Assembly (NCBI RefSeq): GCF_014705615.1
Contig: NZ_JACXJA010000003.1
Coordinates: 62,001 to 126,000, forward strand
DNA from: Paenibacillus oceani
Lineage (GTDB): Bacteria; Bacillota; Bacilli; Paenibacillales; NBRC-103111
DNA length: 64,000 nt
Direction of reading: 5' to 3'
A model generated the notes under the pieces. The model was given only the letters and a program-made list of their open reading frames with translations. It made no database searches and was not told where the DNA came from. Position 1 is the first letter of the stretch. Each line of letters starts with the position of its first letter. A program made the translations under genes and the position numbers. Positions 1-64,000 of this stretch are shown here, piece by piece.

Positions 1-1
1 C

Positions 2-739
2 CACCATGAGCAGGGCGGTTTGCTCAGATTTATGTGGCATGCGAGCAATCCATGGACGCTGGAGACGTCATGGTCGCAAATCCCGCAGGGGGGCGGGCTG
101 GAACAGCTGATTACCCCGGGAAGCGAGGCTTATGACAGGTGGAACGGCTGGCTGGGCCGGCTTGCGGATCAACTCGAGACTTACGCGAAGAAAGACATTC
201 CTATCATCTGGGGGCCTCTGCATGAAATGAACGGCAGATGGTTCTGGTGGGGGACCGGCGCGACCGACCAGTTCCGGGAAGTATGGCGGCACATGTACCG
301 CTATTTTACGGAGACGAGGGGTCTGCACAATTTGCTTTGGATGTTTTGCCCGGATGCGAAGGCTTCGTGCGAGCGGGCGGTCGAGCAATATCCCGGGGGG
401 AGCTGCGTCGATATCATTGCGCCTGATCTATATTACGTATCCGCCGATAGTGGGGCGAGCCCGGCGTTGTACGACGAGTTTTCCGATCCGAAATACGGCA
501 AAATTCTGGGGTGGGGGGAAATCGGCGTCAATACGGAAGAGCGGATCGATAACCGGAAATTTATCGAGGAGATCCGCAGCAGATTCCCGCTCGTGACGAC
601 GTATATGCAGTGGGGGGACGTATTTTCGGCGGGTACGATCAAAACGTTCGCGCTGCCCTCCAACGATTATATGACGGAGCTGATGCGGGACGATTGGATG
701 CTTCCAAGAGGCGAGCTGGCGAAGCTGAAGAACAAATGA
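2..739 (+). CDS. Glycoside hydrolase family 26 (beta-mannanase-like), 5' partial
   Basis: The frame is open from the first bases of the window, so the N-terminal half lies outside. The remaining 245 residues are the C-terminal part of a GH26 (beta/alpha)8 barrel. The HHEQGG and FMWHASNPW segments, the acid/base glutamate in PLHEMNG (codon 224-226) followed by WFWWG, and the nucleophile glutamate in GWGEIGV (codon 518-520) are typical of the family. GH26 enzymes mostly hydrolyse beta-1,4-mannan; the exact substrate cannot be told here. A signal peptide would be upstream and is not visible. A TTG at 20 could be mistaken for a start but is internal. A solute-binding lipoprotein follows 61 bases downstream, which suggests a polysaccharide-use locus. 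Confidence 0.88.
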   Translation, partial: HHEQGGLLRFMWHASNPWTLETSWSQIPQGGGLEQLITPGSEAYDRWNGWLGRLADQLETYAKKDIPIIWGPLHEMNGRWFWWGTGATDQFREVWRHMYRYFTETRGLHNLLWMFCPDAKASCERAVEQYPGGSCVDIIAPDLYYVSADSGASPALYDEFSDPKYGKILGWGEIGVNTEERIDNRKFIEEIRSRFPLVTTYMQWGDVFSAGTIKTFALPSNDYMTELMRDDWMLPRGELAKLKNK

Positions 740-800
740 GCAAATGAATTCAGCTGTATAGCTTAACGAACCATATCGAATAATCGGGGGGATGTAAGAA

Positions 801-2084
801 ATGTTCCACAATTCGAACAGAAACAAAGTGATCGCCGGAATCGGAGCGCTCGCGCTGCTCGGTACAGCTTGCGGAGGCGGGCAGCCGAAGGAGCCGGCCG
901 CCGCTTCGGAAAAGCCGGTCACACCGGTCGAGCTCGTCATTTATTCGGAGAGCGGCTGGTCGCAGGAGGAGTTCAATGACCGGTTCGGCGATTCGATCCG
1001 CAAGAAGTTTCCGCAGCATACGTTCAAATATATTCAGAAGACGGGTACGGGCACGCTGCTCGCCGATCTCGTCGCATCGGGACAGAAGATCGATATATAC
1101 TGGGATTCGGTGTCCAAAATCGTATCCAACCTCAAAGATATGCGGCTGGAATATGACATGACCGAGCTGATCAAAAAACGGCAAATCAATCTGAATCAGC
1201 TCGAGCCGTCCGTTGTTAACTTCGGCAGGGAGATGTCCGACGAGAAAATGTATGCGCTTCCGGTCGTCATCAACACCCAGGCATTGTATTACAACAAAGA
1301 TATTTTCGACAAGTTTGGGGTTCCTTATCTGAAGGACGGCATGACGTGGGATGAGGTGCTGGACGTTGCCAAGAAGCTGACCCGGAAAGACGAAGCGAAC
1401 GAATATTGGGGTGTCGGCTTGTACATCGACCAATATTTGCCGCTGAATCCGTTCTCCTTGCCGTATGTCGATCCGAAGACGGAGAAAGCGACGATCCAGA
1501 ACGAAAACTGGAGGCCTGTGTACGACGTCCTGACGAAGATTTACCAGACTACGTCCAATAAAATGATGTCGCCGAACGTTTTCGCGACCAAAAAGAACGT
1601 AGCGATTACCGTCGCGCTGGGCAATTTCTTCCTGTCCCAGCCGATGGCCGACGTCAACTGGGATATCGTCTCGTTTCCGAAATACAAGGAAGCGCCGCAG
1701 CTCGGGCCGCAAACGCTGCCGACTTATTTCGGCATTACTTCCACAAGCGAGCACAAGGAGCTGGCGATGGACGTCATCCAGCATCTGATCAGCGCGGAGA
1801 AGCAGACCGAGCTGTCCCGCAAAGGAATCATCCCGGTGCTGACCGACGAAAACGTCAAGAAGCAATTCGGCCAGGATAGTCCGCACAAAAATAAAAACTT
1901 GCAGACGATCGTGAACCAGAAGTATTCGCCGATCGCACCGAAAACGAAATACGACGCCAATGCGATGAAAATTTATATCAAATACGACGTCGATCTGGCG
2001 ACAGGAAAAGTGGATCTGAATACGGCGTTCCGTCAAATCGAAGAAGAAACGAACAGTATGATCGCTCAGGTCAAGTCGAAATAA
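801..2084 (+). CDS. Extracellular solute-binding lipoprotein (family 1, sugar ABC type)
   Basis: A 427-residue protein starting after a GGGGGGATG ribosome site. It has a short basic N-terminus, a hydrophobic stretch and a lipobox-like GTAC (cysteine at about residue 24), then a low-complexity linker and a periplasmic-binding fold. Features such as YNKDIFDKFGVPY and GMTWDEV are typical of carbohydrate-binding components of ABC importers. It should be tethered outside the membrane and deliver a sugar or oligosaccharide. No permease or ATPase gene follows: the next gene is a MerR relic. It is a clear paralogue of the lipoprotein at 25729-27045 (shared NKDIFDKFGVPY and similar C-terminal half). 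The lipobox has G rather than L at -3, so lipidation is likely but not certain. Confidence 0.87.
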   Translation: MFHNSNRNKVIAGIGALALLGTACGGGQPKEPAAASEKPVTPVELVIYSESGWSQEEFNDRFGDSIRKKFPQHTFKYIQKTGTGTLLADLVASGQKIDIYWDSVSKIVSNLKDMRLEYDMTELIKKRQINLNQLEPSVVNFGREMSDEKMYALPVVINTQALYYNKDIFDKFGVPYLKDGMTWDEVLDVAKKLTRKDEANEYWGVGLYIDQYLPLNPFSLPYVDPKTEKATIQNENWRPVYDVLTKIYQTTSNKMMSPNVFATKKNVAITVALGNFFLSQPMADVNWDIVSFPKYKEAPQLGPQTLPTYFGITSTSEHKELAMDVIQHLISAEKQTELSRKGIIPVLTDENVKKQFGQDSPHKNKNLQTIVNQKYSPIAPKTKYDANAMKIYIKYDVDLATGKVDLNTAFRQIEEETNSMIAQVKSK

Positions 2085-2127
2085 GCGGGCGTTAGGACGA
2101 CCTTTTTGACAACTGCCATGCAACACC

Positions 2128-2157
2128 GCAGCGTGCGCCGGAGATGGCGCGCGCTGC
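2128..2157 (+). terminator. Imperfect GC-rich hairpin after the lipoprotein gene
   Basis: GCAGCGTGCGCC (2128-2139) pairs with GGCGCGCGCTGC (2146-2157) over 12 positions with one G-U pair and a 6-base loop. It lies 44 bases after the stop codon. The following bases (AACCATTTCCGTT) are not a real U tract, so it may stop transcription weakly or only protect the 3' end. Confidence 0.45.
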
Positions 2158-2212
2158 AACCATTTCCGTTATAAGGCAGGACATTTGATGATCCATCGTC
2201 CGCATACGCGGG

Positions 2213-2557
2213 TCACGGGATAGGATCGATCATGCCGTTACGGATCATGAAAAGCTCCATCGCCTCGTTCAGCCAGTCCTCCTCTTCCTTCGAGAACGGG
2301 GAGACGACCATGTTCTCCAAGTCCTCCAACTGCACGGACTCGAGGCTGCCGAACCCGTTCATCGCTTCTTCTCCGACGAACTCCAAGTTCGCCTTCATAT
2401 ACCGCTACATCAGCCCCTGCACCTCCATAAGCGTCATCATAATGCTGCTGTCGATGTCGCCCTTTTCCTCAAGCAGCGCAATAAGCGTCCGGACCGAGGT
2501 TCCAGTTTTTTCTGCGAATTCTCCTACCGAGTAATGCCGGGCTTTGTTATCGTTCAT
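2213..2557 (-). pseudogene. Decayed MerR-family regulator
   Basis: Reading from the ATG at 2557 after AAGGAGGAGCACGGA gives MNDNKARHYSVGEFAEKTG and then TSVRTL, the start of a MerR winged helix-turn-helix. The conserved RYYDEIGLL segment and recognition wing that should follow are missing; the frame jumps to an acidic helical stretch (LLEEKGDIDSS). An in-frame TAG sits at codon 51 (2405-2407), after which the same frame continues for 63 codons to 2213 (…EFVGEEAM, ending MIDPIP). So there is an internal deletion of most of the DNA-binding domain plus a nonsense codon. The C-terminal part resembles a TipA-like effector region only loosely. The upstream promoter is intact (see 2590-2620). A short downstream protein starting at 2398 is possible but has no ribosome site. 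Confidence 0.7.
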
Positions 2558-2589
2558 TCCGTGCTCCTCCTTGTAGCGACTATATAACG

Positions 2590-2620
2590 ATCATAAGGCA
2601 TAACGTTACTGGAGGTGCAA
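2590..2620 (-). promoter_or_regulatory. MerR-type promoter with 19-bp spacer
   Basis: On the minus strand, TTGCAC (2615-2620) and TATGAT (2590-2595) are separated by exactly 19 bp, the over-long spacing that MerR regulators correct by twisting DNA. The spacer carries a dyad, AGTAACGTTAT. It reads into the decayed MerR gene, as expected for autoregulation. Confidence 0.6.
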
Positions 2621-2831
2621 GCGTTCCTAAACAAAAAAGAAAAGCAGCCGCGTATAATCAATGGAGGACCGCCGCCGGCGCCGAGTAAAAGTTGGGATAT
2701 TGAGCTTAAGAAATGCAACGCATTTTTCGGCGGTACGGGTTATACTTGTCGCAAAGCCCTGTGAGGGTTGTCAGGCCGCGGCCGGCATAAACGATGATGC
2801 CGTGCACGCAGAAAAGAGGGGAACGAAGAGG

Positions 2832-3908
2832 ATGAGTCGAACGATAAAGCTGGGCATTATCGGTGCAGGAAATATTGGGGCGGTACATGCGACGGAATTC
2901 AGCAAGCTGAAGGAGCGCTGCGAGATCGTGGCGATCTCCGACGTGTCCCGGCCGCTCGCCGAATCGAGAGCGGAGCAGTTCGGCATTCCTTCCGTGGAAG
3001 AGAGTGCGGAGAAGCTGATCGCCCGCAGCGATATTGACGCCGTCGTCATCGGCGTGCCGAACCGCTTTCATGCGGATTTTGCGGTAAGCGCGCTCGAAGC
3101 GGGCAAGCACGTGCTGCTGGAGAAACCGATGGGGCTGAACGCCGAGCATGCCAAGCGGATCGTCCGGGCGCAGAACAGCACCGGCAACGTGCTCATGGTA
3201 TCGCACCAGATGCGCTGGGACTCGCTGCCGATGGAGGTGAAGTCGCAGATGGAGCAGGGTGCGCTCGGCGACATTTATTCCGCCAAGACCGGCTGGTACC
3301 GCCGCAAGGGGATTCCCGGCTGGGGCACTTGGTTTACGCGCAAGGAGATGTCCGGCGGCGGACCGCTTATCGATATCGGGGTTCATATGCTCGATCTGGC
3401 GTTTCATCTGATGGGCGATCCGAAGCCGGTCGCGGTATCCGGAGCCGCCTACGCCGAGTTCGGGCCGAAGCGCAAAGGCATCGGCTCGTGGGGAACGCCG
3501 GACTGGAACGGCGTATGGGACGTGGAAGATTTCAGCACGGCGCTCATCCGGATGGAGAACGGCAGCACGCTGACGCTGGAAGTAAGCTGGGCGGTTCATA
3601 TGGATACGGACAGCCAGCCGTTCGTCCATCTGTTCGGCTCCGAGGGCGGAGCTTCGATCCGGGGATCGCAGGGCAAGTTTTTGACCGAATCGTTTGACCG
3701 CGCAATCGAAGTCGAGCTAAAGACACAGGACAAGGATGAAGGACCTCGGGTTCGGATGAGCCGTCACTTCCTAGATTGCGTGGAAAGCGGCAAGCAGCCG
3801 ATTTCGTCGGCGATCACCGGACTGACGAACAATCTGATTATCGATGCGATTTACGAGTCGTCCCGGACGGGCAGCGAAGTAAGGCTGGATTGGGACGGTC
3901 TGCGCTGA
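2832..3908 (+). CDS. Gfo/Idh/MocA family oxidoreductase
   Basis: A 358-residue NAD(P)-dependent dehydrogenase. The Rossmann motif GAGNIGAVHA is at residues 11-20, the EKPMGL motif that carries the conserved lysine is near residue 96, and GGGPLIDIGVHMLDL with the conserved D and H is near 175-190. Members oxidise or epimerise sugars and cyclitols such as inositol. The frame is open back to 2661, but the ATG at 2832 is preceded by AAGAGGGG and fits the family N-terminus (MSRTIKLGIIG). It is followed after 46 bases by a xylose-isomerase-like gene on the same strand; such pairs are common in inositol or keto-sugar catabolic units. The exact substrate is unknown. Confidence 0.88.
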   Translation: MSRTIKLGIIGAGNIGAVHATEFSKLKERCEIVAISDVSRPLAESRAEQFGIPSVEESAEKLIARSDIDAVVIGVPNRFHADFAVSALEAGKHVLLEKPMGLNAEHAKRIVRAQNSTGNVLMVSHQMRWDSLPMEVKSQMEQGALGDIYSAKTGWYRRKGIPGWGTWFTRKEMSGGGPLIDIGVHMLDLAFHLMGDPKPVAVSGAAYAEFGPKRKGIGSWGTPDWNGVWDVEDFSTALIRMENGSTLTLEVSWAVHMDTDSQPFVHLFGSEGGASIRGSQGKFLTESFDRAIEVELKTQDKDEGPRVRMSRHFLDCVESGKQPISSAITGLTNNLIIDAIYESSRTGSEVRLDWDGLR

Positions 3909-3954
3909 GGCGATGTATGGACGCCGGACTGAACAATTGGAAGGAGCAAGCGAT

Positions 3955-4797
3955 ATGATTCGTGGATTAACAAGAGCGGGGCTCGGCCAGGTTGGCAGCG
4001 ACGAGGCGTTTATTGCATTGGCGGCCCGGTACGGCTTCCAGGCCGTTGATATCGATGCGGGCAAGCTGATTGCGGAGAAAGGGGCGGAAGGCGCGGCGTC
4101 GCTGCTGAGCGCGAACGGGATGCGGATCGGCTCGATCGGTCTGCCCGTGCAATGGCGGACGACCGACGACGAGTTCCGCAAAGGATTGCCAGCGCTTCTG
4201 GCCGCGGCGGAGGGAGCCCGGCAGCTCGGCTGTACGGCGTGCTGCACGTACATCCTGCCTTCGACCGACGAACCGGCGGCGCCGTTTATGGCGGCGGCCA
4301 TCCGCCGTCTCCGCTTGTGCGCGCAAATTCTCGGAGCGTACGGCATCCGGCTCGGCCTGGAGTTCGTCGGCCCGCACCATCTGCGAACGCGCTGGAAGCA
4401 TCCGTATATTTGGACGATGTCCGATACGCTGGATCTCGCAGCGGCGATCGGGGAGCCGAATGTAGGTCTGCTGCTGGATTCGTACCACTGGTACACGACG
4501 GAGCTCGGCGTGGAGGATCTCCACGTACTGCGCGCGGATCAGATCGTACACGTGCATCTGAACGACGCGCCGGACGTTCCGGTCTCGGAGGCGCTTGACA
4601 ATGACCGCCGGATAACCGGCGAAGGCGTTATCGACCTGGCCGGGTTCTTGAAGGCGCTCCGGCATATCGGGTACACCGGCGTCGTCTCGCAGGAGGTCCT
4701 GACCCAGCAGCCTCCTCAAGAGCCTGCGGAAGAGCTTGTGCAGCGGACGGCGGCGGGGTACGACCGGTTGTTCGCGGAAGCGGGCATTGAAGGCTGA
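3955..4797 (+). CDS. Sugar phosphate isomerase/epimerase (xylose-isomerase-like TIM barrel)
   Basis: A 280-residue AP-endonuclease-2/xylose-isomerase-like TIM barrel. Visible metal-site elements include GLEFVGPHHLRTR (about residues 135-147), LLLDSYHWYTT (about 175-185), VHVHLND (about 200-206) and the late GVVSQEV. The start at 3955 is chosen because GGAAGGAG lies 8 bases upstream; an upstream in-frame ATG at 3913 has no ribosome site. It probably forms an operon with the preceding Gfo/Idh/MocA gene and should convert the keto-product of that dehydrogenase, but the sugar cannot be named from sequence alone. Confidence 0.85.
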   Translation: MIRGLTRAGLGQVGSDEAFIALAARYGFQAVDIDAGKLIAEKGAEGAASLLSANGMRIGSIGLPVQWRTTDDEFRKGLPALLAAAEGARQLGCTACCTYILPSTDEPAAPFMAAAIRRLRLCAQILGAYGIRLGLEFVGPHHLRTRWKHPYIWTMSDTLDLAAAIGEPNVGLLLDSYHWYTTELGVEDLHVLRADQIVHVHLNDAPDVPVSEALDNDRRITGEGVIDLAGFLKALRHIGYTGVVSQEVLTQQPPQEPAEELVQRTAAGYDRLFAEAGIEG

Positions 4798-4858
4798 CAG
4801 CTTCGGCTAACGTAGAAGTTCGAACCGCTGTACGGACAATTAGGCGAAACAAAACAGT

Positions 4859-4913
4859 AAAAGACGCTTTCAGCCCCGGTTCTGACTGCCGTGGTTCTGG
4901 AGGCGTCTTTTTC
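4859..4913 (+). terminator. Rho-independent terminator after the dehydrogenase/isomerase pair
   Basis: AAAAGACGC (4859-4867) pairs with GCGTCTTTT near 4903-4911, with a long partly paired apical loop containing GCCCCGGTTCTGAC, and runs directly into TTTTTC. Only the base of the stem is perfect. Confidence 0.6.
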
Positions 4914-4916
4914 TAG

Positions 4917-5057
4917 TCATGCAGACTTTGCCGGGTTCTCTTCAAGCAGCGTCTCCACTGTCGTGAACTGGCCCGTCTGAAGAGAAAAGTGGTTGCACGA
5001 AGGATACCGGGGTACCGCCAGCAAAACGCGTAAACGTACGTTCAGCGAAGATATCAT
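4917..5057 (-). pseudogene. Possible coding remnant (46 codons, no ribosome site)
   Basis: A minus-strand frame from an ATG at 5057 to TGA at 4917-4919 ends in LQTGQFTTVETLLEENPAKSA, which has the composition of a real protein C-terminus. There is no Shine-Dalgarno sequence upstream and no family is recognised. It may be the tail of a gene whose 5' part was lost when the neighbouring lower-GC segment arrived. Confidence 0.3.
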
Positions 5058-5112
5058 CAAATAAGCCTGAAATTCCGCACGCTAAGGAAAACCGGATTGT
5101 TTTGTGCAAGCG

Positions 5113-5216
5113 CTATGTGAGGTCAACTTTTAGTCCAAATTGCTTCTTTGCTTCCTCGCCGGTTATGAAGTCTTGCAAGTTCATCCAAGGTTTCAACCAT
5201 TTGATAAAATAAAAAA
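5113..5216 (-). pseudogene. Possible coding remnant beside the 5.2 kb terminator
   Basis: A minus-strand frame ending at TAG 5113-5115 reads IKWLKPWMNLQDFITGEEA and then KKQFGLKVDLT. It looks coding in composition but has no start codon and runs into the terminator at 5211-5240. No family is recognised. It is separate from the 4917-5057 remnant. Confidence 0.28.
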
Positions 5217-5240
5217 ATCCTGTTTTCACAGGATTTTTTT
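5211..5240. terminator. Bidirectional terminator
   Basis: AAAAAAATCCTG, the loop TTTTCA, then CAGGATTTTTTT form a symmetric hairpin with an A tract before and a T tract after, so it works on both strands. It closes the minus-strand GyrI-like gene that ends at 5245. Confidence 0.85.
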
Positions 5241-5244
5241 ATAG

Positions 5245-5721
5245 TTATTTTTTAACCACAGGCACCCAAAATTCGCCGTAGAATGTGCCGTCGCCGTTAT
5301 CTTTGCGATAAGTCGCATTTGGACCGCCGATGTAAGCATAGTCAGTGATTGTAGCCAAAACTTCGCCAAAAGCACGGTAAGTCAGCTGATCAAACAAAGT
5401 TTCCTTGTCGCCATTTCCTGCGACCACGATGTACTCGCTATCCGGAAACTCGATGATGCGGGTTGCGTCAGACACTGATTTGCTTGCTTCTACCGCAAAA
5501 TAATTCCACGGTTTGCCTTGATAAACCTCGTTGACTGACCATTCGCGATCGTCTTTTGCGGCGTCTTTGAGCTTATCAAAACGCCCATCAGCCTTGAGTC
5601 CGCCCCAAAACTCAGCTTTTTCCTTTTGCAAAGCTTGCATATCTTGGAAATTCGAATGAATGGAAAAACCATAAGCGGTCAATGTGAATGATTTTTTGTG
5701 TTCAATTGTGTAATCGGCCAT
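5245..5721 (-). CDS. GyrI-like/AraC-type effector-binding domain protein, copy 1
   Basis: A 158-residue stand-alone effector-binding protein of the GyrI-like/AraE-binding superfamily. The pattern of a leading YTIEHKKSFTLTAYGFS strand, a central helix, DSEYIVVAGNG, then an amphipathic helix (FGEVLATITDYAYIG) and a final FYGEFWVPV strand is typical. There is no DNA-binding domain. An AAAGGAG site precedes the ATG. It is a paralogue of the protein at 5820-6299, with the same order of motifs (ITDYKYVG, FYGEMW). The presumed role is binding or sequestering a small hydrophobic or cationic ligand. GC content and codon use look lower than in most of the window, suggesting acquisition. It is probably co-transcribed with copy 2 from the promoter near 6340. 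Confidence 0.75.
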   Translation of the reverse strand: MADYTIEHKKSFTLTAYGFSIHSNFQDMQALQKEKAEFWGGLKADGRFDKLKDAAKDDREWSVNEVYQGKPWNYFAVEASKSVSDATRIIEFPDSEYIVVAGNGDKETLFDQLTYRAFGEVLATITDYAYIGGPNATYRKDNGDGTFYGEFWVPVVKK

Positions 5722-5754
5722 GGGATTGCTCCTTTTATCCAGGTTTAACTTCCG

Positions 5755-5819
5755 CTACAAAATTCCTTCAATCCCCAAATCGTCAAACAAGAAACCTTCT
5801 TTGCCGCCAAAAGCTTGCT
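5755..5819 (-). pseudogene. Short coding-like remnant between the two GyrI-like genes
   Basis: Immediately after the stop of copy 2, another minus-strand frame reads LKQAFGGKEGFLFDDLGIEG and ends IL at TAG 5755-5757. It has no start codon and is not in frame with copy 2. It looks like the tail of a third gene left between the paralogues; no family is recognised. Confidence 0.3.
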
Positions 5820-6299
5820 TCAGCCTTCGACTTTTTTTGTGCGAAGCCACATTTCACCATAGAATTCGCCGTTTTCGGCTGCTTTGACAAATGTGGAGTT
5901 ACCAGGACCCACGTATTTGTAGTCTGTGATTCCTTGCAACAAGCCGCCGAAAACGTTGCCTGTGATTTCATCAGCAAGACGGTTTTTGTCAGCGCCTGTG
6001 CCAGGCACGACGAGGTAGTTGCCAGCGAGAAAATCGAGGACGACCGCGCCTTCCGCGTCGAACTCGCCCATCACGCCGAAGCCGCGCCAAGCCTTGCCGT
6101 CGATGACATAGTTGATTTGATATTCTTGCCCGTCAGCGAGCGCGAGAAGTTCAGCAAGCTTGCCGTTTTCAGTGATTTCAGCTTTTTTCGCTGCAGTTTT
6201 TGCTGCATTGCCTGCCCAGTCGTTGTAGTCTTCAAGTAAAACACCGAAAGCAGTCATTTTGTAGTTTTCTGAGATTGTTTTGATGGAGTAGTTAGACAT
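5820..6299 (-). CDS. GyrI-like/AraC-type effector-binding domain protein, copy 2
   Basis: A 159-residue protein homologous to copy 1. It starts MSNYSIKTISENYKMTAFGV, carries GNYLVVPGTG and GLLQGITDYKYVG, and ends FYGEMWLRTKK. It has no helix-turn-helix. AGGAGAG precedes the ATG at 6299. Such solo effector-binding proteins are related to GyrI (SbmC) and to the ligand domains of MerR/AraC activators; the ligand is unknown. It is divergent from the WYL regulator at 6515, and a perfect inverted repeat lies in the shared intergenic region (6354-6370), so the WYL protein probably controls it. Confidence 0.75.
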   Translation of the reverse strand: MSNYSIKTISENYKMTAFGVLLEDYNDWAGNAAKTAAKKAEITENGKLAELLALADGQEYQINYVIDGKAWRGFGVMGEFDAEGAVVLDFLAGNYLVVPGTGADKNRLADEITGNVFGGLLQGITDYKYVGPGNSTFVKAAENGEFYGEMWLRTKKVEG

Positions 6300-6353
6300 T
6301 CGGTTCTCTCCTCGCGGATTTATTTTTTACAAGATTGATTCTATTTGCCGAAT

Positions 6354-6370
6354 GTATCAGAAAATGATAC
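6354..6370. promoter_or_regulatory. Inverted repeat, candidate operator of the WYL regulator
   Basis: GTATCA-GAAAA-TGATAC is a perfect 6+6 inverted repeat. It lies 55-71 bases upstream of the GyrI-like copy 2 start, over the -35/spacer region of a weak minus-strand promoter (TAGAAT at 6338-6343). A matching TGATAC half-site (6499-6504) overlaps the -10 of the divergent regulator gene. Confidence 0.5.
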
Positions 6371-6498
6371 TTTTTATTGCCTTTAAAATCGCCAGAATTT
6401 TCATCATACCTATGGAGGAAATCTTTACTTGGTTCATTTCCTATTTTCAATCATAAAATGTAAATCTGTCAGCACTGGCTTTTTTTTTGCTACATTTT

Positions 6499-6514
6499 TG
6501 ATACAATATAAATC
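6499..6514 (+). promoter_or_regulatory. -10 element placed for a leaderless transcript
   Basis: TACAAT (6502-6507) ends 7 bases before the ATG at 6515, so transcription would begin at or next to the start codon. No good -35 is seen: the upstream sequence is a T-rich tract. The TGATAC half-site overlaps this element. Confidence 0.45.
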
Positions 6515-7483
6515 ATGAGAAAAACAGAACGAGTGAACCTGATCATGCGCTACATCAATAACCGCGCGCATTTTACGATTGCTGAGATTCAGCGGGAGTT
6601 CAAGATTTCCCGGGCGACGGCGATTCGCGACATTAACGAGATTCAGGCGATGGGTTTTCCGCTGACGACCGAGCTTGGGCGCGGTGGCGGCTACTATGTC
6701 CTTCAAAATCAGTATCTGCCCGCCGTCCGCTTCACGCCAGATGAGCTGAAGGCGATTTTTATCAGCTTTATCGCCTCGAAAAATTCGCAGCTGCCGTATC
6801 TGCAAAATCGCCGCTCCATCACTGAAAAACTCATCGGCATCGCGTCGCAAACCCAGCAAGACGAGCTGATCGAGCTGAATAATATCTTGCTTTTTGAAAA
6901 TACAAACCCTGGCAATCCGAATCTTTTGGAGCTTGATGATGCAGCGCCTGCGGGACTGAACCAGCTGATTTCGCTTGCTGTGCGGGATAAGCACTTGCGC
7001 TTGACTTATGAGCTGAGTCCGGGCTGGCCGCAGTTGATGGACGTTTTTTTGCTGCATATTTTTAACTCGAACGCTCAGTGGCTGGTCGAAGTATATGATT
7101 TTGATACGGATGAGTTTCGTTATTTGCCTGTTGCGATGCTGCGGGATTCGGCAATTTCTGAGCAGGAGATGAAGTGGTCCGAGCAAGAGATTTTAAGCAA
7201 AAAACGGCTTGGTGCACGAGAGTCCAATCTGGTTGTGAAGCTTGATTCGACTGGGATTCAGCGCTTTAAGCGTATGCACCCGCCGGGGATTATCTTGTCC
7301 TTTACTGGGATGTTTCAGTCGAGCGGGATTTTCAATGTTCAGTTGGATGTGACCGATGTCGAGGGGCTGGCGTATTATGCGGATTGGCTTTTGTTTTTGG
7401 GGAAAGGGGTCGTGTTTGAACGGATTCCTGCTGAGCTGCGCGTAATTTTGGAAGAGCGTTTAGGGGTACCGCCAACATTTTAA
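6515..7483 (+). CDS. YafY-type transcriptional regulator (HTH_11 plus WYL domain)
   Basis: A 322-residue DeoR-like regulator. The N-terminal winged helix (ERVNLIMRYINNRAHFTIAE, then ISRATAIRDINEIQAMG, residues 4-50) is followed by a linker and a WYL-type ligand domain in which LLHIFNSNAQWLVEVYDFDT and the FRYLP motif are visible. The C-terminal part resembles the WCX extension. There is no ribosome site before the ATG and the -10 box lies 7 bases upstream, so the mRNA may be leaderless. It is divergent from two GyrI-like genes and probably senses the same ligand class or controls them. Its composition resembles that lower-GC neighbourhood rather than the flanking genes. Confidence 0.82.
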   Translation: MRKTERVNLIMRYINNRAHFTIAEIQREFKISRATAIRDINEIQAMGFPLTTELGRGGGYYVLQNQYLPAVRFTPDELKAIFISFIASKNSQLPYLQNRRSITEKLIGIASQTQQDELIELNNILLFENTNPGNPNLLELDDAAPAGLNQLISLAVRDKHLRLTYELSPGWPQLMDVFLLHIFNSNAQWLVEVYDFDTDEFRYLPVAMLRDSAISEQEMKWSEQEILSKKRLGARESNLVVKLDSTGIQRFKRMHPPGIILSFTGMFQSSGIFNVQLDVTDVEGLAYYADWLLFLGKGVVFERIPAELRVILEERLGVPPTF

Positions 7484-7509
7484 CCTAGGGGATTAAGAGG
7501 GCGAAATGA

Positions 7510-7686
7510 ATCGACTATATCAAGCTGTGTCCTGTCGTCTTGTCGGAAACCGACAACGGTCCAGCGACGCCGATCCGTATCCATAACAACGGGTTTATCC
7601 GGTATTCAAACAAATCGGCGCTCTGCTGGGACATTCGGTTCGTTCCCAATGCAGAGACGGTCAAAAACGCGGCAGAGGCATCTTGA
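7510..7686 (+). pseudogene. Possible gene remnant without a start codon
   Basis: An open stretch of 58 codons reads IDYIKLCPVVLSETDNG, then ATPIRIHNNGFIRYSNKSA and ends AAEAS-TGA. It looks coding but begins at a stop codon rather than a start. No family is recognised. It sits at the right edge of the lower-GC segment. Confidence 0.3.
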
Positions 7687-7725
7687 TCTTCATGAACAAA
7701 TTCGGCAACGAATCGATCAAAGAGT

Positions 7726-7763
7726 GTAAAGCCCCGGTCACATTCGTGAGACCGGGGCTTTAC
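7726..7763. terminator. Strong symmetric hairpin, terminator of the AraC gene
   Basis: GTAAAGCCCCGGTC pairs perfectly (14 bp) with GACCGGGGCTTTAC around a 10-base loop. It lies 43 bases past the stop of the minus-strand AraC gene and could act in both directions. The U tract is short, part of the CTTTAC arm itself. Confidence 0.65.
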
Positions 7764-7805
7764 TTCTGCGCTGCTCTAAGGGGGCGGATACGGAAGGACG
7801 GCGGT

Positions 7806-8684
7806 TTACGGCCGCCTCGGTTCCTCCGACAGCCTGCGGTAATCGTTCGGAGTGGTGCCTTTTTGCTCGCGGAACAGCCGGGAGAACGTGTTGTACGAGC
7901 CGTAGCCGGCCTCCATGGCGATATCGGATATTTTCATACCCGTCGAGCGCAGCAGCCCGCAGGCGTGTCCGAGCCGGACGTCGTGCACGTGCTGGAGAAA
8001 CGTCCGCCCGGCTTTTTTCTTGAACAGAGCGCTCAAATAAGCCGGACTGATGCCGAAATGTCCAGCCACCGAGTTCAAGGTCAGCTCCTCCTTGAAATGA
8101 TGCTGGATATACCGGATGATATCCAAATACAGGCGGCTCCCCGTCGTCGCTGCCGCTGCCGCGCGGTCGCTGGCGGCCTGCTTCCGGCTCCGGTCGAATT
8201 CGATCAGAATGTCGAGCAGCGCCACTTTCATTTTCAGCAGCCTCCAGCTGTCGGCTCTCCCGTACTCTTCATAAAACCGGTCGAACGACCGCTTCATGGC
8301 TGATGCCGCCACTTCCTCGAACTGATGGTAAGCAGGCAGCGACGGATCGGAGCCGGCCAGCATCCGTTGGAGCACGGCTTCCGTTTCCAGCTCCGCAAAC
8401 AGACCTGCGGAGAACCGGACGTTATACAGGACGAGCGGTTCGCCAGGCTCCGTGTGCAGCTCGTGAATCTGGTACGGCAATATAAAGGTGAACGTCCCCG
8501 GCTTCATCGGATGGACCGTTCCGTTGATCGTCTCTGTTCCTTCGCCGCTGATCACATACGACAGCTCCAAATAATCGTGCCGGTGCGCCGGATAACCGCT
8601 TTCCAGCCGGTTGATCGTATAGTCCAAAGGGAAGGCCGAGTCCATATTTCGGTATTTATCGATATAAAGCGGAAGATAAGTCAT
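7806..8684 (-). CDS. AraC family transcriptional regulator (cupin sensor plus HTH)
   Basis: A 292-residue two-domain regulator. Residues 1-110 form a cupin ligand domain (HRHDYLELSYVISGEG, then PGTFTFILPYQIHEL). Residues about 190-285 hold the two AraC helix-turn-helices (LTLNSVAGHFGISPAYLSAL and ISDIAMEAGYGSYNTFSRLF). Members of this layout respond to sugars and activate nearby catabolic genes. GAAGAGAGGA precedes the ATG. It is divergent from the oxidoreductase operon at 8999, but the 314-base gap shows no obvious direct-repeat operator, so a link is only possible. Confidence 0.88.
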   Translation of the reverse strand: MTYLPLYIDKYRNMDSAFPLDYTINRLESGYPAHRHDYLELSYVISGEGTETINGTVHPMKPGTFTFILPYQIHELHTEPGEPLVLYNVRFSAGLFAELETEAVLQRMLAGSDPSLPAYHQFEEVAASAMKRSFDRFYEEYGRADSWRLLKMKVALLDILIEFDRSRKQAASDRAAAAATTGSRLYLDIIRYIQHHFKEELTLNSVAGHFGISPAYLSALFKKKAGRTFLQHVHDVRLGHACGLLRSTGMKISDIAMEAGYGSYNTFSRLFREQKGTTPNDYRRLSEEPRRP

Positions 8685-8908
8685 CGGATAGTCCTCTCTT
8701 CATGCAGATGCTGTTGGATGTTTACTTCTGCTTCGCGCCGCTTTTTCCTGGTTCCGCGCAGTTCCCGTTTTGTCCCGGCTTCGCTTCGGCCTAGTCCGGA
8801 AACCCCGTTATTCCCTCTTGCAGCGCCGTTTTTTTCACGTCACTTTCATAACCTTCATATATTATAAAATGAATCGTCGTGCATGAGCGAAAATTCTGAA
8901 AAAAAAGA

Positions 8909-8936
8909 TTGCTGACGGCGGAATTGCTGATAAAAT
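8909..8936 (+). promoter_or_regulatory. Candidate sigma-A promoter of the 2-oxoacid:ferredoxin oxidoreductase operon
   Basis: TTGCTG (8909-8914) and TAAAAT (8931-8936) with a 16-bp spacer lie about 60 bases before the start at 8999. The rest of the 8685-8998 gap shows no gene. Confidence 0.45.
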
Positions 8937-8998
8937 GAGGGAGAGACATAGTGCAACCATCATAAGTCGCAGCATCCGAACTCGAAAGGAGAAACGCG

Positions 8999-10006
8999 AT
9001 GGTACTCTTACCGAAAGTGAACGAGCTCGGTTTTTTTGAAATCCGCCTTGAATCGATCGGCGGACTCGGCGCGAATTTGGCAGGCAAGATGCTTGCCGAA
9101 GCGGGCGTTATGGGAGTCGGCTTGAACGGAGTGAGCTTCTCGTCGTACGGCTCTGAGAAAAAAGGGTCACCGGTCAAGGCGCATATCCGTTTTTGCGATA
9201 TGGATACGTTCATCCGTGATACTTCTCCCGTGGAACGGCCACATGTAGTCGGTATTTTTCACGAATCTTTATCAAAAACGGTCAATGTAATCAGCGGCAT
9301 CTATGAAGACAGTATTGTGCTAGTAAACTCGACGCGGACGCCAGACGAATTGAAGGACAAGATGAAGCTGAAGGGCGGGACGATTGCCGTCGTAGATGCG
9401 ATCGGCATCTCGCTCGAAGAAAACAACCGGGTCAATATGGCGATGCTGGGGGCCTTGTTCCGGCTGTGCGACTTTTTGGATGCGGAAGTTATGAAGGGTG
9501 TCATTCGCAAATCGCTCGAAAAGAAATACCCCCAAGCGGTCGGGCCTGCGCTGCGGACGTTTGAGAGGGGTTATAATGAAGTTCGCTTCCAGACGTACGC
9601 GCTTCCAGAGGGCGATGTGATGCCGGCCTTTGTCCGTCAGGACACTCCGGTTCTCGGCTACGAGACTCAGCCTATGGGCGGTGTCATTACGAATCCGGGC
9701 AACAGCATTCTGAAAGATTTGAGCATTTCCCGGGCCGGGATGATGCCGCACTTCGACGACGAGAAATGTATCCATTGCGCGGCTTGCGACAACGTATGCC
9801 CGGATTTTTGCTTTGTGTGGGACGAACAGGCGGACAAGAAGGGACGGCCGCAAATGTTCCTGCAAGGCATTGACTACCAATATTGCAAAGGCTGCCTCAA
9901 GTGCGTAGTCGCTTGTCCGACCGAAGCGCTGTCCAAATCGCGCGAGGAAGACGGCTACGCCGAGCAGCATCGGGTGCCGCACCGGTTCGACCGGGCGATC
10001 GTGTAG
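8999..10006 (+). CDS. 2-oxoacid:ferredoxin oxidoreductase, fused gamma/delta subunit
   Basis: A 335-residue protein. Residues 1-190 match the gamma (Por/POR_N-associated, coenzyme-A side) subunit, starting with the GGLGANLAGKMLAEAG dinucleotide-like loop and SSYGSEKKGSPV. Residues about 245-310 hold a two-cluster ferredoxin (delta) domain: CIHCAACDNVCP and CKGCLKCVVACP, each with four cysteines for a [4Fe-4S] cluster. It relays electrons from the TPP site of the partner protein. AAAGGAG lies 8 bases before the ATG. It is first in an operon with the fused alpha/beta gene 36 bases downstream. Whether the enzyme takes pyruvate, 2-oxoglutarate or another 2-oxoacid cannot be settled here. Confidence 0.9.
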   Translation: MVLLPKVNELGFFEIRLESIGGLGANLAGKMLAEAGVMGVGLNGVSFSSYGSEKKGSPVKAHIRFCDMDTFIRDTSPVERPHVVGIFHESLSKTVNVISGIYEDSIVLVNSTRTPDELKDKMKLKGGTIAVVDAIGISLEENNRVNMAMLGALFRLCDFLDAEVMKGVIRKSLEKKYPQAVGPALRTFERGYNEVRFQTYALPEGDVMPAFVRQDTPVLGYETQPMGGVITNPGNSILKDLSISRAGMMPHFDDEKCIHCAACDNVCPDFCFVWDEQADKKGRPQMFLQGIDYQYCKGCLKCVVACPTEALSKSREEDGYAEQHRVPHRFDRAIV

Positions 10007-10042
10007 CTTCCCCATTTCCAGCCGAAAGGGTGACAAGGGCAC

Positions 10043-12352
10043 ATGGCAATTGACATGAAGCGCGAAGAGCAACGCACGGGTACAGTCGAGCAGCGCGTCG
10101 TATACGAATCCGGCAATGAAATGGCTGCTTACGCAGCTCATCAGATCAACTATCATATTATGGGATACTTCCCGATCTCTCCTTCGACGGAGGTCGCCCA
10201 ATTTCTCGATTTAATGAAAGCGAACGGACAGCACGACGTCGTGCTGATTCCCGCGGACGGCGAGCACGGCTCGGCCGGTGTCTGTTACGGCGCTTCCGCG
10301 GCGGGCGGCCGCGTATTTAACGCGACAAGCGCGAACGGTTATTTGTATATGATCGAGCAGATGCCGGTTCAGTCCGGCACCCGTTTTCCGATGGTGATGA
10401 ATCTGGTCTGCCGTTCGGTATCCGGTCCGCTGGACATTCACGGCGATCACTCGGATCTGTATTTTGCGCTGAACACCGGCTGGCCGATCGTGATGTGCCG
10501 CGATCCGCAGGCGGTCTACGATATGAACATCATCGCGTTGAAACTGGCGGAAGACCCCGAGGTGCGCTTGCCCGTGCTGGTTGCGTCCGACGGTTATTTC
10601 ACGTCCCACCAGAAACGCCGGGTCATGACGTTCGCACACCGCGACGATGTGCACCAATTTATCGGGGCGCAGCCCGCGCGCGGTTACCCTGATGTGCTGG
10701 ATCGCAACAATCCGATCACTGTAGGTCCTTACATGAACGAGCCGGACTACATTAACAACTGTTACCAGCAGTCGATGGCGATGTACAACGCCGAGCACGT
10801 CTATGACCGGATTCGCCAGGAATACGCCGAGCTGACCGGCCGCGATTACCCGATCCTCGACCTGTACCGGATGGAAGACGCCGAGGTGGCCGTGTTCCTG
10901 ATGAACTCGGCATCGGAGATTATCAAGGATGTCGTCGACCAGCTCCGCGCCAAAGGGATTAAGGCCGGTTCGATCGCGCCGAACATGATCCGACCGTTCC
11001 CTCAGAAGCAGATTGCGGAAGCGCTCAAGGGCGTCAAGGCGATTACGGTCGGAGACCGGGCTGATTCGTACGGCGGACACGGCGGCAATATGGTCAATGA
11101 GATCAAGGCTGCGCTGTTCACGCACGGCAACCGGGATACGCTTGTGATCAGCCGTGTGTACGGGCTGGGGGGCAAAGACTTCTACGCCGAGGACGGCCAC
11201 AACTTGTTCCAGTTCGCTATCGAGGCGGCGGAGAAAGGGTATGTGGCGAAGCCGTTCGACTACTATGGCCATACGCCGGGCGATCCTGCGAAGGCGCCGA
11301 AGCGCGTGTTGAATCCGATGAAATACGAGGATTTGAAAACAGGCCTGATCACCGTCACGCCGGATGCGGCGTCCGGCAAGCTGAACGTGCGCATTCCGCC
11401 GCTGCGGTCGCTCACGAAGAAGCCGAAGCGGATCGCGCCGGGTCACGGGGCGTGTCCGGGCTGCGGGATTTTCTCCGGGCTGGAGCTGTTCTTCAAGGGC
11501 ATCGAGGGCGATATCGTCGCCTTGTTCCATACCGGCTGCGCGATGGTCGTGACGACCGGTTATCCGTACTCGGCTCACAAAGCCACGTACATTCATAACT
11601 TGTTCCAGAACGGGGCGGCTACCTTGTCGGGCGTCGTCGAGATGTTCTGGGAGCGCAAGCGCAGAGGGGAGCTCGATTATCTCAACCTGCCGGACGACTT
11701 CACGTTCGTCATGATTACAGGCGACGGGGGAATGGACATCGGGATGGGACCGGCGATCGGCGCCGCGCTTCGCAATCACAAGATGATCATCCTCGAGTAC
11801 GACAACGAAGGGTACATGAATACAGGCGCGCAGCTGTCGTATTCGACGCCGATGGGGCACCGGACCTCGACGTCCAACGTCGGCAAGAAGCAGGCCGGCA
11901 AGCTGTTCCATCACAAGGATACGGCGCAAATTATGGCCGCGACGAACATTCCGTATGTGTTCACCGGATCGGAATCGTACCCGCAGGATCTGGTCAAAAA
12001 AGCGGCCAAAGCGCAATGGTACGCGCAGAACGAAGGGCTCGTCTACGGCAAAATCCTGATCACCTGCCCGCTCAACTGGCTGTCCGACGATCAGGAAGGC
12101 ACGAACATTATCGATGCCGCCGTGTGCTCGAACTTCTTCCCGTTGTACGAGATCGAGCGCGGGATTACGAATATTACGTACAATCCGGAAGAGAAAAACA
12201 AAAAAGTGACCGTCGCCGAATGGCTCGGCTCGATGGGCAAAACGAAACATATGACGAAGCCGGAAAACGCGGAGGCGCTCCAATCGTTCGAGCAAGAGGT
12301 GGAACGCCGCTGGAACCGGCTGAAAGCGAAGCACGAGAACCCTTATTTGTAA
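10043..12352 (+). CDS. 2-oxoacid:ferredoxin oxidoreductase, fused alpha/beta subunit
   Basis: A 769-residue fusion. Residues about 15-420 are the alpha (pyrimidine-binding) part, including FPISPSTEVAQ and HGSAGVCYGASAAG. Residues about 455-740 are the beta part, with HGACPGCG (about 466-473, cluster cysteines), GDGGMDIGMG (about 559, Mg/TPP binding) and NEGYMNTGAQ (about 588). Together with the gamma/delta partner it decarboxylates a 2-oxoacid with CoA and passes electrons to ferredoxin, an oxygen-sensitive alternative to the dehydrogenase complexes. Alpha and beta are separate genes in many species, so the two-gene layout with pairwise fusions is notable. AAGGG precedes the ATG. A small unknown gene follows. 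Confidence 0.9.
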   Translation: MAIDMKREEQRTGTVEQRVVYESGNEMAAYAAHQINYHIMGYFPISPSTEVAQFLDLMKANGQHDVVLIPADGEHGSAGVCYGASAAGGRVFNATSANGYLYMIEQMPVQSGTRFPMVMNLVCRSVSGPLDIHGDHSDLYFALNTGWPIVMCRDPQAVYDMNIIALKLAEDPEVRLPVLVASDGYFTSHQKRRVMTFAHRDDVHQFIGAQPARGYPDVLDRNNPITVGPYMNEPDYINNCYQQSMAMYNAEHVYDRIRQEYAELTGRDYPILDLYRMEDAEVAVFLMNSASEIIKDVVDQLRAKGIKAGSIAPNMIRPFPQKQIAEALKGVKAITVGDRADSYGGHGGNMVNEIKAALFTHGNRDTLVISRVYGLGGKDFYAEDGHNLFQFAIEAAEKGYVAKPFDYYGHTPGDPAKAPKRVLNPMKYEDLKTGLITVTPDAASGKLNVRIPPLRSLTKKPKRIAPGHGACPGCGIFSGLELFFKGIEGDIVALFHTGCAMVVTTGYPYSAHKATYIHNLFQNGAATLSGVVEMFWERKRRGELDYLNLPDDFTFVMITGDGGMDIGMGPAIGAALRNHKMIILEYDNEGYMNTGAQLSYSTPMGHRTSTSNVGKKQAGKLFHHKDTAQIMAATNIPYVFTGSESYPQDLVKKAAKAQWYAQNEGLVYGKILITCPLNWLSDDQEGTNIIDAAVCSNFFPLYEIERGITNITYNPEEKNKKVTVAEWLGSMGKTKHMTKPENAEALQSFEQEVERRWNRLKAKHENPYL

Positions 12353-12543
12353 ACGACGAGGAGACGCGCCGTGCCCGGATCGGGTCGCCCGCCGCCGCTG
12401 GGCAGGGAGACACCGCGTGGTTCGAATATAGCGACACAGCGTTTGGCGGGAACTCTTTTCCGCATCGTGGCGCGGCTTCCGGCGCACAAGACTTGGTCGC
12501 GAGGCGGAAGTCGTACATGTAAGGACAGAGCTGGAGGTGCGCG

Positions 12544-12831
12544 GTGCCATACGTATTAAAGCATGCGGGAAGCTCGGAACTGTTCGCCTGCAGGCTGGTC
12601 AACCGCTATGAGCTGGACTATTTCGGCGTGAAGGACTGGGCGGACGAGTCGGCCGCGCGGGAGGAGAAGGATGCCTTCCTCGCCGGCCGCGGAGTCCCGG
12701 ACGCCCCGGACTGGGTAATCGCCGAGCTGGAAGAAATGAAGCTGAAGATGTGCAACGTGAAGCTGCGCAACGATCCGTCCAACCGCGTTTATGTAGGCGG
12801 GGATGGCACGATTCGTGTGGAGAAGCGATGA
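12544..12831 (+). CDS. Small protein of unknown function downstream of the oxidoreductase
   Basis: A 95-residue protein starting at GTG 12544, with GGAGG (12535-12539) before it. The sequence is charged and soluble (YELDYFGVKDWADESAA and VIAELEEMKLKMCN), with two cysteines, no signal peptide and no membrane segment. No family is recognised. It is followed by a strong terminator, so it is the last gene of the oxidoreductase unit or stands alone. The 191 bases before it hold no well-supported gene. Confidence 0.6.
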   Translation: MPYVLKHAGSSELFACRLVNRYELDYFGVKDWADESAAREEKDAFLAGRGVPDAPDWVIAELEEMKLKMCNVKLRNDPSNRVYVGGDGTIRVEKR

Positions 12832-12841
12832 AAGCGGACTT

Positions 12842-12883
12842 ACAACAGAGTCTCTGGCGGAAGCCGGGGGCTTTGTTGTTTCT
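12842..12883 (+). terminator. Terminator ending the oxidoreductase unit
   Basis: A 17-bp stem (12842-12858 with 12863-12879) closed by a GGAA loop, including four G-U pairs, followed by TTTC. It begins 10 bases after the stop of the small gene. Confidence 0.7.
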
Positions 12884-13099
12884 GCAACCGATCTGACACG
12901 CAGCATCTGAACGGGGAGTTGCGGCAGTTACGGAATTGGGCTTGGCCGCCGCCTCTGAACCCTGACCTCGCCCCCACCCCAGCCTCCAACTCCAACTAAA
13001 CTCGGTAGCCACAGTAAACTCGCAGTGCTTCCCAAGCTCATGCTGCTCAAACAAACTAAATAACGGTCTTTGTCACCCCTTATTTTTCGGTAGGATGGG

Positions 13100-13265
13100 C
13101 ATTTTCCCCATATAGCGGATGATTGTACCTCCTATTTCAGGCAAAAAGACCGAAGCTGGGCTATCAAGCTGAAATAAGAGCTTCCAAAATCCTCTATTTC
13201 AGGAGTTTAGTCAAAGTCGCCTAAAATAGCATGTACAAAAGCCTCTTATTATCAAATCGCCGCGC
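13100..13265. repeat. Dispersed intergenic repeat cluster A
   Basis: Several CTATTTCAG / CTGAAATAAG / CCTAAAATAG elements alternate in opposite orientation within the 700-base intergenic gap (12832-13536). They resemble the other clusters at 15530, 30290 and 46010 in structure: short AAATA-containing arms in alternating orientation. Nothing else coding is seen in this gap. Confidence 0.5.
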
Positions 13266-13536
13266 GAAATGCCCGGTCGCCCCACTAACAGGTACAAACC
13301 ACATCCAAGCAAGCATTCTCCCCTTTATACCTCCCTCCAAACGAATGTAACTCGCCCTGACACCGCCGTTTACCTCCAAATGGTGCGTCTGCCTCCGATC
13401 GGGAACGACCTGATCTCCATCTCAAACTTGAACAAACTCCGACAAGTCGCCCACTAGGCAGGAATGCCCAGAAAAATGTCGAAAAGAGGGGAGACAACGA
13501 GTTGCTTAAGTTACTATTGCAGGGGGGGAACCAGAT

Positions 13537-15402
13537 GTGGATGGACCGATGATTATTACGCTTGGTACGCTGGCGCTGGCGTCTGCGTTATTCATATCCG
13601 GCAAAATACGTTCGGATTTGGTCGCGATCGGGTCGTTGGTCGTGTTGATGCTGTTTCAAATTTTAACGCCGGGCGAAGCGTTGTCCGGGTTTTCGAACTC
13701 GGTCGTCATTATGATGATCGGCTTGTTCGTCGTAGGAGGTGGCATATTCCAGACCGGCCTCGCCAAGATGGCGAGCAGGCAACTGCTCCAGTTGGCTGGG
13801 ACAAGCGAGACGAGACTGCTCATTATGGTTATGCTTGTCACTTCGGTGATCGGGGCATTCGTAAGCAATACGGGAACGGTGGCGGTGATGCTGCCGGTTG
13901 TCGTCAGCCTGGCGATGAGCGCCCGGACGAATCCGGGTCAGCTTCTGATGCCGCTCGCCTTTGCAAGCAGTCTCGGCGGGATGCTGACGCTAATCGGGAC
14001 GCCGCCGAACCTCGTCATTCAAGAAACGCTCCAAAATGCCGGCTACGGCAGCTTGTCTTTTTTCTCGTTTACCCCCATCGGATTGGTTAGTATTGCTACC
14101 GGCATCGTGGCGATGCTTTTCTTGCGCCGATTTTTGCCTAAAAACGACGAGGACGGCGATAAGAAGCACAATGGCCGGACGTTGAAGGAGCTGGCGCGGA
14201 AGTACCAGCTGTCCCGGAATTTGTTCCGGATTCAGGTTGGCGCGGATTCTCCGATTCAGACGAAAACGCTGCTGGAGCTGAATATCCCGGCTTCGTTCGG
14301 CATTAACGTCATTGAGATCCGGCGCAAGACGTCGGCGAAAAACCAGTTTTTCAAAACGATCAATCAGGAAATCGCCGGACCGGGAACGGTCATTCAAGAA
14401 GATGATATTTTGTACGTAAACGGTACTTTCGAGCACGCACAGCGGTTTGCGGAGACGTACGGCTTGGTGCTGCTCGACCGGCAAGCTCCGGAGAACCAGC
14501 CGCCCGCAAGCGCGGAGCGGTATGCGACTCATGACGTAGGCATTGCCGAAGTGATGCTGACGCCGAATTCCAGACTGATCGGCCAGCTCGTCAAACAATC
14601 CGGGTTTCGCGAGAAATACCGGATCAACATTTTGGGCATTCAGAGGAAGGAGCAGTATTTGCTTCACAATCTGAAGGAGGAGAAGATGCGGTTCGGCGAT
14701 GCGCTGCTCGTCCAAGGGACGTGGAAAGACATCGCCCTGCTCGCGGCGGAACAGGCGGACGTCGTCGTAGTCGGCCAGCCGGTCGAGGAATCCCGCAAGG
14801 TGACGATGGACCACAAAGCCCCGATCGCCGCCGGCATCATGCTGCTAATGGTGCTGCTCCTGATCACCGAGCTTATTCCGGCAGTCGCGTCGGTCATGAT
14901 CGCCGCCGTGCTGATGGTGGTATTCGGCTGTGTGCGCAATATGGAAGAGGCGTACAAGACGGTAAACTGGGAAAGCATCGTGCTGATCGGCGGGATGATT
15001 CCGATGTCGATCGCGATCGAGAAGACGGGAGCCGCGAAGCTGCTTTCCGAAGGGCTCGTCGGCTCGCTGGGCGGCTTCGGGCCGATTGCTCTGCTGGCAG
15101 GTGTATACTTTACAACGTCGATCTTAACGTTGTTTATTAGCAACACCGCTTGCGCCGTCTTGTTCGCCCCGATCGCGCTTACGGCCGCCGTCCAGTTGGG
15201 CGTCAGCCCGATGCCGTTCCTGTTCGCCGTCTCGATCGGAGCGAGCATGTGCTTCGCGTCGCCCTTCTCCACGCCGCCTAACGCGCTTGTAATGTCGGCG
15301 GGCCGGTATAAGTTCAGCCACTATCTCAAGGTCGGACTGCCGCTGCAGCTGGTGATGGGCGTTGTGATGGTTGCCGTGCTGCCGTACTTTTTTCCTTTCT
15401 AA
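13537..15402 (+). CDS. SLC13 family permease with two RCK_C (TrkA-C) domains
   Basis: A 621-residue integral membrane protein. Hydrophobic segments cover residues 4-200, including the family hallmarks SNTGTVAVMLPV and GTPPNLVIQ. A central cytosolic region, about 220-400, carries two TrkA-C-like domains (for example NINGTF-like DDILYVNGTFEHA). A second membrane half runs from about 430 to 620 with SNTACAVLFAPIA and SPFSTPPNALV. Such divalent anion:Na+ symporters with RCK_C inserts move dicarboxylates or sulfate. GTG at 13537 follows AGGGGGG; an in-frame ATG at 13549 is an alternative. The gene stands alone and ends at a strong terminator. Confidence 0.88.
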   Translation: MDGPMIITLGTLALASALFISGKIRSDLVAIGSLVVLMLFQILTPGEALSGFSNSVVIMMIGLFVVGGGIFQTGLAKMASRQLLQLAGTSETRLLIMVMLVTSVIGAFVSNTGTVAVMLPVVVSLAMSARTNPGQLLMPLAFASSLGGMLTLIGTPPNLVIQETLQNAGYGSLSFFSFTPIGLVSIATGIVAMLFLRRFLPKNDEDGDKKHNGRTLKELARKYQLSRNLFRIQVGADSPIQTKTLLELNIPASFGINVIEIRRKTSAKNQFFKTINQEIAGPGTVIQEDDILYVNGTFEHAQRFAETYGLVLLDRQAPENQPPASAERYATHDVGIAEVMLTPNSRLIGQLVKQSGFREKYRINILGIQRKEQYLLHNLKEEKMRFGDALLVQGTWKDIALLAAEQADVVVVGQPVEESRKVTMDHKAPIAAGIMLLMVLLLITELIPAVASVMIAAVLMVVFGCVRNMEEAYKTVNWESIVLIGGMIPMSIAIEKTGAAKLLSEGLVGSLGGFGPIALLAGVYFTTSILTLFISNTACAVLFAPIALTAAVQLGVSPMPFLFAVSIGASMCFASPFSTPPNALVMSAGRYKFSHYLKVGLPLQLVMGVVMVAVLPYFFPF

Positions 15403-15410
15403 CAAAAGTA

Positions 15411-15460
15411 GAAGCCGCTTCCGGTGGACGTTGGTTCAAGTCCGGGAAGCGGCTTTTTTT
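15411..15460 (+). terminator. Rho-independent terminator of the SLC13 permease gene
   Basis: GAAGCCGCTTCC (15411-15422) pairs with GGGAAGCGGC (15444-15453) and runs into seven Ts. It starts 9 bases after the stop codon. Confidence 0.88.
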
Positions 15461-15529
15461 ATGAGTAAAGTACAATTGGAACAGCACGTTTTTATCATCT
15501 GCCGGAGATTGTCCGTAATGAACCGGTTA

Positions 15530-15735
15530 TCAGCTGCAAGTTGCGGAAGAATGATTTCCTCTATTTCCGCAAAGTACGTCATTTTCATGCCTTAGCGGAA
15601 ATCTGATTTCCGTTATTTTCGCTATACCGGGTAAAATAGGCGGTTATACGGGAAATAGCGGAACCATTTCTTCCGTTAAGCGTCTTTTACCCGCTATTGG
15701 AAACAAATAGCGGAAGTTTATCTTCCGGAAGCAGC
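15530..15735. repeat. Dispersed intergenic repeat cluster B (AAATAGCGGAA family)
   Basis: Alternating direct and inverted copies of AAATAGCGGAA and TTCCGTTATTT/TTCCTCTATTTCCG lie in this 200-base stretch. The spacing is 30-45 bases. The rest of the gap to 16004 shows no convincing gene; a minus-strand frame at 15737-16027 runs through a terminator and was rejected. Confidence 0.65.
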
Positions 15736-16004
15736 TTCACAGCCAACCCCTGAAGCCGATTACCACTATAACCCCCAACACGGGATAAACAGCTGCCGCG
15801 TAACTGAGCACAATGTGTGGGGAGCCGCGCGGTACGAAATAATCGACAACTCTAACTGGAGCAGCGAAGATACCTGTTCCTCCCGCCGACAAACGGCCAT
15901 GGGATTGACCAACGACATGCGAGTCCGCTTTTCCGCACCACACCATCCCCCCGCCTCCCCGGTAGCATCGCGCGGTACGGTGGAAAAGCGTCCCCGAGCA
16001 CACC

Positions 16005-16037
16005 AAAAACCGTCCGGTCAACTGCACCGGACGGTTT
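16005..16037 (-). terminator. Terminator of ileS
   Basis: On the minus strand AAACCGTCCGGT and ACCGGACGGTTT form a perfect 12-bp stem with a 7-base loop, followed by a T run. It lies about 26 bases past the ileS stop. Confidence 0.85.
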
Positions 16038-16062
16038 CCTGCGTCTTTACCTTGCGCAGCAT

Positions 16063-19000
16063 TTACTCAATAAGCAATCCGGCCTTCGACTCCCCGATCG
16101 CCACGATCTCCATGCCGGACTCTTGGGCATAACGGACGCCGGCTAACAGCACATTGTCGTGCAGAACGTCCGTGAAACGCTCCAGCGCCGTTTTGACTTG
16201 CGGGCTCACGTCCAGCACCAGCTTGACGCGTTTCTCGATCGGCAGCTCCAGCTTTTTACGGTAATCCTGCACGGCGCGTACGACTTCGCGGACGAAACCT
16301 TCCTGTTCCAGCTCCTCGGTAATCGCCGTGTTCAAGGCGACGGTCATTTTGTAGCCGGAAGCGGAAGCGAAGCCTTCCTTCGCCTGCTTCTCGACGAGCA
16401 GCTCCTCCAGCGTGACGCGGACCGGTTCTCCTTCGACCGTGATATCGAGGTAGCCGTTATCTACCGCGAGCTTCGACTCGGCCGAAGGGAGCTGCTTCAG
16501 ATGGTTTTGCAGCGGACCGACCAGCTTGCCGTACTTTTTGCCGGCCGCCTTCAGATTCAGCTTCAGGGCGAAGTTGACGAAGCCGCTGTCGCCATGGACG
16601 AGGCGGATCGCTTTGACGTTGATTTCGTCCTTAACGATCGCCTCGAAACGACCAAGATCGAACTCGCGGTCAAGCGCAACGAGCAGCTCGGACAAAGGCT
16701 GGCGCGTTTTGATCCCGGTCTCGTTCCTGACACTTCTCGCCAGTTCGACGATTTGGCGTGCGGTTTCCATATCCGATTCCAATACGGAATCGATCTCCGC
16801 TTCGCTCGCCTGCGGATAATCCGCCAGATGGACGCTTCCCTTGCCGCCGAGGTTGTCGTACAAATCCTCCGCGATCAGCGGCGCATATGGAGCGATCATC
16901 CGCGCTACCGTCAACAGCACACGGCGCAGCGTCTGGTAGGCTGCGACTTTGTCTGCGGTCAAGCCGCTTCCCCAGAAGCGGTCGCGGGAGCGGCGGATGT
17001 ACCAGTTGCTCAGCTCGTCGACGAACGTCTCCAACTGCTTCGCCGGGTTCAGGAAGTCGTACGTCTCCAGCCCTTTGCTTACTTGCTGAAGGGTGGTGTT
17101 CAGTCTGGAGAGAATCCAGCGATCCAGCTCGTTCGTTGAACGCTGCTCCGGGTGATCTTCCGGCTTGTACCCGTCGATCGTCGCATAAAGCGCATAAAAT
17201 GCGTGCGTATTATGGATCGTATCGATCACCTTCGATTTGGCTTCGGCCACGATGCCTTTGGAGAACCGCTTGCTGTTCCACGGCGCGCTGTCGGCCAGCA
17301 GCGCCCAGCGGAACGCATCGGTGCCGAACTCGTCGATGATGTCCCACGGATCGATGACATTGCCTTTGCTTTTAGACATTTTCTGCCCGTTCTCGTCGAG
17401 CACGTGTCCCGTAGAAATAACGGCTTTGTACGGCGATTGGCCGTTATACAGCGTGGACACCGCCAGCAGGCTGAAAAACCAGCCTCTCGTCTGATCGATC
17501 CCTTCGCAGATCATGTCGGCCGGATATTGCTCCTGGAACAGCTGCTTGTCGCCGAACGGGTAGTGCTGCTGGGCGAACGGCATCGAGCCGCTGTCGAACC
17601 AGACGTCGATCACTTCCGGGGTACGGTCCATCGTTCCTCCGCAAGAGCAGCGCAGCAGCACCTCGTCCACGTACGGCTTGTGCAGCTCCAGATTCGGATC
17701 GACCGGCTGAACCGCCCGTTCGCGCAAGTCCGCCGCGCTTCCCGGCGCATATTCGCATCCGCAGTCGCGGCATAACCAGACGTTAAGCGGAGTCCCCCAG
17801 TACCGGTTCCGGCTGATGTTCCAGTCGACCAGCTCCTCCAGAAACTTGCCGAACCGGCCTTCCCGGATATGGGACGGGTACCAGTCGATTTTGCTGTTGT
17901 TTTCGATCAGCTGATCTTTCACCGCGGTCGTCTTGATAAACCAGCTCTCCATCGCGTAATACAGCAGCGGGGATTTGCAGCGCCAGCAGAACGGGTAGCT
18001 GTGCTCGTACCGCTCCTTGGCGAACAGCAGCTTGCGTTCGGACAAGCTTTTGACGATATCGACGTCGCAATCCTTCACGAACCGTCCGGCAAAATCGGCG
18101 ACCTGAGCGGTATAACGCCCGGCCAGATCGACGACGCTTACGAAGTCGAGCCCGTGCTGGCGGGTCGTCCGGTAGTCATCTTCCCCGTGAGCCGGAGCGA
18201 TATGGACGATCCCGGTACCGCTCGAATCGCTGACATAATCGGCATCGACGACGATAAACCCTTTCTTTACGGTCAAGTAAGAGAAAGGTGGTTCGTAAGC
18301 GGCGCCTACGAATTCCGAGCCTTTATGCACGGACAGCCGTTCGAAGTCTTCCTTGAACCATTTGTCGGCCAGATTGTCCGCCACGATATAGACTTCGCCG
18401 GCCTGTCTCACTTTGACGTAATCGAGGTTGGCGTTAACGGCTAACGCGACGTTGGCCGGCAGCGTCCACGGCGTAGTCGTCCAGGCGAGGAAATACTCGC
18501 CGCTTTGCTTATTCCGGAACTTCACGGTCGCGCTTAAATCTTTGACGTCCTCGTAGCCTTGAGCGACCTCGTGCGAGCTGAGCGTCGTCTGGCAATCCGG
18601 GCAGTACGGGCTGACGCGATGGCCTTTGTACAGGAGCCCCTTCTTATGAATCTCCGCTAAAATGTGCCAGACGCTCTCAATGTAGTCATTGGTCAGCGTG
18701 ACATAAGGGTGGTCCATATCGGTCCAGTAGGCGATGCCTTCGGTCAGCTCGCGCCACTGCTTCTCATATTCGAACACGCTGCCTTTGCAAGTCTCGATGA
18801 ATTTGGCAACGCCGTACTTCTCGATCTCCTGCTTGCCGGAGATGCCGAGCTGCTTCTCGACGCCGAGCTCTACCGGCAGACCGTGCGTATCCCAGCCGGC
18901 CTTGCGGACGACGCGGTAACCGGACATCGTCTTATAGCGGCAAATAAAGTCTTTGATAACGCGTCCGAGCACATGCCCGATATGCGGCTTGCCGTTGGCG

Positions 19001-19143
19001 GTCGGAGGACCTTCGTAGAACACGAAATTCGGCTTGCCTTCCCGGTTTGCGATCGACTGCCGGAACGTATCCTCCTGCTTCCATCTCTTTAGTACGCGGA
19101 GCTCGCGTTCTCTTGCTTTTTCTTTGACATCCACTTTTCTCAT
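16063..19143 (-). CDS. ileS: Isoleucine--tRNA ligase, type 2 (IleRS2)
   Basis: A 1026-residue class I aminoacyl-tRNA synthetase that charges tRNA-Ile. HIGH is at residues 54-57 (PHIGHVLGRVIKD) and KMSKS at about 587-591. The RYKTM and AGWDTHGLPVELGVEK block, WFDSGSMPFAQQHYPF and the C-terminal region mark the eukaryote-like IleRS2 branch, not the type-1 enzyme of Bacillus subtilis. IleRS2 enzymes are known to be far less sensitive to mupirocin; that property is inferred here. The open frame extends to 19272 through the leader, but the ATG at 19143 fits the family N-terminus (MRKVDVKEKAREREL) and has AGAGG upstream. Expression should be governed by the T-box at 19187-19441. Confidence 0.95.
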   Translation of the reverse strand: MRKVDVKEKARERELRVLKRWKQEDTFRQSIANREGKPNFVFYEGPPTANGKPHIGHVLGRVIKDFICRYKTMSGYRVVRKAGWDTHGLPVELGVEKQLGISGKQEIEKYGVAKFIETCKGSVFEYEKQWRELTEGIAYWTDMDHPYVTLTNDYIESVWHILAEIHKKGLLYKGHRVSPYCPDCQTTLSSHEVAQGYEDVKDLSATVKFRNKQSGEYFLAWTTTPWTLPANVALAVNANLDYVKVRQAGEVYIVADNLADKWFKEDFERLSVHKGSEFVGAAYEPPFSYLTVKKGFIVVDADYVSDSSGTGIVHIAPAHGEDDYRTTRQHGLDFVSVVDLAGRYTAQVADFAGRFVKDCDVDIVKSLSERKLLFAKERYEHSYPFCWRCKSPLLYYAMESWFIKTTAVKDQLIENNSKIDWYPSHIREGRFGKFLEELVDWNISRNRYWGTPLNVWLCRDCGCEYAPGSAADLRERAVQPVDPNLELHKPYVDEVLLRCSCGGTMDRTPEVIDVWFDSGSMPFAQQHYPFGDKQLFQEQYPADMICEGIDQTRGWFFSLLAVSTLYNGQSPYKAVISTGHVLDENGQKMSKSKGNVIDPWDIIDEFGTDAFRWALLADSAPWNSKRFSKGIVAEAKSKVIDTIHNTHAFYALYATIDGYKPEDHPEQRSTNELDRWILSRLNTTLQQVSKGLETYDFLNPAKQLETFVDELSNWYIRRSRDRFWGSGLTADKVAAYQTLRRVLLTVARMIAPYAPLIAEDLYDNLGGKGSVHLADYPQASEAEIDSVLESDMETARQIVELARSVRNETGIKTRQPLSELLVALDREFDLGRFEAIVKDEINVKAIRLVHGDSGFVNFALKLNLKAAGKKYGKLVGPLQNHLKQLPSAESKLAVDNGYLDITVEGEPVRVTLEELLVEKQAKEGFASASGYKMTVALNTAITEELEQEGFVREVVRAVQDYRKKLELPIEKRVKLVLDVSPQVKTALERFTDVLHDNVLLAGVRYAQESGMEIVAIGESKAGLLIE

Positions 19144-19186
19144 CGCGCTTAGCCATCCTCTCGGGTTCATAACCATAATCAAACAA

Positions 19187-19441
19187 AAAAATCCCGTCCC
19201 TCTAAGGGACGAGATTATCTCTCGCGCTACCACCCTTGTTCCGTTCGACCCATGCTCCGAGTCTCCCGGCACTTCAACTGCGCACTATCATGCGCGTCCC
19301 TTGTAACGGCGGGACCCCGGGGCGGCTTACTGGAGCGCTTCAGCTTTCCTTCTCGGAGAGGATGTTCGGCTAACACTTGAACGTTGGCTTTCAGCTCGTG
19401 GCCAACTCTCTGGGGGACAAGGGATTAGCGTACTCGTTCTC
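19187..19441 (-). promoter_or_regulatory. T-box riboswitch (tRNA-Ile) of ileS
   Basis: The minus-strand leader contains the T-box core AGGGTGGTAGCGCG (19223-19236). It is followed by a terminator formed by ATCTCGTCCC and GGGACGGGAT with seven Ts (about 19186-19215), which competes with the antiterminator. Stem I starts near 19440; its 3' part reads GCCGAACATCC, placing an AUC isoleucine specifier at 19361-19363. Uncharged tRNA-Ile would bind and allow readthrough. Confidence 0.93.
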
Positions 19442-19476
19442 GTCAATGAATTTGGTTATGGCATGTAATTAACTCT

Positions 19477-19505
19477 TTTGTACACTATTCCAATTCAATT
19501 GTCAA
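19477..19505 (-). promoter_or_regulatory. Sigma-A promoter of the ileS T-box transcript
   Basis: Minus strand TTGACA (19500-19505), 17-bp spacer, TACAAA (19477-19482). It lies about 30 bases upstream of T-box stem I. Confidence 0.75.
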
Positions 19506-19649
19506 CAAGTGGAACAAATTGGTGCTGCGGTGCGTCTAGTAGTACAAAGTCAGAGTTGTATTTTGAAAAAGGGAGAGAGACTCGCCAAGCGCTTTTTAAT
19601 CCACTCTCCCTATCGGGTCTGACATCGTACTAAAGGCAGAGGTGATAAG

Positions 19650-20219
19650 ATGAGAAAACGTATGATGACCATCCTGTTGTGCAGTTTGCTAGCTATGGCG
19701 GTGATCGGGTTCGCCGCTCCTGCGGACGTATTCGCCTGTTCCTGCGCGGCGCCTCCGTCCGTACAGTCCGAGATGAATCGGAAGACGGCGATCTTCGCCG
19801 GGAAGGTGAAGGACGTCAAGCAGCCGGGCAAAATCGGCTTCGCGCAATCGTCGGCCGATCCGGTACGCGTTACGTTCGAAGTGACGACGGTGTGGAAGGG
19901 GCAGGTTGCGTCCACGACGGAAGTGTACACGGCGATGAGCTCGGCGAGCTGCGGCTATACCGGATTTGCCGTCAACCAGAGCTATCTCGTCTCCGCTTAC
20001 GGAACGTCGGACCGGCTGGAGACCGGTATGTGCGAGATGACCAAGCCGTTGTCCGCGGCAAGCCTGGAGCTGGCCGAGCTGGGCACGGGTCAAGCGCCCG
20101 ACCCTTCCAAGGCGGTTGCCGAAGGGAGTTATATCGTTCCGGCGGTCGCGGCGGTATCCGTGTTGGTTCTCGCGGCGGCGGCAGCGCTGTTCGTGATGTC
20201 GAGGAGGCGTAGAACGTAA
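19650..20219 (+). CDS. Membrane-anchored secreted CSC-motif protein (TIMP-like N-terminal domain)
   Basis: A 189-residue exported protein. It has a signal peptide (residues 1-30, basic then hydrophobic, cut near VFA-C), the mature N-terminus CSCAAPPS, an OB-fold-like body (AIFAGKVKDV, VTFEVTTVWKG, SCGYTGF with further cysteines at about 102 and 128) and a C-terminal membrane anchor (about 161-183) followed by RRRRT. The CSC start plus this body is the pattern of tissue-inhibitor-of-metalloprotease-like bacterial proteins, some of which sit on cell surfaces; function is unproven. AGAGGTG precedes the ATG. No operon partner. Confidence 0.72.
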   Translation: MRKRMMTILLCSLLAMAVIGFAAPADVFACSCAAPPSVQSEMNRKTAIFAGKVKDVKQPGKIGFAQSSADPVRVTFEVTTVWKGQVASTTEVYTAMSSASCGYTGFAVNQSYLVSAYGTSDRLETGMCEMTKPLSAASLELAELGTGQAPDPSKAVAEGSYIVPAVAAVSVLVLAAAAALFVMSRRRRT

Positions 20220-20293
20220 ACTTGCGCCTTACATGCTTTCACCTGACAGGTAGCGGTATCAATTCGGGAACAAGCTTGTTTGAACCCGAAGCA

Positions 20294-20420
20294 TCACGGT
20301 TCCGGTCGAGAAGCATCGATTACCGAAATCGCTTCTTTGATGGCTGCCAAGGATTCCGTCAGAGGAGCTCCGTCCGAATTTTTAATTATAATGAAAATGC
20401 CCCTTATTCTATTCGATGGA
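20294..20420 (-). pseudogene. Possible gene remnant in the 20.2-20.5 kb gap
   Basis: A minus-strand stretch of about 40 codons ends SDGAPLTESLAAIKEAISVI-DASRPEP at TGA 20294-20296. The composition is protein-like, but the frame has no start codon and is closed upstream by TAA. No family is recognised. The rest of 20220-20552 shows nothing else. Confidence 0.3.
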
Positions 20421-20552
20421 ATTGGGTAAAGTTAACCTTGTACGTGCAGCGTTGCCGAATCAGGGTCTAACGTTCGTGTGGCTGCACCGTGCCTGCGTTC
20501 CAAATTCGAAAATCGAGACGTAACCAATTGCGTCGGATAAGGAGGTGTCCAA

Positions 20553-20681
20553 ATGTTGCAAGTCGCCGTTCGTAGCGGGTGGTCCATATTCTGGGTGCAT
20601 CAGGCTACAATTGTATTCCGTTTTGCCGATAACGGGAGACGTCTGTCTTTTTTTGGCGACTGCAGCATTTTGACCCTGTAG
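20553..20681 (+). CDS. 42-residue small ORF upstream of the ABC-F gene (candidate leader peptide)
   Basis: An ATG at 20553 is preceded by AAGGAGGTG at 6 bases spacing, one of the best ribosome sites in the window. The frame encodes 42 residues (MLQVAVRSGWSIFWVHQ… ending GDCSILTL) and stops at TAG 20679-20681. The product is basic and aromatic-rich, with no recognised family. A Rho-independent attenuator begins 57 bases later and the ABC-F gene 143 bases later. Antibiotic-responsive ABC-F genes are often preceded by a translated leader whose ribosome occupancy controls an attenuator, so it is read here as a candidate regulatory ORF. It is longer than most such leaders, and a free-standing small protein is possible. 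Confidence 0.55.
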   Translation: MLQVAVRSGWSIFWVHQATIVFRFADNGRRLSFFGDCSILTL

Positions 20682-20738
20682 TTCGAGTACGTGCACCGGT
20701 GTAAGCGCCGGAACGGACTTGGCTTATTCGGCTATGAG

Positions 20739-20781
20739 AAGCCGCGGGTAAAAGGCTGTATGCCTGAACCTGCGGCTTTTT
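20739..20781 (+). terminator. Candidate transcription attenuator before the ABC-F gene
   Basis: AAGCCGCGGGT (20739-20749) pairs with ACCTGCGGCTT (20768-20778) over 11 positions with one G-U pair, a nested AGGC/GCCT hairpin in the loop, and TTTTT at the end. It ends 43 bases before the ABC-F start. An alternative hairpin CGGCT-ATGAGA-AGCCG immediately upstream shares the AGCCG arm and would act as an antiterminator. Confidence 0.65.
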
Positions 20782-20824
20782 GGCGTACAAATAAACGAAA
20801 CTATACGTACGGAGATGATCGGCG

Positions 20825-22819
20825 ATGATGATGTGTTACGCGGAGAAAATAAGCAAAAGGTGGGGCGGGACGCTCGTATTCGAGCAGCTCTCGCTGGAAA
20901 TACAGGACGGGGAGCGGATCGGACTGGTCGGACCGAACGGCTGCGGCAAATCGACGGTGCTGAAGCTGTTGTCCGGCATGGAGCCTCCCGATTCGGGAAT
21001 GATTCATTATAAGAAAGGGAGCCGGACGGCGATGCTGGCGCAAATCCCGGATTACGGCCCGGACATAACGGCGCTGGAAGTGCTGGAGCTGGCGTTCGCC
21101 GAGCTGCTCCGATTGAAGCGGAGAATGACGGAGCTGGAGAGCGAGATGGCGAGTCCCGATCCGAATACGATGGAGAAGACGCTCAACGAATACGGCACGC
21201 TGCAGCATACTTTTGCCACAATGGGCGGGTACGAGATGGAGGCGAACCGGTCGCGCGTAGCCGACGGTTTGGGGATCAAGCATTTGCTGCAGATGCCGTT
21301 CGACCGGTTGAGCGGAGGCGAGCGGACCAAAGTGTGCCTGGGGCGGATTTTGCTCGAGGGCCCGGATCTGCTGCTGCTGGACGAACCGACTAATCATCTC
21401 GATCTAAGCGCGGTCGAATGGCTGGAGACGTATTTGCAGGATTACCGGGGCAGCGTACTGATCGTATCGCATGACCGTTATTTTCTCGACCGTGTCGTGA
21501 CCAAAGTGTACGATCTGGAGGGCGGCGCCGTAGACATTTATCACGGCAACTACTCGTACTTCGTGGAAGAGAAGGAGCGGCGGCTGCTGCTCGATTTTGC
21601 CGCTTTCCAGGAGCAGCAGAAGAAGATCCGGAAGATGGAGGAAGCGATCAAGCGGATGCGGCTCTGGGCGGCGCAGGCCGACAATCCGTTGATGTTCAAA
21701 AGGGCGGCGGCGATGCAGAAAGCGCTGGACCGGATGAACAAGCTGGACCGCCCTGTGCTCGAGCGCAAGAAGATGGGGCTGACATTCGAGATGAGTGAGC
21801 GCAGCGGCAAGGACGTCGTCCGAATGGAAGGCGTCAGCAAATCTTTCGGAAGCAGCGGCGAAGCGGCCGAGTTAACAAACGACAGCGGCGGCGGTCTGGA
21901 CCGCGGAGGCGATCGGCGCGAAGGCAGGGCGCTGTACGCGAATGTCGATCTGCACGTCCGCTTCGGCGAGGCGGTGGCGATCGTAGGCGATAACGGGAGC
22001 GGCAAATCGACCCTGCTCCGCATGATTCTGGGCCAACTGCAGCCGGACAGCGGGACGGTGACGGTTGGAAGCCAGGTGAAAATCGGCTATTTGGCGCAGC
22101 GCGATTGGTTTCCGGACGAAGAGAAAACGATTGTGGACGCGTTTCGCGACATGGTGATGGTCGAGGAGGGGGAAGCCCGCCATCTGCTCGCCAAATTTTT
22201 GTTTTACGGCGCGTCGGTGTACCGCAAAGTAAACGCCTTAAGCGGCGGCGAGCGGATGCGTCTTCGGCTGGCGCAGCTGATGCATCAGGAAATGAACGCG
22301 CTCGTGCTGGACGAACCGACCAACCATCTCGATATCGATGCCCGCGAAGCGCTGGAAGATACGCTGGCCGCGTTTCCCGGCACGCTGATTTGCGTATCGC
22401 ACGACCGATATTTGCTGAACAAGCTGTTTCCAGTCACATATTGGCTGGAAGACGGTGCGCTTACCCGTTACGAAGGCGGATATAACGACGCGAAGCGAAA
22501 ACGCGGGGAGTTGCGATCCGGGAGACAAGCGGCGGCGCTAGCAAGTAAAGACGGCAAAACTCTGGCGGCTGCCGGGAAAAACGGCGGAGGAAGAGAGGAG
22601 AGCCGGAGCGGCGGGAGAAGATCCGCGGACGATCACGGGAAGCTTCTTGCCGATCTGGAAGTCGATATTGCATCGATGGAGCGCAAGCTGGCCGTGCTGG
22701 ACGAGGCGATGATGGCCGAGACGGAACCGAAAAAGCTGGCGGAGCTTCACGGTGAGAAGCAACTGCTGGAGGCGGAACGGGAGCTGCTGTATCAGCGGCT
22801 CGAGCAAGCGGAGAGCTAG
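20825..22819 (+). CDS. ABC-F family ATPase (ribosome-associated)
   Basis: A 664-residue soluble protein with two ABC domains and no membrane segments. The first has Walker A GPNGCGKST (about 36-44), signature LSGGERTK and Walker B LLLLDEPTNHLD (about 182); the second has GDNGSGKST (about 390), LSGGERMR and DEPTNHLD (about 494). A charged interdomain linker (FQEQQKKIRKMEEAIKRMR) fits the P-site tRNA interaction motif. There is a glycine-rich insert at about 350-370 and a C-terminal coiled coil (about 600-664). ABC-F proteins act at the ribosomal E site in translation or antibiotic protection; which applies cannot be told. The attenuated leader hints at inducible expression. Three consecutive ATGs (20825, 20828, 20831) are possible starts after GGAG. 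Confidence 0.88.
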   Translation: MMMCYAEKISKRWGGTLVFEQLSLEIQDGERIGLVGPNGCGKSTVLKLLSGMEPPDSGMIHYKKGSRTAMLAQIPDYGPDITALEVLELAFAELLRLKRRMTELESEMASPDPNTMEKTLNEYGTLQHTFATMGGYEMEANRSRVADGLGIKHLLQMPFDRLSGGERTKVCLGRILLEGPDLLLLDEPTNHLDLSAVEWLETYLQDYRGSVLIVSHDRYFLDRVVTKVYDLEGGAVDIYHGNYSYFVEEKERRLLLDFAAFQEQQKKIRKMEEAIKRMRLWAAQADNPLMFKRAAAMQKALDRMNKLDRPVLERKKMGLTFEMSERSGKDVVRMEGVSKSFGSSGEAAELTNDSGGGLDRGGDRREGRALYANVDLHVRFGEAVAIVGDNGSGKSTLLRMILGQLQPDSGTVTVGSQVKIGYLAQRDWFPDEEKTIVDAFRDMVMVEEGEARHLLAKFLFYGASVYRKVNALSGGERMRLRLAQLMHQEMNALVLDEPTNHLDIDAREALEDTLAAFPGTLICVSHDRYLLNKLFPVTYWLEDGALTRYEGGYNDAKRKRGELRSGRQAAALASKDGKTLAAAGKNGGGREESRSGGRRSADDHGKLLADLEVDIASMERKLAVLDEAMMAETEPKKLAELHGEKQLLEAERELLYQRLEQAES

Positions 22820-22872
22820 GAAACGGCACACGCCAGTAGGAACGTACAAACTAAATTGGCTCCGGACAAATG

Positions 22873-22912
22873 ATCGCCCTCTCTTGGTAATAGCGGCCAA
22901 GAAAAGGGCGAT
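22873..22912 (+). terminator. Hairpin after the ABC-F gene
   Basis: ATCGCCCT and TTGG (22873-22887) pair with CCAA and AGGGCGAT (about 22897-22912). It lies 53 bases past the stop; the following TTTGTG is a weak U tract. Confidence 0.5.
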
Positions 22913-23065
22913 TTGTGCAAAATCAACATAGGGCGTCGGACGAGCGGTCTGCGGGGGCTCCGCCGTAAAGATCCACAACAAGGTAACGGAGCGGAACTCA
23001 TTTCTTTTGGCCGTTTCCATAAAGACGATTACAAGGACGCTGAGTTTTTCCTGCCCGCTCCAGCT

Positions 23066-24430
23066 TTACTTTTTGTCCGCGAATTCCTGGTCCAGCAGCT
23101 TCTGCACCTGATCCTGAATCGTTTGCAGGCCTTCTGTTACGTTTCTTCGCCCATAGATCATATTGTTGAATTCTTGAGTTGCAATCGCCGCAATCTCCAT
23201 ACTCGTTTGTACGGAAACAGGTGACCGGGAGGGGTTTTGCAGCGGTTTGCGCGAGTAGAAGGCTTCTAGGTGGTACCCGTCCCTGGTTTTACTTGCGTCT
23301 GTGCGGATCGATAAAACTCGCGGTTTCGTTTTCTCCAATTCAGCTGCCATCTCCGGCCCAATCAAAAATTTAATAAACTGCCAGGCGGTTTTCGTATTCG
23401 GGGAGGACGAAACAATACCGAATAGGTCACCTACTTGCACATGGATGGACTGGCCCGGTTTTTGCGGGTTTATGGGATCGGTGACTATGCTGAGCGGAAA
23501 TGCGGGAAATTCGGGAACGCCGGAAGCGATCTGCTTCTGGGTTCCGATCAAGCTTGGATTGTCAATTCGCATGGCCGCTTCGCCTGCAGCGAACTTATTC
23601 CGGAGCAACGTATGCTCTTTTATTTTCAGTCCGTTCGGGATGCTTTCGGGAGGCACATAGATAGCTCCATTTCGGACCGCATCAATGAACTCGTTGGTCG
23701 CTCTCTTATTCGCTTCCAAAGTATATTGAGCTTTGCGCCCGTCGCTGCTTCTGGATTCCGCCCCCGTTCCCGCAATATAATTGGACATCAAGGTGTTGGG
23801 GGTTCCGAAATACTCCAATCCGTACAACGGCTTCCCGTCCTCCACCCGGGCAACCCGCTCTGCCAGCTGAAGGACGCTGCGCCAGCTCATATCGCTCGTC
23901 GGGTACGGAATGTTCAGCCGGTCAAATATCGCTTTGTTGTAGTAAAGAGCAGCGGTTTGGAAGCTTGGGGACAAAGCTACAAGCGATGATCCGCCGCCAT
24001 AATTCACCCGGATCGCTTCCAGGGCTGTCGACGAAAACTGGTTCTGTTCCATCTGATCCTGCTTCATAAGTTGTTCCAGATCGAGCAGTTTCCCGGATTG
24101 GCTTAGATCACTAAGCAGCGAAGCGGAAACGATATCCGGCTTTTGGTCCATAAGCACCGACGATTCCACAGGAGTCATTTTCCTGCCATTTGATACGAGG
24201 GCGGGGATGATTTGAATATCGATATCGGGATGATGCTTTTTGAAGAAATTGCCGTAATCCGTCTTAAATTGGTCCTCGGTGAAATAGACGATCTTTAAGC
24301 TTCCCTTTTCGCTATCGGCTGGAGGCGGCTGTGCCGGCGGAGCGACAGTTGGACTGCTCTTGCAGCCGGCAAGCAGCAGCAGAGCGGCGGCCATTCCGGC
24401 CGTCAACGCGAGAAGCCGTTTTTTTCTCAA
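23066..24430 (-). CDS. Extracellular solute-binding lipoprotein (family 1)
   Basis: A 454-residue lipoprotein. The N-terminus MRKKRLLALTAGMAAALLLLAGC carries a classic LLAGC lipobox. The body follows the sugar-binding pattern, with YNKAIFDRLNIPYP and PEFPAFPLSI. The open frame extends to 24673, but the TTG at 24430 follows AAGGAG by 8 bases and gives a proper signal peptide, so it is taken as the start. It is convergent in theme with the lipoprotein at 25729 and faces an AraC regulator upstream. No permease gene is nearby, so partner permeases must be encoded elsewhere. Confidence 0.85.
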   Translation of the reverse strand: MRKKRLLALTAGMAAALLLLAGCKSSPTVAPPAQPPPADSEKGSLKIVYFTEDQFKTDYGNFFKKHHPDIDIQIIPALVSNGRKMTPVESSVLMDQKPDIVSASLLSDLSQSGKLLDLEQLMKQDQMEQNQFSSTALEAIRVNYGGGSSLVALSPSFQTAALYYNKAIFDRLNIPYPTSDMSWRSVLQLAERVARVEDGKPLYGLEYFGTPNTLMSNYIAGTGAESRSSDGRKAQYTLEANKRATNEFIDAVRNGAIYVPPESIPNGLKIKEHTLLRNKFAAGEAAMRIDNPSLIGTQKQIASGVPEFPAFPLSIVTDPINPQKPGQSIHVQVGDLFGIVSSSPNTKTAWQFIKFLIGPEMAAELEKTKPRVLSIRTDASKTRDGYHLEAFYSRKPLQNPSRSPVSVQTSMEIAAIATQEFNNMIYGRRNVTEGLQTIQDQVQKLLDQEFADKK

Positions 24431-24532
24431 TAACAACACTCCTTCACTATTGATCAATCGGTTGCTTTCGGCATCTATGTACATGAAAAAGAAGCAATTC
24501 AATGCACTGCCCATAAATGAAACATATAACCA

Positions 24533-24561
24533 ATTATAATGGATTCTATTGTTTTTGTTAA
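24533..24561 (-). promoter_or_regulatory. Sigma-A promoter of the lipoprotein gene
   Basis: Minus strand TTAACA (24556-24561), 17-bp spacer, TATAAT (24533-24538). It gives a 5' leader of about 95 bases before the TTG start. Confidence 0.65.
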
Positions 24562-24716
24562 TGAAAAAAGGCTGTTTTATCGCTTGGCTTGAAACGCAGG
24601 CGAGCCGCGTCCTGACATGGCGCGGCTGTTTGGCTTTCGTATGGAGCGGCTGATGACAGCCGAAGGTTAGCATGCTTACAGATTATGTCTTCGTGAATTC
24701 AATCGAGGACACGCTC

Positions 24717-25580
24717 TCAATAAAAGTAACTTTTCCTGAAATTCGCCGGCGACACGCCCACGTACTTCTTGAACAGGCGGGAAAAATAAAACATATCGCC
24801 GTATCCGAGCATATCCGCGATCTCCTTGATCGTACGTTCCGTATTCAGCAACATATTTTTCGCTTCGGCCATTTTTAAACGGTGCACGTATTCGTTTAAA
24901 GGGTAGCCGGAATATTTTCTCACGTTCCGTTTCAAGGTCGAAAACGAAATATGATGCTTCTCGCACAGTTCTCTGGGATTAAAGGGACGGTATAAGGAAG
25001 CGGCGATGTCGTCCATCAATTTGATGATTTCTTCGTTTTTGTCGGCTCCTGGAGAAGTAGGGGCATTCACCATAAACTCGAACAGCAAAGCTTCCAGTAG
25101 CAGCGCAGCCCGGTCCGCGTTAATCGGAATGCCGCTCTCCATCAGCATAAAGATCCGCTCGATTTTGCTGTGCAGCGCATCGTCGAACTCGACCGTCTTG
25201 ACCGTCCCCGGCTCCAGAAGCCACGTATCCAGCCATTCCCGAATCCGCGGGCCTTGGATAGTGAAATAATATTCGTCCCAGCAGCCGCCCGGTTCCGGCC
25301 CGAAGTGAAAGACCGCATCCGGATAAAACAAAAACAAGCTGTTTTTCGCGACCGGCTGCTTCTCTCCGTCATTTACCCGATACGTACCCGATCCCCCGGC
25401 GATGAAGACGACCGCCCATTTATCGACAAAGCGGGCGTTGTGTCTAAAAAATGTTCGGCCGGGCAAGTGCCCTACGTCGAGAATGGTCAGCGATTTATGG
25501 TTTAATTTGCTCTTGTCCACTTTCAGATCGATAATCCGCATCGGCTTCAAACTGATCCTATAGTCCATATATCTTGTCAT
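24717..25580 (-). CDS. AraC family transcriptional regulator
   Basis: A 287-residue protein with an N-terminal cupin-like sensor (FRHNARFVDKWAVVFIAGGSG, FLFYPDAVFHFGP) and a C-terminal AraC domain (about 190-285) with helices FNPRELCEKHHISFSTLKR and IKEIADMLGYGDMFYFSRLF. The start at 25580 is preferred because AGAAGG lies 10 bases upstream; the in-frame ATG at 25589 is too close to it. It sits between two solute-binding lipoprotein genes and is a good candidate to control one or both in response to a sugar. Confidence 0.86.
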   Translation of the reverse strand: MTRYMDYRISLKPMRIIDLKVDKSKLNHKSLTILDVGHLPGRTFFRHNARFVDKWAVVFIAGGSGTYRVNDGEKQPVAKNSLFLFYPDAVFHFGPEPGGCWDEYYFTIQGPRIREWLDTWLLEPGTVKTVEFDDALHSKIERIFMLMESGIPINADRAALLLEALLFEFMVNAPTSPGADKNEEIIKLMDDIAASLYRPFNPRELCEKHHISFSTLKRNVRKYSGYPLNEYVHRLKMAEAKNMLLNTERTIKEIADMLGYGDMFYFSRLFKKYVGVSPANFRKSYFY

Positions 25581-25728
25581 GGCTTCCATTCCTTCTTTGC
25601 TCGGCAGGTGCTACTTTAAATATACAGCCTGCAGGTAATGCTGCATAGCCGGCACATACGTATGTTTAGAACGATGTTCTGAATTATGTATTAACAGAGA
25701 TTACGTTGAACTGAAGGGGGAGACAAGT

Positions 25729-27045
25729 TTGAAAGGAAACAAGATTTCCGTTTTGGCCATGACAATTGTATGCGCTTTACTAAGTGCCTCGTGCTCAAGC
25801 GGCAAGGAGCCGGCCGCGACCGGCGCCGATTCCGGAAGCAAAGCCGCTGAGCAGCAGCCGGTAACGTTAACCTTTTACACCCGCACCGTGCTGGATGATT
25901 TCGAGTTGTATGTGAACCGGTTCGTAAAGAAAAAGTTCCCCCACGTGACATTAAAAGTGGTCGAAAACAAACAGGGAACGCGTATTGAGGAACTGGTGGC
26001 GGCAGGCGATATCCCTGATATCATCTGGGAGGGCTTGACGAACATCGGAACACTGGTCGATCTGAAGGTGCCGGCTGACCTAACGCCGCTCGCGCAAAGG
26101 CACGGTTTCAAGTTCGACAGGTATGATTCGAAGATACTGGATACGATCAAGTCGTACGCACCCAAGGGTGAAATCTACTACCTTCCATATAACGTTTTAG
26201 CTTTTGCCCTGCATTACAACAAAGACATTTTCGACAAGTTCGGCGTTCCTTACCCGAAGGAAAATATGACTTGGAACGAAGCGATAGAGCTGGGGAAAAA
26301 GCTGAACCGCAGCGATGGCGGGCTTACCTATGTCGGGCTGCGCCCTCCGCTCGATATCAACCGGATGCAGAGCCAGCTGTCGCTCGCCTATGTGGACCCG
26401 GCAACCGAGAAAGCGGTCGTGCATACGGATAAGTGGAAAAAGCTGTTCGAGACGTTCAAATCCACGTACAGTACGCCGGGGCAGCCGGTAGTCAAATCGT
26501 TCTTCGAAGCGCGCGATGAGTTTCTGAACAAGCGTACTGTGGCAATGCTGCCGGATATTTTACTGCTTCAAAACTCCGAGATGCAGAAGTTGGAGAGTGA
26601 CGGATTCCGATGGGATTTCGTTACGTATCCGTCCTTCGAAGATAAACCGGGTATCGGTCCGGGCGTTTTCTCCGACGGGTTCGTGATCCCGAACGGCAGC
26701 AAAAATCAGGATCTGGCTTTCCAAATCGCCGCGTATTTAAGTACGGATCCGGAAGTACAGCTGGAGGCCGGTAAAAATGGGCGCTTGACGGCCACGAACG
26801 ACAAGAAGCTGCTGGAGCAGGCGTTTGCCAACAATCCGGCGGCGAAAGGGAAAAACGTGAAAAGCGTTGTCAGCCAAAACTACCCGGAGCCTTATGCGAC
26901 TTCCTCGTACCATACGGCTGCACGAGCTATTGTGAATGGTCGTCTGCTCGACTATGTCAACGCCAAAAGCGATGTCAACACGCTGCTTCAGCAGGCGGAG
27001 GAGCAAGTGAACAAAAAAGTCGGAGAAATGAAGGCAGCGAAGTAA
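25729..27045 (+). CDS. Extracellular solute-binding lipoprotein (family 1), paralogue of the 0.8 kb gene
   Basis: A 438-residue lipoprotein with a TTG start after GGGGGAG. The signal peptide ends in the lipobox LSASC (cysteine at about 22), followed by a long Ala/Gly/Ser linker. NKDIFDKFGVPYPKENMTWNEA and the C-terminal half match the lipoprotein at 801-2084, so the two are paralogues that may bind related glycans. It is divergent from the AraC regulator 148 bases upstream, and a secreted pectate-lyase-like protein is encoded downstream on the same strand, consistent with plant polysaccharide use. No permease genes accompany it. Confidence 0.86.
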   Translation: MKGNKISVLAMTIVCALLSASCSSGKEPAATGADSGSKAAEQQPVTLTFYTRTVLDDFELYVNRFVKKKFPHVTLKVVENKQGTRIEELVAAGDIPDIIWEGLTNIGTLVDLKVPADLTPLAQRHGFKFDRYDSKILDTIKSYAPKGEIYYLPYNVLAFALHYNKDIFDKFGVPYPKENMTWNEAIELGKKLNRSDGGLTYVGLRPPLDINRMQSQLSLAYVDPATEKAVVHTDKWKKLFETFKSTYSTPGQPVVKSFFEARDEFLNKRTVAMLPDILLLQNSEMQKLESDGFRWDFVTYPSFEDKPGIGPGVFSDGFVIPNGSKNQDLAFQIAAYLSTDPEVQLEAGKNGRLTATNDKKLLEQAFANNPAAKGKNVKSVVSQNYPEPYATSSYHTAARAIVNGRLLDYVNAKSDVNTLLQQAEEQVNKKVGEMKAAK

Positions 27046-27196
27046 CAAGAAGCTGCGGGAAAAGCCGCGCGCTCAGCATCCCGGTTTGTGTAACGCGCTG
27101 CATGGCGGCATCCGGTCCACTGCATGAACGAACGGACGTGATCGCCTGCAGCATACCAATAACGGCGGCAATGCCGTCGAATGGAGGATGACATGA

Positions 27197-29119
27197 ATGG
27201 GAAACGATCATGAAATCCGTGAAAAACGGCCTAAATCGGAATTAATGCCAGACGACAACAGATGCCGCGGCGAGGAGACGGCGAAGCCGCACAAGCGGAT
27301 CACCCGGCGAACGATGCTTGCTTCTCTCGGCATTACAAGCGCCGTCCTGGCGGCGGGCGGATTGAACCGGCTCGGAGGAGCCGGTACCGTCTCGGCGCAG
27401 TGGAGCGTGTACGGGAGTGGGGACGGCAGCGTCGACAAGAACGGCAAGACGAAGCCGAAAGAGCTGATGGCGCTCGATTATTGTATAGCCGTGACCCTAG
27501 CCGGGCTGCGAGCTATGACCGATCCGGACCCGTCGCGGATTTATTACGTGACGGATGCGGGACAGGAAGGTCCCTTTTATTACGATGCGGCGGATCTGAC
27601 GTCACCCGACAACAATGCGGGAACCGTGCTGGTCGGGGCGATGGGAGCGCGCTTTAAGCGGATTGTACAGGGCGAGGTTAACGTCCGCTGGTTCGGAGCG
27701 AAGGGAGACGGGCTAACGGATGATACAGCCAAGGTCCAGGCTGCGCTCGATACCGGGCTTGGCGTATACGTTCCCGAAGGCCGTTACCGGGTCAGCTCCA
27801 CTCTGATTATGCGGACTCCGGGACAGCAGATGCGCGGAGCGTCCAAGCAGGGAGCGACGATCTTCAACGATTCTACGGATACCAGACTGCTTTCAGTGGG
27901 AGACCCGGCCGTCAATCAGAATGGTATGGCGCCTTATAGCAGCATCAGGGATCTCGGGTTTGAGGGGAATGCTTCGACCGTCGCCGGAATAACGCTGTTC
28001 GGGAAACAGTCGGCGAACGCTACATGGAAGGACGCATCCAAAAATGTTTCCTTGTCGAACTTGGTTATTAACCATGTCGGGGCGGGGACGGCTCTTGAAG
28101 TATTTACATGGTCCAATACGATAACGGGACTGACCTTGTATACGGGAAACAAGGCAGGTATCGTTACGATGTGGGAGAGCAATGCCAACAACTGGTCCCA
28201 CCTGTACATTACGGGCTGCGCGCAGGAGTCGATTGTCGTTGGAGGCCAAGGGGTTACCCGCGGGAATTCCTTTACGAGCGTAGTCGTCCAGCAATCGGGA
28301 GGGCCGTCCGGAGCGATCGATATTCGCCAAGCGGAAAACGTGCTGCTGCAGGGCTTATATTCGGAAGCCAACAACCGTAAAGGAGCTCCGTGCGTCGTCA
28401 ACGTGCAGGATTCGGCCAGCGCGGTGTCCGTCCGGAACGTCAATCATCTGGGCGGCGGGGCGATCGTTGTACGCAATGCGGGAACGGGAACGATTATCGA
28501 AAACGTCGTTTCCTCCAACCTTACCGGCGCGATCGTTCAGGTTACCGGAACCAAGGCGGTGACTTTTACATCCGATGTGCGTTATATGGATGGCGTCGTG
28601 CCGAGGGGAGCGGTGTACGCCGATTTGTCTGCGAACAAGATGAGCTTGTTTTTCGACGGCCGCAAGCTTACGGCAGCGGAAATCATCATTGAAGGACATC
28701 TGCGTCCGTCGGACGATAATGTCCGGAATTTGGGCAGCAGCGCGAACAGGTGGGCGGCCGTCTACTCCTCGACCGGGGTCGTTACGACTTCGGACGGCAA
28801 GCTGAAGACGGACATTAGCGACGAAACGCTCGGACTCGAATTCGTCAACAAGTGGCGGCCTCGCGTATACAAACGAAGCGATAACGGAGACGCTCAGCTT
28901 CCCCATCACGGTTTTATCGCTCAAGAGTTCAAGGCTGTTCTGGATGAGTTCGGAGTGGAGCATGCCGCTTACGTGGAGGAGCCGCTTACAGATGAGGCGG
29001 GGCGCGATACCGGCACCGTCCGCTGCGGGCTTCGTTACGAGCAGTTAATCGCCCATTTGACGCTCGCTGTTCAGCAATTGTCGCAGCAGGTTCGGGAACT
29101 GAAAGCCGGCCAGTTGTAG
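27197..29119 (+). CDS. Secreted pectate-lyase-like beta-helix protein with C-terminal S74 chaperone domain
   Basis: A 640-residue protein. The N-terminus has a long basic n-region and a twin-arginine-like TRRTML motif (about residue 37) before a hydrophobic segment, suggesting Tat export. Residues about 155-480 form a right-handed beta-helix beginning with NVRWFGAKGDGLTDDTAKVQAAL, the pectate_lyase_3/tailspike hallmark. The C-terminus (about 525-640) is a peptidase S74/intramolecular chaperone domain: TTSDGKLKTDI with candidate self-cleavage at Ser532, then HGFIAQEF and a trimeric coiled coil (LTLAVQQLSQQVRELK). S74 domains are typical of phage tailspikes and endosialidases. No other phage gene is present. 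Substrate unknown. GGAGG lies 9 bases before the ATG. Confidence 0.82.
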   Translation: MGNDHEIREKRPKSELMPDDNRCRGEETAKPHKRITRRTMLASLGITSAVLAAGGLNRLGGAGTVSAQWSVYGSGDGSVDKNGKTKPKELMALDYCIAVTLAGLRAMTDPDPSRIYYVTDAGQEGPFYYDAADLTSPDNNAGTVLVGAMGARFKRIVQGEVNVRWFGAKGDGLTDDTAKVQAALDTGLGVYVPEGRYRVSSTLIMRTPGQQMRGASKQGATIFNDSTDTRLLSVGDPAVNQNGMAPYSSIRDLGFEGNASTVAGITLFGKQSANATWKDASKNVSLSNLVINHVGAGTALEVFTWSNTITGLTLYTGNKAGIVTMWESNANNWSHLYITGCAQESIVVGGQGVTRGNSFTSVVVQQSGGPSGAIDIRQAENVLLQGLYSEANNRKGAPCVVNVQDSASAVSVRNVNHLGGGAIVVRNAGTGTIIENVVSSNLTGAIVQVTGTKAVTFTSDVRYMDGVVPRGAVYADLSANKMSLFFDGRKLTAAEIIIEGHLRPSDDNVRNLGSSANRWAAVYSSTGVVTTSDGKLKTDISDETLGLEFVNKWRPRVYKRSDNGDAQLPHHGFIAQEFKAVLDEFGVEHAAYVEEPLTDEAGRDTGTVRCGLRYEQLIAHLTLAVQQLSQQVRELKAGQL

Positions 29120-29259
29120 CCGGTGCCGGCGGATTCTTCACGGGCTTCGAACTTCAGGAGAATCCGCCGAACCAGCGATGACAATCTGCTGACGATTACA
29201 GCTCGATACCATCCTGTTTGCATTGGAGAGCGATTATCTGAGCTTGAATCGGGCCAACT

Positions 29260-29535
29260 CTAGATTTCGCTGCTGTACACAATCGATTCGATCCGCTCCA
29301 CGCTGAGATGGAACATCTTCGCAAGCTGCTCCATGTTCATTCCGCTCCGGTACCGGCGTACGATGTCTCTGTTTCGCTCCCGCAGTTCCTCCCGGCTCCC
29401 GGTGGCGGAGCCCCAAGTTTTCCGCTCCGTACAGGGGATGTACAGATGTTTGCCCTGCACGTACTTTTGTATTTCCTTCACAAGGTGAGGGGGGAGCACT
29501 TCTTTGGCGTTTACGTATTTTTTGGGGTGGCTCAT
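29260..29535 (-). CDS. CD3324 family protein (Mor-like HTH)
   Basis: A 91-residue protein. VNAKEVLPPHLVKEIQKYVQ, GKHLYIP, SREELRERNRDIVRRYRSG and MEQLAKMFHLSVERIESIVY fit the CD3324 family of small Firmicute proteins whose C-terminal half is a helix-turn-helix like that of Mor-type activators. The ATG at 29535 overlaps the stop of the upstream acetyltransferase gene (ATGA), so it is translationally coupled to it; an upstream GTG at 29547 is less likely. Function is unproven: probably DNA-binding. Confidence 0.75.
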   Translation of the reverse strand: MSHPKKYVNAKEVLPPHLVKEIQKYVQGKHLYIPCTERKTWGSATGSREELRERNRDIVRRYRSGMNMEQLAKMFHLSVERIESIVYSSEI

Positions 29536-30431
29536 ACGTTCCGGCACATCCGGTTTTGAACTTCCGGCGCCTGAAAATCAAATCCTTCCGCGAACAGCTC
29601 GATCAAGCAATCGAAATCGCGGGAGGACACCCGGGCGCTGGCGAAAATAACGTCCAGCTGCTTCATTGAAGCGAGTACCGCTTGAATAAAACGTCGCTTT
29701 TGCGGACGAGGCAGACGGTACTCCGGCCGGAAATGAAACCCGACATTCCATGCGCCGAGCCCGTCATACGTTTTGCCGTCCTTTCGTTTGTCCTTAAACC
29801 GGCTCACGCGGTAGTAGGCGATCCCAAGAATCTTGCCGCTATCCGGATGTTTCAGTGTCAGATACACTTGGTCCGGCGCAGGCTTCTCGTAATTCTCCGT
29901 ATATTCGTCCGCCAAATATTCCTCGTTGTCTTCGAGCAGCATTCGGGCGATGTCCCCGATCTCGGATTCGGCTGCCGGGCCAATCCCCTTCGTATCGAGC
30001 TTCTCCGGAACCGACCATTCGTCTACTTCCATCTTGATCAGCGTGTGGTAAAACGGATCGGCCAAAAAGCCGTACTTCTCCCAAAACGTAATCTCCTCGT
30101 TGCGGATATGACCCGGCTCAAGCGAGATGAAACGTCCGATTCGGGAGCCTCCCTGCCGGCGGACCGACTCGATGCACAAATCCAGCAGCGGGGGCAACTC
30201 TTGCTCGTCTGCCGGATCGAAGCCGACCGAAAGCAGGCCGTTATTGGATGACTCCGACAAGTACACCCCGGCGAATGCTGTACATCGGCTTAGAGGAAGT
30301 TTCATTTCCTTTATCGGAGTAAATGGCTCCAAAAAATGAAATACCGGAAGTTTCGTTTCCGTTATTCCGGTGTAAAACTCCCGATTGCGCTCAGAAGATG
30401 CGAATAACGGAAGCAAAGCTTCTGCTATCAC
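29532..30431 (-). CDS. GNAT-type acetyltransferase with N-terminus replaced by a dispersed repeat
   Basis: The frame gives 299 residues. From about residue 52 it reads as a GNAT protein: FAGVYLSESSNNGLLSVGFD, then IGRFISLEPG, FWEKYGFLADP, and a second GNAT-like half (EYLADEYTENYEKPAPDQVY, YLTLKHPDSGKILGIAYYRV). The first 50 residues (for example FHFLEPFTPIKEMKLPL) are only the translation of the AAATA-CGGAA repeat cluster at 30290-30480, so the natural N-terminal strand and helices of the first domain are missing. There is no good start codon with a ribosome site at the junction. It may be a pseudogene or a shortened protein using the second domain. It is coupled to the CD3324 gene. Confidence 0.6.
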   Translation of the reverse strand: MIAEALLPLFASSERNREFYTGITETKLPVFHFLEPFTPIKEMKLPLSRCTAFAGVYLSESSNNGLLSVGFDPADEQELPPLLDLCIESVRRQGGSRIGRFISLEPGHIRNEEITFWEKYGFLADPFYHTLIKMEVDEWSVPEKLDTKGIGPAAESEIGDIARMLLEDNEEYLADEYTENYEKPAPDQVYLTLKHPDSGKILGIAYYRVSRFKDKRKDGKTYDGLGAWNVGFHFRPEYRLPRPQKRRFIQAVLASMKQLDVIFASARVSSRDFDCLIELFAEGFDFQAPEVQNRMCRNV

Positions 30432-30480
30432 CCTAAAAAGCGCTTCTATGGCGAAATAACGGAAGTGTTCCTTCCTTTAT
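30290..30480. repeat. Dispersed intergenic repeat cluster C (AAATA-CGGAA family)
   Basis: Alternating copies such as GGAAGTTTCATTTCC, GAAATACCGGAAG, TTTCCGTTATTCCGG, GAATAACGGAAGC and GAAATAACGGAAG. It overlaps the 5' end of the GNAT gene. From 30481 to 30960 no gene can be supported; a minus-strand frame with MNSKHSVQLAIDYMDVG around 30560-30810 looks partly coding but is not assignable. Confidence 0.6.
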
Positions 30481-30974
30481 CCCTGCGCTCCCCTATCCTT
30501 GTTGCCCCCTGAAATCCTTCATCCGCATCCCGGCATCATTGACTGCTCCCTGAAATCCCTTACCTGTAACTGATAGTCTCGACCGCAGTCTGACACATGA
30601 GAATAATAGACGGACCGACCCTGAGGTTCACCTCCCGCAGGCATGACCGCCCATCGTATCGCAGGGGGGGAATCAGCAGGCCTCCCGCATTCCCATACTC
30701 CATTCCGTTGGCCCGAATCCGTCTGGTTTGTTCTCCCATACGTTTCCTCCATCCAACATCCATATAATCGATCGCAAGCTGTACGGAATGTTTGGAATTC
30801 ATCTGGAACCTTCTTTTGGGAAACATTGAAAGGCTTGTGGGGTAATGATTAGAAACCAGCTGTAGCACATTTGGGATGGGATTTTTTCTACAGTGTATCA
30901 AAATTGTCCGGCCGATACGTGTAGTTTCTTATCAATAAGGAAAGTTGATTCCCTCCCAAGAGAAGGAAAACGTT

Positions 30975-31029
30975 CCTTTCTATTGAAATGGTTTACTTGT
31001 TGGCTGAACCGAGTTCAATAGAAGAAAGG
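30975..31029 (+). promoter_or_regulatory. Inverted repeat covering the ribosome site of the SGNH gene
   Basis: TTCTATTGAA (30978-30987) and TTCAATAGAA (31014-31023) are perfect 10-base inverted repeats, extended by CCTTTC and GAAAGG after a 3-base bulge. The 3' arm includes the AGAAAGGTG ribosome site of the gene at 31037, so folding of the mRNA would hide it. Confidence 0.45.
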
Positions 31030-31036
31030 TGATACG

Positions 31037-32053
31037 ATGAGGCTGGAGAGGCAGCTTGGAGAAACGGTCGTGATGGTAGGGGAGGAACCGCATAAACTGC
31101 GTTTCAGAGCTTTGGCTGAAGGCAGCCTGCATTTGCGGAGCAAGCTAAAAAGGGATGATCTCGATAACGTATCGTACATGGAAGGGGAGCATTATATCGT
31201 CGATTACGACGAGGGTACGATCCGACGGCAGCCGGGAAGTTCTATTCCGGACTGGAGCGAGCACTCGACTTATGGGAAAACGGAATTCAATCATAGCGAT
31301 TACGCCAATTACTCGAACCGGCGGTTTACGTTATACACCGACTACCAATATTTGCGGCCGGATGACGATTCTGAAGCCGAGTCGAGTCCTTCCATGCCGG
31401 GAGCCTTGTCCCTATTGTGTAAGAAGCTGGAGCAGGGGGAGGCGATTACGTATGTCGTGTTTGGGGACAGCATCAGTACCGGGGCTGAAGCCAGCGGGGA
31501 GTCGATGAAATATTATCATCTCTTTGCGGCAGCCGTCCGGGAGAGGTTCCCCGCAGCATCGATTCAGGTGCGTATGAAGGCGGTTGGGGGCGAGTCGAGC
31601 CAGGGCGGTTTGGAGCGGCTGTACCGGGATGTCCTAAGCGAGCGGCCGGACCTGGTTACGATCGGATACGGGATGAATGATCAAAACAGGCGAAGCGACG
31701 GAACTAACGCCGTTCCGCCGGAGCAATTCGGAAAGAATATTTCACGGATGATTGACGACATTCGGCAGCATACAAAGGCTTCTATTATTTTGATTACCCC
31801 TTGTTTGCCGAACCCGCATTGGAAATATGCGAGCTCCAATCCAACCGAATATGCCGAAGTCCTCCGGAAACTGGGTGCGGATAAACAGGTGGCGGTTGCC
31901 GATCTTCAGCAAATATGGCTGGAGGAATTGTCCGCTGGCAAAACGCCGGAAAGCTTGCTGCTTAACAATGTCAATCACCCGAACGATTATGGTCATCTGC
32001 TGTATGCCCGAGCTCTGGAACGGTTAATACCGGGTGAGTCTGATCTTAGCTAG
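31037..32053 (+). CDS. SGNH/GDSL-type esterase/lipase
   Basis: A 338-residue hydrolase. Residues 1-125 form an N-terminal beta-rich domain often seen before SGNH domains in carbohydrate esterases. The catalytic part has block I VFGDSIS (Ser at about 144), block II GGESSQGG (Gly), block III IGYGMND (Asn at about 214) and block V NHPNDYGH (Asp/His at about 316-319). No signal peptide is seen, so it acts in the cytoplasm or is exported unusually. It probably deacylates sugars or small esters. AGAAAGGTG precedes the ATG and lies within an inverted repeat. Confidence 0.86.
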   Translation: MRLERQLGETVVMVGEEPHKLRFRALAEGSLHLRSKLKRDDLDNVSYMEGEHYIVDYDEGTIRRQPGSSIPDWSEHSTYGKTEFNHSDYANYSNRRFTLYTDYQYLRPDDDSEAESSPSMPGALSLLCKKLEQGEAITYVVFGDSISTGAEASGESMKYYHLFAAAVRERFPAASIQVRMKAVGGESSQGGLERLYRDVLSERPDLVTIGYGMNDQNRRSDGTNAVPPEQFGKNISRMIDDIRQHTKASIILITPCLPNPHWKYASSNPTEYAEVLRKLGADKQVAVADLQQIWLEELSAGKTPESLLLNNVNHPNDYGHLLYARALERLIPGESDLS

Positions 32054-32078
32054 TACCCAGGAACTGCCCGGCGAGTGG

Positions 32079-32123
32079 AAAAAAACGCTGCGGCCCGCCC
32101 TCCTCCAGGAAAGCGCCGCAGCG
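32079..32123 (-). terminator. Terminator of the large exoprotein gene
   Basis: On the minus strand CGCTGCGGC and GCCGCAGCG (32086-32094 with 32115-32123) form a 9-bp stem with a 20-base loop, followed by seven Ts. It lies just past the stop of the gene ending at 32130, and also separates it from the convergent SGNH gene. Confidence 0.8.
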
Positions 32124-32129
32124 CGACAT

Positions 32130-34724
32130 TTACTTCAATAGATCGAGCGGGAAGGTGCGGGTCATCGAAGCTTCACTCGCCGGATCAATCCCCGGCATAG
32201 GGGCGGTAAATTCCAGCTCCCCTTCCTCCGTGATCCGGCTCGTAACGAGGCCGGCATCCAGGCCGTACCGGGTTACATGCCCGGAAGCGAGGTCCAGCAC
32301 GACCAACTGATTGGTCCTCTTCTGCCTGTCGTCGTACAAGTCGCCGCGGTGCAGGGTGAAGATCAGCTTGTTGCTATGCAGCACAATATTGCCGGCGGTA
32401 GCGATATGCTGCCTGAACAGTTCGGCGTGTTGGCCGGAGACGAGATCGATCCCGATAATCCGGTAACCTTGGACGAGATACAGCTTGTTCTTCACCGCGT
32501 CGAGCTGATAGGAGCCTTCTCCGGACAAATGGTAGATGTATTCGCCATCCGGCTGCACCCGCGGGAACGTCAGGGTACGCTTCCACACTCCGCCGCGGCT
32601 GAAGATCAGCGCTTTCTCGTCCATCAAGACGATGATCTCGTGCTCGTAAGGAATCAGCTTCGTCCGGAACGATCCGTTCAGGTTGAAGCCCGTGTAATAG
32701 GCCCGGTAGCGCTCCGACCCCGGCTCGTATACGATCACATGGCCGAGAAAATGAATCCATGTACGTCCCGTCTCCGGATCGGCAAGATAGGAGTCTTGGA
32801 ACCAGTCGATCTCCTCCATAGGTTCCGACGTCTCTGGCAGAGCAGCGGTCTCGCCGATGATGTGCAAATCGGCGTTCATTCTCGTTACTCCGGATATACT
32901 GACGACTTGCAGTGTATCCGATGTCCCGACATCGATGGAGGCCGGATACGGCAGCGGCTGCTCCTTCACGACCCCGAACCGGTCGTCCAGCTTCAGAATC
33001 CGGTTGCCGAACGTATCGGCCACGTACCAGTAACCGTCTTTTTTCGTAAAATCCGAAGCCGTTCTGCTGCCGCCGCCTTTGCCGTAATAAGCGGTATAAC
33101 TCAACTTTACAGGGAGCTTCGCCAGCTCGGCCAGTTCGCCGTTCTCGACCCGATAGAGCGTCTCTTCAACCAGGACGATCCACTCGCCGCCGATGTGCCG
33201 GACGACCGGTAGAGTGCTGTAGTCTCCGCAGCCGACTATACACGACGTTTCGAGCGCTTCGCGCACAGGCTGCGGGAAGCTGGCATACGAATCTGTGCCT
33301 TGCCATAACGATTGCGGCACTTTTAAAGGGCTGAGCTTGTATTGCTCGCCGCCGTTCGCTGCGGAAACGATCGTCCATGTCAGGTCGGCTAGATGAATCC
33401 ATAAGTCCTCCAGCCGGTTAACCGCCGTCCGGCCTGCAGGACGGTAGTGAATGAGATCGTAAGCGGATAAGACGAGAGATTCGCCGCCTCGTTCGAAATG
33501 GAGCCAATCCCCCGAGCGTCCGGTAAACCGGGCTCCGTCTAACGGATACGCCCCGTAGATCTCAGCCATTTTCCTCGTGCTCCAATCGACCTCGTAGTGA
33601 AGCAGCTCGATTTGCGTTCCGCCGATCTTGTAATAATTGTACAAATTATACATGTTCCATTCGTCCTGAAAAAGACGCGGGTTATCGTCGAAGTAGAGGG
33701 GGGAGCTTCCATTGAGAAAAGCCAAATCGGCCTTGCCGTCCGGAGCCTGGAATCTGCCGAGCAAGTAGCGGTTCCCATGGATATCCTCGAACGGTCTGAA
33801 TCCGGCAACCGCATGATCGACGAACCGGGCGATAACCGGATACTCCTCTTCCCAAAATACGATCGTTCCCCGCTCGTCTTCGAATACGGACAGGAGGGAC
33901 CCTTGAGGAAGAGCAAACTGCCGCTGCCGCTCGAAGGCAAGCGGTTCGGCCTGCGGCGACGGTTTCCGCAGATGGTAGCGGTCCCAGGTGTCCGGGTCAC
34001 TGGGGTTCGCGAATCGGAGATTTACCGACAGGAACCTGGATTCGCCCGGCTTATACACATACTCGGAGAAGCCCGATCCGTTCATGAATGTCAGGAAGAT
34101 AAGCCGCGGGTTTTCGGTAAACGTTGCCGTGAGCAATTGTTCCGGTCCCAGCATGGGATCGAGCGGGATAACGGCAAAAGGGCGTGCAGGATCGGCATGC
34201 TGCTCGATCGAATGCCATTTACCCATTGGATGTTCACGGTTACGAAGCTGCTCGCCGATTAATACATGGTCTCCATTGCGCCATAGTCCGGCCGATGTTC
34301 CCTGGTCGAACTTGAGCAGTTGCTGCTGCCGGAACGTTCCGCGCTCATCCGTGAACAGGCGGTATAGGTGCTGGTTCTCCAAATAAAGAAGCCCCCGGCA
34401 ACGATCCGCGTTGTCGACGAGCACCAACGGTTCAGGCGACGCGGTATCGAACAAGCCTTCCGCCCGCTTCCATCCGGCCGACTCGTTCCACTTCTGCCTC
34501 AGCTCCCGAGCTTCCTTGGACAGGAAGCCGCCTCGGCTGCCAGTCAGATCCAGCAGAGCGGAAGCCGGACTGGTATGGCCAAACCGGCCGTCCGGCTGCT
34601 GTCTCTTCCCTTTCTCCAGCCGGTGATCGACAACCGGAATCCCCCAGTCGGAAGAGGCGGTTATTGTTAGGAATAATAACCCGATTACGAAAGCACCTAA
34701 TACCGCCACTCGTTTCCGAATCAA
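32130..34724 (-). CDS. Large exported protein of unknown function, beta-propeller-like
   Basis: An 864-residue protein starting at TTG 34724, after GAGGAGGGGG. Residues 1-24 are a signal peptide or signal anchor (RKRVAVLGAFVIGLLFLTITAS). The rest is made of many short beta-strand blocks rich in Trp/Tyr and separated by charged turns (for example DRYHLRKPSP, DGKADLAFLNG, GYWYVADTFGNRILKLDD, EYIYHLSGEGSYQLD), consistent with one or two beta-propellers. VADTFGNRILKLDDRFG is NHL-repeat-like. No catalytic motif is evident and no family is recognised. It is monocistronic, with its own terminator. Confidence 0.75.
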   Translation of the reverse strand: MIRKRVAVLGAFVIGLLFLTITASSDWGIPVVDHRLEKGKRQQPDGRFGHTSPASALLDLTGSRGGFLSKEARELRQKWNESAGWKRAEGLFDTASPEPLVLVDNADRCRGLLYLENQHLYRLFTDERGTFRQQQLLKFDQGTSAGLWRNGDHVLIGEQLRNREHPMGKWHSIEQHADPARPFAVIPLDPMLGPEQLLTATFTENPRLIFLTFMNGSGFSEYVYKPGESRFLSVNLRFANPSDPDTWDRYHLRKPSPQAEPLAFERQRQFALPQGSLLSVFEDERGTIVFWEEEYPVIARFVDHAVAGFRPFEDIHGNRYLLGRFQAPDGKADLAFLNGSSPLYFDDNPRLFQDEWNMYNLYNYYKIGGTQIELLHYEVDWSTRKMAEIYGAYPLDGARFTGRSGDWLHFERGGESLVLSAYDLIHYRPAGRTAVNRLEDLWIHLADLTWTIVSAANGGEQYKLSPLKVPQSLWQGTDSYASFPQPVREALETSCIVGCGDYSTLPVVRHIGGEWIVLVEETLYRVENGELAELAKLPVKLSYTAYYGKGGGSRTASDFTKKDGYWYVADTFGNRILKLDDRFGVVKEQPLPYPASIDVGTSDTLQVVSISGVTRMNADLHIIGETAALPETSEPMEEIDWFQDSYLADPETGRTWIHFLGHVIVYEPGSERYRAYYTGFNLNGSFRTKLIPYEHEIIVLMDEKALIFSRGGVWKRTLTFPRVQPDGEYIYHLSGEGSYQLDAVKNKLYLVQGYRIIGIDLVSGQHAELFRQHIATAGNIVLHSNKLIFTLHRGDLYDDRQKRTNQLVVLDLASGHVTRYGLDAGLVTSRITEEGELEFTAPMPGIDPASEASMTRTFPLDLLK

Positions 34725-34800
34725 AGGAACCCCCTCCTCACTTTTCCTTATATAGGAAATAGACGCGGCGAAGGGGAAGATGTTTCTGTGTCCGCGAACA

Positions 34801-34827
34801 AAAAAACGCCGCTTGCCTTCAAGCGGC
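34801..34827 (-). terminator. Terminator of the aminotransferase gene
   Basis: Minus strand GCCGCTTG-AAGG-CAAGCGGC, a perfect 8-bp stem, followed by a T run (positions 34800-34807). Confidence 0.85.
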
Positions 34828-34883
34828 TTCCGGACAGATCCGGGAGCCGGAATCGGGCAAGGGCGTAGCTTTTCGTCGAACCA

Positions 34884-36194
34884 TTATACGTTGGAAGCGG
34901 CTTTCTCCAAATCCAGAACGCCTTGATAAATCGTATCGAACAGCTCCTCCAGATGCTCCGCCTCAATGCAGGAGAAGGCGACGCGCAGATCGGTTTCGCC
35001 GAGGGCGATCGTCCCGATGCCGTATTGGTCGAGCAGGTGGAGACGGAGCTGCTCGGCGCCGACCGTCCTCAGCTTCAGGCACATGAAGTAGCCGGAGTTG
35101 AACGGGTAATACGTCCAAGCGGAATCGAATTTGCCGCTGTCGAGCAGCTCTTTCGTCCGGTTGGCGCGGGTTTTCATAATGTTGAACTTCTCCAGACGCT
35201 GCGCTTCGAATTCCGGAGATTGCAGGGCGCGAAGGACGAACGTCTGCGACGGATGCGGTCCGCTGGAGATCGTAGCGCGGATGATGCCCATCGTTTTCTG
35301 CTCCAATGCGCTAAGCAGCGCTTCGCTTTCCGAAGCGAAGGTGATGAATCCTACGCGGAAGCCCCATACGAACTCTTCCTTGGTAGCGCCGTCTACCTTG
35401 ATCGGCAGGATGCGCGGGTGAAGTCCGGCCAGATGGCCGAACAGCGACTCGTGGAGCGAATCTTCGAAAAACAGGCTGAAGTAGGCGTCGTCGGTGACGG
35501 CAACGATGTTGATTCCGGCTTCGGTGCCTGCGACAAGCGCGGCGACGATCGCTCTGCCTTCCTCGGCGTTCGGCGTATAACCGGTCGGATTGTTCGGGAA
35601 GTTCAGGATGACGATCGCTTTGCCCTTGTCCTTCTGGGCGAGGACGGCTTCCTGCAGAGCGGCGGCGTTAAACTTGCCGTCGTCGCCGTATAACGCGAAG
35701 TTGACGATCTCCGCGCCGCGGCGGATGCTGAAGCACAGCTCATAGTTCTCCCAGTTTTTGTCCGGGAAAATGACGGCGTCTCCCTCATCCGCAAACAAAT
35801 CGGCGACGATGCTGAGCCCGTGGGTCAGCGCGTTTGTGACGATCGGATTGCTATATGTTTTCCCTTGCAGCGAAGGGTTTTCGACGAGCATCTTGTCGCG
35901 CCATGCTTTGCGCAGGGCGGGCTTGCCTTCCGGCGGAGCATACGGGTATATGTCGCTTGGGTCATAAGCTTCGAGCGTATCCTGGATCGCTTTCAGATGC
36001 ATCGGCTTGCCTTGTTCCAAAGCAATCCCGATTGTAGCGTTAAATTTCTTGGCCTTCGTCTTCGCTTCGGCCGACTGGCTCAGGATGCCTTCTTTCGGAA
36101 AATAAATCGCTTTGCCGAGCCCCGACAGCATGGAGAATACATGCGGGTTCTCACTTTCGATGGTCGCGTTCAGTCGTTTCACCAATTCGTTCAT
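34884..36194 (-). CDS. PLP-dependent aminotransferase class I/II
   Basis: A 436-residue fold-type I aminotransferase. NFPNNPTGYTP (about 210-220) and VTDDAYFSLFFED (about 250) are the usual PLP-ring contacts; the Schiff-base lysine is in KVDGATKEEFVWGFRVGF (about 290), followed by the substrate-binding arginine region near RVAFSCIE. The exact amino acid used is uncertain; it resembles aromatic/aspartate-type enzymes of Bacilli. The ATG at 36194 is preceded by GGAAGG at 9 bases; the in-frame ATG at 36203 abuts the ribosome site and is rejected. Monocistronic. Confidence 0.86.
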   Translation of the reverse strand: MNELVKRLNATIESENPHVFSMLSGLGKAIYFPKEGILSQSAEAKTKAKKFNATIGIALEQGKPMHLKAIQDTLEAYDPSDIYPYAPPEGKPALRKAWRDKMLVENPSLQGKTYSNPIVTNALTHGLSIVADLFADEGDAVIFPDKNWENYELCFSIRRGAEIVNFALYGDDGKFNAAALQEAVLAQKDKGKAIVILNFPNNPTGYTPNAEEGRAIVAALVAGTEAGINIVAVTDDAYFSLFFEDSLHESLFGHLAGLHPRILPIKVDGATKEEFVWGFRVGFITFASESEALLSALEQKTMGIIRATISSGPHPSQTFVLRALQSPEFEAQRLEKFNIMKTRANRTKELLDSGKFDSAWTYYPFNSGYFMCLKLRTVGAEQLRLHLLDQYGIGTIALGETDLRVAFSCIEAEHLEELFDTIYQGVLDLEKAASNV

Positions 36195-36269
36195 CGGTTC
36201 CATCCTTCCAAACCTTGTTATCTTTTTCGAAGTCGGTCCTATTATATCATTTAGCCTATTCCGAGTCAC

Positions 36270-36590
36270 TCACGGATTCCCGGCGGACTCCGGACGCAAA
36301 TCGTCCCGGCAGATCGCTAAGGACCCGCCGAACGTTACGACAGTCGAGCCGGACAGCTTCAGCTGATTTTGCTCGTACAGGGCGTTGGAGTCGAACGTAA
36401 CGTCCTTGTCGACGCCCTTGACGTTCAGCTTGCCCTTCATCTTAAGAGGAACGACTGGCCTTCCTTCCATTCGGCCGGCACGCCTTCGAACGACGTGACT
36501 TGAAACGCAGCTTTCGGATAAGTTGCGGCCTGCAAATAATCGTTTCCTTTAATATGTCCGTCGCGCTGGCCGTTGCCCGAGCTGAGCAAG
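36270..36590 (-). pseudogene. Decayed YceI-family gene
   Basis: Two minus-strand frames together make most of a YceI (lipocalin-like polyisoprenoid-binding) domain. The first, about 36590-36440, reads GNGQRDGHIKGNDYLQAATY, PKAAFQVTSFEGVP and AEWKEGQSF. After a one-base slip near 36445 the second continues LKMKGKLNVKGVDKDVTFDS and KLSGSTVVTF to 36270. The N-terminal strands and signal peptide are missing, and the end (FGGSLAICRDDLRPES) no longer matches the family. A frameshift and a 5' truncation mark it as a pseudogene. Confidence 0.75.
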
Positions 36591-36950
36591 GCATACGGGG
36601 TTATTTTTGGCAAGCAGGCTTTCCGTGCCCATTGCTCATGAATTATTCCGTGCGGCCATAGAGATGTATAGAACGGAACTTTTGGGTTTATACCAACAAG
36701 AGAAAGAGCATTTTCGGCTCGTTTTGAGACTGGTCCGGATTTTCTTTTTTCAGTGGGATCGGTTACAATAAATGAACATTGTTTTTCAGGCTGCAAGGTT
36801 CGGACAGGGGCAGGCAGGTTCACCCCGCAGGAAGAAGAGATCGGCACGTTCAGCGTTCAAAGACGATATGCCGCAAAAATCGGACAGCTAACAGTCAACG
36901 GTCATGGCGCCGGCGTTCGCCTCGGCTGTTGCAGGCGGAAAGGGGGACGT

Positions 36951-37427
36951 ATGCATCCGAAATTAAGAGCCGCGGGAGTTATGATCCGGGACGTCGCAGC
37001 GGGGGAGGGCCGGCAGGGCAGCACCCGGCAAGTGCTTGTGCAATGCGACGAGGACGAATCGTTTTACCGGTTCGCCGGCGGAACGGTGGAGTACGGCGAG
37101 ACGGCTGCCGAAGCGATTATTCGCGAGTTTATGGAAGAATATGATTTGGAGGTTCGGGTCGGGCCTCTTATGGCGATTAACGAGCATTTTTTTCAATATT
37201 ATGGCAAGGAACACCATCAGGTGACGCTGATCCATCTGTGCGAGCTGGAGCAGACGGACGAAATTCCGGAACCGCTCTGGCATAAGGAGCATTCGTCGGT
37301 GAAGCTTGTCTGGAGGACGCTGGGCCAACTGAAGCGCAGGCCGGTGTATCCGGAAGGTATATTCGCCCAGCTCGAAAAAAACCAGCCCGGTATGTCCCAT
37401 CTAGTAACCGGCCGCGGCTCTCGTTAA
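36951..37427 (+). CDS. Nudix hydrolase
   Basis: A 158-residue Nudix protein. The Nudix box GGTVEYGETAAEAIIREFMEEY (GX5EX7REUXEE) lies at about residues 43-64 and binds the metal for cleaving a nucleoside diphosphate linked to X. GGAAAGGGGG precedes the ATG at 36951; the frame is open upstream but without a ribosome site. Substrate unknown. It is transcribed alone between the YceI relic and a VanW-family gene. Confidence 0.87.
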   Translation: MHPKLRAAGVMIRDVAAGEGRQGSTRQVLVQCDEDESFYRFAGGTVEYGETAAEAIIREFMEEYDLEVRVGPLMAINEHFFQYYGKEHHQVTLIHLCELEQTDEIPEPLWHKEHSSVKLVWRTLGQLKRRPVYPEGIFAQLEKNQPGMSHLVTGRGSR

Positions 37428-37622
37428 ATAATGGGCCGCCGCAATCGATTAGCCGAATAAAGGAAGACGTGCAAGGCGCCCGCTACGGGTGCCTTTTATT
37501 ATTCCGGGAAGGCTGCGCTTTTGCACGATTTTTCGGCAGCGGTAATAATTCCGCCGGATGTAGGAAAATGTATCAAGAGGAACTTTTCCTGTTCAACCTA
37601 CCGGTGGGGAGGGACGCCGATA

Positions 37623-38579
37623 TTGAAAGCTGCATGGATGATCGGACTGCTGCTGCTGGTCCAACAAGTGAACGCCCCCGGGGAAGCCGTAATCGAGCAT
37701 GAGGGGCAGCGGGTGGCTACGGCCGTTCGCAACGAGTATGCGCTGCCGGGGCAGTCGATGGTCGATAGGGACCGGCTGGGCCGGCTGATGGACGAGCTCG
37801 ACCGTAACATGTACCGGGCTCCGCAAAATGCGCGAATCGGCGCGAACGGCAGGATCGAGAAGGAGCAGCCCGGCTACAGGCTGAACCGCACCGCGTTCGA
37901 GGAGCGGTTTTATTCGTATTTTTACGGAACCGGCCCTTCGGTCATCGATCTGCCGAGGACGGCGCTGTATCCGAAGGTGGACAGCGAGCTGCTGGCCAAC
38001 ATCCGGGTCAAGCCGATCGGGCACTATGTCACCTACTACAACTCGAACAACAAAAACCGGATGCACAATATCTCGACCGCGGTTATAGCGATTAACAACC
38101 ATGTGCTCTTCCCCGGAGAGCTGTTCTCGTTTAATCAGGTGGTCGGGGAGCGGACCGAGAAAAGAGGATACCTGAAAGCCCCGGTAATCGTAAGAGGAGA
38201 GCTGGCCGAGGGGATCGGGGGCGGCATCTGCCAGGTGTCGTCGACGCTGTTCAACGCCGCGGACCGCGCTGGCATGCATATCGTGCAGCGTTATTCGCAC
38301 AGCCGCAATGTGCCGTACGTGCTGCCTGGCCGAGACGCTACCGTGAGCTGGAACGGCCCTGATTTTACCTTTATGAACAAATACAATCAGCCTGTTCTGA
38401 TCCGCGCATTCACGGGCGGAGGCAGTTTGTTCGTCAGCCTGTATTCGTCGGACGTGATCGAATACAAGCCGCGCGAAGTGCCCAGTACGGCGGTACGCAT
38501 TCCGGAAGAAATCTCGATCGAGACGGATGCGGACGATCCGGGCGGCCCGCCCCGGGCACGGCAGGAAGAGCGCGAGTAA
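37623..38579 (+). CDS. VanW family protein
   Basis: A 318-residue exported protein. A hydrophobic N-terminal segment (AAWMIGLLLLVQQVNA) acts as a signal peptide. Residues about 150-280 hold the VanW domain: HNISTAVIAINNHVLFPGEL, FSFNQVVGERTEKRGY, then GGGICQVSSTLFNA and the SHSRNVPYVLPGRDATV region. VanW is carried in some vanB-type vancomycin clusters but is widespread in Firmicutes and has no proven function; the cell wall is the presumed site. The TTG at 37623 follows GGAGGG and is preferred over an upstream ATG-led frame at 37521 that lacks a ribosome site. Confidence 0.83.
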   Translation: MKAAWMIGLLLLVQQVNAPGEAVIEHEGQRVATAVRNEYALPGQSMVDRDRLGRLMDELDRNMYRAPQNARIGANGRIEKEQPGYRLNRTAFEERFYSYFYGTGPSVIDLPRTALYPKVDSELLANIRVKPIGHYVTYYNSNNKNRMHNISTAVIAINNHVLFPGELFSFNQVVGERTEKRGYLKAPVIVRGELAEGIGGGICQVSSTLFNAADRAGMHIVQRYSHSRNVPYVLPGRDATVSWNGPDFTFMNKYNQPVLIRAFTGGGSLFVSLYSSDVIEYKPREVPSTAVRIPEEISIETDADDPGGPPRARQEERE

Positions 38580-38728
38580 TCGGTTATTCAAGTGCGATGC
38601 CAAAATAAACCTCCAGGTTCGCGAATTCCGCGGATTCGGGGGTTTTTCGCATTCCGCCTATAAACGGAACGCCTATGCGGGCCGGAGTGGGGGTTCATTT
38701 TGTACAAAGATAAGGTTACGTTTGTCCA

Positions 38729-38758
38729 TTGCCATGCCAAGCCATGCGAGGCTACAAT
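38729..38758 (+). promoter_or_regulatory. Sigma-A promoter of the ferredoxin-NADP reductase gene
   Basis: TTGCCA (38729-38734), 18-bp spacer, TACAAT (38753-38758), with a Fur box 12 bases downstream. Confidence 0.55.
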
Positions 38759-38770
38759 AGTCAGGGAGAT

Positions 38771-38789
38771 ATTGAGAATCAATATCAAT
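38771..38789. promoter_or_regulatory. Fur box 1
   Basis: ATTGAGAATCAATATCAAT matches the 7-1-7 Fur consensus (TGATAATNATTATCA) well and lies just downstream of the -10 of the reductase gene. The same 19-mer occurs at 41794-41812. Confidence 0.75.
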
Positions 38790-38826
38790 TACAAATAAAA
38801 AACGTTTTGTTGCGGAGGAACGGGTT

Positions 38827-39864
38827 ATGGTGGAGCCAATGGAATTGTACGACGTGACGATCATCGGCGGCGGCCCTGCCGGGATGTACGCCGCTTTTTA
38901 TAGCGGAATGCGCGATTTGAAAACAAAGCTGATCGAGGCGAGGGAAGAGCTTGGTGGGCGTATGCTCATCTATCCGGAGAAAATGATCTGGGACGTAGGC
39001 GGCTTCGCCCCTGTCGTCTGTCAGCAACTGATCGCCCAGCTTGCCCAGCAGGCGACCGTGTTCGACCCGACTCTCGTCTTCGGCCAGCATATTAAGCATC
39101 TCGAACGAAAAGAGGACGGCACGTTTGTGCTTATAGCCGATTCGGGTGAGAAGCATTGGACGCGGACGGTGGTGCTTGCCCTGGGCCGGGGGATCTTGAA
39201 GATGGCGAAGCTGGATATCGAAGGAGCCGACCGGTTCGAGATTACGAATCTCCACTATACGGTGCAGGAGCTTGAGCCGTTCCGCGGCAAACGCGTGCTA
39301 ATATCGGGTGGAGGCAACTCGGCGGTAGACTGGGCCAACGAGCTGCAGCCGATCGCGCAAAGCGTAACGGTCGTCCATCGCCGCGAGATGTTCGGCGGGC
39401 ACGAGAAAAATATTATCCGGATGAAGCAATCCGTTGCGGCTGTCCGGACTCCGTATGCGTTAACCCAACTGCACAGCGAGGATGGGCAGACGATCGGCAA
39501 AGTGACGATTTGCCACGTGGAGACAGGCGAAACCGAGCAACTGGGTGTCGATGCGGTTATTGTCAATCACGGGCTGAAGTCGGACTTCTCGGGAATTAAC
39601 GAGTGGGGACTCCAGATGGACGATTGGAACGTGTACGTGAACGGCAAGCTGGAGACGAACGTGCCCGGCATCTATGCCGCCGGTGATTTCGTCAATTTCG
39701 ACAGCAAGGTGAATCTGATCGCGGGGGCGTTCTCCGACGCCGTGCTAGCGGTCAACAGCGCGAAATTGCATATGGAGCCGGAGGCGCCGCGGATGGCGTA
39801 CGTCTCGTCGCACAACGACCGGTTCAAAGAGAAAAACCGCGCGCTCGGCGTCGCGGACGAATAA
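38827..39864 (+). CDS. Ferredoxin--NADP(+) reductase, type 2 (thioredoxin-reductase-like)
   Basis: A 345-residue flavoprotein of the YumC type. FAD motif [16 protein letters not shown] (about 13-28), NADPH motif [15 protein letters not shown] (about 159-173), and the late [25 protein letters not shown] (FAD ribityl binding). It lacks the CxxC of thioredoxin reductases. It moves electrons between NADPH and ferredoxin or flavodoxin and can support ferric-siderophore reduction. GGAGG precedes the ATG. The Fur box in its promoter links it to iron limitation and to the neighbouring siderophore genes. Confidence 0.88.
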
Positions 39865-39929
39865 CAGCCGTCCCTTTTCAGGGACGGCTGGGCATGAAGC
39901 CGGGGCCGGGGGAGAGGCCGAGGCCGGGT

Positions 39930-41597
39930 TCAACTGTTGGCGAGGAGCAGGCGGGGAAGCGCATCGAGCAGCTTTTCCCGGGTCAGTGCGTCCCCGAAGT
40001 TCCATTTGGCCGCTTCCACACAGTAGACACGGCCGTTCCTAACGGGAGGCAGGCTGCGCCAGAGTGCACTCTCCATCAACTGCTCCATCGCGACTTTCGA
40101 TTCGGCGTTTCCCGGCAGCAGCATGAAGATATGGTCTCCGGTATAGGCGGGCAGATGACGCTCCGTTATTTCGGCGAATCCTAAACCTGCGTCCAACAGA
40201 TCGCGGATTTTGTCCACCGGCTGGAAGCCATGCGGATGGTACAGCACCGAGGAAAGTCCGGATGCCCCCATCACGAACAGCCGGTTGCCGTGATCAAATA
40301 CGAATACGGAAGCCGTCTCGCCCGGCTCGATAACCGACCGAAGCTGCTGCCACACGACAGCGGCTTTATTGTTGTAGGTGTCCAGCCATTTTTCCGCTTC
40401 GCGTCTTTTGCCCAGCAGATGTCCGAGCGTAAGCAGCCGCTGGTCGAGAGGGGCGAAGGAGTTAAACGTTACCGTAGGAGCGATTTTCGATATTTTCGTA
40501 TACTGCTTCTCGTCCGAGCAGGCGAATATGATCAGATCCGGCTTCAGCTCCATCAGCTTGTCCGGGTTGATCGGATTGCCGACGTCCTGCACGTTGCGTA
40601 CCCGGTCTTTGAAGAAGGTGCGGCTTTTCCAGGATAAATTTCCGCCGATCGCGTCGACTCCGAGAGCCAACAGGTCGCCGAACGTTTCGCCGAAGTAAAT
40701 GATTCGTTTCGGCTGGGCGGGGATATCGACTTCGTGTCCGGTCCAGTCTCTTACGCGCGTGTTATGCTTCATATATTTGGCATACTGCTTGGGCGTCACG
40801 CCTGTCGTCTGTCGGAAGCGGCGGTTGAAATAATATTCGTCGGCAAAACCGACCCGGCCGGCGATCTCGCGTAGCGGTTCGTCGGAATGGACCAGCAGTT
40901 CCTTGGAGCGGTTGATGCGTAGCTCGGTCAAATAATCGAGCGGCTTCTTGCCGGTTAATTCCTGAAAGATCGGGGTGTACTGATAGTAGGGCACTCGGGC
41001 CATCTCGGCCAGTTGCTTCACGGTTATGCTGTGCATGTAATTGTTCCGCATATAACGGATCGTCGATTCCACCGCTTGCGTAGAGTTGGCGTGACCGGAG
41101 AACTCGAGGTTGTGCTCGAGCAGAAAACGGATCAGCTCCTGAAAACGGATATGCCGGTTCATCGATTCGATATCGCCGTCGCTGTCTTTCGCGTCGTACA
41201 GCTCCTCGGCGAGGCGAATCAGCCTGGAGAACGGATAAGCGGTCATTTCGAGCCGCCCGGAGAACAAGCTGCCGGTGTACGTCTCGGTGGTCCGTTGATC
41301 CGCGATATGGACGGCGGCGAAGGCCAGCTGGTAATACCTGAGCGAGCTGTCGAATCCGTTGAAGGTCCGGTAAGAGCGGCCCGGCGGGAGCAGGTAGCAT
41401 TTGTCGGTTTTCAGAAGGACGGTCGTATCGCTCGTATGGAGACTGCCGATTCCGTTCGTTACGATCAGAAGCGTGTACGGATCGCTGGTTTGTATATCGG
41501 AATCCCATCCGACCGGACGGACGGACAGGCTGATGTCAGTCATATGAAATAGCAGGGAGCGAAGCGGGACGGAAGTTGTCGGCTGTGAACCCATCAT
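39930..41597 (-). CDS. Btr-like AraC regulator fused to a siderophore-binding domain
   Basis: A 555-residue regulator. Residues about 10-110 are a cupin-like N-domain, about 190-285 the AraC DNA-binding domain (ITVKQLAEMARVPYYQYTPIF, LREIAGRVGFADEYYFNRRFRQTTG) and about 300-555 a FecB/FhuD-like periplasmic-binding fold (RIIYFGETFGDLLALGVDAIG, PDLIIFACSDEKQY, NGRVYCVEAAKWNFGDAL) with no signal peptide. This is the layout of Bacillus subtilis Btr (YbbB), which binds bacillibactin in the cytoplasm and activates its uptake genes. The start at 41597 follows AAGGAGG; the frame is open to 41645, which would include the Fur box. It is divergent from the FecCD operon it probably activates. Confidence 0.87.
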   Translation of the reverse strand: MMGSQPTTSVPLRSLLFHMTDISLSVRPVGWDSDIQTSDPYTLLIVTNGIGSLHTSDTTVLLKTDKCYLLPPGRSYRTFNGFDSSLRYYQLAFAAVHIADQRTTETYTGSLFSGRLEMTAYPFSRLIRLAEELYDAKDSDGDIESMNRHIRFQELIRFLLEHNLEFSGHANSTQAVESTIRYMRNNYMHSITVKQLAEMARVPYYQYTPIFQELTGKKPLDYLTELRINRSKELLVHSDEPLREIAGRVGFADEYYFNRRFRQTTGVTPKQYAKYMKHNTRVRDWTGHEVDIPAQPKRIIYFGETFGDLLALGVDAIGGNLSWKSRTFFKDRVRNVQDVGNPINPDKLMELKPDLIIFACSDEKQYTKISKIAPTVTFNSFAPLDQRLLTLGHLLGKRREAEKWLDTYNNKAAVVWQQLRSVIEPGETASVFVFDHGNRLFVMGASGLSSVLYHPHGFQPVDKIRDLLDAGLGFAEITERHLPAYTGDHIFMLLPGNAESKVAMEQLMESALWRSLPPVRNGRVYCVEAAKWNFGDALTREKLLDALPRLLLANS

Positions 41598-41633
41598 TCG
41601 TGCCTCCTTCAGGCAGGACATATTCGGAAGGAT

Positions 41634-41652
41634 ATTGATAATCATTATCAGT
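41634..41652. promoter_or_regulatory. Fur box 2 (upstream of the Btr-like regulator)
   Basis: ATTGATAATCATTATCAGT: the core TGATAATCATTATCA matches the Fur consensus exactly. It lies between the promoter and the ribosome site of the minus-strand regulator. Confidence 0.85.
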
Positions 41653-41660
41653 CATAATCC

Positions 41661-41689
41661 ATGATATAAGATTTCGGGTCGCCGCTCAA
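41661..41689 (-). promoter_or_regulatory. Sigma-A promoter of the Btr-like regulator
   Basis: Minus strand TTGAGC (41684-41689), 17-bp spacer, TATCAT (41661-41666), immediately upstream of Fur box 2. Confidence 0.6.
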
Positions 41690-41783
41690 CTGAAAAAACG
41701 TATTTTTCTTGGGAATGTTAAATTTGTACAAAAAAAACTTTCATTTTGTCTATTGCCGAGGAGAGGTCAGCTGATCTACTATT

Positions 41784-41812
41784 TATAATTGAAATTGAGA
41801 ATCAATATCAAT
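41784..41812 (+). promoter_or_regulatory. -10 element and Fur box 3 of the FecCD operon
   Basis: TATAAT (41784-41789) is followed by ATTGAGAATCAATATCAAT (41794-41812), identical over 19 bases to Fur box 1. No clear -35 is seen at 16-18 bp, which fits a promoter that needs the divergent activator. Confidence 0.75.
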
Positions 41813-41877
41813 CGTCATCTTCCTCTCAAGGGAGATCGAAAATAATTGGTCCAACCAATGTGGCAAAGGTGGCACTC

Positions 41878-42927
41878 ATGAATCCAACAAGGAATGAAGC
41901 AACGGTTTCGAAGTCTCCCGCACAAGTCCGTTCCCGTCCATGGGCAGCGACCCTCATCTTGATCGGAGGGGTGATCGCACTGATGCTCGGGATCGCTGTA
42001 TCCGTGTCGTTCGGAGCGGCGGATATTAAGCTGTCCGTCGTATGGGAGGCAATCTTCCGATTTAATCCCGATCTGACGCAGCATCAGATTATTCAGGAGC
42101 TCCGTCTGCCCCGCGTGCTGGGGGGAGCGTTGGTTGGCGCCTGCTTCGCCGTAGCCGGGGCGATCATGCAGGGGATGACGCGCAATCCGCTTGCGGACAG
42201 CGGACTGCTGGGGCTTAACGCAGGCGCAGGTTTTATGCTGGCGATTTGCTTCGCCTTTTTGCCCGGCCTGCCGTTCATGTATCTGATTCTGTTCTCGTTC
42301 CTCGGCGCGGCAATCGGAGCCTTGCTCGTCTTCGGTATCGGTTCCCTCGCCAAAGGCGGCTTGACCCCGGTGCGGCTCGTACTTGCCGGTGCGGCGTTAA
42401 GCGCCCTGTTGTCGGCATTAAGCGAAGGAATCGCGCTTTATTTCCGGATCGGCCAAGATCTGGCTTTCTGGTACGCCGGGGGTGTGGCGGGAACGAAATG
42501 GTTCCAGCTCAAAATTATGTTTCCGTGGATTGCCGCGGCCATTATCGGAGCGATTATTTTGTCGCGCTCGATCACGATGCTGAGCCTGGGCGAGGATGTG
42601 GCCAAGGGGCTCGGCCAGCGGACGGGACTCGTGAAGCTGGCCGGGACTGTGCTTGTGCTGATTCTGGCGGGAGCTGCGGTATCGGTCGTCGGCGCCGTCG
42701 GATTTGTCGGACTTATTATTCCTCACCTGACCCGTTATATGGTCGGCGTCGATTATCGCTGGATTATTCCGTGCTCGGCGGTGCTCGGCAGCCTGCTGGT
42801 CGTCTTCGCCGATCTGGCGGCCAGAATGGTGAATCCGCCGTTCGAGACTCCGGTCGGGGCGCTGATCGCGCTCATCGGCGTTCCGTTCTTCCTTTACCTG
42901 GCGCGTAAAGAAAGGAGGGAGCTGTAG
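41878..42927 (+). CDS. FecCD-family iron-siderophore ABC permease, first subunit
   Basis: A 349-residue polytopic membrane protein, about nine to ten helices, with hallmarks LRLPRVLGGALVGACFAVAG, MQGMTRNPLADSGLLGLNAG, GAVGFVGLIIPHLTRYMVG and NPPFETPVGALIALIGVP. The frame is open to 41746, but that start would put Fur box 3 inside the gene; the ATG at 41878 with AAAGGTGG is preferred. It pairs with the next gene, a second FecCD protein. No ATPase or binding protein is encoded in the operon; as in the Bacillus feu system a shared ATPase is probably supplied from elsewhere. Confidence 0.9.
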   Translation: MNPTRNEATVSKSPAQVRSRPWAATLILIGGVIALMLGIAVSVSFGAADIKLSVVWEAIFRFNPDLTQHQIIQELRLPRVLGGALVGACFAVAGAIMQGMTRNPLADSGLLGLNAGAGFMLAICFAFLPGLPFMYLILFSFLGAAIGALLVFGIGSLAKGGLTPVRLVLAGAALSALLSALSEGIALYFRIGQDLAFWYAGGVAGTKWFQLKIMFPWIAAAIIGAIILSRSITMLSLGEDVAKGLGQRTGLVKLAGTVLVLILAGAAVSVVGAVGFVGLIIPHLTRYMVGVDYRWIIPCSAVLGSLLVVFADLAARMVNPPFETPVGALIALIGVPFFLYLARKERREL

Positions 42928-42928
42928 G

Positions 42929-43963
42929 ATGGAGCGTGTGCCTCTGTTAAGAAGCGAGAATCAGAAAAGAAGGCGGAATGTTACCGTCCTCGTTGTACTC
43001 GGGCTGTTCATCGTCACTGCCTTTATGATCAGTATGAACACCGGTTATATCCGGCTTTCTCCGGTGGAGCTGATTCAGACGTTATTCGGGATGGGAACGA
43101 AGAAGCAATCGCTCATTTTGTTCGAATTCCGTCTGCCGCGCATCGTCATTTCGCTGCTGATCGGCGCCGGACTCGCCGTCTCGGGCTGTATCATGCAAGG
43201 GATATCGCGCAATGCGCTCGCCGACCCGGGTATACTCGGGATCAACGCGGGAGCGGGATTAACCGTGATGATGTTTATATCGTTTTATCCGGCGACGGCG
43301 GCCGCACCGGTCTTCATGCTTCCGATCGTCGCGCTGGTCGGCGCGGGGCTGACCGCGATTCTGATCTACTCGCTGGCGTACAAGCGGCATCACGGCATAG
43401 CGCCGATCCGGCTGCTGCTGACCGGTATCGCCGTGGCCGCAGGGATTAGCGCGGCGACGATCGTCATGACGCTGAGACTTAGCCCGGAGAAATATCAATT
43501 TGTTGCGACATGGATGGCCGGAAGCATCTGGGGTGCGAACTGGAAGTTCGTGCTTGCGCTGCTGCCGTGGCTCGTCGTATTGCTGCCGTTCGTCTTCTAC
43601 AAGGCGCGCGTCATGAATGTGCTGAACCTGGGGGATCAGACGGCGACCGGGCTTGGCGCGCCGGTGGAGAAGGAGCGGCTCGTCCTGCTTGCGGCAGCCG
43701 TCGGTCTTGCCGGCTCCTGCGTAGCGGTGAGCGGCAGCATCGGCTTCGTCGGGCTGATCGCCCCGCATCTCGCACGCCGCCTCGTCGGTCAGAAGCATCA
43801 GATGCTGCTGCCGGCCGCCGCGCTTGCCGGTGCGCTTTTGGTCATTACGGCCGATACGATCGGTCGCTGGATTTTACAGCCATCGGAAATTCCAACGGGG
43901 ATTGTGGTGGCCGTGATCGGGGCGCCTTACTTCCTGTATTTGCTGGCCAAATCGAAATCTTAA
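42929..43963 (+). CDS. FecCD-family iron-siderophore ABC permease, second subunit
   Basis: A 344-residue membrane protein. FEFRLPRIVISLLIGAGLAV, MQGISRNALADPGILGINAG, GSIGFVGLIAPHLARRLVG and PSEIPTGIVVAVIGAPYFLYL are the family signatures. AGGAGGG lies inside the end of the previous gene, whose stop is one base before this ATG, so the two are translated together and form a heterodimeric import channel for a ferri-siderophore. Confidence 0.91.
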   Translation: MERVPLLRSENQKRRRNVTVLVVLGLFIVTAFMISMNTGYIRLSPVELIQTLFGMGTKKQSLILFEFRLPRIVISLLIGAGLAVSGCIMQGISRNALADPGILGINAGAGLTVMMFISFYPATAAAPVFMLPIVALVGAGLTAILIYSLAYKRHHGIAPIRLLLTGIAVAAGISAATIVMTLRLSPEKYQFVATWMAGSIWGANWKFVLALLPWLVVLLPFVFYKARVMNVLNLGDQTATGLGAPVEKERLVLLAAAVGLAGSCVAVSGSIGFVGLIAPHLARRLVGQKHQMLLPAAALAGALLVITADTIGRWILQPSEIPTGIVVAVIGAPYFLYLLAKSKS

Positions 43964-43987
43964 TTGGGAAAGGAGCGGAAGCATGGC

Positions 43988-45703
43988 ATGATCCGGCGTT
44001 TTTTTTCCTACTATGCGCCTTACAAGAAGCTATTCCTGCTCGATTTCGGCTGCGCGGTACTCGCCGGGCTGCTGGAGCTGTTCTTCCCGCTTGTCGTGAA
44101 CCGATTCGTCGACGATCTGCTGCCGGGCGGCAAGTGGGATATGATCTTGCTCGCGTCCTCCGGCTTGCTGGTGCTGTATATCGTCAATACGTTTTTGCAT
44201 TACATCGTCAATTACCGGGGGCACATGCTCGGCATCAATATCGAGACGGATATGCGCAAGAAGCTGTTCGACCATATTCAGAAGCTGTCGTTCCGTTTCT
44301 TTGACAATACGAAGACGGGGCATCTGATGTCGAGGCTGACGAACGATATGATGCAGATCGGCGAGATGGCCCATCACGGGCCGGAGGATCTGTTCATCGC
44401 CGTCATGACGCTGACCGGCTCGTTCACGCTGATGATGCTGATTAACTGGAAGCTGGCGATTCTTACGTTCGTTATCGTTCCGGCGATCATCTGGATGGTC
44501 GTCTACTTTAATGGCAAGATGACGAAGGCGGTGCACCAGCTGTTCTCCGACATCGGCGATTTCAACGCCCGGGTGGAAGACAACGTAGGCGGCATCCGCG
44601 TCGTGCAGGCGTTCTCGAACGAGGAGCATGAGAAGAAGCAGTTTGCCGTGAACAACGGCCGGTTCCGCAAGACGAAGCTGCTGTCCTACAAGCTGATCGC
44701 CAAAAACGGCTCGATCAGTTATATGATGATGCGTTTCGTGACGCTGTTCGTGATGGTGTCCGGAACGTGGTTCGTTATCCGGGGCGAGCTGACCTACGGC
44801 GAATACATCGGCTTTCTGCTGCTGACCAACGTCTTTTTCCGGCCGATCGAGAAAATTAATGCGATTATTGAAAGCTACCCGCAAGGGTTCGCCGGATTCA
44901 AACGGTATGTGGAGCTGCTGGAGACGGAGCCGGACATCGCCGATGCTCCGGATGCGGTCGAGCTTGGGGAGCTGAAGCGGGAAATCCGCTTTGAGAACGT
45001 TTCTTTCGGGTACGACAGCGATTCGCGCGTGCTCCGTAATATCGATCTGACCATTCATAAAGGGGAAACGATCGCCTTCGTCGGTCCTTCGGGAGCGGGC
45101 AAGACGACCTTGTGCAGCTTGCTGCCGCGGTTCTACGAAGCGGCATCGGGGGCGATCTCGATCGACGGCGTCGACATCCGGAACCTGAAGCTGAACTCGC
45201 TGCGCCAAAATATCGGCATCGTGCAGCAGGACGTATTCCTGTTCTCGGGGACGATCCGCGAGAACATCCTGTACGGCAAGCTGGGAGCGGCCGAGGAGGA
45301 GATATGGGAAGCGGCCCGGCGCGCGCGGCTCGACGAGTTCATCCGGGCGCAGCCGGAAGGGATGGACACCGTCATCGGCGAGAGGGGCGTGAAGCTGTCT
45401 GGAGGCCAGAAGCAGCGGCTGTCGATCGCGCGGATGTTTCTCAAAAATCCGCCGATTCTGATTCTGGACGAAGCGACCTCGGCGCTCGACACGGAGACGG
45501 AGGCGATCATTCAGCAGTCGCTCGCCGAGCTGTCGCAAGGGCGCACCACGCTCGTCATCGCACACCGGCTCGCGACGATTAAGAACGCCGACCGGATCGT
45601 AGTCGTGACCGAGCGGGGCATTACCGAGCAGGGGCGCCACCAGGAGCTGGTCGCGGCCGGAGGCGTGTACAGCCGGCTGCATCAGGCGCAGTTTGGCACG
45701 TAA
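43988..45703 (+). CDS. ABC exporter (fused membrane and ATPase domains)
   Basis: A 571-residue type IV ABC transporter. Residues 1-310 hold six membrane helices with coupling-helix sequence (FNARVEDNVGGIRVVQAFSNE). Residues about 335-571 are the ATPase: Walker A GPSGAGKTT (about 365), LSGGQKQRLSIARMF (about 470), Walker B ILILDEATSALD (about 489), H-loop IAHRLATI. It probably acts as a homodimer. AAAGGAG precedes the ATG at 43988, 24 bases after the permease gene. Placed in an iron-uptake operon, it could export the siderophore or a breakdown product; it cannot serve as the missing ATPase of the FecCD importer in the usual way. Confidence 0.88.
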   Translation: MIRRFFSYYAPYKKLFLLDFGCAVLAGLLELFFPLVVNRFVDDLLPGGKWDMILLASSGLLVLYIVNTFLHYIVNYRGHMLGINIETDMRKKLFDHIQKLSFRFFDNTKTGHLMSRLTNDMMQIGEMAHHGPEDLFIAVMTLTGSFTLMMLINWKLAILTFVIVPAIIWMVVYFNGKMTKAVHQLFSDIGDFNARVEDNVGGIRVVQAFSNEEHEKKQFAVNNGRFRKTKLLSYKLIAKNGSISYMMMRFVTLFVMVSGTWFVIRGELTYGEYIGFLLLTNVFFRPIEKINAIIESYPQGFAGFKRYVELLETEPDIADAPDAVELGELKREIRFENVSFGYDSDSRVLRNIDLTIHKGETIAFVGPSGAGKTTLCSLLPRFYEAASGAISIDGVDIRNLKLNSLRQNIGIVQQDVFLFSGTIRENILYGKLGAAEEEIWEAARRARLDEFIRAQPEGMDTVIGERGVKLSGGQKQRLSIARMFLKNPPILILDEATSALDTETEAIIQQSLAELSQGRTTLVIAHRLATIKNADRIVVVTERGITEQGRHQELVAAGGVYSRLHQAQFGT

Positions 45704-45838
45704 GCGGTGCGAGAGCGGGAGATGAGCGGGAGATGGTCCCCGGCAATATTAGTTGCAGGTGACCCAACTGAAACAGGTGCGGAACGGGCCTGTCCCCAAA
45801 AGGGTTGCGGGACGCGGGAACGTCCCCATCTCCAAACG

Positions 45839-45886
45839 AAAGGACTTCAACTTCCACGGTAAAGTGGAGGCTGAGGTCCTTTTCTC
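45839..45886 (+). terminator. Terminator of the FecCD/exporter operon
   Basis: AAAGGACTTCAACTTCCAC and GTGGAGGCTGAGGTCCTTTT form a long stem with small mismatches around GGTAAA, then TTC. It lies 135 bases past the exporter stop. Confidence 0.7.
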
Positions 45887-46009
45887 AAGTGAAAACAGTT
45901 CGCGGTCGGGCTCAAAAAGTCGCAATATAATTGGGGGGACGCCCCTTTCTTGTTGCGGGAGCGGAAGGTTCAGGTGCTCCGCCGTGCAGGGCGGGGCCGG
46001 AGGGAGGGT

Positions 46010-46215
46010 GAATAAGCCGAATAAGAGCGGTTTGTACCCCTTAATTTGTCCGAAACCGGCTTGTGCGGGGAAATAAGAGCGGTTTACAGCTTCTATATTC
46101 CGCGAAAACGGTGCCGACTCCGCTTGGTGGTTAAAATAAGGGGTGCAAACCGCCGTTATTTGCTTCTCTTCCGGTGATAAGACGAAAATAGCGGACGCCA
46201 AAGGCTCTTATTATC
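46010..46215. repeat. Dispersed intergenic repeat cluster D
   Basis: AATAAGAGCGGTTT occurs twice (near 46018 and 46074), with related AAATAAGGGGTGCAAACCGC and AAAATAGCGGACGCC in opposite sense. Arms are similar in layout to clusters A-C. The remaining gap 45887-46332 shows no gene. Confidence 0.55.
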
Positions 46216-46332
46216 CCAGCTAGTCTTCTCTTACCTTCCAACTTCCTGGAACACGGACCCCAACCCCCCCCCATACTCCCTTACTCCAAAACTCCGCTCC
46301 CGGGACAAAGACGCTACTCTAAATTCCAGCTA

Positions 46333-47445
46333 TTACTTCGCCGTATCTCCGTCCGCGGGCAAGCTGTAGCGGCCGTGAAGCCGCCAGATCAAGTCTCTGC
46401 GGCTCGTCACCCCTGTCTTGGCGAAGATCGCCTTGAGATGATCCTGCACGGTGTAACCGGAGATGTGCAGTGACCCGGCCAATTCTTTGGTCGACAATCC
46501 CCGCAGCACCCCTTCCAGCACCTGCTTCTCCCGTGCGGACAACCGGTAGGCATCCGTCATATACGGAAGAATATCCGAAGGTCGGGACGCTTCGATCGTT
46601 ACCGCTAATTGACAAGTACCCGTACCGGCTGCCCCGAACAGCTTGCTCGCTCTCAAGGTGAGATACTGGCCGTCCGGCGCGCTCAGACACACTTGAGGCT
46701 TCGGCGGTTGCAATTGCGCGGTATGGCCGCCGTCCATGGCACGCATACATACCGCGCGCACCGGCCGGGGAAGCGTGTCCGGGCCGATTCGCTCCCGGGA
46801 CCGCAGCATCGCGAGCCAATAATCGGCTTCGGCGTTGGCGGAGAGCAGCTCGAGCCGTTCGGACAGCAGCGCGATGCCCGGCTCCCGGACAGCGGCAGGC
46901 TTCGGCCGTCCTGCGGGCGGCTGCAACCCGTTCGTATGGCGGACCCCGTCGGTCAGGCAAGGAAGCAGCGAGACGATGGCGGCGACCTCCTCTTCCCGGA
47001 AGAGCGGACTGCCGCTGCGACGGTACAGCGACAAGTGTCCCCAGCATGTGCCCTCGTGTACGAAGACGGCACGAAGCTCGTCTGTGAAGCCCGCAGGGCG
47101 GAGAATGTCGCGGTAGCGGGCGCTTCCAGCGGGCTCACCGCCGGTGGCCCCGCTAAGCGTAGCGGCCGGACTCGCGGAGGCGGCAAGCGATTCGAAGGCA
47201 TTGACATCGTCCTGCCTATATTCGTTCTCAAACAATAAATGATGGATCGCTTCGACCGATTCGTCCGTAACCGCACCGGTGGAGAGATGCGTCTGCGGAT
47301 CGACGGTCGTACAGCAGGCTGCATCGAACGGCACGGCAAGCCGAAGCTTCTCCAGCATGGCAGATCTGTAATCGTGCGAAGATCCGATCCGGTCCGCTAA
47401 CGCGCATAGTTCCCTTTTGACGGATTCGGTTGCAATAGGCATCAT
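46333..47445 (-). CDS. LuxR-type transcriptional regulator with GAF-like sensor
   Basis: A 370-residue protein. Residues about 20-180 look like a GAF-type sensor (VPFDAACCTTVDPQTHLSTG, FVHEGTCWGHLSLYRRSG), and the C-terminal 65 residues are a LuxR HTH (RLSAREKQVLEGVLRGLSTKEL, SGYTVQDHLKAIFAKTGV). There is no receiver domain, so it responds to a ligand or redox state rather than to phosphorylation. AGGTGATCAC precedes the ATG at 47445; the frame is open to 47616 but lacks a ribosome site there. It is divergent from the Fur-controlled MFS operon and may control it. Confidence 0.83.
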   Translation of the reverse strand: MMPIATESVKRELCALADRIGSSHDYRSAMLEKLRLAVPFDAACCTTVDPQTHLSTGAVTDESVEAIHHLLFENEYRQDDVNAFESLAASASPAATLSGATGGEPAGSARYRDILRPAGFTDELRAVFVHEGTCWGHLSLYRRSGSPLFREEEVAAIVSLLPCLTDGVRHTNGLQPPAGRPKPAAVREPGIALLSERLELLSANAEADYWLAMLRSRERIGPDTLPRPVRAVCMRAMDGGHTAQLQPPKPQVCLSAPDGQYLTLRASKLFGAAGTGTCQLAVTIEASRPSDILPYMTDAYRLSAREKQVLEGVLRGLSTKELAGSLHISGYTVQDHLKAIFAKTGVTSRRDLIWRLHGRYSLPADGDTAK

Positions 47446-47654
47446 GTGATCACCTGATCCTGATCGAGTTAGATTCGGCATGGCAGACGATAATCGGTTG
47501 TGCGATGGATTGGCGGGCCGAGAAGCCGAAGGCCTCCGTAAAGTCTCCAGAAGCCTCCTGAAAGCCCACGGTCCGGTGCCGGCGAGAAGACGGACAAGCC
47601 GCCTCCGTTCCTTCATCGCGCTCCATCGCGTTTCGAAACCCCAGCTTTGTGGGA

Positions 47655-47697
47655 TTGTCGTCCGATTCGTTCCCCATATAATTGAGAATAATTCTTA
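47655..47697 (+). promoter_or_regulatory. Promoter and Fur-like box 4 of the MFS/dehydrogenase operon
   Basis: TTGTCG (47655-47660), 16-bp spacer, TATAAT (47677-47682), then TGAGAATAATTCTTA (47683-47697), a near-palindrome that matches the Fur core at 12 of 15 positions. It directly abuts the -10. Confidence 0.6.
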
Positions 47698-47732
47698 GTT
47701 ATAGTTTAAAGCATAAGCGGGGGGCTGTCATC

Positions 47733-49049
47733 ATGAAGGAGTCCAAAAGTATGCCAACGATCCCGACATCCTTGCTCATGCTGACGGCGATCTGTATGGG
47801 GGCGTTCCTTTCTCATTTTACCGCGGGCGTCATAGGTGTCTCGCTGCCGCAGCTGACGGGGCCGTTCCAGGCGGAGGTCGGCGAGGTTCAATGGATCACA
47901 ACGGGATGTTTGCTCGTTATTACGATACTGCTTCCGTTTATGGGGAAGCTGGGGGACCGGTACGGCCACCGCCTCATTCATAATTCGGGTTATGTCCTGT
48001 TCACAGTCAGCTCCGTGCTGGCCGCGATGTCGCCGAGCTTGCCGGTGCTCCTGACGTTCCGGATCATCCAAGCAGCTGGAGCCGCCATGTTCCAGGCGAC
48101 GAACATCGCCTTGATAACCGTTCACATGCCGCACGGGAAAAAAGGTCAAGCGCTTGGCTACGTCAGCACGGCGGTAGCGCTCGGAGCGATGACCGGACCG
48201 CTTGCGGGCGGGTGGATCACCGGAAGCCTCGGCTGGCGGTGGCTGTTCCTGATCCACGTCCCCGCCGCAGCGGCGGCGACGCTGCTCGCGCTCCGGTATA
48301 TCCCCGGCCGCAGCCGGGAGCATAGCAGATCCGGCGATACCGGCGGCAAAGGTTCGCTAACCGGCGATACCGGCCGCCAAGCTTCGTTAACCGGCGTGCT
48401 GCTGCACAGCCCGGGCGTTTTATCCGGCTTGCTCATTAGCTGTGCGGCGTTCCTGCTCGCCAATACGGTTTTGGTCGTTATGCCGTTTTACTTCTCGGGC
48501 GAAGCCGGCATATCCCCCGCTATGGCCGGGTATATGATGACCGCTTATCCGATCCTGCTGGCGCTAGCGAGTCCGGCCGCCGGTCGCGGTTCCGACCGCT
48601 TCGGCTCCGCGGGGTTCATCGCGGCCGGGCTGCTGAGCATGACGGCAGGAATCGCGATTCTCGCCTTGGCGCTCGACAAGCTGCCGCTGTGGGGGATCGC
48701 GGCCGTTCTCGCGCTGATCGGGGCGGGGATGGGGCTGATAGCCTCCCCGAACAACAGCCTGATTATGCGGCTCGTCCCGGCTGGACATACGGGAGCGATA
48801 GGCGGCTGGATCGCTTTTACGCGCAACGCCGGGATGGTGCTGGGTGCTTTTCTCGGCTTCGGCGCGCTGGACGGGGGAGCGGGGGCGGAGCGGTATTCGC
48901 ACGCTTTCGGAGCGGGCATCCTGGTAGGGATTGCGGCCATCGGGGTTTTGGGATACGGCGTCCGGGCGCAGTCGAGAAAACGCGCGCCGTCCGAAACCGG
49001 AAACGGAACAGACAGAACGTTAATCGGCGATCGGCAAAAGGAGGCATAA
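47733..49049 (+). CDS. MFS transporter (drug/metabolite exporter type)
   Basis: A 438-residue major facilitator with 12 or more helices. Motif A (GKLGDRYGHRL, about 71-81), motif C-like GAMTGPLAGGWITGSLGWRWLF (about 150-170) and the proline/glycine-rich helices point to the DHA H+ antiporter group. A charged tandem insert SLTGDTGRQASLTG follows the sixth helix. The ATG at 47733 follows GGGGGG. It is first in a two-gene Fur-box operon with a saccharopine-dehydrogenase-like protein, so a secreted metal-binding metabolite is a possible cargo, though a drug exporter is equally compatible. Confidence 0.85.
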   Translation: MKESKSMPTIPTSLLMLTAICMGAFLSHFTAGVIGVSLPQLTGPFQAEVGEVQWITTGCLLVITILLPFMGKLGDRYGHRLIHNSGYVLFTVSSVLAAMSPSLPVLLTFRIIQAAGAAMFQATNIALITVHMPHGKKGQALGYVSTAVALGAMTGPLAGGWITGSLGWRWLFLIHVPAAAAATLLALRYIPGRSREHSRSGDTGGKGSLTGDTGRQASLTGVLLHSPGVLSGLLISCAAFLLANTVLVVMPFYFSGEAGISPAMAGYMMTAYPILLALASPAAGRGSDRFGSAGFIAAGLLSMTAGIAILALALDKLPLWGIAAVLALIGAGMGLIASPNNSLIMRLVPAGHTGAIGGWIAFTRNAGMVLGAFLGFGALDGGAGAERYSHAFGAGILVGIAAIGVLGYGVRAQSRKRAPSETGNGTDRTLIGDRQKEA

Positions 49050-49056
49050 GGCGGCC

Positions 49057-50097
49057 ATGAAGCAGAAAATAGTCATTATCGGCGGGTACGGGCATGTCGG
49101 GCAGATGATTGCGAGAGAACTGGGGGAGGCTTACCCGGGGCAGGTGTACGCCGCAGGCCGAAGCATGGAGCGGGCGGAGCGGTTCAGCCGCGATACGGGA
49201 GGCAAGGTGAAGCCGATGCAGCTGGATGTCAGGCACTCGTTCGATTCGCAGCTGTGGGACGAGGTCCAAGTGGTCGTCATGTGTCTGGATCAGGCCGACA
49301 CCGCCTTTGTCCGGTTTTGTCTGGCGAAAGGCATTCATTATGTGGACATCTCGGCCAGCGACGACTTCCTGCAGCAGGTCGAGCAGTTGAACCGCGATGC
49401 ATACACGGGAAAGGCGACGGTGGTGCTCAGCGTCGGACTCGCGCCCGGACTGACCAATCTGCTGGCGCGGCGGGCGTATCTGCTGCTGGAACGGACCGAT
49501 TCGATCGAGATCTCGATCATGCTCGGACTTGGCGATCAGCACGGCAAGGCGGCTATCCAATGGACCGTCGATCAACTGGCCGGCGGCTTTACGGACGGCA
49601 GACGAACGGATTTCGGCAAGGGGCTCGGACGTAGAACGGCGTACCGGTTTCCTTTCGCGGATCAATATGTGCTGCGGCGGAAGCTGGGTCTGCCGTCCGT
49701 GGCCACGAGGCTGTGCTTGGATTCGGCTGCGGTTACCACGCTGCTCGCTTGGCTAAGCGCGTCGGGGGCGACCCGCTTGCTGAAGCGCAAAGCGGTTCGC
49801 AACTCCGTCGTCGGATGGCTGCTCCGCAAGAAGCCGGGCGAGGCGAGATGCGCTGTCAAGATCGATGCTCGGGGGATGTGGAACGGCGGGCCCGCCACGG
49901 CGGAATGCTCGTTGCAGGGCGGCGAGGAGGCGCGCATTACCGCACGAGTGGCCGCGTATGCAGCGGACGCGTTATTTGGCACAAGCTGGCCGTCCGGCGT
50001 GTATCATATGGATGAGTTATTCGATCTCGACCGAGTGCTGACCGGGATCGGAGCAACGGACGCCGCGGACATCCGCTTGAACGGCAGACCATTGTAG
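49057..50097 (+). CDS. Saccharopine dehydrogenase-like NAD(P)-binding protein
   Basis: A 346-residue protein. The N-terminal Rossmann motif IIGGYGHVGQMIARELG (about 6-22), AAGRSMERAERFS and the CLDQADTAFVRFCLAKGIHYVDIS stretch are typical of the saccharopine dehydrogenase NADP-binding family; the C-terminal part is variable (GLGDQHGKAAIQWTVDQLAGG). Family members include lysine-pathway and opine-forming enzymes but also many without known function. It starts 7 bases after the MFS gene, with AAAGGAGG overlapping the MFS stop, so the two are one operon. Being next to iron genes and behind a Fur-like box, it may make or modify a metallophore; this is inference only. Confidence 0.8.
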   Translation: MKQKIVIIGGYGHVGQMIARELGEAYPGQVYAAGRSMERAERFSRDTGGKVKPMQLDVRHSFDSQLWDEVQVVVMCLDQADTAFVRFCLAKGIHYVDISASDDFLQQVEQLNRDAYTGKATVVLSVGLAPGLTNLLARRAYLLLERTDSIEISIMLGLGDQHGKAAIQWTVDQLAGGFTDGRRTDFGKGLGRRTAYRFPFADQYVLRRKLGLPSVATRLCLDSAAVTTLLAWLSASGATRLLKRKAVRNSVVGWLLRKKPGEARCAVKIDARGMWNGGPATAECSLQGGEEARITARVAAYAADALFGTSWPSGVYHMDELFDLDRVLTGIGATDAADIRLNGRPL

Positions 50098-50217
50098 GAG
50101 GCGCGCCTTGACGATTCACTGCCGCCGGAGGCCCCTTTCCGAGAGAGCAGGTCCCGCCGCGCGGAGGCGGACTGCACCTCAACCGCGTTTGTATAAAAAA
50201 TGAGTAGAGAATGTGTA

Positions 50218-50280
50218 TTGTGGCGCCAAAAAGATGTGAGATATAATGATCCCGAACGAAAATGAGAATGATTATCATTG
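50218..50280 (+). promoter_or_regulatory. Promoter and Fur box 5 of the siderophore-binding lipoprotein gene
   Basis: TTGTGG (50218-50223), 18-bp spacer, TATAAT (50242-50247), then AATGAGAATGATTATCATTG (50261-50280), an excellent Fur box. The rest of the 50098-50334 gap holds no gene. Confidence 0.82.
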
Positions 50281-50334
50281 CAATTCGACTCTCTTTTCGT
50301 ACCTTTTTGGTTAGACCTAGGAGTGAACGCGGTT

Positions 50335-51297
50335 ATGGCAAGATCACGTCGCATGCTGGCGGTAGGGATGACGCTTCTGCTCGTTCTGGCGGTAGGTTTG
50401 ACAGGATGCGGAGCAACCAATAACGAGACGCCGGCAGTTGGCCAGACGGATTCGAACGAGGGGAAAACAAGGGTTGTCAAAGGGGAGTTCGGAGACGTTA
50501 CGATTCCCGTCAAGCCGAACAAGGTTGCGGGGATTTACGTTGAGGATTATTTGCAGGCGCTCGGCGTAACGCCGGTCGTCCAGTGGTATCATCCGAACTG
50601 GGGCAAGCAGGACTATTTGGGTCTGAACGTGCCGACGTTCGATACGACCGGGAGCATCGAGCCGCTGGTCGCGGCCGGTCCCGATCTGATCATCGTCGAC
50701 GGCGGGGCGGATGTGGCCAAGTACGAGCTGTACTCCAAAGTGGCGCCGACGTATCGTCTACCGGAAGCCGTGCTGCAGAGCCCGCCGGAAATATTAAGGA
50801 AAATTGCCGATGTGCTCGGCATCCCGGAGAAAGTCGAAAGCGTGCTGGCGGAATACAATCAGAAAATGACGGATGCGAAGGCGAAGCTTGACAAAGCGGT
50901 CGGCGAACAGACGGTGGCGGTCGTCCGGATTAACGTGGGAGACAAATCGCTGGCTCTGTTCGGCATCAATAACCGGTATACCGGCAACATTTACTCCGAG
51001 CTCGGACTCGCGCCGCACCGTTTCGTCAAGGAAATGAAGGAGTTCCAGGCCGTCTTGTCCGAGGAGAAACTTCCCGAGCTGGATGCGGATCATCTGATCG
51101 TGTTTCCATCCAACGGAAGCTGGACGTCCGAGGAGAACAAGGAAGCGGTCAAGCTGCTGGACAGCCCGCTGTGGAAATCGCTTCCCGCCGTCAAAAACGG
51201 GCATGTGTACAAAGCGGAGCGGACGCATTGGCAGTCCGGCGCGATTACGGCCAATAAGATGAAAACGGACGATGTTTTGAAGTGGCTTGTTAAATAA
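50335..51297 (+). CDS. Iron-siderophore ABC transporter binding lipoprotein
   Basis: A 320-residue lipoprotein with signal peptide and lipobox LTGC (about residue 23). The mature part is a class III (FecB/FhuD-type) binding protein: VAGIYVEDYLQALGVTPVVQ, AAGPDLIIVDGG, the long backbone helix and WKSLPAVKNGHVYKAERTHW near the end. It captures a ferri-siderophore for FecCD permeases such as those at 41878-43963. AGGAG precedes the ATG at 50335; an upstream TTG frame at 50278 would overlap the Fur box. Its binding domain resembles the sensor domain of the next gene (for example LG-TPVV--H--WG-Q-YLGL in both). Confidence 0.9.
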   Translation: MARSRRMLAVGMTLLLVLAVGLTGCGATNNETPAVGQTDSNEGKTRVVKGEFGDVTIPVKPNKVAGIYVEDYLQALGVTPVVQWYHPNWGKQDYLGLNVPTFDTTGSIEPLVAAGPDLIIVDGGADVAKYELYSKVAPTYRLPEAVLQSPPEILRKIADVLGIPEKVESVLAEYNQKMTDAKAKLDKAVGEQTVAVVRINVGDKSLALFGINNRYTGNIYSELGLAPHRFVKEMKEFQAVLSEEKLPELDADHLIVFPSNGSWTSEENKEAVKLLDSPLWKSLPAVKNGHVYKAERTHWQSGAITANKMKTDDVLKWLVK

Positions 51298-51334
51298 AGA
51301 GACATGCCCCGCAGATCGGATGAAGCGGGCAAAG

Positions 51335-51374
51335 GGAAAGCCGTCAACACCCAGTTGATGAGCTTTCCTTTTTT
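51335..51374 (+). terminator. Terminator of the siderophore-binding lipoprotein gene
   Basis: GGAAAGC--TCAAC and GTTGA---GCTTTCC form a two-part stem, followed by TTTTTT. The 3' arm and loop overlap the -35 of the next gene's promoter. Confidence 0.78.
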
Positions 51375-51410
51375 CTATATACTAATATTTGAAAATGATA
51401 ACCATTCTCG
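51355..51410 (+). promoter_or_regulatory. Promoter and Fur box 6 of the second Btr-like regulator
   Basis: TTGATG (51355-51360), 17-bp spacer, TATACT (51378-51383), then TGAAAATGATAACCATTCTC (51390-51409), a recognisable but imperfect Fur box. The -35 lies inside the terminator of the previous gene. Confidence 0.65.
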
Positions 51411-51426
51411 TTGTAGGTGAGCCAAA

Positions 51427-53055
51427 ATGAAACAGGTAACGGAGCCGGCCTCGTTGGTCCGGACTTTGTTTTATGTGCTGAAGGATATCCAGTATAACGT
51501 ACGAGCTTCGAAATGGCAGGAGCACGGCAAGAACGGCGGTCATTACACCATATGGGTCATTACCGGAGGTTCCGGAACGATCGCTATCGGCGGCAACCGG
51601 CTTCCGCTCGGCCGGGGGACGTGTTGTCTCGCCGCTCCGGATACGGCTGCCGAGCTGACGGCGGGTGAGGACGGCCTGATCTGCTATCGGGTCTCGTTCG
51701 AGTCGTGGAGCGTATGCGGGGCAGGACCCGGCTCTGCCTCCGGCCGGAACGAGCCGCCCGGCGGCGGATTTCCGTTTCAGGGAGAAGCGCGGTGTCATCC
51801 GTTCTCCACTTGTTTGGACTATTTGGAATCGATCCACCGCCACCGGGATTCGGAAGACGATCTGGAGCAGCTGGACAACCATGTGAGGTTTCAGGAATGG
51901 ATGCGGTTCCTCTTGGCGCAAAATCGTTCCTCGAGCTATGAAGGAAATATGCGCAAAGCGGTGGAGCAATCGATCGAGGTGATTAAGGAGCAGTACCAGG
52001 ACGTGTGGACGGTGAACGCGCTGGCGGACCGGGCGAATGTCGCACGTTGGCAGTACTCGCGTCTGTTTAAGGAGCTGACCGGACAAATTCCGCTGGATTA
52101 CTTGAACGGGGTCCGGATCGACCGCGCCAAAAAGCTGCTGCTGACGACGGACGACCGGCTGTACGACATCGCCCAAAACGTCGGCTTCAATAACGAATAT
52201 TATTTCAACCGCCGGTTCAAGCAGACGCTCGGGATCTCTCCCGGCCAGTTCCGCCGCCATTACCGGGAAAATGCCCGCGTGTTCGCTCCTTTCCTGGAAG
52301 ATTTTCTAGTGGCGCTCGGCATTACGCCGGTCGTCGAATGCTCCCACCGCGGCTGGGGGAGACAGGAATACCTCGGCTTGCACGATGTGCCCGTCCTTGA
52401 CCTGGCGGAGGAGGATGAAGACGATCTATCCCGGCATCACCCGGACTTCATTATGCTGGACAGCGGATTCGACAAATGGATTCCGAACGACCGGCTGGGC
52501 CGGCTGGCCCCGACCTTCCATATGCCGCATCCGGGCGAGGACTGGCGCTCGACGCTGCATAACGCGGCGCGTCTGCTCGGGCGGACGGACCGGGTGGAGG
52601 AAGTGATCCGGCATTATGAGCAGAAAGCGCGCGACGCCCGCAGCGTGCTCGGCCGGTCGACCCGCGGACAGACGGTCGCCTTTTTACGCATATCGGCGCT
52701 TGGCATAAGTCTGTACGCCGGGCCGGACTACGGTTATACCGGGCCGATCCTGTACAAGGATCTGGGGCTTGCGCCGCATTCCCTCGTGATAGAGATGGAA
52801 CAGGAGACGAGAAAGATGACGTTGCCTCCGGAATGGCTGGAGCGGCTGGATGCGGACCATCTCTTTATTACGTTCGACCGTCGGCATTCCTCCGTGCCGG
52901 GAGAGGAACGGGAGATGCTGGAGACGGCTTCGTGGCATGCGCTGCCCGCGGTAAAGCAGCAGTGCGTATACGAGGTCGATTTTATGACCTGGATGAACTA
53001 CGGGGTGATCTCCAACAGCAAAAAGATCGACGACGTGCTGAAGGTGCTCGCTTGA
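51427..53055 (+). CDS. Second Btr-like AraC regulator fused to a siderophore-binding domain
   Basis: A 542-residue protein without signal peptide. It has a cupin-like N-domain (about 35-100), an AraC domain (about 190-285: WTVNALADRANVARWQYSRLF, LYDIAQNVGFNNEYYFNRRFKQTLG) and a FecB-like binding fold (about 290-542). The binding fold shares its first strand and loops with the lipoprotein just upstream (VALGITPVVECSHRGWGRQEY), its glycines and tyrosines (YTGPILYKDLGLAPH against YTGNIYSELGLAPH), and its end (WHALPAVKQQCVYEV). It should sense the same ferri-siderophore in the cytoplasm that the lipoprotein captures outside. An AraC-type target could be the lipoprotein gene itself. GTAGGTGAG precedes the ATG. 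Confidence 0.87.
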   Translation: MKQVTEPASLVRTLFYVLKDIQYNVRASKWQEHGKNGGHYTIWVITGGSGTIAIGGNRLPLGRGTCCLAAPDTAAELTAGEDGLICYRVSFESWSVCGAGPGSASGRNEPPGGGFPFQGEARCHPFSTCLDYLESIHRHRDSEDDLEQLDNHVRFQEWMRFLLAQNRSSSYEGNMRKAVEQSIEVIKEQYQDVWTVNALADRANVARWQYSRLFKELTGQIPLDYLNGVRIDRAKKLLLTTDDRLYDIAQNVGFNNEYYFNRRFKQTLGISPGQFRRHYRENARVFAPFLEDFLVALGITPVVECSHRGWGRQEYLGLHDVPVLDLAEEDEDDLSRHHPDFIMLDSGFDKWIPNDRLGRLAPTFHMPHPGEDWRSTLHNAARLLGRTDRVEEVIRHYEQKARDARSVLGRSTRGQTVAFLRISALGISLYAGPDYGYTGPILYKDLGLAPHSLVIEMEQETRKMTLPPEWLERLDADHLFITFDRRHSSVPGEEREMLETASWHALPAVKQQCVYEVDFMTWMNYGVISNSKKIDDVLKVLA

Positions 53056-53248
53056 CAGGCAGGGGCATTAGCTTCTGCGGCCCGCTCTTTCGGGGGCGCG
53101 CTGTCTGTCGGCCAGCCGGCGTCAAGCGGCGATCGCACCCGCCCTGTACATTCGCGCCGGGAGCCGCGTGCGATCGCTGCTTCCGCTTACGCAGTCGCTT
53201 CCTTATCCAAGCGTAGAGCTGGAACAGGGAACGGCTGCGTTTTTGGGT

Positions 53249-53905
53249 TTAGGAAGCGTTGCCATCTCCAGCAGGCCCTTCGTGTATGGGGCATCTGCCC
53301 GAATATTTCCGCATCAGTTCCGCCGTCTGCAGGTCGCCTTCCGTTCCCCGCTCCTCCAATCCGCCGCATACCCGTTCGAACCGCTCCTCGTTCAAATGTT
53401 GGCCGAAGGCGAATTTGGCGGTAAGCGAATCCGCCGCCAGCCGCAGGACGGCCACGCCGCGAATACGCGGCATGTAATCCGGATCGGCCGGATCGATCGG
53501 CTCGTAGCCGCCTTCGGGCTGCAGCTTGCGCATCAGCGCCCCGAGCACCTCCGCTTTCTCCTCGACGTTTTCTACAAGCTCCGCCTGCCCGCGGATCAGG
53601 ACGGATTTGAAATAGGCGGTCGCCGGGCAGGCCAGCTTCGGATCGCTGAAGTAGGAAGGGACGATGGCGTATTCTTTGCTGACGGAAAATGCCACTTTAC
53701 CGCTCGTCCGGATCATCTCCATCTTGTGCCCCGCCTTGCTGCCGTGCAAATAGACCTGATTGCGGTGATAGACGTAGTTGATCGGTACGGCATACGGCCA
53801 CTCCTCGCCTTGCATCGCCAGCGTTCCGTAGCTCATCTCGCTCATAAACCGGTTAATCTCTTCTTCGGACGTCATCTCGTACGCAGTTCTTCGGATTGTG
53901 CTCAT
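53249..53905 (-). CDS. Pyridoxamine 5'-phosphate oxidase-related flavoprotein (NimA-like)
   Basis: A 218-residue split-barrel FMN-binding protein. IRRTAYEMTSEEEINRFMSE, YGTLAMQGEEWPYAVPINYV, VYLHGSKAGHKMEMIR and CPATAYFKSVLIRGQAELVE fit the PNPOx-like/5-nitroimidazole reductase group. The role is probably reduction or binding of flavin substrates or heme; a true PdxH function is unlikely. It is divergent from a MocR regulator whose usual cofactor is PLP, and the two probably form a regulator-target pair with a shared 219-base promoter region. Confidence 0.83.
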   Translation of the reverse strand: MSTIRRTAYEMTSEEEINRFMSEMSYGTLAMQGEEWPYAVPINYVYHRNQVYLHGSKAGHKMEMIRTSGKVAFSVSKEYAIVPSYFSDPKLACPATAYFKSVLIRGQAELVENVEEKAEVLGALMRKLQPEGGYEPIDPADPDYMPRIRGVAVLRLAADSLTAKFAFGQHLNEERFERVCGGLEERGTEGDLQTAELMRKYSGRCPIHEGPAGDGNAS

Positions 53906-54124
53906 ACGGTCGGGCCCCCTTCAACTTTTTCTTATCTTAAACAAAAGATTGACAACAGAAAAGCGCCAATTATGATAGAAATCAATAGACCATTAAGGCG
54001 TTGGCTGCCGGGTTCGTGATTTTGTTGGCGGATTCGGCTGTGAACTAAAGCCGCGGGAGAGTTGGTTTTGCGCATCTGCGGTTCTTGAGGCGGACGGACC
54101 AGTCGAAAGGGAGGAGTCGTGCAA

Positions 54125-55621
54125 ATGACCGATTTTCATCTGCCACTTAATTTATATTTGGAGCGGTATCCGTTGAAATACTCCGCTTTGTATCATGCGT
54201 TAAGGGATGCGGTCGCATCCGGCCGGCTGGAGTATGGCATGAAGCTGCCGTCGAGCCGGGAGCTTGGCGGGTTGTACGGGCTGTCCCGCGGCGTCGTCAG
54301 CCAGGTGTACGAGATGCTGGCGGCGGAGGGGTACGTCGTGTCCGGAGTCGGCCGGGGGACGTTCGTCGCTTACCGGCATGACCGTCAGCCGGGGGGCGGA
54401 GCGAACGTGCAGACCGAATTCGAGCTGTCCGCATGGGGGCGGCGGATGTCCGGGCTGCCGCTGCGCCAGCCGGCTTCCGGGACGGACGGCGACATTCGCT
54501 TCGTGATCGGGTACAGCGACCGCAATCATTTCCCCAAGGAGGCTTGGAACCGCACGTTGTACGCCCAGGTGAGGGGGATGCACGGTTCGTATTACGGCGA
54601 CGGATTCGCTTCGCAAGGGCATCTGGCGCTGCGGGAGGCGATCTGCCGCCACCTGCTTCGGACGCGAGGTATCGAAGCGGTGCCCTCGTCCATCGCGATC
54701 GTCAACGGATCGATGCAGGCGATCGCGCTGCTCGCCCAACTGCTGATCGACCCCGGAGACCCGGTCGTCACGGAAAATCCGTGTTATTCCGGCATCTTGT
54801 CCGCGATCCGGGCGGCCGGAGGCGAAGCGGTCGCCGCCTGCACCGACCGGCATGGACTCGTTCCGGACGACTGGGAGGCCAAGCTCATCTTCGTCACGCC
54901 GAGCCGGCAATTCCCGACGGGAGCGGTGCTCAGTCTGGAGCGGCGGCAGCAGTTGCTCGCCTGGGCGTCCCGGCGGGGAGCGGTCGTCGTCGAGGACGAT
55001 TACGACAGCGAGTTCCGTCACCTGGGCAGGCCGATCGAGCCGCTTAAGCTGCTTGACCGCGAAGACCGGGTCGTGTACATCGGCACCTTCTCGCTGACGA
55101 TGATGCACCATTTCCGGATCGGCTATGCGGTGCTGCCGGCGGCGCTCCGGGAGCCTTTTCTGCGGGCCCGTCAGCTGTTCGAGCCGCATCCGACCGCGAT
55201 CCTCGAGCAGCGGGCGCTCGCCTCGTTTATGAACGGAGGCGAATATGAACGCCATTTGCGCCGGATGGGACGGTTATACAGCCGCAAATTCGAGCTGCTT
55301 CAAAGCTTGCTGACGGACACGGAGGAGCTGGCCGAATTGTTCGAGCCGGTGGCCTCCGACGCGGGGCTGCACCTGTTTGCGTTGTGGAAACGATCTGCTG
55401 ATGAGTATGACCGATTCCGCCAGTTCTGCTACGATTCAGGAGTCACTTGGACGGACGGCACCGGTTATTACCTGGAACGTCCGGTCCCGTCCGCCTGCTT
55501 TGGCTTCGCCCATTTGGAGGAAACCGAAATCAAGGAAGGCATCTCCCGGATGGCGGCAGCGCGTACCGCACGATTCAGCGGGGAAGAATTCGGACTGATT
55601 CCATGCTCGAAGCGGCAATGA
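54125..55621 (+). CDS. MocR/GntR-family regulator with aminotransferase-like domain lacking the PLP lysine
   Basis: A 498-residue regulator. Residues about 12-80 are a GntR winged helix (PLKYSALYHALRDAVASGRL, KLPSSRELGGLYGLSRGVVSQVY); residues about 130-490 are a fold-type I aminotransferase domain (NPCYSGILSAIRAAGGEA, VEDDYDSEFRHLGRPIEPLKLL). In MocR proteins PLP is bound by the lysine of GTFSK-T; here the motif is GTFSLTMMHHFRIGY, with Leu (CTG, 55094-55096) at residue 324. The usual H of TPSHQ-PTG is also Arg (residue 261). It may bind a ligand without a Schiff base. GGGAGGAG is 8 bases before the ATG at 54125; GTG at 54119 is too close. Confidence 0.87.
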   Translation: MTDFHLPLNLYLERYPLKYSALYHALRDAVASGRLEYGMKLPSSRELGGLYGLSRGVVSQVYEMLAAEGYVVSGVGRGTFVAYRHDRQPGGGANVQTEFELSAWGRRMSGLPLRQPASGTDGDIRFVIGYSDRNHFPKEAWNRTLYAQVRGMHGSYYGDGFASQGHLALREAICRHLLRTRGIEAVPSSIAIVNGSMQAIALLAQLLIDPGDPVVTENPCYSGILSAIRAAGGEAVAACTDRHGLVPDDWEAKLIFVTPSRQFPTGAVLSLERRQQLLAWASRRGAVVVEDDYDSEFRHLGRPIEPLKLLDREDRVVYIGTFSLTMMHHFRIGYAVLPAALREPFLRARQLFEPHPTAILEQRALASFMNGGEYERHLRRMGRLYSRKFELLQSLLTDTEELAELFEPVASDAGLHLFALWKRSADEYDRFRQFCYDSGVTWTDGTGYYLERPVPSACFGFAHLEETEIKEGISRMAAARTARFSGEEFGLIPCSKRQ

Positions 55622-55696
55622 AGGGCATACGGGAAGCTTGGCGGATGACTTGACGGCCCGGCTGGAGAGAGGGAGCGTAAGCCGCAATAGAAGGAG

Positions 55697-55925
55697 TCGC
55701 TTGGCGAGGCTATTGCCGGCAATGCCGTTCGGTCGGTTTGGTTAATTCCAGCGTCGTACCGTCGCCTTGAACCAGGCCAAGCCCGACGGAAGTTTCGATG
55801 CTGCTCCTGCGGGAAGGATCGACCTGTGCCTCATCGCCTTCCGGCAGCGCGCCTTGGCTCTGCACGCGAGCTCAGGTCGCCTGCACGAAGATCCACAGCA
55901 GTTCCTGGATTTGAATCTATCGTAA
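55697..55925 (-). pseudogene. Possible degenerate coding remnant with in-frame TGA
   Basis: A minus-strand frame reads IQELLWIFVQAT, then TGA (near 55875), then ARVQSQGALPEGDEAQ, VDPSRRSSIETSVGLGLVQ and GDGTTLELTKPTERHCRQ to TAG 55697-55699 region. Composition is protein-like on both sides of the stop. No start codon, no family recognised. Apart from this and the terminator, 55622-56079 is empty. Confidence 0.3.
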
Positions 55926-55949
55926 GGTCGTCCGGATTGGCGGCACAAC

Positions 55950-55991
55950 AAAAACATCCCGGACCGCTTTCAAGAAGAAAGCGTCGGGATG
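55950..55991 (-). terminator. Terminator of psd
   Basis: On the minus strand CATCCCG and CGCTTTC pair with GAAAGCG and CGGGATG around TTCTT with a small bulge, then TTTTTG. It lies about 90 bases past the psd stop. Confidence 0.75.
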
Positions 55992-56079
55992 CAGGGCTGT
56001 GAAGACTCCGTCTTCCGGAGCCTCGATTTGGTTGTTGTTCCGTCTGTCGTATGCAAGCGGACGGATGTCCATGCGCAGG

Positions 56080-56865
56080 TCATTTGCCGATTAGCGTGCC
56101 CAGCGACTCGCCCATCTTTACTTTGCTGCCGACGGCGAGGTCGGATCGCGGCACGAAGATGTCGTTCTCGGTTAACAGGACGACGGTCGAGCCGAACTCG
56201 AAATAGGCCAGATCGCCGCCACGCTCCAGCTTGTCCGGAAGCGGTTCCGCATACCGGATGCTGCTTACGTTGAGAGCGCCTACCTTAACGACGGCAATCT
56301 CTCCGCACTCGTGATCGATATACGTAATCAGCCGCTCGTTCCGGCTTAACACCCGCTTCATCTCACGAAGACCGAAATCGTTGACCGGGTACACTTTTCC
56401 TTTGACATGCTCCTTCTCCACAATCGTCCCGGTAACGGGGGAGTGAATCCGGTGATAGTCGGTGGGGCTTAAATACAGCACAAAAAAGAAACCGTTCCGG
56501 TAGTTTAACGTTCTTGGGGAACGGTTGAGCAGTTCATCTACGGTATAGTCCTGGCCTTTGACGTTCAGCATCGTGCCCGATTGAATCGATCCCATGCCGG
56601 TTATAAGCGCATCCACGGGGCTCAGCAGCGCGTCGGCCCGTTCGGCGAGCGGGCGAAGGCCCGGTTTCAGGCGCCGGGTAAAAAACTCGTTCAGCGACCG
56701 GTATTCCCCGATCGTCTTCTCCGCATCCTCGATCGGGATGCCGTAGGATTTGGCGAATTGCGGAATAAAGTACCGGCTTGCCTTGGATTTTGCAAAAGCG
56801 CCGGTCATGCGGGACACCCACTTGCGTGAGGAGAGTTCAGTCAATAGTCGAAATAACGGTTTCAT
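56080..56865 (-). CDS. psd: Phosphatidylserine decarboxylase proenzyme
   Basis: A 261-residue enzyme that makes phosphatidylethanolamine at the membrane. The self-cleavage motif is FGST (YFEFGSTVVLL, Ser at 226), giving a 36-residue pyruvoyl alpha chain; the LGST form is more usual, but FGST is known in short Gram-positive enzymes. SPTDYHRIHSPV and GTIVEKEHVKGKVYPVND with conserved H are also present, and the N-terminal SLNEFFTRRLKPGLRP matches the family. Transcribed alone. No pssA gene is adjacent in the window. Confidence 0.92.
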   Translation of the reverse strand: MKPLFRLLTELSSRKWVSRMTGAFAKSKASRYFIPQFAKSYGIPIEDAEKTIGEYRSLNEFFTRRLKPGLRPLAERADALLSPVDALITGMGSIQSGTMLNVKGQDYTVDELLNRSPRTLNYRNGFFFVLYLSPTDYHRIHSPVTGTIVEKEHVKGKVYPVNDFGLREMKRVLSRNERLITYIDHECGEIAVVKVGALNVSSIRYAEPLPDKLERGGDLAYFEFGSTVVLLTENDIFVPRSDLAVGSKVKMGESLGTLIGK

Positions 56866-57070
56866 TCAGTTTGTCCACCTGTTCCGTTCCCCGTCGTTAA
56901 GCGGTCCCGGTGCCGAAGCGGGAAAGCGTTCGGCCGCGCCGCCGGGGGCAATCATACCTTAGTTTGACACAGAAACGAACGAAGCGCAACAAGCGCGGTC
57001 CCATGCAGGCGAATCCCGGTCTCGGCCGTTCCGGCGGGAGCCGGAAGACGACTCGTCGGGAGCGGTCTGA

Positions 57071-57307
57071 TCAGCCGCCTGACGCGATATCCTGACGCTC
57101 GTTTTTGTTGCTGCGCTTATATTCCTGGCAGGACAGACAGGTAGCGGTATTCGTATGTACCGGGATGGAGCAGCCGGAATACTTGACGCATTGTATCGGC
57201 GTTTTGTCTTCGGGATCCAAGGAGATTTGCACACAGAAGCGGCACCCGGAAATTAATTCGTGCGTGACGTTCAGCATCGTCTGCTTCAGCTTGACGATTT
57301 CTTTCAT
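57071..57307 (-). CDS. Small cysteine-rich protein of unknown function
   Basis: A 78-residue protein starting at ATG 57307, with AAAGGAG about 10 bases upstream. It carries six cysteines: two in GCRFC, one in IQC, one in GCSIP and two in CLSCQ, suggesting a metal site such as zinc or a small FeS centre. It ends in a basic, hydrophilic tail. No family is recognised. It is transcribed from its own site in a divergent/convergent setting and has no operon partner; the 205 bases to psd hold nothing evident. Confidence 0.6.
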   Translation of the reverse strand: MKEIVKLKQTMLNVTHELISGCRFCVQISLDPEDKTPIQCVKYSGCSIPVHTNTATCLSCQEYKRSNKNERQDIASGG

Positions 57308-57440
57308 ATTGTTGCGACTCCTTTGTCGACGTATCGGATCCATGGACACACTCCTGCAATAAACCGGATCGTACAGGCTTAACCCTATCGTATCATACCA
57401 AAATGATTATTGTCACTATTTCCCAAATGATCCAGCGCGT

Positions 57441-58304
57441 TTAATCGAGGTCGGCCGGTCTTTGGAGCATGCGTTCCCGGATCTCCCTCCCGGTGGCGGC
57501 AATCGCTTCGTCCAGCGGCGTCGTGGAACCGATGAACGGATGTTTCGCTCCGAACGTATGATCGCCTCCGGCTATGTGAATCCAAGAGACCGACGGAGCG
57601 GCCGATACGAGCTTCTCCGATCCGGACCACAGGCTGCGGAAGTCGTCCGTGCCTTGAATGAGCACGAGCGGTACTTGCAGCTGGGAGATGCGGGCGATCA
57701 GATCGAACCGGTCGCGGTTTCGCTCCAGATCGTCCGCGATGATCTTCTCAAGCGGCATACGCTGCTTCGTGCGCGCGTTGTCAATGTAGGCGATGCCGTC
57801 CTCGCGCATCGCGCGCAGCGCGGGCTCGCCGAATATGGCGGGGAACGACGTCGAGCCGTTCCAGGAGACGACCCCGTCGACCAGCGCCGGTTCATCCAGC
57901 GCCAGCACGATCGACTCGCCGCCGCCGCGGCTGTGGCCTACGAGTATGACCCGTTCCGCCACCGGCTGTATGCCCGCCACCGGCAGCTTGCCTTCGCGAA
58001 CGCGGACGACGACATCTTTTAAATCTTCCAGATCGCCGGTAAACGTTTGCTTTCCGAATTTGTCCAGCTCGTCGAAATCGGTTAGCGATGCCCCGACTCC
58101 GTTACGGGACAGATTAAAGCGTATTACATCGAACGTCTCGGCGAGCCGCCCGGCCGCGTAGGGGAACATCCCCCAGTCCTTGAACCCTTTGAAGCCATGC
58201 ACCAAAATCACGGTCGCCTGCGGGTTCGGGCGCAGCGCCGGGTGGAAATCCCCGCGGATGATCCGCTCCGGTTCTAGCTGATATTGAAACGTAATCGAAC
58301 TCAT
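57441..58304 (-). CDS. Alpha/beta hydrolase
   Basis: A 287-residue serine hydrolase. ILVHGFKGFKDWGMF holds the oxyanion region, GHSRGGGE the nucleophile (Ser at about 132), GTDDFRSLWSG the probable Asp, and GGDHTFGAKHPF the His. It belongs to the dienelactone hydrolase/BAAT-like group; there is no signal peptide, so it is cytosolic. Substrate unknown. The ATG at 58304 follows GGAGGACC; the frame is open to 58373 without ribosome site. Confidence 0.85.
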   Translation of the reverse strand: MSSITFQYQLEPERIIRGDFHPALRPNPQATVILVHGFKGFKDWGMFPYAAGRLAETFDVIRFNLSRNGVGASLTDFDELDKFGKQTFTGDLEDLKDVVVRVREGKLPVAGIQPVAERVILVGHSRGGGESIVLALDEPALVDGVVSWNGSTSFPAIFGEPALRAMREDGIAYIDNARTKQRMPLEKIIADDLERNRDRFDLIARISQLQVPLVLIQGTDDFRSLWSGSEKLVSAAPSVSWIHIAGGDHTFGAKHPFIGSTTPLDEAIAATGREIRERMLQRPADLD

Positions 58305-58539
58305 AGTCAGGTCCTCCAATTCCATATGTAATCGGATACAGCTTTGGGAATCGATGCGCGAATAAGCGGTCACATTCCCATGCGAACTAACGGATCAAAA
58401 TGGTTATCGATAAAGCGCGCCCGTGGTATTGAAACGGTTTGCCTTCATTGAAGCATTGCTGCGGAGCTGTGTCAATTTGGCATGCTCCGAAATGGGCGAA
58501 TCGCTAAAGTATTCGCAGCGTTTGCCGGAAAAGGGGATA

Positions 58540-58567
58540 TTGACAACAACATAAATCGTGTTAAGAT
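58540..58567 (+). promoter_or_regulatory. Sigma-A promoter of the thiamine operon
   Basis: TTGACA (58540-58545), 16-bp spacer, TAAGAT (58562-58567), directly before the TPP aptamer. The rest of the 58305-58560 stretch is empty. Confidence 0.6.
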
Positions 58568-58569
58568 AA

Positions 58570-58674
58570 GGGTGTCACTAGGGGAGCCCGGCAGGGCTGA
58601 GATTGGATGTGCGCACATCCTAGACCCTTCGAACCTGATCTGGATGATGCCAGCGTAGGGAAGTGGGACACCTG
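58570..58674 (+). promoter_or_regulatory. TPP (THI-box) riboswitch
   Basis: The aptamer shows the conserved blocks CTAGGGGAGCCC, GGGCTGAGA, ACCCTTCGAACCTGATCTGG, and GCGTAGGGAAGTGG, closed by GGTGTC and GGACACC. It is followed by a terminator, so thiamine pyrophosphate should stop transcription of the ykoE-tenA operon. Confidence 0.97.
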
Positions 58675-58707
58675 ACCGTTCGAACCGATCGTTTCATTCG
58701 AATGCCA

Positions 58708-58734
58708 GTCCACCTCTAGGGGGTGGACTTTTTT
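58708..58734 (+). terminator. Riboswitch-controlled terminator
   Basis: GTCCACC and GGTGGAC form a 7-bp stem around TCTAGGG, then six Ts. It lies 33 bases past the aptamer and 105 bases before ykoE, as expected of the expression platform. Confidence 0.88.
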
Positions 58735-58839
58735 GCGTCTTATGGGTCCCGGCGATTGCCCGGATTAGGGAGCGAGGCTGTCCGCCGCATGCCGGCAGGC
58801 GGCAAAGAGACATCAATAGGAGAAAGGGAGAGGATACCC

Positions 58840-59439
58840 GTGTCTAACGTATTGCAAAGCTCCAAAGGATTAAAGCTGACCGACATTCTGGTCACGGTCG
58901 TCATTGCGATCGTCTTCGGCGTCATCTTCCGGGTATGGGGATCGGTGTACGACCTCGTCAAAATTTTCGGCTTGCAAGTCGAACAGCTGACGTACGGCAT
59001 GTGGTTCATTGCGGCTACCGTAGCGTTTCTGATTATTCGCAAGCCCGGAGTCGCGCTGCTCGGCGAAATGTCGGCCGCTGTATTCGCGATGCTGATCGGC
59101 TCACAGTATAGCGTAGAGTCGCTTACTTACGGCCTTGCGCAAGGGATCGGCGCCGAGATCGTATTCGCCTTGTTCGGCTACCGCTCGTATTCGCTGGCCG
59201 TCGCCTGTCTGGCCGGAATCGGGGCGGGCCTCGGCTCGCTGGGAATGGATTGGTATAAGGGCTATCTGATCGAGCTGCAAGGCTGGAACCTGACGCTGTA
59301 CTTCGTGTTCCGCTTTATCAGCAGTATCGTTATCACCGGCGGTGTCGCCTATTATCTGGTCAAAGCGCTCGACGCAACCGGCGTAACCCGGATCGTCCGC
59401 CCGGTAACCGAATCCGACCGGCGTTCGCTGCACGATTAA
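58840..59439 (+). CDS. ykoE: Thiamine-precursor (HMP) ECF transporter substrate-binding membrane component
   Basis: A 199-residue membrane protein with about six helices (KLTDILVTVVIAIVFGVIFRVWG, MWFIAATVAFLIIRKPGVALLGE, and others). It matches YkoE, the S component of the thiamine/hydroxymethylpyrimidine importer. GTG at 58840 follows GGGAGAGG; the frame is open to 58723 through the terminator. First gene after the TPP riboswitch; energised by the next two gene products. Confidence 0.9.
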   Translation: MSNVLQSSKGLKLTDILVTVVIAIVFGVIFRVWGSVYDLVKIFGLQVEQLTYGMWFIAATVAFLIIRKPGVALLGEMSAAVFAMLIGSQYSVESLTYGLAQGIGAEIVFALFGYRSYSLAVACLAGIGAGLGSLGMDWYKGYLIELQGWNLTLYFVFRFISSIVITGGVAYYLVKALDATGVTRIVRPVTESDRRSLHD

Positions 59440-59462
59440 TTTTAGCATCGGAGTGATTCTGC

Positions 59463-60977
59463 ATGGAGGCTGCGGCGGGAGTCGAACAGCTAAGGCTTAA
59501 ATTTCCCGGCGCGCCGGCGCTGACGTTCCGGGATTTGTCGTTTGAGGTGAAGCGCGGGGAAAAGGTGCTGCTGCTCGGACCTAGCGGATGCGGCAAATCG
59601 ACGCTGCTGCAGGTGCTGTCGGGCTTAATCCCGCGGGCGGTGGACGTGCCGGTGACGGCAGAGCGGATCGTCGTACCGGAGCGGTGGGCGTTCGTTTTTC
59701 AAGATCCGGATACGCAGTTTTGCATGCCCTTTGTCGATGAGGAGCTTGCCTTCGTTCTGGAAAATCTGCTCGTTCCGCGCGAAGAGATGAAGCAGCGGAT
59801 GGGCGTGCTGCTCCGTCAGGTCGGATTGGAGCTCGAGGAGCTGCATACCCCGATAGCGGCGCTGTCCCAAGGAATGAAGCAGCGGCTCGCGATCGCAAGC
59901 GCGCTGGCGCTTGAGCCCGACGTGCTCTTCGTTGACGAGCCGACCGCCCTGCTCGACCCGGAAGGGACGAAGCAGGTATGGGAGACGATCCGCAAGGCGG
60001 GAGAAGGGAAAACGGTCATCATCGTGGAGCATAAGATCGAAGAGATCGTCGGTTATATCGATCGCGTCGTCCTGTTCGGCAAATCGGGGGAGATTACGGC
60101 GGACGGCCCGGCGGCGGATCTGTTCGCCAATTACGGTCATCGCCTCGCCGAAGACGGAATCTGGTACCCTGGCGTCTGGGACGATTATATCCGCAGCGAC
60201 CGTTATGCGCCATGGACCGCAGAGCCGGCAGCGGCTTCGGCCGGGCCGCTCATTCGCCTCGACCGGTTCGAGGTATGGCGCGGCAAGAAGCAGAAGCAGT
60301 ACGTGGAATCGGCGGAAGTTTATGCTGGCGAATGGATCGCCGTAACCGGTCCGAACGGGGCGGGCAAGAGCACGCTGCTCCTCGGCTTGATGGGGCTGCT
60401 CCAGACAGCCGGAGGTTACGAGCTGAACGGCAGGCCGGCGGAGCAGACGGGAGGATTGTCGGCCGAGATCGCTTTCGTGTTCCAAAATCCCGAGTTTCAA
60501 TTCGTCACCAACTCGGTTTATGACGAGGTCGCCTTCTCGCTCCGGCAGGAGAAGCGGCCGGAAGCCGAGGTGGAGGCAAAAACGTCCGCGCTGCTGGCGG
60601 ACTTCGATCTGACGCAGCGGAAGGACAATCATCCGTTTCAACTATCACTCGGGCAGAAACGCCGCCTCAGCGTCGCCTCGGCAATCGTGAAGGAGCAGCG
60701 CATCCTGGTGCTGGACGAACCGACATTCGGTCAGGATGCGAAAAATACGTTCGCATTGCTGGAACGGCTGGAAGCATGGCGCAGACAAGGGACCGCGATT
60801 GTGATGGTGACGCACGATCCGGATATTGTATGCCGGTTCGCCACCCGGATCTGGGAAGTTCGCGACGGCCGGCTGGAGCACGATCTGCGCGGGCCGCGGC
60901 AGCTCGCAGAGCCGGCAGCGGCAGATGAGCTTCCGGAGAAGGAACCGGAATTCGTTCAGAGAGGAGGGAGCCGCTAA
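59463..60977 (+). CDS. ykoD: ECF transporter duplicated ATPase subunit
   Basis: A 504-residue protein with two ABC ATPase halves. The first has GPSGCGKST (about 39-47), signature-like LSQGMKQRLAIASAL and VLFVDEPTALLD; the second has GPNGAGKST (about 297-305), LSLGQKRRLSVASA and ILVLDEPTFGQD. In YkoD the two ATPases of an ECF importer are fused. GGAG precedes the ATG 8 bases upstream. It ends 2 bases before the GTG of ykoC. Confidence 0.93.
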   Translation: MEAAAGVEQLRLKFPGAPALTFRDLSFEVKRGEKVLLLGPSGCGKSTLLQVLSGLIPRAVDVPVTAERIVVPERWAFVFQDPDTQFCMPFVDEELAFVLENLLVPREEMKQRMGVLLRQVGLELEELHTPIAALSQGMKQRLAIASALALEPDVLFVDEPTALLDPEGTKQVWETIRKAGEGKTVIIVEHKIEEIVGYIDRVVLFGKSGEITADGPAADLFANYGHRLAEDGIWYPGVWDDYIRSDRYAPWTAEPAAASAGPLIRLDRFEVWRGKKQKQYVESAEVYAGEWIAVTGPNGAGKSTLLLGLMGLLQTAGGYELNGRPAEQTGGLSAEIAFVFQNPEFQFVTNSVYDEVAFSLRQEKRPEAEVEAKTSALLADFDLTQRKDNHPFQLSLGQKRRLSVASAIVKEQRILVLDEPTFGQDAKNTFALLERLEAWRRQGTAIVMVTHDPDIVCRFATRIWEVRDGRLEHDLRGPRQLAEPAAADELPEKEPEFVQRGGSR

Positions 60978-60979
60978 CC

Positions 60980-61774
60980 GTGAATATCGAGTTTTCTTAC
61001 CGGGAAACGTGGCTCCACCGGGTGAACCCGTCTCTCAAACTGCTGTTTTGTCTGACCTTGTTCATGTTCGTCCTGTTTACGCACAACCCGAGTGTGATGC
61101 TGAACGTTACGGCCGTTACGCTGCTCGGCTACGTCGCGGCAAGCGGCCATCCGTGGAAACGAATGGCGCTGTTCTCGCTGCCTGCCCTGCTGCTGTTCGT
61201 ATCGTCGACGACGTCGATGATGTTTTACGGCAAAGGGGAAACGACCTGGTGGGACTTCGGGCTGATCCATATTACGAAGGAAAGCTTCTTCCGTGGCGTC
61301 CAGATCGGCCTCAAGTCGCTGTGCTTCGCCTTCGTCGGACTGCTGTTCGCGCTTACGACGCGGCCCGTGTTTTTGTTCTACTCGCTGATGCAGCAGTGCA
61401 AAGTGCCGCCCAAATACGCCTATAGCTTCATGGCCGCGATGCGGCTGCTGCCGATCATGTTCGAGGAGTTTCAGACGCTTCGTCACGCGCTGGCGGTTCG
61501 GGGCGTCGGCCGGGAGAAGGGGCTGAAGGGACTGTACCGGAAAATGAAAGCTTATTCGGTTCCGATGCTGGCCCAAAGCATCCGGCGCGCACAGCGGATC
61601 GCCGTCGCGATGGAGGCGAAGCGGTTTGCCGGAAACGGCCGCCGGACGTATTACTACGTTGTCGGCTTCGGCAACGTAGACTTGTTCTTCGTCGCCGCGG
61701 CCGCCGCTTTATGCGCTGCGGCTTATGCCGCGGGAATTTTGTTTCCGTACGTCGATATTACGGATGTAAGATAG
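60980..61774 (+). CDS. ykoC: ECF transporter transmembrane (EcfT-like) component
   Basis: A 264-residue membrane protein with several helices (LLFCLTLFMFVLF, MALFSLPALLLFV, FAFVGLLFALTTRPVFLFYSL). The cytosolic coupling helices with AVRGVGREKG and AMEAKRFAG are the two short arginine motifs that touch the ATPases. GTG start at 60980; the GGAGGGAG ribosome site lies in the end of ykoD. Membrane scaffold for ykoE and ykoD. Confidence 0.9.
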   Translation: MNIEFSYRETWLHRVNPSLKLLFCLTLFMFVLFTHNPSVMLNVTAVTLLGYVAASGHPWKRMALFSLPALLLFVSSTTSMMFYGKGETTWWDFGLIHITKESFFRGVQIGLKSLCFAFVGLLFALTTRPVFLFYSLMQQCKVPPKYAYSFMAAMRLLPIMFEEFQTLRHALAVRGVGREKGLKGLYRKMKAYSVPMLAQSIRRAQRIAVAMEAKRFAGNGRRTYYYVVGFGNVDLFFVAAAAALCAAAYAAGILFPYVDITDVR

Positions 61775-61791
61775 AGAAGGAGGAGAAACTG

Positions 61792-62454
61792 ATGTTGTTT
61801 TCCAAACGTCTGAGAGAAGCCGCGGATGCAAGCTGGCAAGCCAGCTTTACCCATCCGTTCATAACGGGGATTGCCGATGGCAGCCTGCCGCTCGACCGGT
61901 TCAAGCATTATATGATGAACGACGCCTACTATTTGGCCTGCTACGCGCAAGTGCAGGCCCTTGGAGCGGCGAAGGCGCCGGATCTGCATACGTCGAGCCG
62001 GATGGCCGTCCACGTTCAGGGCACCTACGGCGCAGAGTTGTCGATGCATGAGAAATTTTCGGGCATGCTCGGCATTACCGACGAAGAGCGGGCGGCGTTC
62101 CAGCCTGCGCCGACGGCGTACGCCTATACGTCGCACTTGCTGCGCGCCGCTTATACCGGCCATTTCGGAGATATTATGGCGGCGATCCTGCCTTGCTACT
62201 GGCTGTACTACGAGATTGGCGAAAGACTGCAGGGCGCGACACCCGAGGAGCCGATCTATCGCGAATGGATTGCCGCATATGGCGGCGACTGGTTCCGCGA
62301 TCTCGTGCAGGAGCAGGTCGACCGGCTCGACCGGATCGCCGAAGGCGTGACGGAAGCCGACCGGACGCGGATGGAGCGGCAGTTCCTGATCAGCAGCCAG
62401 TACGAGTACCAGTTCTGGGATATGGGTTACCGCAAGGAAGCGTGGCCGGTTTAA
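61792..62454 (+). CDS. tenA: Thiaminase II (aminopyrimidine aminohydrolase)
   Basis: A 220-residue all-helical enzyme. It hydrolyses aminopyrimidine breakdown products of thiamine to HMP, the likely substrate taken up by the preceding ECF system. The catalytic cysteine is in ILPCYWLYYEIG (about 132), and the conserved glutamate region SSQYEYQFWDMGY is near the end. FTHPFITGIADGSLP and the FKHYMMNDAYYLACYAQ helix fit the family. AAGGAGGAG precedes the ATG at 61792. Last gene of the TPP-controlled operon. Confidence 0.94.
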   Translation: MLFSKRLREAADASWQASFTHPFITGIADGSLPLDRFKHYMMNDAYYLACYAQVQALGAAKAPDLHTSSRMAVHVQGTYGAELSMHEKFSGMLGITDEERAAFQPAPTAYAYTSHLLRAAYTGHFGDIMAAILPCYWLYYEIGERLQGATPEEPIYREWIAAYGGDWFRDLVQEQVDRLDRIAEGVTEADRTRMERQFLISSQYEYQFWDMGYRKEAWPV

Positions 62455-62477
62455 TCAAACATGCGATGGATGTGACA

Positions 62478-62507
62478 GACAGCCGAATGGGATTCGGCTG
62501 TCTTTTT
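62478..62507 (+). terminator. Terminator of the thiamine operon
   Basis: GACAGCCGAAT-GGG-ATTCGGCTGTC is a perfect 11-bp stem, followed by TTTTT. It lies 24 bases past the tenA stop. Confidence 0.93.
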
Positions 62508-62590
62508 AATCTGCCAGAAGTTTAGGTTCTTTACCGTGCTAAAGGAAGGGGTTTTCTTACTTGGCGCTAGTGAACGTATACTCGGGTTCG

Positions 62591-62760
62591 ATGACTAACG
62601 AATACTAACGAATGCTAACGGATGCAAGCGAATATTAACGAATACTAACGAATGCTAACGAACGCTAGTGAATGCTAATGAATACTAGCGAATGCTAACA
62701 GATGCTAACAGATGCTAACAGATGCTAACAGATGCTAACAGATGCTAACAGATGCTAACG
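62591..62760. repeat. Tandem array of a 10-bp repeat, 17 copies
   Basis: Seventeen consecutive decamers fit [A/G]AT[G/A]CTAAC[G/A]. The first ten are degenerate (AATACTAACG, AATGCTAACG, GATGCAAGCG, AACGCTAGTG and so on); the last block is nearly uniform, with GATGCTAACA repeated in a row. The unit length equals about one helical turn. No ORF uses it. Confidence 0.9.
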
Positions 62761-62953
62761 AATCGTATCATGCTTATAGCTGAAAAACGACGTTGTTCCA
62801 GTCGTAATGAATCCAGGCATCGTTATCGAACCGAAAGCGGAAAAAAACGATCCGATTTGCGGAGAATAACCATACAAGAGTTCGTTACAAATTCAAACGT
62901 CCGGATTCGGCTCTGATAACGACTGCTGGGTTCGTTAGCCATACCACTGTATG

Positions 62954-63256
62954 AAGACCACACGACTGAGGACGAGCGGCCGGAGCAAGGTACCCATTGC
63001 CTTCCACGCGCCTGCGTAAGAGAGTCTAAACAAGACCACACGACTGGGGGAGAGCGGCCGGAGCGAAGGTACCCATTGCCTTCCACGCGCCTGCGTAAGA
63101 GAGTCTAAATAAGACCACACGACTGGGGGAGAGCGGCCGGAGCAAGGTACCCATTGCCTTCCACGCGCCTGCGTAAGAGAGTCTAAACAAGACAACACGA
63201 CCTGAGGACGAGCGGCCGGAGCGAAGGTACCATTCCCTTCGACGCGCCTGCGTATG
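62954..63256. repeat. Four tandem copies of a 78/79-bp repeat
   Basis: Copies start at 62954, 63032, 63111 and 63189 with AAGACCACACGACT, share GAGCGGCCGGAGC-AAGGTACC and CTTCCACGCGCCTGCGTAAG, and end GAGAGTCTAAA. The first three are almost identical; the fourth is more diverged (AAGACAACACG, CGTATGGG). They are separated by no spacers, so this is not a CRISPR. The minus strand stays open through them because 78 is divisible by three, but the frame has no ribosome site and is disrupted by the 79-bp copy. Confidence 0.92.
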
Positions 63257-63271
63257 GGATTGCACGTCAAA

Positions 63272-63304
63272 GAACCATCCGGTACAGTTTCCGGACGGTT
63301 TTTC
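63272..63304. terminator. Hairpin terminator after the 78-bp repeats
   Basis: AACCATCCGG and CCGGACGGTT (63272-63281 with about 63291-63300) form a stem with one mismatch and a TTTTTC tail. It follows no recognisable gene. Confidence 0.6.
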
Positions 63305-63509
63305 TTATCGTTACAGAAGTTCAGGGGGCTTGGTTTCCTATTGCCAAAAACGTGCGTATCCGGAGGATTGCGCAAAGACGACCCCCTCCAAGCGGCGTTC
63401 TCCCACCGTTTGCTACGTGGTAAAGCTTAAAAGCGTTGCTTCAAAAAAGCGAATCGCGAGTTTCTGTACCAAGAAAAGCTGCATCTTACGCGGGGGCATT
63501 CATCGTGGC

Positions 63510-63534
63510 AAAGGCTTCGTTTAGAAGCTTTTCT
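63510..63534 (+). terminator. Weak hairpin with T tract
   Basis: AAAGGCTTC-GTTTA-GAAGCTTTT, then CTT. The stretch 63305-63715 between this and the AraC gene shows no supported gene. Confidence 0.45.
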
Positions 63535-63715
63535 TATTTACCAGAAATATATCATGGGAGTGGTTCTAAACCTTGGTAAACGCCAGCGACAGCGGACGCC
63601 GGTAGGCGCTTTTCTTTGTGCAATACGTATGATGCTGCTGAATTTGTCGGGCGTGAGGGAAGGAGATGGGTGCAGCTACGTGTAATATTGGAACGTATAG
63701 GAGAGGGGGCCGCGT

Positions 63716-64000
63716 ATGATCGTAGCGAGAGCGCTGGAAAACGAGCTCTACTTTTTTCAATATTTGTCCACCCGGGATGAGATGTCCGAATCCGCATATT
63801 ACTTTCATACTCACCAAGGGATCGAAATCTTGTATGTGTATGAAGGCAGCGGCCAAGTCATTCTTGACGATCGCTTTTATGCCGTCCATCCCCGTACTTT
63901 GCTTATTTTTAAACCGTTCCAGCTCCATTACATCCGCATGGACGTACCACCGAAATATACGTGCTCGCTCATTAAAGTGAAGCCGATCTTCATGGAGCAA
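63716..64000 (+). CDS. AraC-type regulator, cupin N-terminal domain (3' partial)
   Basis: The ATG at 63716 follows GGAGAGGGGG and the frame stays open for 95 codons to the end of the window. The product begins with MIVARALENELYFFQY and carries HTHQGIEILYVYEGSGQ, RFYAVHPRTLLIFKP and FQLHYIRMD, the sensor cupin of AraC regulators. The DNA-binding domain must lie beyond the window. Confidence 0.75.
   Translation, partial: MIVARALENELYFFQYLSTRDEMSESAYYFHTHQGIEILYVYEGSGQVILDDRFYAVHPRTLLIFKPFQLHYIRMDVPPKYTCSLIKVKPIFMEQ

Follow-up and report, generated by a model that had tools for sequence, protein, structure and literature searches.

A 42-codon upstream ORF with paired ends in a probable ribosome-sensing attenuator of a Paenibacillus oceani ABC-F gene

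In the window (the whole stretch of Paenibacillus oceani DNA analysed here, 64,000 nucleotides long), a 42-codon upstream ORF (uORF), an intrinsic terminator and a gene for an ABC-F ATPase follow one another on the forward strand. This arrangement raises the question of whether the uORF belongs to a ribosome-sensing attenuator or encodes a separate small protein. A preliminary description had reported the uORF, its Shine-Dalgarno (SD) sequence, the terminator, the ABC-F start and an alternative hairpin (CGGCT/AGCCG), and all of them lie where it had put them (Table 1).

Table 1 Features of the leader and the ABC-F gene, in window positions
Feature	Position	Strand	Basis or remark
SD of uORF, AAGGAGG	20539..20545	+	Sequence
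42-codon leader ORF MLQVAVRSGWSIFWVHQATIVFRFADNGRRLSFFGDCSILTL (ATG 20553; TAG 20679-20681)	20553..20681	+	Homologue at 18/18 orthologous ABC-F loci, window included
P0 5' strand (SD end, start codon, codons 2-5)	20544..20567	+	Partner 20655-20676
P0 3' strand (last uORF codons)	20655..20676	+	Pairing in window-type alignment
P1 (antiterminator) 5' strand TTTTGACCC, within P0 3' strand	20668-20676	+	
P0b 5' strand, inside uORF	20571..20576	+	Partner 20604-20609; both-side changes in 2/6 pairs
P0b 3' strand	20604..20609	+	Same alignment as P0b 5' strand
P0d 5' strand	20618..20621	+	Partner 20632-20635, where the shared element begins
Shared element ACGGGAGACGTCTGTCTTTTT; candidate RNA-polymerase pause	20632..20652	+	Nucleotide conservation; putative pause role
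P2 hairpin, part of antiterminator fold	20677..20729	+	Unrelated sequence across orthologues
P3 hairpin CGGCT-ATGAGA-AGCCG	20729..20744	+	Overlaps terminator 5' arm
P1 3' strand GGGTAAAAGG	20746..20755	+	Within terminator 5' arm
Intrinsic terminator (hairpin 20738-20779, U tract 20777-20781)	20738..20781	+	Folding, conservation
ABC-F ATPase, 664 aa	20825..22819	+	NF000355, 455.3 bits

The ABC-F gene and its leader in relatives

The ABC-F protein passes the cut-off (380) of the NF000355 model for ribosomal protection-like ABC-F proteins but does not reach the cut-off of any named resistance subfamily compared (Vga, Msr, Lsa, Sal, OptrA, CplR and TlrC/CarA); its gene is a probable antibiotic-protection gene. 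TaeA of Paenibacillus sp. LC231 (PMC5155152) is grouped with Uup proteins in the part of PMC6723617 covered. When we searched 98 relatives with the window's ABC-F protein, 97 gave matches at E<=1e-30. Loci L001-L030 were fetched by their ABC-F genes and L031-L100 were picked by matches to the peptide family RAxF-45, so only the first 30 form an unselected ABC-F sample. A related uORF was present in 28 of these 30 and absent from L029 and L030 (ABC-F 39-40% identical). The orthologous group (L001-L017 and L023; aligned ABC-F identity 61-71%) carries the uORF at every locus, with GGGGG as the SD at four, and the 17 loci examined besides the window's own all retain both the uORF and a terminator. 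Across 97 leaders, a hairpin and T tract separate the uORF from the ABC-F gene in 96, the exception being L056, whose ABC-F start is ill-placed. The ORF and hairpins are thus conserved in relatives, which was the comparison that the preliminary description had proposed as a check of its attenuator reading. Searching with a profile built on window-type uORFs (A1) gave matches in 13 of 104 genomes from the family.

The long uORF is a leader with relatives in a broad family that is already named and unexplained, RAxF-45 (NF041642), whose description assigns no function. Like the window uORF, RAxF-45 members are placed before ABC-F genes and many share the leader architecture, but the window uORF itself scores below the family cut-off (18.7 bits against 27). 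Among 392 genomes from the order, RAxF-45 had matches at E<=0.01 in 198 (63 exceed the cut-off), and in neither the window's own genome nor its four genus mates. An ABC-F gene lies directly 3' of the match in 30 of the 30 top loci fetched and adjoins it in 39 of 40 further loci, the fortieth (L099) being an erm-type leader. Because ABC-F genes adjoin nearly all fetched matches, we read RAxF-45 proteins as leader ORFs. A full-text literature search for "RAxF-45", with most subscription journals outside its coverage, found no paper.

The terminator hairpin begins 57 nt past the uORF stop, and the ABC-F ATG lies 43 nt beyond the U tract. Folding of 20715-20790 gave -33.6 kcal/mol (z -4.1; equalled by 0 of 200 shuffles), and folding of 20500-20860 gave -132.6 (z -5.2; 0 of 100). 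A simple terminator scan of the window did not list the leader terminator because its loop limit was 8, and the terminator-like sites in that scan were no commoner than in shuffles. The conservation of the uORF and of a terminator across the loci described above speaks against a chance origin. A sequence scan for a leader promoter found none. Rfam gave no leader match at gathering scores and none in seven leader loci at E<=1; the only match around the leader was a neighbouring T-box. This T-box leader (RF00230, 96.3 bits, 19202-19455, - strand) heads a 1069-aa ORF (16063-19272, - strand) that by eye looks like an isoleucyl-tRNA synthetase. Just 5' of the uORF leader, a 189-aa ORF (19650-20219, + strand) weakly matches the Pfam family TIMP (26.3 bits against a cut-off of 23.1), and a TPP riboswitch (RF00059, 78.2 bits) is found at 58570-58678 (+ strand).

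Pairing of the uORF ends and the terminator switch

The end of the SD, the start codon and codons 2-5 of the uORF pair with its last codons in a 22-bp helix, P0. In the 17 of 18 window-type rows counted (L008, with one extra nucleotide before its ATG, was omitted), 96.8% of P0 cells are paired and 8 of the 22 pairs show changes on both sides. None of 500 shuffles matched the whole 36-pair structure in paired cells, both-side changes or covariation score, and only the measure of further pair types was not above shuffles (reached by 271 of 500). Sliding the pairing register dropped paired cells from 95% to 28-45%, and RNAalifold found the P0 helix unprompted. The start:end duplex had a z of -5.5 and a median partner-swap rank of 0.12 in 17 window-type leaders; in 52 distant leaders, the mean z was -3.45 (sem 0.22; 85% below -2) and the median rank 0.10. 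(The duplex, start:end and antiterminator tests omitted L056, L031-L034, L045, L047 and near-duplicates; one other leader comparison omitted L056, L031-L034 and near-duplicates.) The same start-to-end closure is found in more distant ABC-F leaders, RAxF-45 matches among them, and the divergent L031 and L034 offer further examples. The uORF is therefore largely an RNA device.

P0 and the antiterminator helix P1 share the strand TTTTGACCC, whose P1 partner, GGGTAAAAGG, lies in the terminator arm. Because the last uORF codons serve both helices, P0 would exclude P1. In ensembles, pairs between region 2 and the terminator arm were more numerous than in shuffles for all 17 window-type leaders (MFE z -2.10, sem 0.31). 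MFE folds begun just past the shared element contained CCC:arm pairing in 15 of 18 leaders, with at least three further pairs in 10 of 18; the window's own leader had no P1 in the MFE fold begun there and formed it once the fold began at region 2. P2 had a mean z of -2.78, with 18 of 18 leaders below -1 (mononucleotide shuffles). The alternative hairpin of the preliminary description, P3, is conserved upstream of the terminator arm (GGCT in 14 of 18 leaders, GGC in 18 of 18), but it forms only an arm of the larger predicted antiterminator, and the part of main switch falls to the 22-bp helix joining both uORF ends rather than to this small hairpin.

In 52 distant (R-type) leaders, the antiterminator ensemble was no better than shuffles (more pairs than shuffles in 35 of 52 leaders; MFE z -0.07), nor was the A:t5 duplex (z +0.42). 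The antiterminator is thus supported, at the level of predicted pairing, in the window's leader type and not in the distant type. In distant leaders (e.g., L037, L042 and L063), the uORF end also pairs with a stretch past the terminator and before the ABC-F SD; this A:D pairing exceeded shuffles across the 52 (z about -1.2 to -1.3) and could form a translational layer there. It was not above shuffles in window-type leaders, and for that reason we omitted it from the window's model. One could suppose that P0 mainly silences translation of the uORF itself or protects the RNA, while something else controls termination. The SD and start codon do lie in P0, and the distant leaders lend the antiterminator no support, but the window type shares one strand between P0 and P1 and all 17 of its leaders favour P1 over shuffles, and we regard this explanation as unlikely.

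The middle of the uORF is constrained differently from its ends. In-frame pN/pS of the middle codons was 0.43 (140 pairs) and 0.37 (2134 pairs; pairs not mutually independent), against 0.80-1.55 in the other frames, which points to peptide-level selection on these codons (pN/pS about 0.4). For six motif codons (NGR-S-L-S; 10 distant leaders omitted), pN/pS was 1.43 and 1.03 and synonymous diversity 0.07 and 0.04. We considered NGRSLS as a peptide arrest motif and rejected it, as the constraint acts at the nucleotide level and other frames are used. At the 3' end of the uORF, distant leaders keep one nucleotide string across differing frames, and the C-terminal part is frame-shifted from leader to leader.

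These data bear on whether the uORF serves to produce a functional small protein, co-expressed with the ABC-F protein, with its RNA pairing being secondary. Purifying selection on the middle codons would suit such a protein, as would the listing of the related RAxF-45 family as proteins by NCBI. Against it, the ends of the uORF are conserved as a covarying helix, the NGR-S-L-S stretch is conserved as nucleotides, and the frame in which these nucleotides are read differs among related leaders; we therefore think it very improbable. The preliminary description had left a new leader type and a separate small protein as alternatives: the leader stands, the uORF is not simply a small protein, and it has kin in RAxF-45.

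We thus find a uORF upstream of the gene, marked by an SD, conservation and in-frame pN/pS, a terminator between the two, and an anti-antiterminator that includes the uORF. Taken together, the leader is probably a ribosome-sensing attenuator composed of P0, the competing P1/P2/P3 fold, the terminator and, likely, a pause element. Its predicted logic is of the VmlR type, with a long uORF lying within the anti-antiterminator. When the uORF holds no ribosome, P0 would form and block region 2, the terminator would fold and transcription would stop; a ribosome at the uORF stop codon could likewise cover the region 2 strand and let the terminator fold. A ribosome that a drug arrests on the uORF start codon or close to it would mask the P0 5' strand and keep P0 open; alternatively, an arrest in the middle of the uORF, where the peptide is conserved, might keep P0 open through the ribosomes queued behind it. 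Region 2 could then pair with the terminator arm, and polymerase would read into the ABC-F gene. The element ACGGGAnnnGTnTGTCC would most likely pause polymerase so that a ribosome loads before this decision. Comparison of loci shows the uORF, P0, the terminator, the competing fold of the window's type and the element, at its fixed spacing and in any frame, and we infer translation of the uORF in vivo, drug arrest, protection of the P0 5' strand, read-through and pausing. The short uORFs MIN, MR[I/M], MK[L/Q] and MAGN are regarded, in the passages covered of PMC10201436, as sensors of drugs by which ribosomes are arrested at initiation. A start-codon ribosome that masks the P0 5' strand would follow the same logic, and selection on the peptide in the middle of the uORF hints at a further arrest that depends on sequence.

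A nucleotide element shared by resistance-gene leaders

The element is kept as nucleotides in any frame, typically ~80 nt past the uORF start. Its pattern, ACGGGAKHVGTNTGTCYNTTT, was sought in 246 genomes from the order, where 84 had a match, and in 398 from the class, where 55 did; a reversed-pattern control gave 0 matches in either sample. A contig scan returned at least 118 stretches; among the matches listed, the named ones were mostly Bacilli (L211 is from Paenibacillus flagellatus), and the few MAG matches from other groups may be due to chance. Among the ORFs with an SD that lay 40-1000 nt downstream of each locus, a script chose the longest and trimmed it to 300 aa; 8 of the 118 loci listed had none by this rule. 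Among the matches listed for 110 downstream ORFs, at least 68 hit ABC-F models, and Pfam assigned (in counts that may overlap) at least 16 to MFS_1, six to rRNA adenine dimethylases (Erm type), four to the RlmA zinc ribbon, three to APH kinases, three to GNAT acetyltransferases and four to pentapeptide repeats. Some of the kinases presumably resemble Mph. Full scans identified an Msr-family ABC-F (L157) and an Erm (L159), each above cut-off, an RlmA-like protein (L158), and CatB/Vat-like enzymes below cut-off (L161 and L162).

Several individual loci merit description. The element follows ErmD-like leader peptides at L099, L157, L158, L159, L169 and L170 (we take MTHSIRLRFPTLNR-like leaders to resemble ErmD leader peptides), and in several such leaders its 5' half could, by eye, pair with a downstream CCC(G)TTTAC. 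L155, L156, L160 and L167 combine the element with a possible 5-codon uORF (MPDFS) and GNAT-type acetyltransferase genes; the L155 product matches a pentapeptide-repeat (Qnr) model below cut-off. At L147 (1501-1521), the match falls within the loop of a hairpin that resembles a terminator; the ORF that follows has no NCBIfam match, and the element match may be fortuitous.

A strong SD and start codon lay within 140 nt upstream of the element in 51 of 69 non-redundant leaders and in 3 of 69 shuffles, at a median start-to-element distance of 79 nt (quartiles 76-82.5, range 43-89); the 18 leaders without an SD-start by this rule include the GNAT and CatB/Vat leaders. Within the uORF, the element is read in frame 1 in 28 leaders, frame 0 in four and frame 2 in four, and in 15 the uORF stops before it. 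It lies 60-90 nt from the start in 22 of the 23 leaders that do not read it in frame 1. The halves of the element paired with their flanks no better than shuffles in the 69 leaders, so no structure explains its core and a trans-acting reader is likely. Pairing of the element with the uORF end or the terminator arm was not above shuffles either. An upstream pause hairpin on ACGGG was unsupported (mean pairing 0.54, against 0.51 for shuffles, which 38 of the 69 leaders exceeded). A uniform NusG motif (TTNTTT) after the element was discarded as a candidate, being missing by eye from several leaders. A full-text search for the letters of the element found no paper, and broader searches listed none that describes such an element in its title or the opening of its abstract, within a coverage that leaves out most subscription journals.

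The elemental pause consensus favours G-11 and T-3. Elemental pauses also prefer G-10 and Y-1 G+1 (PMC12288461, in the part covered). In the window, the register with Y-1 at 20644 and G+1 at 20645 has G at 20634 (G-11) and 20635 and lies ~91 nt past the start; consensus matches of this kind are not unusual in a short motif (a chance of ~0.1 by rough hand estimate). The TlrB leader (MIIQFIRYR) has a toeprint at U74 at the Tyr codon and a pause at U129-U131 (PMC6851288, passages covered), from which we derive a start-to-pause distance of 91-94 nt; the similarity of the two distances is only suggestive. From spacing and a loose consensus, we infer that the element may be a programmed RNA-polymerase pause, or another factor site, that times the ribosome. 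More broadly, we lean slightly towards ACGGGAnnnGTnTGTCC being a general timing element of Bacilli antibiotic-sensing leaders (a frame-independent candidate pause or factor site), ~80 nt past the uORF start and ahead of ABC-F, Erm, RlmA-like, MFS, phosphotransferase and acetyltransferase genes. Its frame independence, the many unrelated resistance genes that it precedes and the lack of a pairing partner among those sought would also fit a site for a trans-acting antiterminator or RNA-binding protein, or a ribosome contact, in place of a pause. The fixed spacing from the uORF start, however, suits polymerase/ribosome timing, and the TlrB pause distance compares with that of the element register (PMC6851288, passages covered), which leaves such a site conceivable but somewhat doubtful.

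Significance and comparison with known leaders

On this analysis, a named but unexplained peptide family is explained as leader ORFs, a uORF acts as its own anti-antiterminator, and a short DNA tag can find predicted drug-inducible ribosome-protection genes, unannotated ones included. If the element is indeed a general timing element, drug-inducible resistance genes could be recognised as a class by one sequence; should the tag prove to be a pause, the timing of polymerase and ribosome would be a step common to inducible resistance across Bacilli.

The layout of uORF, terminator and predicted antiterminator matches that of ABC-F ribosome-sensing attenuators as described in the passages covered of PMC9226507 and PMC10201436, in keeping with the attenuator-like logic first proposed for this locus. 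The vmlR leader of B. subtilis (PMC9226507) likewise has a uORF in an anti-antiterminator hairpin, a terminator and an ABC-F gene; its antiterminator has a predicted counterpart in the window, and its polymerase pause between uORF and terminator a candidate one in the shared element. Its uORF, however, is 3 codons long (MIN), whereas the window uORF has 42 and forms the helix from its own ends, and the passages covered of that account do not describe the shared element. The cplR, vmlR2 and lsaA genes (PMC10201436, in the part covered) are also ABC-F genes with conserved uORFs and attenuation, but their uORFs have 3-4 codons (MR[I/M], MK[L/Q] and MAGN) without a long conserved peptide. The tlrB/yxjB leader (PMC6851288) shares a short leader peptide, a terminator and an SD-sequestering hairpin, and its polymerase pause downstream of the uORF has a candidate counterpart in the shared element; it differs in its NusG T-rich pause and RYR arrest, and ACGGGAnnnGTnTGTCC goes unmentioned in the passages covered. 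Finally, the bmrB leader of bmrCD (PMC4191407, in the part covered), which is induced by 50S drugs, resembles the predicted layout of the window's leader in its long leader ORF (162 bp), anti-antiterminator, antiterminator and terminator, but its terminator lies within the ORF and the gene that it controls encodes an efflux transporter.
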